From Desulfuromonas sp. (lineage in GTDB: Bacteria; Desulfobacterota; Desulfuromonadia; Desulfuromonadales; Desulfuromonadaceae): a DNA stretch of 48,374 bases. Under the pieces are notes generated by a model that worked only from the letters and a program-made list of their open reading frames with translations, made no database searches and was not told the origin of the DNA. The position numbers and the translations under genes were made by a program. Of the stretch, positions 1-48,374 are shown in pieces. How positions within the stretch are numbered: the first letter of the stretch is position 1; every line of letters starts with the position of its first letter. The stretch covers positions 1-48,374 of the forward strand of contig JAGGYC010000156.1 of NCBI GenBank assembly GCA_021162745.1, in the 5' to 3' direction.

Positions 1-1806
1 ATGTTGATAACGGTCTTGGCCGATAATTTCACTGGCGTGTTTGCCGATCAGTTTGTCCGCAGTGGTATTGTAATATTCGGCCATGACGTTATTAATAGCC
101 AGACACATATGGTTCCGGTCGTAATAGGCGATCAGGTCGGTATTGGTTGAAAGGATCTGCTCGTAGCGGGTCAACTCTTCAATGTGTTTTTCCCGCTCCG
201 TAACGTCGGTGGCCAGCACGGCACAGGCACTGATGTCGCCGTTATGGTCATAGACCGGATAGATGGAGCGTGCCAGAATCCTGCCGTCGGGCATATGGCG
301 CATCGCCCTGGCGACCTTACCGTTGGCCATCACCTCCAGGGTGGGGCAGTGCTCGCAGATATCGTTGCAGTCCCAGAACACCTCGTGACAAGGACGGCCG
401 ATATAGTCGTCGTCCTCGACGCCGTAGATTTTACGCGCTGCTTTATTGAGCAGCTGAATTCTCAAATCCGTACCCAGCAGGATCAGCACCTCATCCATGG
501 AGTTGGTCACATCGCGGAACCGTTTTTCGCTTTGGATTAAAGCATCGCTTACCCGGCGTTTTTCCGTGACATCTTCCATCAGGTGCATCGAATAGAGGTA
601 GTCCCCCTGTGGGTCATTGATAACAAAGGCCTGTGAGCGATAAATCTGGTCATCGACAACAATATCCATCTCGTCGGCACAACCGGCGGTGTTGTTATGG
701 CTAAAATCATTGATGCAGCCCGCCAATGCCCCATCCTGTTTGGGGAAAACCTTCCAGTAAAACTGGCCGAACACCTCTTCAATGGTGGATCCCGCCCGAT
801 CCAGATAGGCCCGGTTGGCTTTGGTGATGCGCCCGTTTTTATCATGGAGAAAAATCGGCCAGCCGACGGCATCAAAAGCTTTACTCCATTGATGTTCCGA
901 ACGCTGTAGTTCCTCGGTTCTGATGACAACCTTCTCTTCCAGTGACCGATTTAACGCTAAGACTTCAACATGGGTTTCCTGTAGTTCCTGTTCGGTCTGT
1001 TGCAATTGAGTAACGGTGTGTTCCAGTTTCTTTTGACTCGAAATCGTTTGTCGATAAACAAGAGCGACCAAGCCGAAAACACTGAATATCGTCGCCACTG
1101 CCCACAGGGCATCAATGCGCCGGTTCTTTTTTTTGGCAACAGAGATGTCATTGTAGAATACGCTCAATTCTTCATTGGCGTCATAGGCGAGTTTGTTGGC
1201 ATTTTCCGTCAATCGTTCCAGTCGGGCATGAACCCCCTTGGCATAGATTCGCAACTCCAAGCCCATGGCCTGCAGTGAATCCCCTTGCTGCTCGTTTAAA
1301 CGCTGATTACGCTCGGCTGTTATGGCAACGGTTTGACGAATTTTTTCTTGCAGAAGAACCAATTGCGGTCGCAGGGTTAAAACCGCGACATTGTACTGTT
1401 GCTTGTGCTGTGGAGCGTAGGAAATGGCGATGGTTGAGATCTCTTTGTCGGTCAGGTTGAGGGGGAAATCGCGGGATAATGTTCCCCCTTCGGAGAGGAT
1501 ATCCAACGTCGTATAGATTTGTTCAAACGTCCGCCTGGATTCCTCCAGCAGTAGTTTCTGCTGCTGCTCATCTGCCGAAAAGAGAATCATATAAAAGTGG
1601 GTGGCGACTTTGCGTAGATCGCTGACGACCAACTCACCCAGATCTTTTTTGGCTGTTGCATTTTGGATCTGCCGCTCAATGCGGTATTCAAAGGAGTGTA
1701 AGGCGTCCTGGCGGATCAGTATCAGTGTGAAACCAGTCAAAACAATACCGAGGATCAGCATCATGGACACGCTGCTGCGCAATATAAAACGGGATGAGCT
1801 ATTCAT
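1..1806 (-). CDS. Multi-PAS membrane sensor protein, C-terminus beyond the window
   Basis: The reading frame is open from an ATG at 1806 to the window edge (602 codons) with no stop, so the output domain (kinase, GGDEF or other) is not visible. A membrane segment lies at about residues 12-32 and a second at about 233-252. They enclose a roughly 200-residue, mostly helical periplasmic region. A coiled coil follows, then PAS domains at about 303-420, 430-545 and from 550 onward. The second PAS carries a cysteine cluster (CHEVFWDCNDICEHCP), a form common in PAS domains of Desulfuromonadales. The start codon overlaps the end of the upstream binding-lipoprotein gene by 8 nt, which implies translational coupling and suggests that the lipoprotein feeds a ligand signal to this sensor. 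Being a membrane-bound PAS sensor is clear; ligand and output are unknown. Confidence 0.85.
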   Translation of the reverse strand, partial: MNSSSRFILRSSVSMMLILGIVLTGFTLILIRQDALHSFEYRIERQIQNATAKKDLGELVVSDLRKVATHFYMILFSADEQQQKLLLEESRRTFEQIYTTLDILSEGGTLSRDFPLNLTDKEISTIAISYAPQHKQQYNVAVLTLRPQLVLLQEKIRQTVAITAERNQRLNEQQGDSLQAMGLELRIYAKGVHARLERLTENANKLAYDANEELSVFYNDISVAKKKNRRIDALWAVATIFSVFGLVALVYRQTISSQKKLEHTVTQLQQTEQELQETHVEVLALNRSLEEKVVIRTEELQRSEHQWSKAFDAVGWPIFLHDKNGRITKANRAYLDRAGSTIEEVFGQFYWKVFPKQDGALAGCINDFSHNNTAGCADEMDIVVDDQIYRSQAFVINDPQGDYLYSMHLMEDVTEKRRVSDALIQSEKRFRDVTNSMDEVLILLGTDLRIQLLNKAARKIYGVEDDDYIGRPCHEVFWDCNDICEHCPTLEVMANGKVARAMRHMPDGRILARSIYPVYDHNGDISACAVLATDVTEREKHIEELTRYEQILSTNTDLIAYYDRNHMCLAINNVMAEYYNTTADKLIGKHASEIIGQDRYQH

Positions 1807-2587
1807 CGCTGATCCTTGCGAAGCCATAGCGGGAGAAAATAGCTTGTCCTTCGCTCGTGTTGGCCAGTGTCATAAAGCGCAGCGCCAGTGGTTGTTGCTG
1901 CGACGTATTCAACAAGCCGATACGCAGGGCAATGGGGTGGGAATTGCCATTCTCCAGAGGTAATACATCAACGATCGTGCCGTTTTTATGCCGGGTGGCC
2001 GATAGCCAGTTAATCATTAAATCGGCTTTGTTTTCGACAGTGACGGCGGTCAGTGCCCTTGAATCCGGCAGCACAAAAATAGCCTGCTTAAGTGCCTGTT
2101 GGTACAGTCCGTTTTGCTGTAAAATTATTTGGGTTGTCTTGCCTATCGAACAACATGCCGGATCTCCCAGTGCCGTGCGATAGTCGGCGTTGGTAAAGTT
2201 GCTCAGATCGGTACTGATGTTGAGGGGGTTGTCTTTGGCAACAACCATCACCGCATGATTAAAGCCGACCACGCTGTCTTCGCTAACGATCCCGTCCGCT
2301 ATCGCTTGATCGATATAGCTTTCAGCGCCGGGGAGATAAAGGTCGCCGACCTGATTGATCTGAATGCTGTGATAAAGAACCCCTGAACCCTCTTTGATGA
2401 TTTTGACGATGCAGTGTTCCTGCTGTTCAAAAATGTCGCCAAGCTCTCGTATTGCCTTCGCCATGGCGGTACCGCAATAGATCAGCAGTTCTTTTTCTGG
2501 GGCTTGAGTGGGGCTGGATTGTTGCTGTGTGTCGCAACCGGTGAGTAGGAAAAGCACTATAACGCAGCAGATGATATGGCGTAGCAT
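1799..2587 (-). CDS. ModA-like periplasmic solute-binding lipoprotein
   Basis: The 262-residue protein starts with a lipoprotein signal (LLTGC, lipid on Cys18), so it should be anchored in the outer or inner membrane facing the periplasm. The mature part resembles the molybdate/tungstate-type binding-protein fold: an early YCGTAM strand-loop, a central GDPACCSIGKTTQ segment, and a C-terminal stretch ending in EGQAIFSRYGF, which is typical of ModA proteins. No ABC permease or ATPase gene is adjacent. The partner is the PAS sensor whose start overlaps this stop by 8 nt, so a role in ligand sensing rather than uptake is plausible. The true ligand (an oxyanion, judging from the family) cannot be read from the sequence. 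A perfect palindrome lies 37 bp upstream of the start. Confidence 0.75.
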   Translation of the reverse strand: MLRHIICCVIVLFLLTGCDTQQQSSPTQAPEKELLIYCGTAMAKAIRELGDIFEQQEHCIVKIIKEGSGVLYHSIQINQVGDLYLPGAESYIDQAIADGIVSEDSVVGFNHAVMVVAKDNPLNISTDLSNFTNADYRTALGDPACCSIGKTTQIILQQNGLYQQALKQAIFVLPDSRALTAVTVENKADLMINWLSATRHKNGTIVDVLPLENGNSHPIALRIGLLNTSQQQPLALRFMTLANTSEGQAIFSRYGFARISDE

Positions 2588-2623
2588 TTTTAGGGCCTCT
2601 TGTTATTTTAAAATCTCTTATTT

Positions 2624-2639
2624 AATTAGAATTCTAATT
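2624..2639. promoter_or_regulatory. 16-bp perfect palindrome upstream of the binding-lipoprotein gene
   Basis: AATTAGAATTCTAATT is its own reverse complement and lies 37-52 bp before the start of the ModA-like gene, where an operator would be expected. It does not match ModE or Fur consensus sites that I know. The surrounding 180 bp are AT-rich and otherwise featureless. Confidence 0.4.
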
Positions 2640-2764
2640 TAGCACAGTAACTCCAATTGGGCAAAGATGGAAATGTTGATATAGATTGTTTTTGATAGAT
2701 CGTTTAGCGGTACAAAACATTTGATTGATGAAGGGCAAAGGTGCGGGATGTATTCCATGTCAAA

Positions 2765-5059
2765 TCACTCGTTATCGTGGGCCTGAATCAGTACTTCCCG
2801 CCCCTTACTGGTGCCATCCGAGGGGCCGACAATTCCATCCTGTTCCATCTTTTCGATGATGCGCGCGGCGCGGTTGTAGCCGATGCGCAGGCGGCGCTGA
2901 ACCATGGAGATGGAGGCCTGCTGGGCTTGGGCCACCAGGGCGACGGCTTCATCCCAGCGCTCGTCGTATTCCTCGTCACCATTATCGCCACCACCACTGC
3001 TCGGCGGCGGGGTGAGGATGGTGGTATCGTAGTCCGGTGACCCCTGTTTGGTGAGGAAATCCACCACCCGTTGTACTTCCAGTTCTGAAACAAAAGCGCC
3101 ATGCACCCGTTGCAGGCTGCTGGTGCCGGGGGGGAGAAACAGCATGTCGCCCATCCCCAGCAGATTCTCGGCGCCCATGGTGTCGAGGATGGTGCGCGAG
3201 TCGATGCGGGAGAACACCTTGAACGAGATCCGCGTCGGGAAATTGGCCTTGATCAGGCCGGTGATGACATCGACACTTGGGCGCTGGGTGGCGAGGATCA
3301 GGTGGATACCGGCGGCCCGTGCCATCTGGGCCAAGCGGGCGATATGTTCCTCAACCTCACGCCCGGCGACCAGCATCAGGTCGGCCAGTTCATCGACGAT
3401 CACCACGATGTAGGGCAGATGACCGTGATCGAGTTCCTCTTCCGGGGAGGGGGGCAGATCGAGAGGGGCGACCGCCTCTTCGAGGAGATCGTCGTCATCG
3501 CTGGCGGCTGTTGATGCTTCCACGGCGGCGAGACGCGCCAAACGCTCCTTGTCCTTTTGTTCTTTAGCGAGTTTTTTATTGTAGCCGTCAATGTTACGCA
3601 CCCCTTTGTCGGCCATCAACTTGTAGCGACGCTCCATCTCTCGTACCGCCCAGCCCAGGGCCAGTGAAGCCTTTTTCGGGTCGGTGACTACCGGCAATAA
3701 CAGGTGGGGAATCCCCTCGTAGATCGATAGTTCAAGCATCTTCGGATCGACCATGATGATCCGCACATCCTCGGGGTTGGCGCGATAAATCAACGACAGA
3801 ATCATGGTGTTGATCGATACCGACTTACCGCTGCCGGTGGAACCGGCCACTAGCAGGTGGGGCATTTTTGCCAGGTCGCTGACAGCGGTCTGGCCGAAGA
3901 TATCCTTGCCCAGTGCCATGGGCAGGCGACCACCACTTTTGCGGAACTGGTCTGATTCGAGGATATCCTTGAGGTAGACTGTTTCGCGGTTGGTGTTGGG
4001 GATCTCGATCCCCACCACGCCGCGGCCGGGGATCGGCGCGACAATGCGGATCGAGGTAGCGCGTAGCGCCATGGACAGGTCGTCGGACAATCCGGCGATC
4101 TTGTTGACCTTGATCCCCGGTGCCGGTGAAAATTCAAACATGGTGACTACCGGGCCGGGTTTGACCTCAACCACTTCGCCATCGACATTGAAGTCCTTCA
4201 GCTTGGATTCGAGAATGCGCGCCATGGCCATCAACGCATCGCGGTCCGTCGGTGGAACCGGCTTGCCCTCGTAGTCGAGTAACGATAGCGACGGCAGCTG
4301 GTAGTTGCCGCTGATCTCAAGAAAATCGAAGGCTTCCTGCTCGGCAGGGGCGCTCTTCTTGGTCTTCTTGCGTGGTGCTTTAACCGGTTTAATCATTGGT
4401 GCTGTTGGAGGTGCCGGAGCGGCAATCAGCGGGCCGTCCGGTTTTTTCTCTCCCGATTGCAGTTTTTTTTGTTCACGGCGTTCGCGACGCCGTTCGAGAC
4501 GGCTGGCCATACGGGCACTGAGCCCTTCGAGGAACAGCACCATGGAGAAGCGGGTCAGCAGCATGGTGGACACCAGAAAGAATACCGTCAGCACCAGGGC
4601 GGCACCGCCGACATTGAGACCGCCGACCAGGATGTCCACCAGCAGCCGACCGATGGCACCGCCGGCTTCGGTAACGGTTTGCCCCATCAGCGTAACCTTG
4701 GTGAGCTTGAGGGCGATTAGTCCGTCGAGGGTAAACAGCATGGACAAAAACGCTCCCAGCTTATACGGGCGCAGATGGATGTCGCGAAAACGCAGCAGCC
4801 GCCAGGCGAACATGAAACAGGCCGGTGGCAGTAGCAGTGATGATAAGCCAAATAATTGATACAACAGGTCAGCGAGGTGAGCGCCCAGCGGGCCGGCGAT
4901 GTTTTGGGTGGTTTCCGGGTGCAGGTTGTTATTGAATGACGGATCGGCGTTGTTAAAAGAGAGGAGGCAGACCGTTAGCAAAATGCCAAAAGCCGCCCAG
5001 AAAACGGCAGAGATCTCTTTTTTGAGATGTTCACGACGATTTGTCTGCTGATCAGCCAT
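2765..5059 (-). CDS. ftsK: DNA translocase FtsK/SpoIIIE
   Basis: This 764-residue protein is a membrane-anchored, ATP-driven DNA pump that moves chromosome ends through the closing septum and activates dimer resolution. About four membrane segments lie in residues 20-175. They are followed by a short Lys/Pro-rich linker (about 190-240), the FtsK alpha/beta motor with Walker A GSTGSGKS near residue 405 and Walker B IVVIVDELADLM near 555, and a C-terminal winged-helix gamma domain (about 690-755) that reads KOPS-type sequences. The length is that of the short-linker FtsK of deltaproteobacteria rather than of E. coli FtsK. It is the last gene of an rnj-uppP-ftsK run, separated from uppP by 72 bp holding a REP-like repeat. 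Confidence 0.96.
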   Translation of the reverse strand: MADQQTNRREHLKKEISAVFWAAFGILLTVCLLSFNNADPSFNNNLHPETTQNIAGPLGAHLADLLYQLFGLSSLLLPPACFMFAWRLLRFRDIHLRPYKLGAFLSMLFTLDGLIALKLTKVTLMGQTVTEAGGAIGRLLVDILVGGLNVGGAALVLTVFFLVSTMLLTRFSMVLFLEGLSARMASRLERRRERREQKKLQSGEKKPDGPLIAAPAPPTAPMIKPVKAPRKKTKKSAPAEQEAFDFLEISGNYQLPSLSLLDYEGKPVPPTDRDALMAMARILESKLKDFNVDGEVVEVKPGPVVTMFEFSPAPGIKVNKIAGLSDDLSMALRATSIRIVAPIPGRGVVGIEIPNTNRETVYLKDILESDQFRKSGGRLPMALGKDIFGQTAVSDLAKMPHLLVAGSTGSGKSVSINTMILSLIYRANPEDVRIIMVDPKMLELSIYEGIPHLLLPVVTDPKKASLALGWAVREMERRYKLMADKGVRNIDGYNKKLAKEQKDKERLARLAAVEASTAASDDDDLLEEAVAPLDLPPSPEEELDHGHLPYIVVIVDELADLMLVAGREVEEHIARLAQMARAAGIHLILATQRPSVDVITGLIKANFPTRISFKVFSRIDSRTILDTMGAENLLGMGDMLFLPPGTSSLQRVHGAFVSELEVQRVVDFLTKQGSPDYDTTILTPPPSSGGGDNGDEEYDERWDEAVALVAQAQQASISMVQRRLRIGYNRAARIIEKMEQDGIVGPSDGTSKGREVLIQAHDNE

Positions 5060-5094
5060 GCGGGGTTGTGTCCTTTTTATTTGTTGTCAAATTC

Positions 5095-5127
5095 GTAGGT
5101 CGGGTTAGCGAAGCGTAACCTGACAAT
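5095..5127 (+). repeat. REP-like palindromic repeat, copy 1
   Basis: This short imperfect palindrome (GTAGGTCGGGTT ... AACCTGAC) lies in the uppP-ftsK gap. A closely similar sequence occurs in inverse orientation at 34251-34283. The motif GTCGGGTTAGCG...CGTAACCCGAC is a widespread bacterial REP type, as far as I recall. Confidence 0.7.
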
Positions 5128-5131
5128 TTCT

Positions 5132-5920
5132 TTAAGATAACATAAAAAAGATCGCACCGGCACCCCAGCAATAGAGGGCAAAGGCGGCCAGCCGTTTGTT
5201 GCGCACCACGGCCATCAGCAGGTGGATCGATAGCAGGCCACTGACGAAGGCCATGCCGCCACCGGCCAGGTAGAGCGGCAGCTGATCGGCGGCCAGGGTG
5301 CCGAGGTCGCGCAGCGACAACAGGGCGGCGCCACCGACGGCCGGCATGGAGAGCAGAAACGAAAAACGGGCGGCGACGGCACCATCGACACCACGAAACA
5401 GCAGCGCGGCAATGGTCGATCCTGAACGGGAGATCCCCGGCAGGATGGCCATCCCTTGCACCAATCCGGTGAGCAGAGCATCTGTTACGTTTAACTGGTG
5501 TTGTTGGCGGTTGCCGTTGCGCCAGCGCTCGGCGGCAAACAGCAGCGTCCCGGTGATCAGCAGCATGGCGCACACCAGCGGAATATTGTGATACAGCTCG
5601 GTGATCACATTTTTGAAGGTCAGGCCGATAATCGCTGTCGGTACCGACCCGGCAATGATCAACAGCAGCAGCTTGCGCTGTTGTTGCCCCTGTTCCCCCG
5701 CTGTCCATGGTGCGGTCAGTAACTGGCAGATATCTTTCGAGAAATAGATCGCCACGGCACACAGGGTGCCGATGTGCAGCACGACATCAAACAGTATGCC
5801 GGGCTGTTGAAAGCCGTCGATAAAATGTTGGGCAATGGCCAGATGTCCCGACGATGAAACCGGGAGAAATTCGGTCGCGCCTTGCAGCAGACCGAGGAGT
5901 AGGGCATGGATTAATGTCAT
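5132..5920 (-). CDS. uppP: Undecaprenyl-diphosphatase UppP (BacA)
   Basis: UppP dephosphorylates undecaprenyl diphosphate on the outer face of the inner membrane and so recycles the lipid carrier for peptidoglycan; it also confers basal bacitracin tolerance. The 262-residue protein is almost entirely hydrophobic and has both family signatures: the N-terminal LQGATEFLPVSSSGHL (glutamate-rich motif) and the central PGISRSGST motif at about residue 155-165. The start codon lies 12 bp downstream of the rnj stop, so the two genes are probably co-transcribed. Confidence 0.95.
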   Translation of the reverse strand: MTLIHALLLGLLQGATEFLPVSSSGHLAIAQHFIDGFQQPGILFDVVLHIGTLCAVAIYFSKDICQLLTAPWTAGEQGQQQRKLLLLIIAGSVPTAIIGLTFKNVITELYHNIPLVCAMLLITGTLLFAAERWRNGNRQQHQLNVTDALLTGLVQGMAILPGISRSGSTIAALLFRGVDGAVAARFSFLLSMPAVGGAALLSLRDLGTLAADQLPLYLAGGGMAFVSGLLSIHLLMAVVRNKRLAAFALYCWGAGAIFFMLS

Positions 5921-5932
5921 TACAAAAAAACC

Positions 5933-7615
5933 TTAAAGTTGAATGATGATCGGCAGCACTAGTGGTCGCCGTTGTAAACGTTTTTTGAAAAAGCGGCTGA
6001 GGGTCTGACGCACTTCGATGCGCAGATTGTCCCAATCGGTCAGCGAGGATAAGTGGTGCTCGGCCAGCATCATATCCACTTGCTGTGCCGCTTCGGCGAG
6101 TAACTGCTCTCTATCCATTTCCGGTATGCAACCGCGACTGATCAGCTCCGGGCCGTGAAGCAGGGTGCCTTTGCTGCGGCTGACCGTCAGCACTGCCAGC
6201 ACCGTGCCGTGCCGGGCCAGGCGATGACGATCACGTAGCTCCGGGGCACCGAGATCGCCCACTCCCTTGCCATCGACCAGAATCCGGCCGCTGTCCACCG
6301 TTTCCAGTCGTTTGATGCCGTGGAATGACACCAGCGCCGGCTGGCCGTTTTCCAGCACCAGGCAGTTGTCTGCGGCTACGCCGGTCTCGCTGGCCAGACG
6401 GGCATGTTGGCACAGGTGGCGATATTCACCGTGGATGGGGATGAAACACTGCGGCCGTACTAGCGCCAACAGTTGTTTCAGCTCCTCGCGGCAGGCATGA
6501 CCGGAAACATGCACGCCGCTGCTGCGTTGATAGTGCACCTCAGCTCCCTGGCGATAAAGCTGGTTGATCACCTTGGTGATCGCCTTCTCGTTGCCGGGGA
6601 TAAAACGCGATGACAAAATAACGCAGTCATCGGTTTCGATGGCAAACTGTGGGTGGTCATTGGCGGCAATGCGTGCCAAGGTGCTGCGCGGTTCCCCCTG
6701 GCTGCCGGTGGTGATGACGGCAATCTGTTGGCGTGGGTAGTCGCCCAGTTGCTTGACGTCGATCAGTTCATGTTCTGGAATCTGCAATTGGTCGAGCACT
6801 CGCGCCACGGCACAGTTGCTGACCATGCTGCGGCCGTGGAGGAGGATCTTGCGGCCGCAGGCGATGGCGGCATCGACAGCTTGCTGAATGCGGTGGATAT
6901 TGGAGGAGAATGAGGCGATAAACACCATCCCACCAGCGTCTCGCATCAGTTGGCAAAAGCGCGGTCCCACCTGACGTTCCGAACCGCTGTAGCCGTCGCT
7001 CTCGACATTGGTCGAATCGGACAGCAGCAACAGCACTCCCTCTTCGCCATACTGGGCCAGCCGCGCCAGATCGGTGCTCTGACCATCAATGGGGGTGGCG
7101 TCGAGTTTGAAATCGCCGCTATGGACAATCAATCCGGCAGCGGTGCGGATCGCCAGTCCCAAGCCGTCCGGCACTGAATGGGTAACGCGAAACGGTTCAA
7201 TGGTAAATGGACCAACGCCAAACGGCTGGCGCGGTTCAATCTGATGGCACTGCTGGTTGAGGTTCATATCGAACTCTTCCAGCTTCTTTCTTAACAAACC
7301 CAGGGTAAAGCGGCTGGCATAGATCGGCGGTGAACCCAATTGGCGGTAGAGGAACGGCAATGCGCCGATATGATCCTCGTGGCCATGAGTGAGTACCATG
7401 GCGCAGATATCGTTCACCCGCTCGGTTAGCGTCGAGATGTCCGGCAGCACCAGATCGATTCCCAGCATGTGTGCTTCGGGAAACATCAACCCGCAGTCGA
7501 TCACCACAATCTTGCCGCAGTAGTCGATGGCCATCATGTTGAGACCAATTTCGCCCAGGCCGCCCAGGGGCAGGATCTTGATATGGTCGGGATTGTGGAG
7601 GTTTTCGCTACTCAT
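5933..7615 (-). CDS. rnj: Ribonuclease J
   Basis: Ribonuclease J is a 5'-3' exo- and endoribonuclease for mRNA turnover and rRNA maturation. The 560-residue protein has the metallo-beta-lactamase zinc motif HGHEDH near residue 78, a beta-CASP region (around ITTGSQGEP and the later HVSGHACREE), and the short C-terminal domain. Its length is that of RNase J1/J2. It is the first gene of the rnj-uppP-ftsK group. No strong Shine-Dalgarno sequence is seen before the ATG. Confidence 0.95.
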   Translation of the reverse strand: MSSENLHNPDHIKILPLGGLGEIGLNMMAIDYCGKIVVIDCGLMFPEAHMLGIDLVLPDISTLTERVNDICAMVLTHGHEDHIGALPFLYRQLGSPPIYASRFTLGLLRKKLEEFDMNLNQQCHQIEPRQPFGVGPFTIEPFRVTHSVPDGLGLAIRTAAGLIVHSGDFKLDATPIDGQSTDLARLAQYGEEGVLLLLSDSTNVESDGYSGSERQVGPRFCQLMRDAGGMVFIASFSSNIHRIQQAVDAAIACGRKILLHGRSMVSNCAVARVLDQLQIPEHELIDVKQLGDYPRQQIAVITTGSQGEPRSTLARIAANDHPQFAIETDDCVILSSRFIPGNEKAITKVINQLYRQGAEVHYQRSSGVHVSGHACREELKQLLALVRPQCFIPIHGEYRHLCQHARLASETGVAADNCLVLENGQPALVSFHGIKRLETVDSGRILVDGKGVGDLGAPELRDRHRLARHGTVLAVLTVSRSKGTLLHGPELISRGCIPEMDREQLLAEAAQQVDMMLAEHHLSSLTDWDNLRIEVRQTLSRFFKKRLQRRPLVLPIIIQL

Positions 7616-7660
7616 GTTGCTCGCCGGTAAAAGGGTGTATGTTGCGTAGATTATTGATTT

Positions 7661-7918
7661 TTAAATGGAAAACCAAAAATGGTTGTTCAGCCCGACAGTG
7701 TAGGCGAGCCACAGCAACGAGTCAAATATTTTTGCCTCTTGCGCAGAATTCTGTGGGTAGACGGCGGCAAGAAAACCGGTGTCGTCCCACAAATTGATCT
7801 TATTATTATTGACGAGATTGAAACTCTGGTTTTTGAAGTGTACCTCGCCGCAACAGTCACAGATAAAGGCCGGAATATCATCACGGAGCGGAATAACCTC
7901 CGATAGGCTTTTAGTGTG
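7661..7918 (-). pseudogene. Unrecognised open frame without a normal start, probably a remnant
   Basis: An 85-codon open frame begins right after a TGA and ends in TAA at 7661-7663. It has no ATG, GTG or TTG start near its front. Its composition looks protein-like and includes a possible zinc-knuckle start (FICDCCGEVHF) and an aromatic end (NNHFWFSI). In another frame immediately upstream, an ATG-led stretch (MFFKKTPIQNDTLKAYR) could be the lost N-terminus, which would require one frameshift near 7905. I do not recognise the family. Confidence 0.3.
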
Positions 7919-8058
7919 TCATTTTGGATTGGTGTTTTTTTAAAAAACATACAGGGCAACACAAAAACAAGAAATTTACCCTCCGATCCTTGAGCTGAGA
8001 ACTGTCAGTGTCTACAGTAACCAACTATTATTGCTAACGTTTTATCCCCGCCTTGCTA

Positions 8059-8074
8059 TGCAGTACCAACTGCA
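8059..8074. promoter_or_regulatory. Candidate upstream activator site for the eut promoter
   Basis: TGCAGT-N4-ACTGCA is a perfect 6+6 bp inverted repeat about 126 bp upstream of the -24 element of the eutH promoter, a usual distance for a sigma-54 activator site. A second dyad, ACTGT-N8-ACAGT, lies at 8001-8018. Assignment to the AcoR-like activator encoded at 18479-20470 is inference. Confidence 0.35.
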
Positions 8075-8199
8075 ACTCCGTAAGCTATCTTTCCCATGGC
8101 ACAACTGTAACGCTCTTCGTATACAAGAAAAAACAAGACGTGAAAAAAAACCAAGAAAAAACAGGCTGTTGTAAATCTTGGCAGAGAAGAAAAAGTAGA

Positions 8200-8215
8200 T
8201 GGCTCACAAATTGCT
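8200..8215 (+). promoter_or_regulatory. Sigma-54 (-24/-12) promoter of eutH-eutA-eutBC
   Basis: TGGCTCACAAATTGCT matches the sigma-54 consensus TGGCACG-N4-TTGCA at nearly every key base, with the GG and GC doublets exactly 10 bp apart. Transcription would start near 8226-8228, leaving a leader of about 190 nt before eutH. A gene for a sigma-54-dependent activator lies in the same locus. Confidence 0.65.
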
Positions 8216-8338
8216 GAATTTAAGAGCAGATCTGTACAAACAAGAAATGAACAAGGAGATTTTGGTATCTAAACGACATCTCGCAAACCCTTAACTAAAT
8301 TACTGATTGAGAAAGGAGCTAGGACAGAGCGCGTCGGC

Positions 8339-8372
8339 CCTCACGGTCTTATTGCCAACAGCGACGGTGAGG
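8339..8372 (+). promoter_or_regulatory. Leader hairpin before eutH
   Basis: CCTCACGGTC pairs with GACGGTGAGG (9 of 10 positions) around a 14-nt loop, ending about 30 nt before the eutH Shine-Dalgarno (AGGAG at 8401). There is no T-run, so it is not a plain terminator. It may affect leader stability or translation. The rest of 7963-8420 is A-rich and shows no gene. Confidence 0.35.
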
Positions 8373-8420
8373 AAAAATCATAATTAAATGCAAGTGAACT
8401 AGGAGAAAGGAAAGAACGAT

Positions 8421-9626
8421 ATGGAAAACATAGGAACATATATTATCTGGATTATCATGGCATGTGCTGTGGCTGGAGCCATAGCCTCGCTTAAAGATGA
8501 AGAAAATGGTCTTGGAGGGGAATTTATTACAGGCTTACATAGCATCGGACCCATCTTTATTCCCGTAGCTGGAATTATGGCGGCTATTCCTTACCTGTCA
8601 AAATTCATTAATGTCATCTTTGGTCCTTTGTATAATGCACTTGGTTCAGATGCCGCCATCGCTGCAACGACTTTTATCGCTGTTGACATGGGCGGCTATC
8701 AGCTCGCCGATGCGCTGGCCCAGACCCGCGAGGCCTGGATCATGGCCATGATAACAGGTTACATGGCGGGTGCCACCATCGTGTTCTCAATTCCTGTCGG
8801 TCTGGCAATGCTGGACAAACGTGATCACAAGTATATGGCCTTGGGGGTTATGGCAGGAATTCTGAGTATCCCCATCGGGGTATTTGTTACCTGCATAATT
8901 ACTGCCCTGACCAATGTTCAGGTGCGGGACATGGTGTCTGCTAATGCCGATGCGACCTATGTTCTAGCTCTTTCTTTGGGTGGCATTCTTGCCAACCTTA
9001 CCCCTCTGATTATCTTCTGTATTGTGATCGCTGTTGGCCTGTGGCTGGTTCCGGGTGTCATGGTCCGTGGTTTCCTGGCCTTCGGTAATACCATGACCGC
9101 AACGCTTAAATTGGTGTTGGTATTCAGCATTGTTGAGTATTTCACCGGATGTTTCAGCACCATACTGGGCGGGTGGGGCTTTGATCCCATTATCGCCGAT
9201 ACCGTAGACCAGTTCCGGGCGCTGGAAATTGCCGGCTATATCGGCATTATGCTGTGTGGTGCCTTCCCCATGGTTTACCTGATTCAAAAACACCTGGCAC
9301 GGCCCATGGAAGCCATTGGTGGCAAGCTGGGACTGGAAAGTAATGGTGCTGCCGGTATTCTGGCCGCTGCTGCGAATATCTTGGCCATGTTCCGTCTTAT
9401 CGGTGATATGCGCGCCAAAGACAAGGTGCTCTGTATTGCATTTTCAGTCTGTGCTGCATTCATGTTCGGTGATCACCTTGCTTTCACGGCAAACTTTCAA
9501 CCGACCCTGATCGCACCGGTTATGCTGGGCAAGTTTGTCGGTGGTATGACAGGATTTTTCCTGGCTTATCTGCTGTCCGTTCCCAAGGCCGAAGCTCTTG
9601 AGCTGGAAGAGGCTGATGTCGAATAG
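8421..9626 (+). CDS. eutH: Ethanolamine transporter EutH
   Basis: EutH is an inner-membrane protein that carries ethanolamine into the cell. The 401-residue sequence has about ten membrane segments and family-typical stretches such as DEENGLGGEFITGLHSIG at residues 25-42, the loop AVDMGGYQLA near 95, and GDHLAFTA near 350. AGGAGAAAGGAAAGAACG precedes the ATG. It is the first gene of the operon behind the sigma-54-type promoter, and the next gene starts inside its last codons. A second, unrelated ethanolamine permease lies further downstream, so the locus has two uptake routes. Confidence 0.93.
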   Translation: MENIGTYIIWIIMACAVAGAIASLKDEENGLGGEFITGLHSIGPIFIPVAGIMAAIPYLSKFINVIFGPLYNALGSDAAIAATTFIAVDMGGYQLADALAQTREAWIMAMITGYMAGATIVFSIPVGLAMLDKRDHKYMALGVMAGILSIPIGVFVTCIITALTNVQVRDMVSANADATYVLALSLGGILANLTPLIIFCIVIAVGLWLVPGVMVRGFLAFGNTMTATLKLVLVFSIVEYFTGCFSTILGGWGFDPIIADTVDQFRALEIAGYIGIMLCGAFPMVYLIQKHLARPMEAIGGKLGLESNGAAGILAAAANILAMFRLIGDMRAKDKVLCIAFSVCAAFMFGDHLAFTANFQPTLIAPVMLGKFVGGMTGFFLAYLLSVPKAEALELEEADVE

Positions 9627-11142
9627 CGAAAACGGTAGCCTGCCGGTTGGGTCCGGGGCGGAACAGAGTATGACGTGCGGTTTTACAACCGCGCAAAATA
9701 CTGATGTCCGTCAGGTGAAACTTATCGGGCTTGATTTTGGCTCGACCACCAGCAGTGCCATTGTTGCCAAGGCCCATGTGGGACGTAATTGTATTACGGG
9801 TCGCATGGAGCTTGGGCAGCCGGAAATTTTATATCGTTCCACACCGGTTTTTACTCCGTTTTCTGACGGCGTGATCGATGAACGGCGGGTGGAGGAGTAT
9901 CTAGAGCAATGGCTTGCGGAAAGTGACACCAACCTGGAGGATATCTTTGCTGGAGGCACCATCATTACCGGCCTGGCGGCGTTGCGCAGTAATGCGCAAC
10001 CCTTGGCCAGGCTGGTAAGTGAACGGATTGGCGAGGCGGTTATCGCTACAGCTGATGATCCATCGCTGGAATCGTGGTTGGCATTTATGGGCAGTTGTTC
10101 AGTGTTGTCACGCTTTCACAGCGACACGCCGATCATCAATCTCGACATCGGTGGTGGAACCACCAATCCCGCTCTGGGGTTGAACGGTAATGTGCAAAGT
10201 ACCGGTTGTTATTATATCGGGGCGCGACATTTTCGTTTTGAACCGGACAGTTATCTGTTGCTTGGGCTATCTGACTTTGGTCGTCAGCTTCTGAATCACC
10301 TGGGTGTTTCGTTGGCTATTGGTGAAGTTATGAGCCGACGGCTGCGTGATCAGATCCTCGATTTTTATATCGAGGCACTGGAAGCCATGGTCAAAGGGGC
10401 AACGTCGTTTTTTGTGGAAGGGATTGCCCAGGTTCATCAACAGGTGCCGTTTGAATGTGCCTGCAACGCAGTGATGCCGGTTGTGACCTTTTCCGGTGGG
10501 GTTGGTGAGTTGATCTATCAACAGGTTGCGGGGGAGGGTTTGCCGACAACAACCTATTTTGGTGACCTGGGCATTGATCTCGCCCGACGTATTATCGCCT
10601 CACCGCTACTGGCGGCAAATCTTGAGCAGTTTGTTCCAGAAAATCGGGGGAGGGCAACCGTGTATGGTTTAGCCCTGCACAGCACCGATGTCTCTGGTAC
10701 CACCCTGTATCTACCCGATACACAAGCGCTGCCGTTGCGGGATCTGCCTATTGTTGCACGCCTGGCGATGGATGCCGGCCCTGATGAGTGGCTACATGCT
10801 CTGGAATTGTTGCGCAAGGGAAGCAGTGGCGGTTGTATTCAGATTCTTTCACCGCGGTCACTGGATCCCTATGGACAACCATCGACCCTAACACAGATTA
10901 AAGCAGCCGGGCAGTGTCTGGCGGCGCTGTTGCAGGCTCATCCTCTGTCTGATGAGCACACCATGGTGTTGGTTGTCAGTGACAATGCAGGCAAAACCCT
11001 CGGTAATTATGCGTCAAATTGGGGGCAATTGCCGGTGAAATTGGTGGTGATCGATGAAATCCCTGATCGACATGCACATTTTGTGAATATCGGTCGTTGT
11101 TTGAACAATATTGTTCCTGTTTCTTTTTACGGGATGAACTAA
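9616..11142 (+). CDS. eutA: Ethanolamine ammonia-lyase reactivating factor EutA
   Basis: EutA is an actin-like ATPase that exchanges damaged cobalamin bound to ethanolamine ammonia-lyase for fresh adenosylcobalamin. The ATG at 9616 sits behind GGAAGAGG and overlaps the end of eutH by 11 nt; an in-frame TTG at 9598 is possible but less likely. The 508-residue protein shows the nucleotide-binding motifs GLDFGSTTSSA (about residue 38), NLDIGGGTTNPALG (about 176) and VTFSGGVGELIY (about 290). It is about 40 residues longer than enteric EutA, mostly at the N-terminus. It precedes eutBC by 42 bp. Confidence 0.92.
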   Translation: MSNSENGSLPVGSGAEQSMTCGFTTAQNTDVRQVKLIGLDFGSTTSSAIVAKAHVGRNCITGRMELGQPEILYRSTPVFTPFSDGVIDERRVEEYLEQWLAESDTNLEDIFAGGTIITGLAALRSNAQPLARLVSERIGEAVIATADDPSLESWLAFMGSCSVLSRFHSDTPIINLDIGGGTTNPALGLNGNVQSTGCYYIGARHFRFEPDSYLLLGLSDFGRQLLNHLGVSLAIGEVMSRRLRDQILDFYIEALEAMVKGATSFFVEGIAQVHQQVPFECACNAVMPVVTFSGGVGELIYQQVAGEGLPTTTYFGDLGIDLARRIIASPLLAANLEQFVPENRGRATVYGLALHSTDVSGTTLYLPDTQALPLRDLPIVARLAMDAGPDEWLHALELLRKGSSGGCIQILSPRSLDPYGQPSTLTQIKAAGQCLAALLQAHPLSDEHTMVLVVSDNAGKTLGNYASNWGQLPVKLVVIDEIPDRHAHFVNIGRCLNNIVPVSFYGMN

Positions 11143-11184
11143 GAAAACCATGAAAAGCTCAGAATTTTTCGAAGGAGAATTAAT

Positions 11185-13380
11185 ATGAGTTCGATTAAAA
11201 AAATCAAGGCACTGGACGAAATTGTTATTCCTGAACCGAAGGCGGATGAAACGTACAGCAAAACGTTGTTGAAGCGTGAATTTTCGTTCGCAGGGCTCAA
11301 AAAATTGTTGGGTGTGGCTGATTTTTCCAAGTCTGGTGACCGGGTTTGTGGGTTGGCTGCTGAGGATGAGATCAGTCGCGAAGCAGCACGCTCAATACTC
11401 TCCGACCTGACACTGCAACATCTGTACGATCGGCCCCTGGTTGATGATCGTGGTGCCCTCGATTCCGTTATGCGGGTTGGCTACGATATCGATCTGGCGG
11501 TGTTCGGCTCCATTGCTGATATGACGATGGGTGAGCTGAAGGATTACCTGATGCGCTCACCCGGCAGCGAGATGGAGCGTATCGGTCCAGCATTGCTCCC
11601 CGTAATGGTGGCTGGCCTCGCCAAGATCTGTGATGTGCATGAACTGATCTATCTTTCCGCTAAGGTTAAGCCTAACGCCAAGGCGCGTACCCGCATTGGA
11701 CTGCCCGGCACACTGTCGTCGCGTTGTCAGCCGAATCATCCCACCGATGATCTCCGTGGTTTGACCCTGCTGACCTATATGGGCCTCGCCGAAGGGGCTG
11801 GCGATTGTCTGCTGGGGATGAATCCGGCGGAAGATACGGTGGAAAATGTCAGCGTTGTTCTGGAGACAATGGACAAGATTCGTCGCGAAACCGGTGTTCC
11901 GACTCAGCTCTGCTGCCTGGCTCATATTAAAACTCAACTGGCTGCCATGGAAAAAGGGGCACCGGTGGAAATTCTGTTCCAGAGTATCGCCGGAACCGAT
12001 CGCACCCTGGTCGACGAGTTTGATGTCACCGTTGATTTTCTGGATAAAGCTTATTATACCATGGCCGAAAAAGGTCCATTGCGTGATCAGGCTGAGCAAT
12101 GGATGTATTTTGAAACAGGTCAGGGGAGTGAAGTCAGCTACAACAAACATAACGGTATCGATATGACGGTTACCGAAGCGTTGTGTTATGGCCTGGCGCG
12201 TCGTTATGATCCGTTCATGGTTAACAATGTTACTGGCTTTATCGGTCCTGAAACCCATCTGGATAACTTTGAGATGTTGATCTCCAATCTTCAGGATCAG
12301 TTCATGGGTAAATTGATGGGTCTGCCTATGGGGATGGCACCATGTTACACCCTCCATTCAAACTGCACATCTGAAGGGCAGCAGATGGCAACCCAGTTGT
12401 TGACCGCTGCCGGCGCCAATTTCTTCATGGATGTTTATTATGGCATGGATCGTATGCTGTCCTATTTTGACACCAGTGGACATGACGACCAGACCCTGCG
12501 CGAAATCTACAACCTGAAGCCGGCTCCAGAATATCAGGCCTGGGCTGTTGAAAAAGGAATTTATCAGCTCGACGAGCAGGGCCATGTTGAGCGTGGCGCC
12601 AATTGGGGTAATCCGCGGATCTTCTGTGATTCAGATGTTGAGTTTCAGAAATTGCTTGAGTCTACTCCGGCCGTCTATGGTCTTGAAAATGCCGGGCCGC
12701 GTGTTGCCAACGATGTGCAACGTACATTACGTGCCAATCAGGCGATTGCTCGCGAGGCTATTCATGCTGATCTGCGTCTGGAAGAGCTTGAGAAATTCAA
12801 TGTTCGGCTACTCAATACCAAAGCAACCAGCAAGGATGCTCATCTCAACGATCCTGAACTGGGAGCACATATTGCCGAACAGGATCGTGCGGCATTGAAG
12901 GTTGAAAATTGTGATGTGCAGGTTCTGATCTCCGACGGCCTCAGTGCCGAGGCCATTCACCACAACATGGACGAACTGCTGCCGGTGCTGGAGGATGGTC
13001 TCAAGAGTCGAGGTTATACCGTTGCTCAGCACCTTGTGGCTCCTTATGGACGGGTTAAGCTGGCCGAAGAGGTTTCAGATGCCGTTCAGGCCAAGGTGAT
13101 CATTAACTTGATCGGTGAGCGCCCCGGCGGTGATGCCCTGGCTTCACGCAGTATGTCTTCCTACATGACCTATCGCCTCGAAGATGATGATAAACAGGCT
13201 GCTGCCGAGTTCAGCGGCAATAGCGATATTGCCTTTGAAATGACTGTCATCTCGAATATTTACGCCGGGGGGATCCCCTCTCTTGAAGCCGGCAGCCTGA
13301 TTGTCGAAAGGGCTATCCAGATCCTGGAAAACCGCGCAGCCGGCAACCGCCTTACCAACCTGCTGAAGGACAAGGCTTAA
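11185..13380 (+). CDS. eutBC: Fused ethanolamine ammonia-lyase, large and small subunits (EutB-EutC)
   Basis: This 731-residue protein would split ethanolamine into acetaldehyde and ammonia using adenosylcobalamin. Residues about 30-477 are EutB: IGLPGTLSSRCQPN (Arg160/Gln162 of the enteric enzyme), GMNPAEDT (Asn193), LVDEF (Glu257/Phe258) and YFETGQGS (Glu287). Residues about 490-731 are EutC without its usual N-terminal extension: VQVLISDGLSAEAI, YGRVKLAEE and LIGERPGGD. Normally these are two genes; here the frame runs through without a stop. By my recollection of the E. coli sequence, Asp362 (MGCDCCYT) is Ala here (MGMAPCYT) in a gap-free alignment, an unusual change at a substrate-amine-contacting position. 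GAAGGAGAATTAAT gives a strong ribosome site. EutA lies just upstream. Confidence 0.93.
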   Translation: MSSIKKIKALDEIVIPEPKADETYSKTLLKREFSFAGLKKLLGVADFSKSGDRVCGLAAEDEISREAARSILSDLTLQHLYDRPLVDDRGALDSVMRVGYDIDLAVFGSIADMTMGELKDYLMRSPGSEMERIGPALLPVMVAGLAKICDVHELIYLSAKVKPNAKARTRIGLPGTLSSRCQPNHPTDDLRGLTLLTYMGLAEGAGDCLLGMNPAEDTVENVSVVLETMDKIRRETGVPTQLCCLAHIKTQLAAMEKGAPVEILFQSIAGTDRTLVDEFDVTVDFLDKAYYTMAEKGPLRDQAEQWMYFETGQGSEVSYNKHNGIDMTVTEALCYGLARRYDPFMVNNVTGFIGPETHLDNFEMLISNLQDQFMGKLMGLPMGMAPCYTLHSNCTSEGQQMATQLLTAAGANFFMDVYYGMDRMLSYFDTSGHDDQTLREIYNLKPAPEYQAWAVEKGIYQLDEQGHVERGANWGNPRIFCDSDVEFQKLLESTPAVYGLENAGPRVANDVQRTLRANQAIAREAIHADLRLEELEKFNVRLLNTKATSKDAHLNDPELGAHIAEQDRAALKVENCDVQVLISDGLSAEAIHHNMDELLPVLEDGLKSRGYTVAQHLVAPYGRVKLAEEVSDAVQAKVIINLIGERPGGDALASRSMSSYMTYRLEDDDKQAAAEFSGNSDIAFEMTVISNIYAGGIPSLEAGSLIVERAIQILENRAAGNRLTNLLKDKA

Positions 13381-13412
13381 ACGGCTTAGCCTGAGAAGAT
13401 TTTTTCATGTCG

Positions 13413-13438
13413 AACGGAGGCCCGCAAGGGCTTCCGTT
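13413..13438 (+). terminator. Hairpin after eutBC
   Basis: AACGGAGGCCC pairs over 11 bp (one G-U) with GGGCTTCCGTT around a GCAA tetraloop, 32 bp after the eutBC stop. Only TTTC follows, so termination may be partial, letting some transcripts continue into the permease genes. Confidence 0.6.
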
Positions 13439-13512
13439 TCATCGTTGCCCATTTATTCCTCCTGCGTACAAATCGCTTTCTAAGATAGGGAAGCGAAAAT
13501 TGAAAACCTTAA

Positions 13513-13534
13513 GCTTTGGGCCTGCTTTGGGCCT
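13513..13534 (+). repeat. Two tandem 11-nt copies before the small membrane-protein genes
   Basis: GCTTTGGGCCT occurs twice head-to-tail, 20 bp before the start of the 87-residue membrane protein. It could be an operator or a leader element. It is only a poor match to a -24/-12 promoter. Confidence 0.45.
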
Positions 13535-13554
13535 CAATCAACGAAGAGGACATT

Positions 13555-13818
13555 ATGGAAAAGAAAATAAACTCACTCTACACCAATGACAATCTCATTG
13601 TGCTTGTATCGATGTCCATTCTCTGGTGCGTCATTCTTTTTGTCCTCAAACAGGTGCTTTCGATCTCTCCGAACGCGGGATTCAGCAGCGCCGCCATCGG
13701 TGCCGGAGCCGCTGTCCTTGCCGCCCTTACGGCAACCTCCTTCGCCTTGGTGATGCACCTCAAGAAAAACAAGGTCCTTCTGTACACAGAAGAGATCGAA
13801 AATATGGGCAAATCTTAA
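13555..13818 (+). CDS. Small two-helix membrane protein (87 aa), unknown family
   Basis: The ATG at 13555 follows GAAGAGGAC, and an upstream in-frame start lacks such a site. The protein has two membrane segments (about residues 14-33 and 42-64), short charged ends, and a Lys-rich turn after the second helix (HLKKNKVLLYTEEI). I do not recognise the family. It opens a run of three tiny membrane-protein genes that leads directly into the ethanolamine permease, so an accessory role in transport is the simplest idea. Function is not known. Confidence 0.65.
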   Translation: MEKKINSLYTNDNLIVLVSMSILWCVILFVLKQVLSISPNAGFSSAAIGAGAAVLAALTATSFALVMHLKKNKVLLYTEEIENMGKS

Positions 13819-13843
13819 GAAATCATGACCTACGGGAAAAACT

Positions 13844-14080
13844 ATGAAAACCTTCAAAACCGTCTTCGATATCCTGTTTATCATGCTCCTGTGCTTCGCG
13901 ACTCTTTTAGGCACCATGCTGCTCCAAGGGGGGCTTCTGGTGGGTGGGGAGGGGATAGACTACACCTTCGGACTAGGTTCGTTTTCTGTCACCTTCGGTG
14001 CCCTGGCTGTCTACTTTGTGTTCGTCCTGAAGACCAGTAAAAAGGAGCTGAAAACAATGATCGACAGAATCTACAAATAA
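13844..14080 (+). CDS. Small two-helix membrane protein (78 aa), unknown family
   Basis: It begins 25 bp after the preceding small gene. The start MKTFKTVFDILF is followed by two membrane segments (about residues 8-33 and 43-62), a short GGEGIDYTFGLGS loop, and a basic tail KTSKKELKTMIDRIYK. Size and topology resemble the 87-residue neighbour, but the sequences are not obviously related. It is probably translated from the same mRNA as the permease. The only ribosome site visible is a weak one (TACGGGAAAAACT). Confidence 0.6.
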   Translation: MKTFKTVFDILFIMLLCFATLLGTMLLQGGLLVGGEGIDYTFGLGSFSVTFGALAVYFVFVLKTSKKELKTMIDRIYK

Positions 14081-14099
14081 CACCCTAAAGGATCACATT

Positions 14100-14225
14100 A
14101 TGAGTTTCTGGAAAATTATGAATTTTTCAGCCTGGGCCCTGAGTTCAATCATCTTCTTGTGGCTGGCTATTGATTTTCTCAAAGCTGAAAAAGAGTTATC
14201 TGACAAGAAAAACGGGACTGATTAA
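14100..14225 (+). CDS. Single-helix membrane microprotein (41 aa)
   Basis: ATG at 14100 follows AAAGGATCACATT, a good ribosome site. The product begins MSFWKIMNFSAWALSS, has one membrane segment (about residues 8-27) and a charged tail (KAEKELSDKKNGTD). It ends 12 bp before the permease start, and a ribosome site (AAGGACG) for the permease overlaps its end. The pattern of a one-helix protein directly upstream of a transporter recalls small transporter subunits such as those that accompany some sodium symporters; any function here is inference. Confidence 0.6.
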   Translation: MSFWKIMNFSAWALSSIIFLWLAIDFLKAEKELSDKKNGTD

Positions 14226-14237
14226 GGACGTATCGCC

Positions 14238-15605
14238 ATGGATAATACACATAAAAATGAACACACGCTGTCAAAAGTCCTGGGGGTTATCCATATATGG
14301 GCCCTTGGGGTCGGTATCGTCCTGGTGGGCGAATTTATGGGGTGGAACTTTGCCGTAGCCAAGGGGGGAACCCTGGGCGCTATCATCGCCTGTTGGGTCA
14401 TGGGGGTTCTTTTCATCTCCCTGGTGATGGTCAATACCGAGATCGGTTCAGTCATCCCCGAGGCTGGTGGGCAGTATGCCATGGCCAAGTATCTTCTTGG
14501 CCCCCTGGCAGCCTTCAATATCGGGCTGATGCTGGTGTTCGAATATGTCATGCTGGAAGCGGCAGACGCCCTGGTGGTCGGCCAGATCCTGGAATCTTTG
14601 CATCCCGATGTTCAGGCGCTGCCCTATATCATCCTGAGTCTGCTGTTCCTGACCCTGCTCAATTACCGAGGAGCCCTGGCGGCCTTGTCGCTGAATTTCG
14701 TGATCACCGCCATTGCGGTATGCACTATCTTTATTCTCCTGATCGTGACCAAATTCTACACCCCCGCTGAAAGCCTGCTTAACCTTCAGCAGATGTCCAA
14801 CGGACTGCCTTACGGATGGATCGGAGTACTTGGCGCGTTTCAGTTCGGCATCTGGTTCTATCTGGGCATCGAGGGGACGGCTCTGGCCGCCGAGGAGTGC
14901 CGTTCCACGGGGCGCTCTCTGCCTATCGGAGCGATTGTCGGCCTGATCACCCTGCTGATCGGTGCCACCATCACTTGGTATGTTTGTTCGGGACTCGTCA
15001 ACGCCGATGATCTCGGAAAGTCCGTCTATCCCCTTTACGACGCTGCTGTGGCCACGGAAATGCCCTTCGTCATCGCAGCCCTGTTTATCGGTACCATCCT
15101 CGCCTGTTTAGCTAGCGCCAATGGCTGTATTCATGATGCCGGTCGCGCCTGGTTTTCCATGTCTCGTGACACGCTGATTCCGGAACAGTTCGGTGTCCTC
15201 CATCCCAGATACAACACTCCGCACCGGGCGATTCTGTTTCTACTGCCTATCTCCTTGGCCTTCGGCTTTACCGGCCTTCTGGACCAGGTAGTGACCTTTT
15301 CAATCTTTTCCGCCTTGCTGGTTTACGCCTTCACGGCCATCATGATGTTCAAGTTCAGAAAGATGTATCCCGAAGGGATGATCGAGCGTGGCTATGTTTG
15401 CCCTGCCCATCCACTCCCGGCAATTGTTCTGCTGATCTTGACTTCAGCCACTCTGGTGGGTATGTACTTCGGTTACTGGATCAATATCTTGGGTGGACTG
15501 ACCTTCTATTTTCTTGCATCGCTGTGGTTTGTAAAATACCGGTGTAAATCAGTCGATCTGGAAAATTTCATCAAACCAAGATGGCCTCGGCCAAGGGGAT
15601 TTTAG
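14238..15605 (+). CDS. Ethanolamine permease, EAT branch of the APC superfamily
   Basis: The 455-residue protein has about twelve membrane segments. It carries features of the EAT (ethanolamine permease) branch: GVGIVLVGEFMGWNF near residue 24, PEAGGQYAMAKYLLGP near 75, and FGIWFYLGIEGTALAAEE near 205-225. It would import ethanolamine by proton- or sodium-coupled transport across the inner membrane, next to the unrelated EutH system. It follows three tiny membrane-protein genes within 160 bp and is followed 2 bp later by another, so these are probably one transcription unit. A different amine substrate cannot be excluded. Confidence 0.82.
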   Translation: MDNTHKNEHTLSKVLGVIHIWALGVGIVLVGEFMGWNFAVAKGGTLGAIIACWVMGVLFISLVMVNTEIGSVIPEAGGQYAMAKYLLGPLAAFNIGLMLVFEYVMLEAADALVVGQILESLHPDVQALPYIILSLLFLTLLNYRGALAALSLNFVITAIAVCTIFILLIVTKFYTPAESLLNLQQMSNGLPYGWIGVLGAFQFGIWFYLGIEGTALAAEECRSTGRSLPIGAIVGLITLLIGATITWYVCSGLVNADDLGKSVYPLYDAAVATEMPFVIAALFIGTILACLASANGCIHDAGRAWFSMSRDTLIPEQFGVLHPRYNTPHRAILFLLPISLAFGFTGLLDQVVTFSIFSALLVYAFTAIMMFKFRKMYPEGMIERGYVCPAHPLPAIVLLILTSATLVGMYFGYWINILGGLTFYFLASLWFVKYRCKSVDLENFIKPRWPRPRGF

Positions 15606-15607
15606 AT

Positions 15608-15877
15608 ATGCCTGCCTCTAAATGGTGGAAAGAATTCGTTCCTATTGTCTTGGCATTGTTAATACCGTCTTCCGGGCATCTGATTTTAGGTCGCCCAACG
15701 CGTGGATTCATATTAGTACTGTGGATGCTGGTTATGGGGTTCGTTACATATAATCTCACGGATGAAACCATATCCTTTATTGGTCGATATTCTGGTGGCT
15801 TTGCAATTTTAGTTATTTCGGTATTGGATGTTGAAACAATTATTCGCAAGAGGAAGTACCAGAAAAACACCGCCTGA
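15608..15877 (+). CDS. Small membrane protein (89 aa), unknown function
   Basis: An ATG at 15608, 2 bp after the permease stop, is preceded by AAGGGGA at a good distance; an earlier in-frame ATG at 15581 would overlap the permease. Three hydrophobic stretches lie at about residues 10-20, 28-46 and 55-73. The PSSGHLILGRPTRG segment between the first two resembles the turn of TM2-type small membrane domains, and the protein ends in a basic tail (RKRKYQKNTA). Tight spacing suggests it is made together with the permease. I cannot name a function. Confidence 0.65.
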   Translation: MPASKWWKEFVPIVLALLIPSSGHLILGRPTRGFILVLWMLVMGFVTYNLTDETISFIGRYSGGFAILVISVLDVETIIRKRKYQKNTA

Positions 15878-15910
15878 TATCACACAACAGACATTGATCG
15901 TGGGTAAAAT

Positions 15911-15950
15911 TGTTAACGCCAGGTAAGTTGATAAGCACCTGGCGTTAACA
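15911..15950. promoter_or_regulatory. Perfect 14-bp inverted repeat before the cobalamin adenosyltransferase
   Basis: TGTTAACGCCAGGT and its exact reverse complement flank a 12-nt spacer (AAGTTGATAAGC), ending 52 bp before the adenosyltransferase start. There is no T-run behind it. It could be a large operator or an mRNA hairpin separating permease and adenosyltransferase expression. Confidence 0.6.
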
Positions 15951-16002
15951 TTTGCGTCACCCCATATTTTTTTACATTCTCATCTCAATAAGGAGAATCA
16001 CA

Positions 16003-16536
16003 ATGACGATATCGACAGGAACTGGTGATGGTGGACAAACCTGCTTAACGGGTGGAAAACGTGTCAGTAAAAATTCATTACGTGTTTGTGCCTATGGAAC
16101 CATTGACGAGCTCAACAGCCTGATCGGCGTCATTCTGGCAGAGACGAAACCTGACAACATTTCGGATTCGCTGCGACAGATCCAAAATGATCTATTTAAC
16201 TTAGGGACAGATATTTCAACGCCAGGCACTAGCCAACCGATGGTCATGACATCCCACATTGAACGCCTTGAAAAATGGATAGAACAGGTCTCGAAAAAAC
16301 TTCCGGTGTTGCGCGAATTCATCTTACCGGGCGGGAGCCGAAGTGCAGCATGGTTGCATCTGGCACGGACCGTTGTGCGACGGGCTGAACGTGAGGTCGT
16401 GGCAATCTGTGCTGAAGAAGGCGACACGATCAACAAACTCTGTCTCACCTATCTCAATCGCCTTTCTGATCTTTTCTTCTTATGGGCGCGACTTGCTAAT
16501 GATTCAGGACAAAATGACGTTACCAGGTCAGCATGA
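16003..16536 (+). CDS. Cob(I)alamin adenosyltransferase, PduO type
   Basis: The enzyme transfers adenosyl from ATP to reduced cobalamin to make adenosylcobalamin, the cofactor of EutBC. The ATG at 16003 follows AAGGAGAATCACA and gives 177 residues, the family's normal length; an upstream in-frame start adds an unlikely hydrophobic leader. Family motifs are TGTGDGGQTCL (N-terminal ATP loop), YGTIDELNS, FILPGGS and ARTVVRRAERE, with the C-terminal YLNRLSDLFF. Its place beside the lyase genes fits cofactor supply to the ethanolamine pathway. Confidence 0.93.
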   Translation: MTISTGTGDGGQTCLTGGKRVSKNSLRVCAYGTIDELNSLIGVILAETKPDNISDSLRQIQNDLFNLGTDISTPGTSQPMVMTSHIERLEKWIEQVSKKLPVLREFILPGGSRSAAWLHLARTVVRRAEREVVAICAEEGDTINKLCLTYLNRLSDLFFLWARLANDSGQNDVTRSA

Positions 16537-16572
16537 AATAGGAGGCCGGTGCTGTGATCCGGTCGTTAAAAA

Positions 16573-16609
16573 ACGCCTGCTGAAAGTTCTTTAACAGGCG
16601 TAAATTTTA
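16573..16609. terminator. Bidirectional terminator between adenosyltransferase and sensor genes
   Basis: ACGCCTG ... CAGGCGT, with an inner AAAG/CTTT, forms a stem between the two convergent genes. The minus strand continues with a T6 run (rc of 16567-16573), and the plus strand with an AT-rich TAAATTTT tail. It would serve both. Confidence 0.75.
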
Positions 16610-16648
16610 ACTTTAAAATACGTGCAAAACGCGGGACCTTAACAGCCA

Positions 16649-18316
16649 TCAGTTACAATCGGAAGGGGTTCCCGCATTCATCTGCTCGAGAAATTTAACG
16701 CGTTGCAGTTCAAGATTCAATGACAACGCATGGTCGTTCAGCTCGTTGTTGACGTTCAAACACTCCCCGGCCTGGGCGGCATTATGATGAGCGACCCACC
16801 CAATCTGATCCAACACTTCACGTACCTGTTGGAGCCTTTGAGCCAGTTGCTCAATGGATTCGCCATTCTGCAGTCCTTCCAGCTGAAGCTGGTTGGCTAT
16901 TTCACTGACCGTGCGCGAAATCTGTTCAACCTGGTCGGCCTGTTTGCTGGCCCGCAAGGCCATGGTGCGACTGATCTCTGTAATCTCATCGCTACTGAGA
17001 ATAATCTGCCTGCCGTTGCAGTCGATCTGCGAGAGTACGTTATTGAAGTTTACGGTTATAGTCTGCAATGCCTGGGCGAAGAGATCCAGTTCTGAGGTCA
17101 ATGCCAGGCGCTGCTGAAGTTCGTCGGCAGCGATGTTTTCAGCCTGACTGGCCTTGTCGGACAAGCTTTCCGCCATCCGGTTCATCGCGTCAGCCAATTT
17201 GCCCATTTCGTCAGTACGATCAAGTTTGAGACGGGGGCTCAAGTCGCCACGGCCAATACTTTCAGCCATCGCAGTCCCCATCCTGATTGATCTGGAAATT
17301 TTTGTAGCAATCACCCACAGTAGCAGCAGGGCAATAGCGATGCTGATCAAACCACTGCCCAGTTCTTTCCACATCAGTGCGTTGACTGAAGCCAGTACCG
17401 TGCGGGCTGGGACCTGAATGTAAATTCCCCACGGCCGATCGTTTTGACCTACGAGCAATGGAACGCTAATCTCCATTCCCTGTTCATTCCAGTCGTAATA
17501 GGTCTCACCGCGGCTGATATTTTCAAGTAACTGTGGACTGTAGCCTGGTTGGCCTGCCAGCGGTTTTCCGGCCATGGCACCCGTTCCAGATGCTGCAACC
17601 TGCACCCCTGCATTACTGACAATAGACATCCGTCCATCACCAGCGAAGACATTCGCTTCATCGACCAGCTGTTGCAAAAAACCGAGCGTTAAGTCGATCG
17701 TTACCACACCATAAACTTGGCTTTTGTCCTGAATGGGCACTGAGACCGTTGTCATGAAAACATCTTTGTCACGAATGGGGTACATATAGGGTTCAGATAG
17801 TGTTTCGTGTCTTTTGCGTACCGGATCGCGATACCAAGACTCGTCAGCAAAGGTTGTCAGATTCTCCATTGAAACATTACCGGAGCCATCCTGAACCCAA
17901 TAATAGTTTACCCGTCCAGTACTATCGTGTCCCAGCGTATTCGCATGCTCGGCGTCACGACCATCAAAGGCATCAGGTTCCCAACATGTAGACCCGCCGA
18001 CAAAGTCGGGATTCTCCAGAACCATTCGCCGCAGCATTAAGTTGATATGGCGGCGGCTAAGAGTCATCTGTTGATCTAGATCCTTGGTAGCGGTAACTGA
18101 CTGCGCAAAACCGCGGGCGGTAAACATGGCTCTTTCAAGAACCGTTTGAATTTTCAACATGTTTTCAACGGCAGAAACAGTCGCTATTTGTTGAGCATCA
18201 AACATGGCTTCTTTACGAGCAGAGATAACAGACAAGGTAAGGTTTATTCCAGAGGTGAGCAATAAACACATCCCTGTCCATAGTGCTATCTTGGTTCTAA
18301 TTGATTGACTGCCCAT
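16649..18316 (-). CDS. MCP-derived dCache membrane sensor lacking the chemotaxis signalling tip
   Basis: The 555-residue protein has a membrane segment (about 10-30), a large periplasmic dCache-type sensor domain (about 40-310), a second membrane segment (about 325-345) and a HAMP domain. The cytoplasmic coiled coil starts like a chemoreceptor (EITEISRTMALRASKQADQ) and ends like one (AHHNAAQAGE ... ELNDHALSL). The conserved tip that binds CheA/CheW is absent. In the sensor domain the residues ESWY and SEPY sit where amino-acid sensors have RxWY and a Tyr; the carboxylate-binding Arg is Glu, while the distal Asp (TIDL) is kept. This suits a ligand with an amine but no carboxylate, such as ethanolamine; that is inference. 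Its start codon lies 162 bp from the sigma-54 activator gene, same strand. Confidence 0.8.
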   Translation of the reverse strand: MGSQSIRTKIALWTGMCLLLTSGINLTLSVISARKEAMFDAQQIATVSAVENMLKIQTVLERAMFTARGFAQSVTATKDLDQQMTLSRRHINLMLRRMVLENPDFVGGSTCWEPDAFDGRDAEHANTLGHDSTGRVNYYWVQDGSGNVSMENLTTFADESWYRDPVRKRHETLSEPYMYPIRDKDVFMTTVSVPIQDKSQVYGVVTIDLTLGFLQQLVDEANVFAGDGRMSIVSNAGVQVAASGTGAMAGKPLAGQPGYSPQLLENISRGETYYDWNEQGMEISVPLLVGQNDRPWGIYIQVPARTVLASVNALMWKELGSGLISIAIALLLLWVIATKISRSIRMGTAMAESIGRGDLSPRLKLDRTDEMGKLADAMNRMAESLSDKASQAENIAADELQQRLALTSELDLFAQALQTITVNFNNVLSQIDCNGRQIILSSDEITEISRTMALRASKQADQVEQISRTVSEIANQLQLEGLQNGESIEQLAQRLQQVREVLDQIGWVAHHNAAQAGECLNVNNELNDHALSLNLELQRVKFLEQMNAGTPSDCN

Positions 18317-18457
18317 TATTTTTTCTCCATTCGGTACTTGATTTACTAAGCTGGTCGCACTTTTTAACCTTCAAAATGTCCAAGCCGTTTTTTCGTCTGT
18401 ATTTTATCATCAATGGTCTTGTTTCCATCTTTGACCGTCTTTTTGCTGTCATTTGAG

Positions 18458-18473
18458 CGCAAACAACGCACCT
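18458..18473 (-). promoter_or_regulatory. Candidate sigma-54 promoter for the dCache sensor gene
   Basis: On the minus strand AGGTGCGTTGTTTGCG has GG and GC doublets exactly 10 bp apart and an intact TTTGC block. It lies about 145 bp before the sensor start, across the activator's stop region. It is weaker than the eutH promoter in the -24 half. Confidence 0.35.
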
Positions 18474-18478
18474 CTTGC

Positions 18479-20470
18479 TTATTTAAGCTCAATGTGGTGT
18501 TCCTTGATTTTTCGGTAAATGGTATTACGGCTAATGCCGAGCAGCATCGTTGCCTTAGAAACATTCCCGTCCGCTTCACTCAGAGCCAACTCAATCATCT
18601 CTCGCTCCAACTCTTTGAGCGGACGGACTTTGCTCTGCCGCTTAACCTCTCCGTCAGTCTCCAGTTCTGTGTGTAGTTCCATCAACTCGGCTGTCAATAC
18701 CCCTTCGGGACCGGACATATTAATGGCTCGCTCCAAGATGTTTTCCAACTCACGGATATTCCCCGGCCAAGGGTATACATAGCAAGCACGCAAAAAGGAT
18801 TCATCAACGGTAATATTGTCACGTCCCAATTTCTCAGACAGCCGCTGAGTTAACGCTTTGATCAGTAGCGGCAGATCCTGAAGACGATCTCGTAGCGAAG
18901 GGATGGAAATGCACAGGACGTTGAGGCGGAAATAGAGATCGGTACGGAAACGCCCAGCCTTGATCTCTTTGGGTAGATTTTTATGTGTAGCGGCAATCAC
19001 CCGGATATCGACAGGAATTTCAGAATTGGAGCCTACCCGCTTTACTTTACGTTCCTGAAGCACTCGCAACAGCTTGACCTGAACATGAATCGGCATATCG
19101 CCGACCTCATCCAGAAACAGGGTGCCACCATCAGCCTCCTCCAGGTTGCCGGGTTTGCCCCCCTTCTTGGCACCGGTAAAGGCGCCCTCTTCATAGCCGA
19201 ACAACTCGCTTTCAATCAGGTTTTCGGGCGTAGCGGCGCAGTTGATGGCCACAAAGGGCTGTTCTCTGCGATTTCCACAACGATGGATGCTCTGGGCAAA
19301 CATCTCTTTGCCGGTACCACTTTCCCCCAGGAGCAACACGGTCGAGGGGCTTTGCGCGGCAATCTCGACACGGCGCTTGGCCTCATTGATTACGTCACTC
19401 TCACCGATAATCGTATCCAGGGTATAGTAGGTACTGGCGACCGCTACATGGTGATGTGGTTTCTGCTTAGGTTTAGGTTTTGGTTTAGGTTTGAGATCCA
19501 CTGATGGGGCTCGAATGATGGCAATGGCACCGGTGTTCGTGCCCTGATCGTCATACAGCAAGCAGCCGGAGCTGAAGATACTGAATCCCTGCGCCTCCAG
19601 AAACACCTCTTTTTCCTTATAGCCAATACCGGTTTTCAGCAATTCAAGAATCGGTGCCTGAGGCCCGACCAGATTGCTGACATGCCAGCCCACCACATTA
19701 TTGGCATCGACATCAAAGATTTGAGCCGCAGCGTCGTTGATTTTGGTGATTTTTCCCTGAGTGTCGACCGTGACCAACGCTTCCCACATCGCGTTAATGA
19801 TGGTGGTCGAATCTTGATAGGCTGTCCGCAGTTTGTTACGGGTGTGGATAAGACGCAGTTTATTTTCGATGGCCTTGGCACCGGCCGCCACCATCGCCAG
19901 GGTATGCAGGCTGTCAAGATGACAGTCACCACTGACATTGAGAATTCCGATCAGTGACCCGTCGGGTTTGAAGATCGGCGCAGCACTGCACGCCAGGTCA
20001 TGATTACTTTCACAATAATGTTCAAAGCCGTGGATCTGGATCGGCTTTTGCTCCACAAGACAGGTGCCGATGGCGTTGGTGCCTCGCGTCGCCTCACTCC
20101 AATCATCGCCGAGACGCATGGGCCCCAACGACATATCTTCTGGAGATCCCTGTCCCCCCACTTGCGAGACAATCGTCCCGTGACTGTCAGCCAGTACCAC
20201 CTGAAAACCGGTATCCCCGACAAGGCTGTGCAGGTTTTCCATCACTGGCTGAGCGACTTTAATCAGCTGTTGGAGATGCTCAAAGTTCTTGTTCTGGCCA
20301 GTCAACTGGATAGTGCGGGGTTGGTGAGCGTTGTGCGGATCCACCTGTAATCGGTGACAGCGTCGCCAGGAGTTGGCCACCTGTTGACGCAAGCGCTGGC
20401 TATCCAGCCCTTGGCCTGCGACAAAACGCTCCCAGACCTTGCGCATTTCCTGAATCTGTTTGTCGGTCAT
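18479..20470 (-). CDS. Sigma-54-dependent transcriptional activator, AcoR/DhaR type
   Basis: The ATG at 20470 is preceded by GGGAG at 5 nt, giving 663 residues; a longer upstream start has no ribosome site. An N-terminal GAF-like ligand domain (about 50-220) and a PAS domain (about 235-340) precede the AAA+ motor, which has Walker A GESGTGKE near residue 395, the sigma-54 contact loop ESELFGYEEGAFTGA and Walker B GGTLFLDEVGD. A Fis-type helix-turn-helix closes the protein (NVSKATMLLGISRNTIYRKIK). A Lys-Pro repeat linker (KPKPKPKPKQKPHHH) joins PAS and motor. It most likely drives the sigma-54-type promoter before eutH, perhaps in response to ethanolamine or a derived signal. Confidence 0.9.
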   Translation of the reverse strand: MTDKQIQEMRKVWERFVAGQGLDSQRLRQQVANSWRRCHRLQVDPHNAHQPRTIQLTGQNKNFEHLQQLIKVAQPVMENLHSLVGDTGFQVVLADSHGTIVSQVGGQGSPEDMSLGPMRLGDDWSEATRGTNAIGTCLVEQKPIQIHGFEHYCESNHDLACSAAPIFKPDGSLIGILNVSGDCHLDSLHTLAMVAAGAKAIENKLRLIHTRNKLRTAYQDSTTIINAMWEALVTVDTQGKITKINDAAAQIFDVDANNVVGWHVSNLVGPQAPILELLKTGIGYKEKEVFLEAQGFSIFSSGCLLYDDQGTNTGAIAIIRAPSVDLKPKPKPKPKQKPHHHVAVASTYYTLDTIIGESDVINEAKRRVEIAAQSPSTVLLLGESGTGKEMFAQSIHRCGNRREQPFVAINCAATPENLIESELFGYEEGAFTGAKKGGKPGNLEEADGGTLFLDEVGDMPIHVQVKLLRVLQERKVKRVGSNSEIPVDIRVIAATHKNLPKEIKAGRFRTDLYFRLNVLCISIPSLRDRLQDLPLLIKALTQRLSEKLGRDNITVDESFLRACYVYPWPGNIRELENILERAINMSGPEGVLTAELMELHTELETDGEVKRQSKVRPLKELEREMIELALSEADGNVSKATMLLGISRNTIYRKIKEHHIELK

Positions 20471-20686
20471 ATGATCTCCCAGTGTGTTACCACCCAATAA
20501 CGCACACATGTGTCGGGAATGACCAAACACTCGGCGGAATGCGGTTGGGGTCGTTCATATTTTTAAACAGAAGCAACAGGGCCGCTGACATAACTAGCTC
20601 ATGTAAGGGACATGAACTGCAATTTGACGGCTATCTGGCAATTATACTCCCAGCCGAAGCGTATGTATAAGGATACCGCTCTTTGG

Positions 20687-20758
20687 GGACGTGAAACAGA
20701 TTAATTCTTACCGGCGCTGATGCGTCGATAAGAAAATAGAACCTTATGTTTCACGTCC
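20687..20758. repeat. Long interrupted inverted repeat
   Basis: GGACGTGAAACA and its exact reverse complement TGTTTCACGTCC lie 48 bp apart, with a nested TTCTTA/TAAGAA pair at 20705-20710 and 20729-20734. The whole could fold into a 72-nt stem-loop. It is not near a gene start (activator start at 20470). Confidence 0.55.
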
Positions 20759-21364
20759 AAGGTGTTCAGATTCAAGCGGACGAACAATATATTGTATGCA
20801 CAATCAATGCCGAAAAAACAGTGCTAACCTGTCGAAGGGGGGATGAGGTCGGCGGATACGCTTAGAACTACTCCTGAAACTTAAAAGAGCACTGAATCCT
20901 TGGGTTCGTTGACTGTGTCATTTTGGATGCCCCGCTCTTCAATGACGTGTTTAAACATCGTTATGATAATGGACTATCTCAGTGTGTTGATCGTGTAATC
21001 CGGTAGTTTTTTCTGCCCTGATCATTCTTTTGCCATAGCCATGCCGGCTGTGAGTGGCAGCGATCAAGTGACAAGAATGGGCGTGAATTAAATAGTCAAG
21101 TTCAGTGGTTTACCTGACATCATAATACTTGAATTTATCGGTGTCGTGTTGAATAGTTGTCTGGAGGTCTTGAGTGTTTTTCTATATATCTTAAATAGTT
21201 AAGGCTCTGGCGTGGGCGATTCCATTAGCGGGTTCAGGTATATGTTTTTTACGAATTGTGGCGTGATTTGGGATGAAATTTTGATTTGGGAAAATTGACT
21301 TTCAGTCACCTTTCCAAACGTGTAATATATGTCGTTCAAGAAACTAACATCTGAAACTTGCTGT

Positions 21365-21431
21365 AGTGTCGTGAGCGAAGCAATCTATGAATTGCTCTAA
21401 AGCGTTTCGCTATCGAGTGACACTTTTTTTT
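21365..21431 (+). terminator. Strong factor-independent terminator with no upstream gene
   Basis: Three nested pairings (AGTGTC/GACACT, AGCGAA/TTCGCT, GCAAT/ATTGC) are followed by eight T residues. On the plus strand the nearest upstream gene, 16003-16536, lies nearly 5 kb away and has its own terminator; the activator is transcribed away from it. It could end a small RNA. Confidence 0.65.
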
Positions 21432-21484
21432 GGCGAGTGACAATAATTAATTGGCGATCCACATCTATTCAGAGGATTTTATCC

Positions 21485-22069
21485 ATGTCGGTAAATAAAG
21501 TTATTCTCGTTGGCAACCTTGGCAAAGACCCGGAGCTTAAATACACCCCAGCCGGGGCAGCCGTGGTTAACTTTTCGCTGGCCACCAGCGAAAGCTATAA
21601 AGACCGTGAAGGCAATCGTCAGACCAAGACCGAATGGCACAATATTGTCGCCTGGCGTCAGCTGGCTGAAATCTGTGGCAAGTTTCTGCACAAAGGTAAG
21701 CAGGTCTACATCGAGGGCAAAATCACCACCCGCAAATGGCAGGATCGCGATGGTAATGATCGTTATACGACAGAAATCGTTGCCGATCAGATGCAGATGC
21801 TCGGTCGTGCTGGTGATGATAGTGGTGGCCAAGGCGGTGCTTATACACAGAATCAGAACTCCTACGGTCAACAGCAACAAAGTCAGCAGCAACCGCAACC
21901 GCAGCAGGGGCAGCAACAAGGTTATGGTGCGCCACAGCAGCCACAGCAGCCACAACAAGCCCAGCAGCAGCCGCAACAGGCGCAGCAACCACCACAACAA
22001 CAGCCGCAGCGTCCGGCGCCGGTTTATGAAGAGCCGGCCTTCAATCCGGATGACGAGATCCCCTTTTAG
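21485..22069 (+). CDS. ssb: Single-stranded DNA-binding protein
   Basis: SSB coats single-stranded DNA in replication, repair and recombination. The ATG at 21485 follows AGAGG and begins with [19 protein letters not shown], the usual start; the frame is open further up but without support. The OB fold covers residues 1-110. A glutamine-rich linker of about 65 residues follows, and the protein ends in the acidic tip DDEIPF that docks repair and replication partners. At 194 residues it is slightly longer than average because of the linker, whose CAG/CAA repeats may vary between strains. Confidence 0.97.
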
Positions 22070-22149
22070 CGGTTGAGTATCATGTTTAGTGTTAAGGCTG
22101 TCAGCGTTTGCGTTGGCAGTCTTTTCTATTTCAGGTCAAGGAGTTTGCG

Positions 22150-22461
22150 ATGATTACCACGATTGTTCAGTTTGCTCTGCCGCAGCCGATGACGGTTGAA
22201 CAGGCCAAGGCGGTATTCCTGTCTACTGCGGAGAAGTATCAGCAGAGTGCCGGTCTGATCCGTAAATATTATTTGCTGTCCGACGATGGTTTGACCGCTG
22301 GCGGTGTCTATCTGTGGCAGTCGCGAGCGCAGGCCGAGACAATGTTCAGCGATGAGTGGTTCAGCTTTGTCAAGGGCAAGTATGGTGGCCGACCGACGGT
22401 GAGTTATTTTTCTTCGCCGGTAGTGGTGGATAATGTGACTGGGTACGTTGAGGAGGGTTGA
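22150..22461 (+). CDS. Small YdhR-like (ferredoxin-like fold) protein, 103 aa
   Basis: AAGGAG precedes the ATG at 22150. The protein starts MITTIVQFALPQPMTVEQA and contains AGLIRKYYLLSDDGLTAGGVYLWQS, matching the pattern of YdhR/antibiotic-biosynthesis-monooxygenase-type small dimeric alpha+beta proteins. In that group some members act on quinones or polyketides; many have no known substrate. It lies 80 bp downstream of ssb and may be read with it. Function here is not known. Confidence 0.7.
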   Translation: MITTIVQFALPQPMTVEQAKAVFLSTAEKYQQSAGLIRKYYLLSDDGLTAGGVYLWQSRAQAETMFSDEWFSFVKGKYGGRPTVSYFSSPVVVDNVTGYVEEG

Positions 22462-22612
22462 TTCTTCTGTGGACAGCGTGATCATTCTTGTCCCCTGCAT
22501 CATCCCCTCTATTGCTGTTTAGTGTTGACAGTATTTCATCCCCCTGATAAACACGATCTGGTAATTTGCTCATGAAGATACTGAGCGACCAACAATTAAA
22601 TAGATACTAGAA

Positions 22613-22777
22613 CTGTTTCAGATGCTCGTAATGAGCTTAATAGGGAACCCTGTGAAATTCAGGGACGGGCCCGCCGCTGTAACTGGGGACGAACGCTGCT
22701 TTATGTCACTGCCGAATTTTGGTGGGAAGACGCGGCTAGTAGGATGATCCGGAAGTCAGAAGACCTGTCTGAAATGT
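22613..22777 (+). ncRNA. Cobalamin (AdoCbl) riboswitch
   Basis: The conserved parts are in order: the closing stem TTTCAGA (22616-22622) / TCTGAAA (22768-22774), GGGAA and GTGAAATTC (about 22643-22660), GCCGCTGTAACT (about 22673-22684), a GGGAAG segment near 22724, and the B12 box GAAGTCAGAAGACCTG at 22752-22767. It precedes the btuB receptor gene by about 130 nt, with a terminator between, so cobalamin excess should shut the receptor off. Confidence 0.93.
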
Positions 22778-22838
22778 TGTGATACGCCTACCCAAGGCAA
22801 GGGTGCGTGTTGAAGTCTTGGGGATAGAAAAGGGATGT

Positions 22839-22871
22839 CCCAGGTCGATGTTATTCGGTCTGGGTTTTTTT
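22839..22871 (+). terminator. Riboswitch-controlled terminator before btuB
   Basis: CCCAGGTCGA pairs over 10 bp (two G-U) with TCGGTCTGGG around a TGTTAT loop and is followed by T7. It stands between the riboswitch and the gene start, as expected for the off state. Confidence 0.8.
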
Positions 22872-22910
22872 GCGCCCGGATCAGATGTGTAATTCTGTAG
22901 GAGCGTAAAG

Positions 22911-24785
22911 ATGAAGAGTTTGAAAAGTTGTCTGTTGACTGTCGTGTTGTTGACCTTGGCGATCACGGTTTGGGCCGATGGCGAACCCGATCTGTATGAA
23001 CTGGGGCAGCTGGTGGTTACTGCCGAGCGTTATCCGGTTAAGGAAAAGGAAAGTTGCCGTTTTGTCACTGTGGCGACGGCACAACAATTGGTGGAGTCGG
23101 GTGGCAACAATCTGATTGATGCCCTGAAGCGGACCGGAAGCCTGTCGTACAAATCGTTGGCACCGTTGGGTGTCAGCCGGATGGGGATGAAAAGCGAAGT
23201 GAGTATTCGTGGTCTTGAGGATGGCGAGTTGGTGCTGATTAACGGCGTTCCCATCCAGAGTGCTTCCGGCGGTAGCTATGATCTTAATGCCATTGGTCTC
23301 GATCAGGTTGAGCGGGTCGAAGTGCTCAGTGGTGCCGCATCGACATTGTATGGCGCCGATGCCATGACCGGGGTGATCAACATTATTACCAGGCAAACCG
23401 GTCAAGGGGTGTCCCCTTATGCCCGTGTCGAGGTCGGTGAAGAGGGTTATCAGAACCATAGTGCCGGTTTTACCAGTGCCCAACTGAATTTCGGTGTTCG
23501 TTATCAGCGTTTGGACGGCATTGATACCATCTATCGTAAATTTTCGACAAGAAGTCCCTATACCTACGATATGCAGGGTACTGACCAGTATTCTGCGAGC
23601 CTCAACTATCATCCTGTCGAGCATCTGTATGTGGACTATCTGTTCACGAGAATCGAGACCGGTTTTGTCAGACGTTATGAAAGTCCGACTAGAAGCCCGA
23701 TTTTTTACGATCAGAATCAAGACAAGCATTTTGCCGACATCCGTTATGAGGCCGATAATTTCAAAATAAAGGGCTTCTATTCCTTTGATGAGTTGACCAA
23801 AGAGCAGACGTCACCGGCCAAGCCGGAAGAGAAGCGGCGCACCTATAACTATGGGTTGAGCAGTGACTACCGTTTTGATGCTCTGAGCTTTGAGCATACC
23901 GTGGGTGGTGATGTGATTCGCCGGGTGGCGGATTACGAATATTCATATGGTCGCCATTATCGTGATGACAGTGCCCTGTTCTGGCAGGTGAAGCGTCGGT
24001 TGTTGGAGCGTTTGCAACTGAGCGCCGGTGCCCGCGAGCAGTTTATCAATGGTGCTGATGGTGCTCGTGATTACAGCCGGTTTCTGCCGAGTGCCGGTGC
24101 GAGCTTCCGGCTGACTTCGGCTCTGAATCTGTTTGCTAATGCCGGCAAGGCGTTCCGTGCTCCAAGTTTTAACGATCTGTACTACAAGACAGGCACCCGT
24201 GTCGGGAATCCGGATCTGAATCCGGAAGAGGGTTGGACCTATGAGGCCGGAGTGAAATACGACCATCGTTATCTGCGTTTACGGGTGGCGCTATTTTTGA
24301 TGGAATTTGAAGATAAAATCATCTCTTACGAGCGTGCCGATGGAATGAATAGTTACTACAATGCCGGTGATTATGAAAACAAAGGGGTGGAGTGGGATGC
24401 CATGTTTTATCCCTTTAACGGTCAAGATAATCTGCTGCAGAATATCACCTTGTCGGCACGCGGATTTGTCGCTAATCCAGTGGCCGACGATGAAAATGGC
24501 GATGAAGAGCAGGTGGGGCCGCGAGTGCAGACGGCGTTTGGCCTGAACTATTTGAGTGATCCTTTTACGTTCAACCTCGATGTGATTAATCAGAATGATC
24601 GCGAAGATGATCTGGAAAATGAGTTGACGGTTAATCTGTATTCCAAGTTTAAGTTGCCGGTTGGTTATGCCACCTTTACGGTCGATAACCTGTTTGATGA
24701 GGAGATTGTGACCGGAGGTACCACCAGTTCCGAATATTATGGTTTAGGGCGAATGATAAAGGTCGGATATGAAATTCATTATTAA
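22911..24785 (+). CDS. btuB: TonB-dependent cobalamin receptor BtuB
   Basis: This is an outer-membrane channel that binds cobalamin and imports it with energy from TonB. The 624-residue protein has a signal peptide (about 1-22), the TonB box region LGQLVVTAERYP, a plug domain (EVSIRGLEDGELVLINGVPI, then VERVEVLSGAASTLYGADAMTGVINIITR) and a beta-barrel. The length agrees with E. coli BtuB (614). The B12 riboswitch upstream makes cobalamin the probable substrate. GTAGGAG lies before the ATG. It may supply the cobalamin that the adenosyltransferase turns into cofactor for EutBC. Confidence 0.92.
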   Translation: MKSLKSCLLTVVLLTLAITVWADGEPDLYELGQLVVTAERYPVKEKESCRFVTVATAQQLVESGGNNLIDALKRTGSLSYKSLAPLGVSRMGMKSEVSIRGLEDGELVLINGVPIQSASGGSYDLNAIGLDQVERVEVLSGAASTLYGADAMTGVINIITRQTGQGVSPYARVEVGEEGYQNHSAGFTSAQLNFGVRYQRLDGIDTIYRKFSTRSPYTYDMQGTDQYSASLNYHPVEHLYVDYLFTRIETGFVRRYESPTRSPIFYDQNQDKHFADIRYEADNFKIKGFYSFDELTKEQTSPAKPEEKRRTYNYGLSSDYRFDALSFEHTVGGDVIRRVADYEYSYGRHYRDDSALFWQVKRRLLERLQLSAGAREQFINGADGARDYSRFLPSAGASFRLTSALNLFANAGKAFRAPSFNDLYYKTGTRVGNPDLNPEEGWTYEAGVKYDHRYLRLRVALFLMEFEDKIISYERADGMNSYYNAGDYENKGVEWDAMFYPFNGQDNLLQNITLSARGFVANPVADDENGDEEQVGPRVQTAFGLNYLSDPFTFNLDVINQNDREDDLENELTVNLYSKFKLPVGYATFTVDNLFDEEIVTGGTTSSEYYGLGRMIKVGYEIHY

Positions 24786-24882
24786 TGATCGGTCAAGGTC
24801 GATACGTGCCCGTAATCTGTCTGTTGAGCAGGCCCGCGATAAAGCATTGGCTGCCGCCGAAGCGGTGACGCCGGTTTTGTAG
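24769..24882 (+). CDS. 37-residue ORF overlapping the end of btuB
   Basis: An ATG at 24769, within the last codons of btuB in another frame, opens a 37-residue frame starting MKFIINDRSRSIRARNLSVEQ and ending in AAAEAVTPVL. It is hydrophilic with a helix-prone centre. It may be a coupled microprotein, or the stump of a longer gene. I do not recognise it. Confidence 0.35.
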   Translation: MKFIINDRSRSIRARNLSVEQARDKALAAAEAVTPVL

Positions 24883-24898
24883 GCGTTGAAAAGAAAAA

Positions 24899-24941
24899 GA
24901 TAAGGGTCGAAGCGATGTTGTTTCGGCCCTTATCTTTTTTT
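24899..24941 (+). terminator. Terminator after btuB
   Basis: GATAAGGGTCGAA pairs with TTCGGCCCTTATC (13 bp, one G-U) and is followed by T7, about 110 bp past the btuB stop. Confidence 0.9.
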
Positions 24942-24975
24942 GCGATGAATCGTTATGTATGTAATTCGTGCAGGG

Positions 24976-25473
24976 TTAGTTTGGAAAGTCTGGCGTTGCC
25001 AGGCGCACATCACGTATCTCTTTGTTGGCCGCAACAATGCCTTCGCAGCAGCCGCTGACGTTACATAAGGCGGCCCCTTTAGTGAAGTCGGGGCTGGGGG
25101 TGGCACCGATAAATACCATGGATGCTTGCTCGTTACAGTGGCAGTTAATGAGCTTTTCTAGGGCGATACCACAGTGGGGGCAGTAGAGATCATCTTTTTC
25201 ACCGGCGATACGTTGGCTGGATAGCACCAGTTCGTCGTGGTCGCCTTCGACGGCGGAGATGACAAATTCTCCTTCGCGGTTTTCCCCTTTGAATTTGAGA
25301 TGAATAGCGCTGACGCCTTGGAATTGATGGTCGGCACTGAGCAGGTTGCAGCCTTTGGGACAGTAGGCCGTTTTGACAATGTGGGGTTTGGGGGCCGCGG
25401 TGGATTGCGTCGATTGGATCGGTGGGTTGTTCGGGTAAATCCAGCAGCCGTTATTGTTGAAGCGTTTTTTCAT
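24976..25473 (-). CDS. Cysteine-rich protein with paired CxxC motifs, unknown
   Basis: The ATG at 25473 follows GGGAG and gives 165 residues (MKKRFNNNGCWIYPNNPP). The Cys motifs are CPKGC (about residue 38-42), CPHC (about 97-100), CHC (about 110-112), a single Cys near 136 and CC near 142. The first pairs look like a split zinc ribbon; the others could bind metal as well. There are no membrane segments and no signal peptide. I know no family for it. It is convergent with btuB and shares that gene's terminator region. Confidence 0.6.
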   Translation of the reverse strand: MKKRFNNNGCWIYPNNPPIQSTQSTAAPKPHIVKTAYCPKGCNLLSADHQFQGVSAIHLKFKGENREGEFVISAVEGDHDELVLSSQRIAGEKDDLYCPHCGIALEKLINCHCNEQASMVFIGATPSPDFTKGAALCNVSGCCEGIVAANKEIRDVRLATPDFPN

Positions 25474-25697
25474 CCTGTTCTCCCTGATTGGGTGCCCGTC
25501 GATATGACACATACGTGTCGTTATTTCTGTCAAATAAGACCAGCCTGCGAGGGTATATATGCGTTTATATCGAAGGTTTTAACGCAATGCGAGGAGAAAT
25601 TATAGCTTAAGGTACTGGACAATGCTACGGGGAACGATAATCTTCAATGGTGGATTGAAACTGAAAATACTTTAAAAATCAATTTAAGGAGGGTGTC

Positions 25698-26318
25698 GTG
25701 AAAAATTATTTCGTGTTGATGCTGGTTGTCGGATTGATGCTGGGTGGCTGTGAAAAAGAGAAGGTGTCGGCGCCGGAACCGCAACCGACAGAGCAGGCTA
25801 AGCCGACAATCGTCGAGCAGGTGAAAGAATCTGCGAATAATGTTGTCGAACAGGCGACTGAGGTGGTTGATTCGGCTGCACAAATGGTTAAGGATAGTGG
25901 TGTTGCTACTGAACAGGCGGTGAAAGAGGTTGTGGCTACGGCAGCAGAGGATGTCAGTGCTGTTGCTGAGGTTGTTGAACAGAAAGCTGAAGCGATTGTC
26001 GATGCGGCTGAGCAGCAGGTGGCCGATGTAAAGCAGGAGGGGGCGCAGCTGGTCAATAATCTGGTTGATAGTGCTGTTGCCGTTCCAGAGGTTCCGGCTC
26101 TGCAGGCGTCGCAGACGGTAGTATTCGAATGTGACAAAGGTAACGTTACCCTGGCCCATGCCCAGCATGGTGAAGAGTATGGTTGCCCGAGCTGCCATGG
26201 TGCGTCAGCCCCTGGTCCGCTTGAGTTGGGTAAGACTAAGGCGCATACCCTGTGTAAAACCTGTCACAAGGCAAAAAAAGCCGGACCGACCTCATGCAGT
26301 GGATGTCATAAAAAATAA
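25698..26318 (+). CDS. Triheme c7-type cytochrome lipoprotein with long helical spacer
   Basis: The 206-residue protein begins with a lipoprotein signal (LMLGGC, Cys18). Residues about 35-130 are a charged, Ala/Val/Glu-rich helical stretch with heptad-like EQ/VV repeats. The C-terminal about 70 residues carry three heme-attachment motifs, CPSCH, CKTCH and CSGCH, with extra histidines (LAHAQHGEE) for axial ligation, as in c7-class cytochromes. It should therefore be an electron carrier held off the membrane by the helical arm, on the periplasmic side. GGAGGGTGTC precedes the start. A strong terminator follows. Confidence 0.85.
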   Translation: MKNYFVLMLVVGLMLGGCEKEKVSAPEPQPTEQAKPTIVEQVKESANNVVEQATEVVDSAAQMVKDSGVATEQAVKEVVATAAEDVSAVAEVVEQKAEAIVDAAEQQVADVKQEGAQLVNNLVDSAVAVPEVPALQASQTVVFECDKGNVTLAHAQHGEEYGCPSCHGASAPGPLELGKTKAHTLCKTCHKAKKAGPTSCSGCHKK

Positions 26319-26340
26319 CCCGGTTTGTATCGAGACGGAA

Positions 26341-26375
26341 AAGCCGCTACGACAATCGTCGTAGCGGCTTTTTTT
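26341..26375. terminator. Bidirectional terminator between cytochrome and aminotransferase
   Basis: AAGCCGCTACGAC and its exact reverse complement flank an AATC loop, followed by T7 on the plus strand. It separates two convergent genes. Confidence 0.9.
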
Positions 26376-26396
26376 ATTTGTTGTTTTGGTGTTGAA

Positions 26397-27545
26397 TTAC
26401 CGTTGGTGTAGCCACTGTTCCAGCCGGTCCATCGCATCGCGTAGCTTGTCCAGCGAGTTGGCGTAGGAGAAGCGCAGGAATCCTTCGGCACCACTGCCAA
26501 AGTCGATGCCGGGGGTGACGGCAACGCCGGTGCTGTCGAGAATCTTACGGGCCAATGCCAGTGAATTGGTGCTGAGGTGACGGGCATCGGCCAGCACATA
26601 AAATGCTCCGACTGGTTCACTGTGGATGGGAAAGCCGAGCTGGCGCAAGCGTGCAACGATAAATTGCCGCCGTTCATCATAGGCGCTGCGCATGGCCGTG
26701 ACGTCCTCCTGGCAATCACGCAGGGCGGTGATCCCAGCATATTGGATGAAGCTGCTGGCACAGATGAGAAAGTTCTGGTGGAGATTCTGCAGCACCCGCA
26801 CGGCAGCGAGGGGGGCGATGAGGTAGCCGAGGCGCCAGCCGGTCATGGCATAGGCCTTGGAAAAGCCGCCGAGGACAAAGGCTTGATCGGTAAATTCAAG
26901 GATGCTGTGTTCTTCGCCCTGATAGGTGAGGCCGTGATAGATCTCATCGGAGATGATCGGCACATCTAACTCGGCAAGCTGTTGCAGCCAGTCGGTGGGT
27001 ATCAGTGAGCCGGTCGGGTTGGAGGGGGAGTTGATGAGGATACCGCGGCTGCGTGGGCTGAGCACTTTTTTTACCTCGGCGGGACGCGGTTGAAAACCGT
27101 CTTCGGCACGGGTGAGGATCTCAACGGGGGTGCCACCGTTAAAGCGGATGAAGTTGGCGTAGCAGGCATAGCCGGGGTTGGTGAGGATCAGCTCGTCGCC
27201 GGGGTCGAGTAGAGCCGCAAACAGCAACAGCATCAATGGACTGGTGCCCGCTGAAACCAGCACTTGCTCCGGGACAATGGTCACGCCGTAGCGCTGTAGA
27301 TAATGGTGGCAGATCTGCTGGCGCAGTTCAAGTAGGCCGAGGGAATGGGTGTAGGTGGTATGCCCGGCTTCGATGGCCTGTGTTGCCGCTGTAATAATTT
27401 TCTGTGGGGTTGGAAAGTCGGGTTCTCCCAGACACAGATAGATGATCTCACGTCCCTGTTGTTCAAGTAGCTTTGCCTGTTCCATGATCTCCATGGCAAG
27501 AAATGGGGTGACTTGGCGGGCGCGTTGTGACAAATGCAGCGACAT
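26397..27545 (-). CDS. Class I/II pyridoxal-phosphate aminotransferase
   Basis: The start at 27545 (MSLHLSQRARQ) is behind AAGGAG and gives 382 residues. The fold-type I aminotransferase pattern is clear: LGEPDFPTP (substrate loop), SAGTSPLMLLLFAALLDPGDE, NPGYACY, the NSPSNPTG motif, DEIYHGL and the lysine motif GGFSKAYAMTGWRLGYL that binds PLP, then FLRFSYANS near the end. It is like the aspartate/alanine aminotransferase group; substrate cannot be set from sequence alone. It is divergent from the macrodomain gene, with a palindromic repeat in between. Confidence 0.92.
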   Translation of the reverse strand: MSLHLSQRARQVTPFLAMEIMEQAKLLEQQGREIIYLCLGEPDFPTPQKIITAATQAIEAGHTTYTHSLGLLELRQQICHHYLQRYGVTIVPEQVLVSAGTSPLMLLLFAALLDPGDELILTNPGYACYANFIRFNGGTPVEILTRAEDGFQPRPAEVKKVLSPRSRGILINSPSNPTGSLIPTDWLQQLAELDVPIISDEIYHGLTYQGEEHSILEFTDQAFVLGGFSKAYAMTGWRLGYLIAPLAAVRVLQNLHQNFLICASSFIQYAGITALRDCQEDVTAMRSAYDERRQFIVARLRQLGFPIHSEPVGAFYVLADARHLSTNSLALARKILDSTGVAVTPGIDFGSGAEGFLRFSYANSLDKLRDAMDRLEQWLHQR

Positions 27546-27633
27546 CGAATTCTCCTTGTGAATTGTTTTGTTGAGCACTTGCCTGTCTGGACAATATGCG
27601 TCAGACGGCTATATTTGACAAGGGATCATCCTG

Positions 27634-27797
27634 GGAGGCTGTCGGACTTTACAAGAATCTACTGCGAAACCGCCTGATCGGTCCATATTTCCGTAGATTT
27701 TCGACAAATAGCGGTGCTATTAGCTCTCAAATCTTCGAAAATCTGCCCTCGAACAGTCGATTTCTCGTTACGATCCGCAAAGCCCGACAGCTGCCTA
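27634..27797 (+). repeat. Palindromic ~165 bp element, copy 1
   Basis: The ends are imperfect inverted repeats (GGAGGCTGTCGGACTTT and, reversed, GGCAGCTGTCGGGCTTT). The inner stem is CGTAGATTT (27692-27700) with AAATCTTCG (27729-27737) around a nested AATAGC/GCTATT pair. Similar elements lie at 33385-33547 (opposite orientation) and 44748-44913. It sits between the divergent aminotransferase and macrodomain genes. Confidence 0.85.
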
Positions 27798-27827
27798 GTG
27801 AAATGCCGGATTTAACAAGGAGTGGAT

Positions 27828-28352
27828 ATGAAACGGATTGAGATTGTTAAGGGCGATATTGCTCAGTTGCAGGTCGAAGCCATTGTCAACGCCGCCAATC
27901 GATCGCTGCTGGGCGGTGGTGGTGTTGATGGGGCGATCCATCGTGCTGCCGGACCTGAGTTGCTGGCTGAATGCCGCAGCTTGGGTGGTTGCGATACCGG
28001 CGATGCCAAACTGACCAAGGGCTATGCGTTGCCCGCCCGTTATGTGATCCATACCGTCGGCCCAGTGTGGCACGGCGGTGATCAGCATGAGGAGCAGCTG
28101 TTGGCTTCCTGCTATCGGCAGAGTTTGAAACTGGCGGTTGCCCATGACGTGCGTTCCATCGCTTTTCCGGCCATCAGCTGTGGTGTGTATCATTTTCCCG
28201 TGGAGCTTGCCTGTGAAATTGCCGTGCGCGAGGTGTGTGTGGCCCTCGAACAGAGCAGTGTATTGGAGCGGGTCGTTTTTGCCTGTTTTGATGACGAGGT
28301 ATATCAGGCATTACAGCGCAGCTTGGCCCGGCGGCGAACCGCTCAGCACTAA
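27828..28352 (+). CDS. Macrodomain protein, probable ADP-ribose hydrolase
   Basis: A 174-residue single macrodomain of the YmdB/MacroD type, which binds ADP-ribose and removes it or its acetyl esters from substrates. The motifs are [24 protein letters not shown] (residues about 19-42, with the Asn and Gly-rich binding loop) and [13 protein letters not shown] (the second ligand loop). The ATG at 27828 has AAGGAG at 5 nt; a GTG two codons earlier is also possible. Its last bases overlap the end of the convergent small membrane gene by 4 nt. Confidence 0.93.
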
Positions 28353-28549
28353 AGGGGCAGGGGCCGCCAGAATATCTTGCCGCCATTGAGCAGAGCGATG
28401 GCAACGCTGATGTCGAGGCCGGCAACGGCGGATAATAACCAATAGTGATCACTGGCCAGCCGTGACAGGGTGGCACCGAGGAATATCATCAGACTGAGAA
28501 AAAGGAAGAAGCGCGGACGGTAACATTGCCACAGCTTGGGCTGCCGCAA
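28349..28549 (-). CDS. Small two-helix membrane protein, probable frameshift at the start
   Basis: A TTG at 28549 opens a frame of 66 residues with two membrane segments ([15 protein letters not shown] and [18 protein letters not shown]), somewhat like the membrane half of YgaP/DUF2892 proteins. The frame remains open upstream (HHNRSTSDDPPSTAESFSG) but without ATG. In a second frame, an ATG near 28663 behind AGGGATAGAT starts MSGKNTYSNSSQ and would join this one after a single-base shift. A frameshifted gene is likely; a TTG start is the alternative. Confidence 0.5.
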
Positions 28550-28725
28550 TACCAGATAAATGCCGCTAAAAGATTCAGCTGTTGATGGTGGATCATCGCT
28601 TGTTGACCTGTTATGGTGGATGCTGTGGATTGGCTGGAGTTACTGTAAGTATTTTTTCCGCTCATATCTATCCCTGTTTCGTTGTTTTTATCCGCTAGGC
28701 GATACGTGGCTTGCATGAGGACTCT

Positions 28726-30138
28726 ATGAGAAAAACAAAAGTTGTATGTACTATTGGCCCCGCTTCGGCAGATGAAACGATTATTGAACAGATGATCGAC
28801 AGTGGGATGAATGTTGCACGCCTCAATTTTTCTCACGGTGATCATGTCTCCCATCATCGGCTGATTGAGCGAATCCGCAAAGTGGCAGCGCTCAAACAGC
28901 AGCCGGTGGCTATTTTGCAGGATCTGTGTGGACCGAAAATTCGCCTGGGGCAGCTGCCGGAGCAGGGGATACGACTGAATCAGGGTGATCCGGTGGTGCT
29001 GTGTTCTTCCGATGATGCGGCAAACGGTGCATTGCCGGTGGATTATCCTGAGCTGTATCGTGATGTTGATGTCGGCAATTCGATCATGCTGGCGGATGGC
29101 TTGATGGAGCTGCGGGTCGAGGCGATCCATCCACCCAATGTTCAATGTGTCGTGGTGAGCGGCGGTACGGCCTACAGTCGTAAAGGGGTCAATATGCCGT
29201 CGAGTGAATTGAGTATCCCCGCCTTTACCGCTAAGGATCGTGCTGACCTACTGTTTGGTCTTGAGCAGGGGATTGATATTGTCGCCCTGTCCTTTGTGCG
29301 TAGTGCCGTCGATCTGGACGAACTGCGCGCGATCATTGATGCGGCAGAACGGCGACCGAAACTGGTGGCAAAGATTGAAAAGCCGCAGGCCGTGGAACAT
29401 ATTGATGAGATTCTCGACGTCGTTGATGCGGTGATGATCGCCCGTGGTGATCTGGGTGTTGAAGTGCCGCTGGAGCAGGTGCCGGTGTTGCAAAAGCAGT
29501 TGATCCAGAGGGCGCGGCTTAAGGGTAAGGCGGTGATCACCGCGACACAGATGTTGTCCAGCATGGTCTCTAGCCCCCGACCCACCCGCGCCGAAGCCAA
29601 CGATGCGGCCAATGCGATCTTTGATGGTACCGATGCGCTGATGCTTTCAGACGAAACGGCGTCAGGCAATTATCCTGTCGAGGCTACCCAGGTGCTTGAT
29701 CGTATTGCCCGTGCGACTGAGCCGCATCTGGATTATGCTCTGAGCATGAATCAATTGGCTGATGTCGATCCGCCGTCGGTGTCGTGGGCGGTGGGGCACG
29801 CGGCCGTGACCTTAGCCGGAGATTTGCGTGCTTCGGCGATTGTCGCCTATACTCAGTCCGGGTTTACCGCCTCCTGCGTGTCGCAATTTCGGCCGAGCTG
29901 TCCGGTGTTGGCGTTGTCGACCGATGCGCAGCGCTGTCGACAGATGAATTTGCTGTGGGGCGTTGTGCCGGTGTTGATTGAGCCGTGCAAGGATACCGAA
30001 GAGATGTTCTGTCGCGCCCGTGAAGAGGTGGTTAAACGCAACTTGGCACAATCGGAACAGCGGATCGTTGTTACCGCCGGCACCCCGTTGTGGCAGCCGG
30101 GTTCAACCAATTTATTGAAAGTGATTGAGCTGGCGTAA
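28726..30138 (+). CDS. pyk: Pyruvate kinase
   Basis: Pyruvate kinase turns phosphoenolpyruvate and ADP into pyruvate and ATP, the last step of glycolysis. The ATG at 28726 is chosen over a TTG at 28711 because it has GAGG at 7 nt and matches the usual start MRKTKVVCTIGPAS. The 470-residue protein has NFSHG, the active-site KIEKPQAVEHIDEIL, the magnesium-binding MIARGDLGVE and TRAEANDAANAIFDGTDALMLSDETA. The allosteric C domain is at about 345-470. It is single and complete, 21 bp ahead of a HEAT-repeat gene. Confidence 0.96.
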   Translation: MRKTKVVCTIGPASADETIIEQMIDSGMNVARLNFSHGDHVSHHRLIERIRKVAALKQQPVAILQDLCGPKIRLGQLPEQGIRLNQGDPVVLCSSDDAANGALPVDYPELYRDVDVGNSIMLADGLMELRVEAIHPPNVQCVVVSGGTAYSRKGVNMPSSELSIPAFTAKDRADLLFGLEQGIDIVALSFVRSAVDLDELRAIIDAAERRPKLVAKIEKPQAVEHIDEILDVVDAVMIARGDLGVEVPLEQVPVLQKQLIQRARLKGKAVITATQMLSSMVSSPRPTRAEANDAANAIFDGTDALMLSDETASGNYPVEATQVLDRIARATEPHLDYALSMNQLADVDPPSVSWAVGHAAVTLAGDLRASAIVAYTQSGFTASCVSQFRPSCPVLALSTDAQRCRQMNLLWGVVPVLIEPCKDTEEMFCRAREEVVKRNLAQSEQRIVVTAGTPLWQPGSTNLLKVIELA

Positions 30139-30159
30139 CTGTCTGGAACTGGAGTAGAG

Positions 30160-30684
30160 ATGGAAGCACAACGACGTGAGGCTCTTATCGGCGCGTTGCA
30201 GGATGGTGACCGAGGTGTACGGCAGGCTGCGGCTCTGGAGCAGATAGAGCAGCGCCAAGATAGCGACGCGTTACTCAAACAGTTGGCACATTCTGAACGG
30301 ACCAACCGTATTGCTGCGCTGTATGGTTTGGAATCGGTTGACAGTGACGCTATCCAGACGGCGTTGTGCGCTATGCTCAAGGATGACGATGCGGATGTGC
30401 GGGCGGTGGCAGTGCAGGTCGTGGGGCGTAAAGGCTATCCGGCCGCCCTTGCCGAGTTGGTCCGTTGTCTGCAGGATGATACGGCTGTTGCCGTTTATGC
30501 GGCACAGGCTCTTGCCGGTTACGCTGATCAGCGCTTGATCCCCTACTATGAAGCGGTGATCCGCAGCGGAGATGAGCAGTTGCAGTGCGCCTGTGTTCAG
30601 GCGGTTGCCGCCTGGCAACGAATTTCATTGTACTGCTTACGTTTAACCCATTTTCCACGCTGGAGCAATTCGATCAACGCTTGA
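30160..30684 (+). CDS. HEAT-repeat protein, probably truncated at its end
   Basis: Residues 1-150 make four to five HEAT/PBS-lyase-like repeats (for example DADVRAVAVQVVGRKGYPAALAELVRCLQDD), a helical scaffold for protein contacts. The last about 27 residues read through the antisense of the opposite HEAT gene (30597-31818) and do not look like a repeat. The true C-terminus seems to have been lost where the two genes meet. GGAGTAGAG lies before the ATG, and the gene follows pyk closely. Confidence 0.7.
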   Translation: MEAQRREALIGALQDGDRGVRQAAALEQIEQRQDSDALLKQLAHSERTNRIAALYGLESVDSDAIQTALCAMLKDDDADVRAVAVQVVGRKGYPAALAELVRCLQDDTAVAVYAAQALAGYADQRLIPYYEAVIRSGDEQLQCACVQAVAAWQRISLYCLRLTHFPRWSNSINA

Positions 30685-31818
30685 CTGCATTCCGCAGTGC
30701 CAATTTCGCTCAACGCCATGATGGCATCGCGTACCTGGCTTTTATGATTGAGGAATGGGTCGCGCTGGCAGGCGATCTTAATCAGTGTCGGTACCGCCGC
30801 CGAATCCGCTTGGGCACCGAGGGCAAGAATAATCTGATTCGGGAATTCGTAGTTTGGGCTCTCCAACTGGGTGATCAGCGTTTGAGTTGCTTCGGTGGTT
30901 TTGACCCGCGCCAGGGCGCGGATCGCCTCTTTGGCTACCCGACCATCGGGGTAATCCAGAAAGGGGATGAACACGCCGACCAGCTGTGGTCTGCGATTTT
31001 CACTGAGGATGGTGATGGCATTGCGGGTGACAAACCAGCGCTCATTATCCAGGGAGTCGATGAGGTGAGGGAATACCGCTTCACCCATAGTGACCAGCAG
31101 CTGACTGAGGAATTTGCGTAGTTTGTGATCCCGTTCTTCACTTAAGCGCTGAATCAACAGGTTGCCTATCTCTTCGGCCGGCAGCTCTTGAATCGTGCGG
31201 TTGATCAGATGTTGCTGGTGGCTGTCTGATGCATTGTCGATCAGCAGATCGATTAACGGTTTGCCACTCAGCGAGGCCAGCGCCTGACATAATACCCGGA
31301 CATAGCGCGGTGGCGTCACGGTTGTCGCGGGTTCCCTGTTGCTCTTCCATCGAGTGTTTGCGTGAACGGATGGCGGCCAAATCGAGCTCATTGGTCCATA
31401 GCGTAGAAACGTGCTGCTGTTCCAGTAGTTCCTGAACCCCACCCTGCGCGGAGACCGTCGCAGGCTCATTGCTGCTGATGCGTGCCACAGCCAATAGGTG
31501 CCGATCGATGAGGTCAGGCAGTATCGTCAGGAGTTTTACCTTGTGGGCAAACAGCCGTTCGGCCAAAGAGGTCGGCAACGGGCTTTTGCTGAGCAGGGGC
31601 TGATCGTTGACGAGAAATTGCTGACGCCTGACCATGAGTACGATGGGCTGACCATCGCGTTGAAGCACGGTGCTGAACAGGTCGAGAGAGTTCTGGATGG
31701 CGATATTGAGCGCCGGGTGGCCGTCGGGATAGTAGCTGACATTTCTAAGTAGCTTGGCAAAGCCGATCAGCGTATTTTCCAGCGCCGTGTCGCTGAAACC
31801 TTCCATTGATAAGCCCAT
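30597..31818 (-). pseudogene. HEAT-repeat protein gene interrupted by one frameshift
   Basis: Two overlapping frames form one logical gene of about 405 codons. The first (from ATG at 31818) encodes an N-terminal domain (FAKLLRNVSYYPDGHPALN ... QFLVNDQPL ... LWTNELDLAAI) of a type seen in Desulfuromonadales HEAT proteins. The second, from about 31310 on, continues with ALASLSGKPLIDLLIDNASD and six or more HEAT-like repeats to 30597. The switch falls near 31300-31325, where the first frame degenerates (GTRDNRDATA). A single-base indel, true or from sequencing, is the simplest explanation. Confidence 0.75.
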
Positions 31819-31909
31819 TCGTCTTTAGCGCAAATATTCCGTGTCTGATCTGATTCGCCCAGCATAGCTTTTAGGTGGGAATTTGTAAATTATTTAGAGG
31901 ATGGTGCCG

Positions 31910-31941
31910 TGCCGCTGCTGTTGTTATGAACAGCAGCGGCA
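31910..31941 (-). terminator. Hairpin after hemL, no T-run
   Basis: TGCCGCTGCTGTT and its exact reverse complement flank a 6-nt loop (GTTATG) 21 bp past the hemL stop. The flanks lack a T-run on either strand, so it may protect mRNA 3' ends or need a factor for termination. Confidence 0.5.
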
Positions 31942-31962
31942 TGACGGGTTTGATGGCGTAAT

Positions 31963-33246
31963 CTACACGGCTGCCAAAGCTTTGGCAGCGGCCTCAATAG
32001 TCTGATCGAGATCGTCCTTGCTGTGAGCAATGCTCATGAAGCCCGCTTCAAACTGGGATGGCGCCAGATTGATGCCGCTATCGAGCATGGAGCGGAAATA
32101 TCGACCGAAGGCCTCGGTGTCGCTGCCCAGGGCATCGTTGAAGTTGTTGACCAGCCCTGCGCAGAAGTAGGTGCAGAACATGCCGCCGACGCGTTGCAGG
32201 CAGGTGGTGACACCGGCCTGGGTCGCGGCCTGACGCAGCCCTGCTTCGAGATAGGCACTCTTCTCCTCAATCTGCTGATAGAAGCCCTCTTCCTGAAGTA
32301 GTTTCAGGGTGGCGATGCCGGCACTCATGGCCAGCGGGTTGCCCGACAGGGTTCCCGCCTGGTAGACGCCGCCCTCGGGAGAGAGCTGATCCATCAACTC
32401 TTTTTTGCCGCCGAAGGCACCAACGGGCAGGCCACCACCGATGATTTTACCCAGGCAAACCAGATCGCCACGCACGTCGAAGCGTTCCTGAGCACCGCCG
32501 TAGGCAACGCGGAAGCCGGTCATTACCTCATCAATAATCAGGATAATGCCTTCGGTAGTACACAGCTCGCGAATCCCTTGCAGGAATCCGGGCTGAGGCG
32601 GTACGCAGCCCATGTTGCCGGCAATTGGCTCGATAATGATACAGGCGATCTCATCTTTGTTGGCGGCGACCATGCTCTTGACGTCGTCAAGATCGTTATA
32701 GGTGGCGGTCAAGGTGTATTTGGCGAAATCAGCCGGGATACCCGGTGAGGTGGGGACGCCAAAGGTCGCGGCGCCGCTGCCCGCTTTAACCAGCAGCGAA
32801 TCGGCGTGGCCATGGTAGCAGCCGTCGAATTTGAGGATCTTGTCACGACCGGTGCAGCCACGGGCGAGACGGATGGCGCTCATGGTCGCTTCGGTGCCCG
32901 AGGAGACCATGCGCACCATTTCGATGTTGGGGTAGGCTTCACAGACCATGTTGGCCAGTTCGATCTCCTTATAGGTGGGAGCGCCGAACGATGCGCCACC
33001 GGCGGCAGCCTGCTGGATCGCCTCAACTACCTTGGGGTGGCAGTGGCCCAGAATCATCGGTCCCCAGGAGCCGACATAGTCGATGTAGCTCTGGTTGTCG
33101 GCATCGTAGATACGACTGCCTGCGGCATGGTCGATAAACAGTGGCTCGCAGCCGACGGATTTAAAGGCACGGACCGGGCTGTTGACACCACCGGGGATCA
33201 CCTGTTTGGCTTGATTGAAATAGTCATGTGATTGATCATGTTTCAT
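31963..33246 (-). CDS. hemL: Glutamate-1-semialdehyde 2,1-aminomutase
   Basis: HemL makes 5-aminolevulinate from glutamate-1-semialdehyde, the tetrapyrrole precursor needed for heme and cobalamin. The ATG at 33246 behind AGGAGAATTTTT gives 427 residues, the usual length; the frame runs on upstream into a palindromic repeat, which is not coding. The motifs are [14 protein letters not shown] at the start, [42 protein letters not shown] and the PLP lysine in [17 protein letters not shown]. The C5 pathway agrees with a deltaproteobacterium. It is divergent from coaE. Confidence 0.97.
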
Positions 33247-33384
33247 AAAAATTCTCCTGGCGAAGATATTCACATTAATTGGCAGATATTGGCGTTTGCA
33301 TGTTGAGATGATACAGTGGCGAGCGCAGAGCGCCTTTGTCGGGATAAGGCGCGTGCAGTCTATTTTGTAACGACATGGATGCAA

Positions 33385-33547
33385 GGAGGCTGTCCGAGAA
33401 TACGTGCCGTAGCGAGAAATCGGCTGTTTGAGGACAGATTTTCGTAGGTTTGAGAGCGAATAGCAAGCTATTTGTCGAAAACATACGGAAATATGAACCG
33501 ATCAGGCGGTTTCGTAGTAGGCACTTGTATTGTCGGACAGTCTCCTA
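33385..33547 (-). repeat. Palindromic ~165 bp element, copy 2 (inverted)
   Basis: It reads as copies 1 and 3 on the minus strand. The outer inverted repeats are GGAGGCTGTCCGA and, reversed, TAGGAGACTGTCCGA. The inner stem is CGTAGGTTT (33443-33451) with AAACATACG (33479-33487). It occupies the region between the divergent hemL and coaE genes. Confidence 0.85.
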
Positions 33548-33614
33548 TTATAACGCCTGACTGCTTGTCAAGCGGTGCGATGATGGATAATCCCCTGTTT
33601 TTAAGGGGTTAGCG

Positions 33615-34232
33615 GTGGGGAAGAGAATGGTTCTTGGTGTGACCGGAGGAATTGCCAGCGGTAAAAGCACCGTGGTGGCGATGTTGCAGCGCCTCGGGGC
33701 GCAAATTGTCAGTGCCGATCAGCTGTCACGGGAGTTGGTGGAGCCTGGCTCGTCGGCTCTAAGTGCTCTGATGAAGCGTTTTGGTGAGCAGATTCTACAT
33801 GCGGATGGCACGCTGAATCGCCAGCAGCTTGGTACGATTGTCTTTGCCGACGAAGAGGCGCGTCATGATCTTGAAGCGATCCTTCATCCGGCCATCGCAG
33901 AATTGTCGCAGCAGCGGTTACGGCAGGCTGCAGAACAGGTGGGGCAAGACGGGCTGGTGGTCTACGAAGCGCCACTGTTGTACGAGGCCGGTGCGGAAGG
34001 GCGGGTCGATAAGGTGCTGAGTATTGTGGTTGATGATCAGGTGCAGCTGCGACGGTTGATGGGCCGTGACAATAGCGATGCCGATGTCGCACAACAACGG
34101 ATTGACGCTCAGATGCCGCAGGGTGAAAAAGCACGTCGTGCTGATTATATCATTGATAATTCCGCGGGGTTGGAGCAACTACAACGGCAGGTTGAAGAGC
34201 TGTATGGTCAGTTGTTGGCTGGTGGGAGATAG
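33615..34232 (+). CDS. coaE: Dephospho-CoA kinase
   Basis: CoaE phosphorylates the 3' hydroxyl of the ribose in dephospho-CoA, the last step of coenzyme A synthesis. The 205-residue protein starts at GTG 33615 behind AAGGGG (an ATG four codons later is possible) and has the P-loop GVTGGIASGKST, DQLSRELVEPG, LHPAI and VVYEAPLLYEAG. A typical complete member of the family. It is followed by a REP-like repeat. Confidence 0.95.
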   Translation: MGKRMVLGVTGGIASGKSTVVAMLQRLGAQIVSADQLSRELVEPGSSALSALMKRFGEQILHADGTLNRQQLGTIVFADEEARHDLEAILHPAIAELSQQRLRQAAEQVGQDGLVVYEAPLLYEAGAEGRVDKVLSIVVDDQVQLRRLMGRDNSDADVAQQRIDAQMPQGEKARRADYIIDNSAGLEQLQRQVEELYGQLLAGGR

Positions 34233-34250
34233 CCTTGGTGTGTAAGAATC

Positions 34251-34283
34251 GTTGTCGGGTTACGTTCCGTTAACCCGACCTAC
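34251..34283 (-). repeat. REP-like palindromic repeat, copy 2
   Basis: In reverse complement this copy differs from the one at 5095-5127 at only a few bases. It follows the coaE stop by 18 bp and could act as a transcript-end hairpin. Confidence 0.7.
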
Positions 34284-34404
34284 CGTTATCAACGAAATAG
34301 CAGAGAGGTAACGTTTCCCACCAACAAGGTTCTGCATAACGGTGCCACGGAAAAAGTAAATACCGACTAAACAATCAAATTATTCAACGCTTCAGCTATG
34401 TAAA

Positions 34405-34600
34405 AGAATCAAATCAGTCGGTCTCAAGACCGACTTGCCGCCAAGGTGAAGCAAGACGGAAGGCGACTCATCGTAAGTGGATTTGCGACCCCCGGAGGGC
34501 CAGGTTTCAGGCGATTTCTTTGCCCATTTTCTTTGGGTCCAATAAAGAAAGTAGGTCGGCTGCGGGACGAAACCCGCGACCTTGGTCTTGATGTTTTTTC
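34405..34600. repeat. Dispersed non-coding repeat resembling a widespread family
   Basis: The stretch with TTTCTTTGCCCATTTTCTTT, AAAGAAAGTAGGTCGGC and GCGGGACGAAACCCGCGACC resembles a repeat that, as I recall, is scattered over many proteobacterial chromosomes. It has local hairpins but no gene. It accounts for most of the 34233-34676 gap. Confidence 0.5.
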
Positions 34601-34620
34601 CAATCACCGCACAACAAAAA

Positions 34621-34647
34621 AAGGCTTACGCAAAATGCGTAAGCCTT
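34621..34647. terminator. Terminator after the IclR regulator gene
   Basis: AAGGCTTACGCA and its exact reverse complement surround an AAA loop. The minus strand continues in a T run (rc of 34614-34620), and the plus side in TTAAAATTTTT. It lies 30 bp past the regulator's stop. Confidence 0.9.
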
Positions 34648-34676
34648 TAAAATTTTTCAGTGTGCTGTTCTCTCGT

Positions 34677-35459
34677 CTACTGACGGTAGCCCAACCGCGT
34701 CGATAGTGTTGCTGCAGCATCAATCACCAACGGCGTCAGTTCTTTTTCCATCCGCTCAGTGGTGAAGCGCATCGACGGCCCAGACAGGCTGATGGCGCCA
34801 ACAATGCGGCGTGTGTAGTCGCGAATCGGGGCGGCAATGCAACGTACGCCCGGATCCAGCTCTTCATTGTCCATGGCATAGCCATTTTCTACCACCAGCT
34901 TGAGATCCGCTTTAAGGGCATCGCGGGTTGCATGGGTCGTGGAGGTAAATGTCTGGAGATCTTTGGGCAGGAATGAGTCCATCTCCTCGTCGGACAGGTT
35001 GGCTAGATGAACCTTGCCGGCGGCGGTGCAGTAGGCCGGCAGCCGGGAGCCAACCCGGGAGACAACCCGGACGGTCATGTCGGTTTCGACGACATCGAGG
35101 TAGACGACATGGTTTTCTTTGAATATGGCTACGTAAGCTGTTTCATTACACTCTTCAACCAAGTTTTCAAGGGTGAGCTTGGCTTGGCGCAGCAGGCCCA
35201 TCTGCTTGATGAATGTTTGACCGAGTTCTAATGATTTAAGGCCGAGGCGGTAGTTTTCTGTTGCCTTGTTTTGCTCGATATAGCCACGTGATTCCAGCGT
35301 CGCCAGCAGCCTGAAAACGTTGTTTTTGTGCAGCTTCAGGCGTTTGCTCAGCTCGGTGACACCGAGTTCGTCCACCTCATCGTGAAATTGCTCAAGAAGA
35401 TCTAGGGCATGGGATACGGCCTGAATAATATATTCTGATTTGTCTTTTTTGGCGGGCAT
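34677..35459 (-). CDS. IclR-family transcriptional regulator
   Basis: A 260-residue DNA-binding regulator. The N-terminal winged helix-turn-helix (residues about 10-75, LGVTELSKRLKLHKNNVFRLL) precedes the IclR effector domain (about 80-255) with its hallmarks GSRLPAYCTAAGKVHLA and DNEELDPGVRCIAAPIRD. Members control carbon-source pathways (aromatic, glyoxylate, sugar acids). No target operon is adjacent; upstream are about 550 bp without genes. The effector cannot be predicted. Confidence 0.92.
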   Translation of the reverse strand: MPAKKDKSEYIIQAVSHALDLLEQFHDEVDELGVTELSKRLKLHKNNVFRLLATLESRGYIEQNKATENYRLGLKSLELGQTFIKQMGLLRQAKLTLENLVEECNETAYVAIFKENHVVYLDVVETDMTVRVVSRVGSRLPAYCTAAGKVHLANLSDEEMDSFLPKDLQTFTSTTHATRDALKADLKLVVENGYAMDNEELDPGVRCIAAPIRDYTRRIVGAISLSGPSMRFTTERMEKELTPLVIDAAATLSTRLGYRQ

Positions 35460-36012
35460 GGTGACGTCCCCTGCTTACGTATGAGTGGCTAGCTGTTATT
35501 TTATTATCGTGATGGCTTATGTATAGAAATGTTTTTCACTTGTCAAGCCTGCGTGGTAAGTAATGCGAAATCTGTTGCGATGGCAGAGCCTTTTGGTTTG
35601 TTTAGTTTTCAATTAGCGCCCATTGTGAATGGTTATCCCCTTTAGGTAGACCATGTTGAACGTGTTCTTGAAATTAGATTTTTAAAGAATATAGAATGTT
35701 GTTTTATAAGTGTCAAGTTGTTAAGTTGAAAAAGGGTTGACATGTAATCTTTAACTGAAAAATCCATGTTTAAATGGCAGGATAGGCGTGTGTATAAGAA
35801 TATAACAGATCGTAAAAAGCGTATACGGTGGCGGGGCTGTCTCTGGCTAAATTAACCGTGGTTTTCATGTTGCCAAAACAGATTATCATTTTTTTTAAGC
35901 ATTCAGGTCGAGGGATTTAGTGGCAACTCTGACTGGATTGTCAGAGTTGCCAGGCTTGTCAGTTGAAACAAGCAACATAAATGTAATGGGAATGGATGTG
36001 TTGCTGTGGGGT
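35460..36012. other. AT-rich region between IclR regulator and truD
   Basis: This region contains no convincing gene. It holds AT-rich stretches, a TTGACA hexamer (at about 35738) without a good -10, and a strong hairpin at 35921-35952. Confidence 0.5.
35921..35952 (-). terminator. Hairpin after truD, no T-run
   Basis: TGGCAACTCTGAC and its exact reverse complement flank a TGGATT loop, 60 bp past the truD stop. No T-run follows on either strand. Confidence 0.5.
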
Positions 36013-37233
36013 TTATCCGGTTGGTGAATTGTCCGATTTGGTGATTTCACGTAGTACGCTGGTGGCAAAACTACCTGCGGGAAGGGCAAAGCTCAGCTGC
36101 AGAACCTTCTCTTGTTCCTGTTGGCTGGCGTTGCACGACACCTGTTGCAGTGGGATACGTAATGGACGTCTCTCGCCGCTGACTTTTAGACCGGGCAGGC
36201 GATTGAACATGGTTTCATCCAACTGTTCTTTTTCGAGCAGGCTCTGTTCAAGGATTCCGGTCTGGCCGCTGGCGATCATCGCCTTGTGTCCCGGCAGCAG
36301 TCCTGTTGGACTGATTTCCAGCCGGTCCGCGCGCAGTTGTTCTGCCTGGTGGTCTTCAACCCTGAAACAGGCACCTTTGTCGTGGATATAGGTGATATCA
36401 CCGGGCCATAAGGTATCGAGGCTGTCGAGGCGCATCTGTACCTGACGATCAAACAGTTCAGATTGGTAGGCCGACAGATAGAGGCGCAGTAGTTTGCGTG
36501 GCAAGGCTAACACGGCCTGTCGATGGGTCTGTCCCTTGATCAGGCCATGGAGCAGGCGACGCTCATCGCGGAACCGACCCGGCAGGGCCGCGAGGGCGCC
36601 CTGATAGTCATCCTGTCGATAGGCCTGGGCGGCAAGTTGCCAGCGATTATTGGTGATTTTTTCCGGGTCACCGATGATCTGCTTGGCGGCTTCTGCAAAA
36701 TCCTCGCGAAGGATGGCACCACCAACCAGCTGGTTGTTGTCCATCACACCGTAGCGTTGTTCGCCAAAAAAATTGGGGACGCCGACATGTTCGAGAACGT
36801 GGAGGATATCTTTGGCGCGTGTTTCGGCGTCATCCACCACATCGTGGATCTGGATATGAAAGCGGTTGCCGCGCAGGTGCCCCAGCCGTAATTTATTGGT
36901 ATGGCGCTGGACATCGAGGATGGTGATCCCTTCCAGGTCCAGATCCCGGATGCGTTCTTCATCAATCAGCGGCAGTGAAATGTACTGGCGGGTGATGGCG
37001 CGGGCATCTTTGAGCCCGGCATAGCCGACCTCTTTTTCACGCACGCCGAGGGCGGTAGCGATGCGCTGCATCATGGCAAAGGTACTCATCCCATGCTTTT
37101 CAACGCGCAGGTAGAGGTGTTCTCCCTCACCGCATGGCTCGTAAGCGGGAATCTCTTCAACAATAAAGTCTTCCGGGGCCTCCTTGATCTGGCCACCGGT
37201 TCCGGGAAAGGCTGCTGTGAGGTAGTTTTTCAT
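36013..37233 (-). CDS. truD: tRNA pseudouridine(13) synthase TruD
   Basis: TruD isomerises uridine 13 of some tRNAs to pseudouridine. The 406-residue protein has the catalytic-Asp motif GYAGLKDARAITRQYIS at about 92-108, the early IKEAPEDFIVEEIP, GNRFHIQI, and NFFGEQRYG. The end lies in FATSVLREITKS. The start codon overlaps the last bases of trmB by 4 nt, so both tRNA-modification genes are translated together. Confidence 0.95.
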   Translation of the reverse strand: MKNYLTAAFPGTGGQIKEAPEDFIVEEIPAYEPCGEGEHLYLRVEKHGMSTFAMMQRIATALGVREKEVGYAGLKDARAITRQYISLPLIDEERIRDLDLEGITILDVQRHTNKLRLGHLRGNRFHIQIHDVVDDAETRAKDILHVLEHVGVPNFFGEQRYGVMDNNQLVGGAILREDFAEAAKQIIGDPEKITNNRWQLAAQAYRQDDYQGALAALPGRFRDERRLLHGLIKGQTHRQAVLALPRKLLRLYLSAYQSELFDRQVQMRLDSLDTLWPGDITYIHDKGACFRVEDHQAEQLRADRLEISPTGLLPGHKAMIASGQTGILEQSLLEKEQLDETMFNRLPGLKVSGERRPLRIPLQQVSCNASQQEQEKVLQLSFALPAGSFATSVLREITKSDNSPTG

Positions 37234-37928
37234 GCTTGATCCAGTATGTGGCGGTTACGAAAGCCCATTGCGGTGGTCGGCAGCAGGCTTGCATCTAGGG
37301 TGAAGTCACTGCGGCGGCGATGGTGCTGAAAATGTACCGGCAGGCCCTGGTCGAGAAAACGACGCATGTATTTTGACAGCGGATAACCGTCGAGGTTCAG
37401 GGTGTAAGGCTGGCCAAGTTGATTGGTGTAACCATCGATGGTCGGCAACAGTTCGGCAACCTGCTGAGCGTAATCTTGAACGTCCGTGACAAAATAAAGA
37501 TCTCCCTGCGGTTTCAGATAATGGAGCATCTGAGTGAGGAAGGTCTGGTTAACCAGTCGGCGGTCACGGTGACGCTTTTTGGGCCAGGGATCAGGGCAGT
37601 TGATGTAGATCGCTGACAGTAGATCGGGCCGACCAAAACGGCTGAATAGGTAGCGGGCTTCGATACGCATTACCCGGACATTTTCCACCGGGCTTACGTC
37701 GATACGGCGACAGCTCTTGTAGCAGCCCTTGTTGTAGATGTCGATGGCGAGAAAGTTCATTTCCGGCTGCTGGGCAGCACGCTGGACAATGAAGTCGCCT
37801 ACTCCACAGCCGATCTCAAGGGCGAGAGGTTGAATCTTTGGGAACAATTGGTTGAGATCCTGATCGGCGGGCAGTTTCCAGGCATCGATAAACGTGGGTG
37901 AAATGATTTCTATTTTGCGCTGAGTCAT
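37230..37928 (-). CDS. trmB: tRNA (guanine-N7-)-methyltransferase TrmB
   Basis: TrmB adds a methyl group at N7 of guanosine 46 in the tRNA variable loop, using S-adenosylmethionine. The 232-residue protein has the SAM motif ALEIGCGVGDF near residue 37, NFLAIDIYNKG, and the family signature INCPDPWPKKRHRDRRL at about 108-124. Its stop overlaps the truD start (ATGA). The operon start is at 37928. Confidence 0.95.
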   Translation of the reverse strand: MTQRKIEIISPTFIDAWKLPADQDLNQLFPKIQPLALEIGCGVGDFIVQRAAQQPEMNFLAIDIYNKGCYKSCRRIDVSPVENVRVMRIEARYLFSRFGRPDLLSAIYINCPDPWPKKRHRDRRLVNQTFLTQMLHYLKPQGDLYFVTDVQDYAQQVAELLPTIDGYTNQLGQPYTLNLDGYPLSKYMRRFLDQGLPVHFQHHRRRSDFTLDASLLPTTAMGFRNRHILDQA

Positions 37929-38326
37929 GATCTTATCCAGTGTTCTTTGTTGATCGCGTGAGCTTTATGGAAATTATATGAGTTGTTCTCTGTCGATTTT
38001 CGTGGCACCACAGTGACGAAATGTCGGGACACTAGCACAGCTCCCCGCTAAATGCAATCCAGCCGGGCGCCGTGGTGAAAGGGCCTGTCTGGGCGCCGTT
38101 ATTTAGCTTAATGGGGGGTGCTTTATTGAGGGATGCTGGAGTGTTTCAGATGGAAAAATCTTGTATTCGTGGGACGGCATCGTTACTCTTACCTGTTGTG
38201 TTTATAGGTTAAGACAGGGCCCTCTCAGCGTAACACTGTTATTGTCGTTGATGGTGGCGGTGTTTGATGGCTGTAGTTTGTTGAAATTCCAGTGGCTGAT
38301 GGCCGCTTGTCAAGAAGGAGGGCGTT
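37929..38326. other. Region upstream of aroF without a recognisable gene
   Basis: About 400 bp separate the divergent trmB and aroF. Two nearby GGGCGCCG words (about 38068 and 38090) could pair or bind a regulator. A 62-residue frame at 38161-38349 overlaps aroF and has no ribosome site. Nothing else is seen. Confidence 0.45.
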
Positions 38327-39358
38327 ATGCTCATCGTCATGCATCATAGTGCGCAGCAGCGCGAAATCGAACAGGTAAGGGCGGCCGTTCAGGCAATGGG
38401 GTTACGGGCAGAACCGATCCCCGGTAGTGAGCGGACGGCGATTGGCGTCCTGGGTAATCAGGGCTATGTGGAGGATTCAACGATCCGCAATCTGCCCGGA
38501 GTACGTGAAGTGATCCATGTCAGTAAACCGTACAAGCTGGTATCGCGAGATTTTCATCCCGAGTCGACCCTGGTCACTGTTGGTTCCGTTGTTATCGGTG
38601 CCGGCAAGCCAACCGTGGTAATGGCCGGGCCCTGTTCCGTTGAAAGCGAGGAGCAGATGATGGCCAGCGCCGCCGAGGTTAAACAGGCCGGTGCCCATAT
38701 CCTGCGCGGTGGGGCTTTTAAACCACGTACCGGGCCCCATTCCTTTCAAGGGCTGGGTGTAGAGGGTCTGAAGTTGTTACGTCAGGCCGGTGATGCGGTG
38801 AATATGCCGGTGGTCACCGAGGTGATGCGTATCGGTCAGATCGATGATGTCTGTCGTTATGCGGATATGTTGCAGATCGGCGCCCGGAATATGCAGAATT
38901 TTGATCTGCTCAAAGAGGTGGGAAAACTCGATCATCCCGTACTGCTCAAGCGGGGGATGAGTGCGACCATTGAAGAGTTTCTGGCTGCTGCGGAATATAT
39001 CCTCGCCGAGGGCAACCAGCGGCTGGTTCTCTGTGAGCGTGGCATTCGCACCTTTGAGCGGGCAACGCGTAATACCTTGGATCTTTCGGTAGTGCCTCTG
39101 GTGCGGCAGCTGAGTCATCTGCCGATTATTGTTGATCCCAGCCATGCGACAGGAGTGCGTTCTCTGGTGCCGGTGATGTCGAAGGCTGCGTTGGTGGCTG
39201 GTGCTCATGGTTTAATGATTGAGGTGCATCATGATCCGGAACGGGCGCTGTGCGATGGCGCGCAAAGCCTGGATGGCCCAGCCTTCGCACAGTTGATGAC
39301 AGAACTGCAAGGCCTGCAGAACTTTTTAAGCTCAACGTCTGTAACGATGGGGATGTAA
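38327..39358 (+). CDS. aroF: 3-deoxy-7-phosphoheptulonate synthase (DAHP synthase, AroF type)
   Basis: It joins phosphoenolpyruvate and erythrose-4-phosphate in the first step of the shikimate pathway. The 343-residue protein is the COG2876 type: an N-terminal ferredoxin/ACT-like regulatory domain (1-about 75) and a TIM barrel with [50 protein letters not shown] and [16 protein letters not shown] stands before the ATG. It may be feedback-regulated through the N-terminal domain. A transporter gene follows. Confidence 0.95.
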
Positions 39359-39363
39359 TAACA

Positions 39364-40701
39364 ATGACGATGAATACCCTGATGGCCAGTATCAACAGTT
39401 TCATCTGGGGGCCGGTGATGTTGGCGTTGCTGGTCGGTACCGGTGTGTTGCTGACTGTCCGCCTCGGCGGGTTGCCATTGCGCCAATTGCCCCATGCCCT
39501 GAAACTGGTGTTCAGTGGTACGGATGACGAGAGTGCCGAAGGGGATATCTCCCCCTTTCAAGCGCTGACGACGGCGTTGGCGGCCACCATCGGTACCGGT
39601 AATATCGCCGGTGTTGCGACGGCGATCTACCTCGGTGGTCCCGGTGCGGTGTTCTGGATGTGGGTATGCGCGCTGTTTGGTATGGCGACCAAATATGCCG
39701 AAGCCGTACTGGCCGTTCATTTTCGTCAGCATCTGCCCGATGGCACCATGCAGGGTGGTCCCATGCGTTATCTTTCCGAAGGGCTGGGTCAGAAATGGCT
39801 CGGTGTGCTGTTTGCCGTGATGGGCAGTATTGCCGCCTTTGGAATCGGTAGTATGGTGCAGTCCAATTCGGTGGCGGCGGCGCTGCAGAGCACCTTCGGC
39901 GTCGAGCCGATGATGACAGGTATTGTTCTAGCCGTGTTGGCCGCAGTGGTGGTGATCGGCGGCATTCAGCGCATCGGTCGTGTAACCGCTAAGCTGGTCC
40001 CGGTGATGGCTGTCCTCTATGTTGGTGCCGCGGCAATGATTCTGGTGATCAATGCCGATAGAATCCCCCAGGCTTTTTCGCTGATTTTTTCCCACGCTTT
40101 TACGCCGGCTGCCGGTAGTGGCGGTTTTGCCGGGGCCAGCGTAGCCATGGCGGTCCGTTTTGGTGTGGCGCGCGGCGTTTTCTCCAACGAGGCCGGCCTC
40201 GGCAGTGCGCCAATTGCTCACGCTGCGGCAAAAACCTCCAGTGCGGTGCGTCAGGGGCTGGTGGCCATGACCGGCGTCTTTTTCGATACCATTATCGTCT
40301 GCACCATGACCGCTCTGGTGATCCTCACTTCAGGGATATGGGATAGCGGCCAGAGTACAAGTGCCTTAACGGCGCTAGCGTTTCAGAGCGCATTGCCGCA
40401 GGCGGGTGGAGTGATCGTCACCGTGGCCCTGGCGGTGTTTGCCTATTCGACTATGATCGGCTGGGCGTATTATGGTGAGCAATGTATTGAATATGTCTTC
40501 GGGCTTCCCGCCCGGACACCGTATCGTTATCTGTTTTGCCTTGTCATTGCCTGGGGGGCGGTACAGAAGATCGCCTTCGTCTGGGATTTTTCCGATGCCA
40601 TGAATGGTGCCATGGCGATACCTAATTTGATCGGCCTGATAGGCTTGTCCGGCCTGGTTGTGCAGTTGACCCGCCAACATTTTTCCTCTTCAAAAGATTG
40701 A
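39364..40701 (+). CDS. Sodium:alanine/glycine symporter (AGCS family)
   Basis: The ATG at 39364 follows the aroF stop by 5 bp and gives 445 residues, the usual length; an earlier in-frame start inside aroF is unlikely. About ten membrane segments and the AGCS patterns ALTTALAATIGTGNIAGVATAI (written in part), AVLAVHFR, GGPMRYLSEGLG and SNEAGLGSAPIAHAAAKT are present. It would import alanine or glycine with sodium across the inner membrane. Its substrate preference cannot be set from sequence. Confidence 0.93.
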   Translation: MTMNTLMASINSFIWGPVMLALLVGTGVLLTVRLGGLPLRQLPHALKLVFSGTDDESAEGDISPFQALTTALAATIGTGNIAGVATAIYLGGPGAVFWMWVCALFGMATKYAEAVLAVHFRQHLPDGTMQGGPMRYLSEGLGQKWLGVLFAVMGSIAAFGIGSMVQSNSVAAALQSTFGVEPMMTGIVLAVLAAVVVIGGIQRIGRVTAKLVPVMAVLYVGAAAMILVINADRIPQAFSLIFSHAFTPAAGSGGFAGASVAMAVRFGVARGVFSNEAGLGSAPIAHAAAKTSSAVRQGLVAMTGVFFDTIIVCTMTALVILTSGIWDSGQSTSALTALAFQSALPQAGGVIVTVALAVFAYSTMIGWAYYGEQCIEYVFGLPARTPYRYLFCLVIAWGAVQKIAFVWDFSDAMNGAMAIPNLIGLIGLSGLVVQLTRQHFSSSKD

Positions 40702-40711
40702 TGATCTCCTC

Positions 40712-44685
<3,974 letters not shown>

Positions 44686-44715
44686 GTGTTAGCTATATGA
44701 CATGATTGCGATATT

Positions 44716-44742
44716 AAAACCCGGCTTAGGCCGGGTTTTTTT
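44716..44742 (+). terminator. Terminator after gdhA
   Basis: AAAACCCGGC pairs with GCCGGGTTTT around TTAG, with the T-run extending to 44742, 30 bp past the stop. Confidence 0.93.
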
Positions 44743-44747
44743 ATGCA

Positions 44748-44913
44748 TAGGAGACTGTCTGACTTAGCAAGAATCTACTACGAGATCATCTGATCCGCCC
44801 ATATTCCCGGACATTTCCGATAAATAGGCCAGCTATTCGCTCTCAAATGTCCGAAAATCTGTTCTCGAACAGCTAATTTCTCGCTACGATTCGCCAAGTC
44901 AGACAGTCTCCTA
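44748..44913 (+). repeat. Palindromic ~165 bp element, copy 3
   Basis: The ends are a perfect 18-bp inverted repeat, TAGGAGACTGTCTGACTT (44748-44765) with its complement at 44896-44913. The inner stem is CGGACATTT (44808-44816) / AAATGTCCG (44845-44853) with a nested AATAG/CTATT. It lies just behind the gdhA terminator and before the DUF2959 gene. Confidence 0.9.
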
Positions 44914-45037
44914 GGCTGGTGACTTGACCTGGATACTGTTAGTCCGTATCCTTGGAGGAATTTCAATCAATGATCTGCGGCTAAGTTTTACTGCGTTGTC
45001 TTTGAATCAGGATCAATCGAACATTAGAGGGGCGTCG

Positions 45038-45691
45038 ATGAATAATGGATTGAAGTGTAGTGTGGTAGTAATGGTCTGTCTACTGTGTGTCGGCTGTCAG
45101 GGTGTCTATTTTGCCGCTATGGAAAAAGTAGGCTATCACAAGCGTGATATTTTGATCAACCGGGTTGAAGATGCGCGCCAGGCGCAACAGGAAACCAAGG
45201 AACAGTTTCAATCGGCACTCGAAGTGTTTTCAGCCCTGACCGGTTTTGATGGTGGTGATCTTGAAGTTAAATATAACGATCTTAAAGCGGTGCTTGAGCG
45301 TAGTGAGGCGAAGGCGGATGAGGTCCATGAGCGGATTAATGCCGTTGAGGATGTTGCGGAAGCACTCTTTGATGAATGGCAGGATGAGCTCGGTCAATAC
45401 AGCAGTGCCAGCATGCGACGCTCCAGCGAACAACAGTTGCATGACACCCAGCGTCGTTGTCAGCGGCTGATTACCAGCATGCGCCGGGCGGAACGGAAGA
45501 TCGAACCGGTGCTGACACCGCTGCGTGATCAAGTGCTGTATCTTAAACACAACCTCAATGCCCGCGCTGTTGCCGCACTGCGTAATGAACTCAGCGATGT
45601 TCAGGGTGATGTCGCTCAGCTTGTCGCCGAACTAGAGCGCGCGGTGGATGAGGCGGATCGTTTTATCACCGATTTAGAAGCACAACGTTAG
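45038..45691 (+). CDS. DUF2959-family lipoprotein
   Basis: The ATG at 45038 behind GAGGGG gives 217 residues. It starts with a lipoprotein signal (LLCVGC, Cys20). The mature protein is almost wholly helical, starting YFAAMEKVGYHKRDILINRV and with EDARQAQQETKEQFQSALE, which is the pattern of DUF2959 proteins. Long heptads in both halves suggest a coiled-coil hairpin in the periplasm. The function of the family is not known. It is followed at once by a terminator and seems to stand alone. Confidence 0.85.
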   Translation: MNNGLKCSVVVMVCLLCVGCQGVYFAAMEKVGYHKRDILINRVEDARQAQQETKEQFQSALEVFSALTGFDGGDLEVKYNDLKAVLERSEAKADEVHERINAVEDVAEALFDEWQDELGQYSSASMRRSSEQQLHDTQRRCQRLITSMRRAERKIEPVLTPLRDQVLYLKHNLNARAVAALRNELSDVQGDVAQLVAELERAVDEADRFITDLEAQR

Positions 45692-45719
45692 ATTTGACGG
45701 TAAACAGAAAAAATGACAG

Positions 45720-45748
45720 CCCGCCGTTATGTTACGGCGGGTTTTTTT
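45720..45748 (+). terminator. Terminator after the DUF2959 gene
   Basis: CCCGCCGT pairs with ACGGCGGG around TATGTT and is followed by T7, 29 bp past the stop. Confidence 0.92.
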
Positions 45749-45832
45749 GTGGGAAGGATTGCTTGAGCTTATATTTTTGATATTAATTATTAATACGGGT
45801 GATACGAAGTGACGGTTGAATAAGGATGAGCA

Positions 45833-46852
45833 ATGGTGAGCGCAGATCGGGAAATAGAGCTGCTTCATGAATTGAAGCAGTTACGGCGGGAAAATCAGCG
45901 TCTGAGGTTGCTGAATAAGAAAATTATTCAGGAACGTGACGAAACTACCCGTACGTTCCGTGAACTGTTTGACAAGACACCCCACATTGCCGTGCAGGGC
46001 TATAGTCCCGAGCGCAAGCTGATCTACTGGAACCGTTATTCCGAAGAACTCTATGGTTATAGCCGTGATGAAGTCCTTGGCCGCAGCTGGGAGGATTTGT
46101 TTATTCCCGAAGAGATGCAATCTGCTGCGATCAACAGGATTGAACATTGGTTGGCGCAAGGGGGGGGGACGATGCCGGCGATTGAAGTGGTGCGCCGGCA
46201 TAAGGATGGCTCGGAGGTGCCGGTCTACTCACAATATGTTGTGACTCGAACCCTTAGCGGGGGGGCCGAGATCTATTGCCTGGATATCGATTTACAAGAG
46301 CTGAAGCGCTCCGAAGCGCTGCTGGAGAAAACCCTGATTCTTTCTGTAACGGATCCGCTGACGGGGTTGTATAACCGGGGCTATTATAATCAGCAGATTC
46401 TCCCGGAGATGCACCGGGCGCGTCGCGATGGTAAGTATCTGGTTTATGCCATGCTGGATCTGGATCATTTTAAAAAATATAACGACACCTATGGTCATCT
46501 CAAGGGTGATGAATTGCTGCGGAAAATCAGTAGTATCTTCCAACAGCAATTGTCACGTGCAGGAGATTATGTTTTTCGTATGGGGGGGGAGGAATTTCTG
46601 GTGCTGTACAGCACCAGTGACGAGAGTTCAGCGGTGGTGCTGTTGGAGAATTTACTGGTTGCAATTGAAGACCTTGATATCCCTCACGCCAACAATCTCC
46701 CCTATGGTCATGTCACCAGTTCGGCCGGTGTTTATCTCTATCATCCAGAAGATAATCTTTCTCCTGATGTGCTCTATGCGCGGGCAGACAAGGCGCTGTA
46801 TGCCGCCAAAGAAGCAGGACGAAACTGCGTCGTCGTTTATCAGTCGACGTAG
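45833..46852 (+). CDS. PAS-GGDEF protein, probable diguanylate cyclase
   Basis: The 339-residue soluble protein starts with a coiled coil (1-42) and a PAS domain (about 45-165, with NRYSEELYGYSRDEVLGRSWEDL), followed by a GGDEF domain (about 175-337). The active site is intact (FRMGGEEF near residue 250), and an RAGD inhibitory site five residues before it allows product feedback. It should make cyclic di-GMP under control of the PAS signal. AAGGATGAGCA precedes the ATG. The EAL remnant that follows on the opposite strand points to c-di-GMP turnover genes once being adjacent. Confidence 0.93.
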   Translation: MVSADREIELLHELKQLRRENQRLRLLNKKIIQERDETTRTFRELFDKTPHIAVQGYSPERKLIYWNRYSEELYGYSRDEVLGRSWEDLFIPEEMQSAAINRIEHWLAQGGGTMPAIEVVRRHKDGSEVPVYSQYVVTRTLSGGAEIYCLDIDLQELKRSEALLEKTLILSVTDPLTGLYNRGYYNQQILPEMHRARRDGKYLVYAMLDLDHFKKYNDTYGHLKGDELLRKISSIFQQQLSRAGDYVFRMGGEEFLVLYSTSDESSAVVLLENLLVAIEDLDIPHANNLPYGHVTSSAGVYLYHPEDNLSPDVLYARADKALYAAKEAGRNCVVVYQST

Positions 46853-46854
46853 CT

Positions 46855-47123
46855 GATTGCCGTTCTGCAGGGATGGTCTGGAGTGGCTCGGCATAATGGA
46901 AGCCCTGCAGGTAGTCACAGCCGATAGCGCCGGCTTTTTCAGCGGTTTCTTCATCAAAGACAAATTCGGCAACGGTTTTGATGCCAATCTTGGAGGCAAT
47001 CATGGTGACTGTCTCAGCGATGGTTGCAGCGACGTCGTTTGAGGTGATCCGGCGAATAATTGAGCCGTCAATCTTGAGATAATCGACATCCAGCATCATC
47101 AGCCGTTCGTAGTTGGAATGGTC
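46855..47123 (-). pseudogene. Remnant of an EAL-domain phosphodiesterase gene
   Basis: The minus-strand frame encodes the C-terminal part of an EAL domain: YERLMMLDVDYLKIDGSIIR, TVTMIASKIGIKTVAEFV and GCDYLQGFHYAEPL. The EAL motif itself and everything before it are missing, and no own start is present. The frame reads on into the antisense of the GGDEF gene without a stop, so the 3' end is lost as well. It is a broken gene that cannot make an active c-di-GMP phosphodiesterase. Confidence 0.8.
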
Positions 47124-47180
47124 GGGAAAGACGTTACACTTTGTTGAGCTGAATTTTTTTTTAAGGAATGGAGGTTTTCT

Positions 47181-48245
47181 ATGATCAGTCCCCCCGATCC
47201 CCGTTTGCTTGATCAACCTGCCATGGCCGTATTAGATCTCTATGGTCGGATGCTTTCCTATACGCGCAGCAAAAATTTTCAGGGTGTCCAGCCTGCCATG
47301 TGGCAGTGCTCGGATGAGAGCCAGGGGATCAAACGTGCCCTGTTTGGTTATGTCTATGACTGGCCGGTGTTTAATCTGGGGCGTGTCGGTGCCCTGATCG
47401 ATGAACAACGCCTGATTCCCGCCGGGCGCCATGGTCAGGATCTGGTGATCTTTGGCGGTAGTCACATCGGCAGCCAGCTTAAAAATGGTATTGGTCATGT
47501 CGAACGGGTTAATGGCACCAATTCACCCTGTTGCGGCATGCTGTTTCGGGTGTTGAAAGACTATCTCCAACTTTACCAGCGAGCCAGTTGTCTGATTCGC
47601 CTGTTTCGTGAGGGGAGCAGTCCTCGAATTGAGATCCCCTATAAATATCTGTTTATGCCGCGTGCCAGCGACCGTCCGCAACTGAAGTTATACGTTGAAC
47701 GGTTGGTAGAGGGTAGTGCGTTACGTGATTCCGGTCACGGCAAGATCTATCGTTTGAACAGAGAATTTGCCAATCATCATGACTTTGCTATTCGCCAACT
47801 TGACAGCGAGGGCCGGTTGATTGCTGATATGCTCGATAGCGACCATTTCGCCTTTGTGCAAAAACTCAACCATGACAGTCAGGAAGCAGAAGATTTAATT
47901 ATCACCTCTGTGTTTGGTTTTATGAGTGAGATCGTGACCTCGCCTCATCCCCATCGTCGCCTGGCGGATATTCATACCTGGCGGCAATTTCATCTTTTAA
48001 CTAATTACCTGACCGATCGTTTTGAATTGCGCGATCGCAACGTATTTATTGTTGCCGGGTTGTGTATCGACCACAGTGTCCGCCTCAATACCATTATCCC
48101 GCAATTCGGATTTCTGCTCGAAAACGGACGGGTGCTGGACGCGGAATATTTTGGTCCCGAAGAGATCAACGCCTTACTTAATCGTCACCCGCCCACGTTA
48201 CCGGAGAAAAGTTTTATGGAGTATGCCGGAGTTAGCCGCGCATAG
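47181..48245 (+). CDS. LCIB-like (beta-carbonic-anhydrase-type) protein with C-terminal extension
   Basis: The 354-residue protein is behind AAGGAATGGAGG. Residues about 38-120 have the outline of LCIB-family zinc proteins, in which Cys-His-Cys binds zinc: QCSDES (Cys43), VIFGGSHIGSQLKNGIGHV (His95) and SPCCGML (Cys117/118). The FNLGRVGAL stretch corresponds to the sheet between them. The C-terminal about 230 residues are unfamiliar and may form a second domain. If the reading is right, it may hydrate carbon dioxide, but only the zinc ligands support that. The family assignment is by motif recall. Confidence 0.5.
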   Translation: MISPPDPRLLDQPAMAVLDLYGRMLSYTRSKNFQGVQPAMWQCSDESQGIKRALFGYVYDWPVFNLGRVGALIDEQRLIPAGRHGQDLVIFGGSHIGSQLKNGIGHVERVNGTNSPCCGMLFRVLKDYLQLYQRASCLIRLFREGSSPRIEIPYKYLFMPRASDRPQLKLYVERLVEGSALRDSGHGKIYRLNREFANHHDFAIRQLDSEGRLIADMLDSDHFAFVQKLNHDSQEAEDLIITSVFGFMSEIVTSPHPHRRLADIHTWRQFHLLTNYLTDRFELRDRNVFIVAGLCIDHSVRLNTIIPQFGFLLENGRVLDAEYFGPEEINALLNRHPPTLPEKSFMEYAGVSRA

Positions 48246-48298
48246 AGTGCTAGCGGTGAAGATCGGGCATGGAGTGCTAGCGGTGAAGATCGGGCATG
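48245..48298. repeat. Two perfect tandem 27-bp copies
   Basis: The unit, beginning GAGTGCTAGCGGTG and ending GATCGGGCATG, occurs at 48245-48271 and again at 48272-48298. It lies between the two convergent genes and spans the end of the minus-strand one. Confidence 0.95.
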
Positions 48299-48374
48299 GT
48301 GATCCGTGGCGGATGATGAGGGAGATCGAGAACACTAATCCGTTCTGCCGTTGTCGGATGATTTTGAAGATAAC
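48277..48374 (-). CDS. C-terminal end of an unidentified protein, cut by the window
   Basis: Only 31 codons plus a TAG at 48277-48279 are in the window: YLQNHPTTAERISVLDLPHH and so on. The HPTTAERI part resembles the C-terminal end of M48-type metallopeptidases (HP.T.ERI). The gene enters from the right edge, and its last codons lie in the 27-bp tandem repeat. Coding status is likely; the identity is a weak guess. Confidence 0.4.
   Translation of the reverse strand, partial: YLQNHPTTAERISVLDLPHHPPRITMPDLHR

Follow-up and report, generated by a model that had tools for sequence, protein, structure and literature searches.

Bacterial permeases of the APC superfamily are usually regarded as single-chain transporters and serve as simple stand-ins for the SLC7 family, and some symporters of the SSS family have small partner proteins belonging to DUF485 or DUF4212. 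In the heteromeric SLC7–SLC3 transporters, such as LAT1–4F2hc, an APC-fold light chain is joined by a membrane-crossing SLC3 chain that carries a large outer domain (PMC8617281, available in part). The crystal structure of GkApcT, a homologue of the CAT transporters, includes MgtS, whose one helix packs against TM5 and was likened by the authors to the heavy chain in heteromeric transporters; when MgtS was absent, GkApcT melted at 58 rather than 57 degrees, and cholesterol hemisuccinate no longer stabilised it (PMC5803215, available in part). AcrZ, CydX and CcmD are further small membrane proteins (PMC10903887, available in part).

The window, by which we mean the whole 48,374-nt stretch of Desulfuromonas sp. 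DNA that was analysed, contains an APC permease gene set among four genes for small membrane proteins, S1 to S4 (Table 1). The permease belongs to the APC superfamily by its Pfam amino acid permease domains (PF00324 at 105.3 bits and PF13520 at 97.1, each above its cut-off) and by a LeuT-type fold in a structure model of pLDDT 85.7 and pTM 0.87. GkApcT (TM-score 0.83) and LAT1 (about 0.81) were among the nearest solved folds in a search with this model, and GkApcT (5oqt, 6f34) is also the nearest solved relative by sequence. The locus recalls GkApcT–MgtS, where one small helix sits on TM5, but MgtS is a protein of the E. coli expression host rather than an operon partner, and there it is one small protein against three here. 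The likeness to SLC7–SLC3 lies in an APC-fold chain with membrane-crossing partners, which here would be a pair of hairpins and a single helix that lack the SLC3 outer domain: S1–S4 have 41–89 residues, mostly helix, whereas an SLC3 chain combines one helix with a large outer domain. A resemblance in how they may work exists to the SSS symporters and their DUF485 or DUF4212 proteins, where the gene for a small two-helix protein immediately precedes that of the permease, but the permease here is of the APC type and its small proteins have no detectable homology to either family. For S1–S3 against DUF485 or DUF4212, hhalign gave no more than 2.5%, compared with 98.4–99.5% in split-family controls (25 of the 30 fetched loci used per family; DUF485 against DUF4212 gave 31%). 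With AcrZ, CydX and CcmD the small proteins share being tiny and apparently serving a larger membrane complex, but here three dedicated ones stand beside a single APC permease, an arrangement for which we found no case in the open-access literature. Searches of open-access full texts, a body that leaves most subscription journals outside, likewise gave no description of S1–S4 or of a multi-part transporter of this kind, in agreement with the sequence-only reading, which knew of no such gene set for EAT transporters. The available parts of PMC5023235, PMC9699525, PMC4543880, PMC5520151, PMC9768040, PMC12155760, PMC10903887, PMC8617281 and PMC5803215 make no mention of S1–S4.

Table 1. Module genes and flanking context genes in the window.
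Feature	Position	Strand	Remarks
S1, 87 aa, two-helix small membrane protein, family A2	13555..13818	+	two predicted helices
S2, 78 aa, two-helix small membrane protein, family A3	13844..14080	+	two predicted helices
S3, 41 aa, single-helix small membrane protein, family A4	14100..14225	+	one predicted helix
APC-superfamily permease, EAT-like subfamily, 455 aa	14238..15605	+	PF00324, PF13520; ten helices (hydropathy)
S4, 89 aa, small membrane protein, weak DUF6677 resemblance	15608..15877	+	three helices (hydropathy)
Fused ethanolamine ammonia-lyase EutB-EutC, cargo context	11185..13380	+	PF06751, PF05985
EutA-like reactivase, context	9598..11142	+	PF06277; ORF as listed, start probably later
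EutH-like second transporter of the locus, context	8421..9626	+	name by eye
PduO-type cobalamin adenosyltransferase, context	16003..16536	+	TIGR00636, PF01923 (longer ORF from 15952 scanned)

The sequence-only reading had seen small membrane-protein genes of 87, 78 and 41 residues leading into the permease and one of 89 residues 2 bp past it, with short gaps and mostly good ribosome sites, and the reading frames bear this out. Successive gaps from S1 through the permease to S4 are 25, 19, 12 and 2 bp, and Shine-Dalgarno-like stretches of 4, 3, 5, 5 and 4 nt precede S1, S2, S3, the permease and S4, that of S2 being weak. Upstream of the module lie the EutH-like, EutA and EutB-EutC genes, the first of which we take to be EutH-like by eye, and downstream lies the PduO-type adenosyltransferase; a scan for promoters and terminators gave sites no commoner than in shuffled sequences. 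In the sister genomes G028 and G029, respectively, identity to the window is 91% and 81% for S1, 96% in both for S2, 88% in both for S3, and 73% and 74% for S4. Over three pairs, pN/pS was 0.16–0.30 for S1, 0.04–0.06 for S2, 0.08–0.31 for S3 (resting on about 20 synonymous sites), 0.16–0.22 for S4 (limited by a saturated pS against the window) and 0.03–0.07 for the permease. These identities and low ratios indicate that the small frames are genes under purifying selection. They are short and match no library family at threshold, so one might still suppose that they are not genes or that they stand here by chance; we consider this negligible, as the low pN/pS and a protein-level conservation that spans seven titled phyla contradict it, and their counterparts on Paracoccus and Aminobacter plasmids carry annotations as hypothetical proteins.

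The four small genes are real and are conserved far beyond the window genome. Relatives were sought in a scan of species genomes with a permease alignment and two peptide patterns, and the best 80 of at least 554 confirmed ones, at 50–95% identity, were kept (loci L082–L161). Starting from the window proteins, we built profiles for S1–S4 and the permease by iteration over every ORF in L082–L161, the window, L037, L054, L077 and L078, and copies were scored on the permease strand within 4.5 kb; since the profiles were iterated on the very loci scored, their E-values are optimistic. The 82 loci counted are these best 80 with the window and L037 (L054 and L077 share contigs with L082 and L154, and L078 has no copies). 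S1, S2, S3 and the permease occur in that order in 79 of the 82, of which 60 also have S4, and S4 lies near the permease in 61 of the 82, some contigs being cut. Among the exceptions, L108 has S2, S3, the permease and S4, and its contig ends where S1 is expected; L123 and L127 have no called S3, and by eye a similar-looking short ORF occupies its place. NCBI titles for 81 loci of this best-80 set represent seven phyla (Pseudomonadota 36, Bacillota 29, Thermodesulfobacteriota 4, Synergistota 4, Actinomycetota 4, Planctomycetota 1, Myxococcota 1, none given 2), of which the single-locus phyla are least sure because many loci are metagenome bins. The sequence-only reading had asked whether the same small genes stand beside the permease elsewhere, and they do; its set of four partners holds for the nearly fixed S1–S3 and less well for S4, which is the looser member. 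On plasmid pAMI6 of Paracoccus aminophilus JCM 7686 and in Aminobacter sp. MSH1, three genes before and two after the permease are annotated as hypothetical proteins; we identified S2 there by tblastn and assigned the remaining small genes from order and length.

Within the best-80 set, with starts chosen by script, median spacings at the S1–S2, S2–S3 and S3–permease junctions are 26, 3 and 10 bp, and the genes abut or overlap in 15/75, 28/79 and 24/79 cases. In Pseudomonadota S4 typically lies about 700 bp from the permease, behind another gene. The Pseudomonadota and Actinomycetota loci inspected have a protein of about 170–240 aa, S5, between the permease and S4; it has a relative in 38/81 loci of the best-80 set and found no match in a Pfam search. 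On pAMI6 the gene order is S1-S2-S3-permease-S5-S4.

The small genes also appear to be dedicated to this permease, as had been suggested from the sequence. In a check independent of gene position, we scanned the whole genomes of 30 module loci with TIGR00908 and the S1 profile and compared coordinates by eye: all 31 S1 matches lie just upstream, on the same strand, of a permease scoring 174–220 bits on TIGR00908, and none of the 16 other EAT-type permeases (206–710 bits, one read in two pieces) has an S1 of its own. A TIGR00908 match over cut-off was present in 12 of these 30 genomes. Because the 30 had been chosen for having the module, we also searched 395 genomes from the window's phylum with the S1 profile and found matches in four. 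Two of these, the window and G136, have the permease; the other two are weak matches without it, in G366 (E 2.5e-7, with no permease among the gene calls on its contig) and G420 (E 7e-4, inside a 676-aa frame), and we read both as chance, as we do an S1 match in G013 (E 0.006, inside a 556-aa frame) and the weak matches that S2 gave in another 15 genomes (E 0.004–0.08; regions inspected in G009 and G123). By eye, the G009 region is a SecG-like ORF. The permease itself occurs at E up to 1e-40 in three of the 395 genomes, with S1–S3 in the window and G136 and without them in G296, whose permease has 30% identity and lies beside eut genes.

Phylogeny places the permeases with small genes apart from the others. 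Our tree of 59 permeases comprises 40 S-linked ones (less than 86% mutual identity), 13 others of the 30 genomes and 6 neighbours, leaving out the frameshifted L175, four of the ten neighbour permeases and the EAT-type G533:C29 and G528:C1:2514118. A branch supported at 100/99, and recovered in 100% of 200 bootstrap trees, separates all 40 S-linked permeases from the rest, and a single gain of the small genes would explain this one clade. Within it, an Acetobacteraceae permease (L103) groups with one of Desulfosporosinus (L085) across phyla at 96/94, as expected of a mobile unit; L099 and L083 group at 90/56 only. The sequence-only reading had called the permease EAT-type, and this needs qualifying. 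It is an APC permease alignable to TIGR00908 over 424 of 455 residues and, like EAT, found beside ethanolamine genes, but it scores 215.8 bits against a curated cut-off of 381.75, so that it is EAT-like rather than an EAT member by that model, and the label is approximate because its clade stands apart from the true ethanolamine permeases. Unlike it, the 16 other EAT-type permeases lack S1. We assign it, from these scores and its place in the tree, to an EAT-like subfamily of its own within the APC superfamily. Zhu and colleagues are said to have described in 2014 a TMAO permease of Methylocella, TmoP.

No known family is matched consistently by S1–S3, in line with the sequence-only reading, which knew of none for the small proteins; S4 weakly resembles DUF6677. 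Window S1, S2 and S3 gave nothing at threshold against Pfam and NCBIfam; one weak S2 match, to LPG_synthase_TM (E 0.0069, under cut-off), recurs in 5/36 family members and was taken as chance. No consistent Pfam family emerged for 37 S1 members (alignment A2, 40 chosen loci minus three fused members) or 36 S2 members (alignment A3, four members with a split S2 or a long insert dropped), matches to large membrane families involving at most five members each and being taken as chance, nor a consistent NCBIfam family for 40 S3 members, with at most three per family. Window S4 scores 20.4 bits against DUF6677, under the Pfam cut-off of 24.3, and its family matches DUF6677 weakly in 15/27 members (E up to 0.1, best 3.4e-5) and DUF5683 weakly in 10/27. 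Each family has strongly conserved positions: Asp12 is invariant in 37/37 S1 members and Tyr77 nearly so; Asp9, Tyr40, Tyr57 and Ser65 are nearly invariant in S2; Trp12 and Asp25 are invariant in 40/40 S3 members, and Pro20, Gly23 and Arg32 in 27/27 S4 members. Mean Lys/Arg counts, combined with hydropathy only, favour an inside location for both ends of S1 and S2 and for the C-terminus of S3.

S1 and S2 are joined in one reading frame in 4/81 loci of the best-80 set (L093, L103, L107, L109). Conversely, S2 is matched in two different ORFs in L117, L118 and L121, the break falling between its helices; by eye, the second S2 ORF of L118 starts with a hydrophobic stretch resembling a signal sequence. 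Descent of S1 and S2 from a common ancestor by duplication is not supported, hhalign giving 22% for the whole families and 2.5% and 0.1% within two halves. The natural S1–S2 fusion, modelled at moderate confidence (pLDDT 76.3, pTM 0.59), has four helices, and in most loci S1 and S2 are separate gene products; both points would suit S1 and S2, with or without S3, forming a transporter or channel of their own beside the permease, which might carry ammonia, methylamine or some volatile product. We regard this as quite improbable: neither protein resembles a small transporter by family or fold (among solved chains S1 has no match at E up to 1, the best for S2 has E 0.11, and the fusion model found no solved match at E up to 0.001), and in the 30 genomes S1 occurs only beside this permease.

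The small proteins could instead be bound regulators or stabilisers of a permease that transports alone, tuning its activity, turnover or lipid environment. MgtS creates a cholesterol site on GkApcT and has a reported stabilising role for MgtA (PMC5803215, available in part), AcrZ is said to modulate AcrB (PMC10903887, available in part), and S3 is within the size of such regulators. Three proteins accompanying the permease in 79/82 loci of the best-80 set are more constant than one would expect of optional regulators, however, and the S1–S2 fusions also speak against this reading, which we judge unlikely. Conservation and exclusivity support what the sequence-only reading had left side by side, a multi-part transporter or a permease with dedicated regulatory microproteins; between the two, structural subunits are favoured by the four fusions and by a gene set that hardly varies.

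A multi-part transporter is suggested because the permease gene is accompanied by the same three small genes in many bacteria. The reading we prefer, with a probability of roughly 65%, is a heteromeric APC-superfamily transporter made of the permease and its dedicated S1–S3, with S4 a looser member and a short-chain amine as cargo. It draws support from the gene order (79/82), the exclusivity (31/31 against 0/16), the single clade (100/99), the pN/pS of 0.04–0.31, the S1–S2 fusions (4/81), the short or overlapping junctions, the GkApcT–MgtS precedent and the amine genes nearby (47/81, see below). The permease and the small proteins would bind each other. Judged by family and fold, the LeuT-fold permease would be the core that forms the substrate path. 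Around it would sit S1 and S2, as adjacent helical hairpins packed along its periphery, and S3, as a lone helix; that a small helix can sit on such a permease is indicated by MgtS on GkApcT. Exclusivity, gene order, fusions and the MgtS precedent lead us to propose that S1–S3 pack in this way and jointly stabilise or gate the permease, and that they are probably needed for its assembly, stability or transport cycle, with S4 an optional or looser partner. Against the heteromeric transporter stand the two weak S1 matches without a permease among the 395 genomes, the 34/81 loci without an amine marker, the aconitase X neighbours of 4 loci, which misfit a simple amine theme, the EutH-like transporter already present in the window locus, the moderate S1–S2 fusion model that matches no solved fold, and the removal of MgtS, which hardly shifted the GkApcT melting temperature.

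The likely cargo is read from the neighbourhood. We surveyed marker genes within each locus, over a span of at most about 10 kb, by blastp over half the length of one query each, under labels of our own (Pfam domains were checked for most queries). Across the 81 loci of the best-80 set, an MgsA-type amidotransferase occurs in 25 (23 of the 36 Pseudomonadota loci), a gamma-glutamylmethylamide-synthetase type in 18, an MgsC type in 17, a corrinoid protein in 7, a pyrrolysyl-tRNA-synthetase-like protein in 6, a trimethylamine methyltransferase in 5, EutB in 5, aconitase X in 4, an L087-type histidine kinase in 3, and glycine/sarcosine/betaine reductase and a BMC shell protein in 2 each; 47 loci have at least one surveyed marker and 34 have none, many contigs being cut. 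On pAMI6 the module lies beside, and divergent from, the mgsABC-gmaS operon described for that plasmid (PMC4543880, available in part). Methyloversatilis universalis FAM5, a strain other than EHg5, which carries our module locus, raises ‘amino-acid permeases’ on methylamine (PMC5023235, available in part). In ‘Ca. Formimonas warabiya’ a module copy lies 2.3 kb from a gene for a reductase component B, and a published model for this organism has sarcosine cleaved to monomethylamine (PMC9768040, available in part). We infer a short-chain primary or methylated amine as the general cargo, and methylamine where the module adjoins the N-methylglutamate pathway.

In the window, the simplest cargo is ethanolamine, and the module would handle ethanolamine or a close analogue, the substrate of the adjacent B12-dependent lyase. 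Positions of the window EutB that probably correspond to Arg160, Gln162, Asn193, Glu287 and Asp362 of the E. coli enzyme keep the first four residues and have Ala in place of Asp362. Ala also stands there in G028, G029 and L086, and Ser in G058, while Asp is kept in 14/14 other aligned EutBs of the order, in two other fusions of the window genome, and in G296, L099 and L103; as L099 and L103 carry the module and keep Asp, the change is no rule for module loci. A more far-reaching proposal, possible but doubtful, is that one permease subfamily gained three obligatory small subunits once, spread between phyla as a unit and became specialised for methylamine and related short-chain amines; in the window it would serve a lyase whose amine pocket, changed by that Ala, might take an N-methylated ethanolamine as substrate and set methylamine free.

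This transporter type is apparently undescribed, and a conserved bacterial APC permease with three small proteins would offer a tractable system in which to ask why some LeuT-fold transporters need partners. If the heteromeric reading is true, three protein families now annotated as hypothetical would acquire a likely role. The module may also provide methylamine uptake for the N-methylglutamate pathway, near whose genes it lies in 23/36 Pseudomonadota loci of the best-80 set.

In the window, and likewise in the two sister genomes that keep the module (G028 and G029), the small membrane-protein genes S1 to S4 and the EAT-like permease that they flank have two further genes beside them, one chemoreceptor-like and the other sigma-54-activator-like, both named by eye. 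The window has two transporters, one EutH-like and one EAT-like, within the same ethanolamine locus.

In Actinomycetota, S2 reads as two ORFs with the break between the helices (L117, L118 and L121), and the second ORF has a signal-like stretch at its start. A C-terminal tail that contains two serines and a Glu-Gly is common to the S3 proteins of L118, L128, L141, L145 and L151; it is absent from the window S3. A further accessory gene, S5, has relatives in 38 of 81 loci and, in the Pseudomonadota and Actinomycetota loci looked at, lies between the permease and S4; its products contain at most one helix and matched no Pfam family.

Coordinates of features in the window and other loci
Feature	Location	Remark
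EutH-like transporter	window 8421-9626	
EutB-EutC fusion	window 11185-13380	
EAT-like permease	window 14238-15605	
Chemoreceptor-like and sigma-54-activator-like genes	window 16649-20530	minus strand
Split S2	L118:9315-9787	
S5, example copy	L128:11399-12076	~170-240 aa across family
Second EutB-EutC fusion of window's genome	L035:8053-10311	G000:C63
Third EutB-EutC fusion of window's genome	L036:11593-13878	G000:C130
EutBC	L054:3412-5636	G029:C10
EutB	L086:12539-13903	

The second and third EutB-EutC fusions of the window's genome share only ~28% identity with the window fusion, and their neighbours are unlike those of the latter. EutBC in the draft genome G029 is split into several pieces as read, and is therefore broken or misassembled there. 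The EutBs of the window and L086 have Ala at a position occupied in other EutBs by Asp, which we take to be equivalent to Asp362 of E. coli EutB; the substrate of these Ala-type enzymes may be other than ethanolamine.
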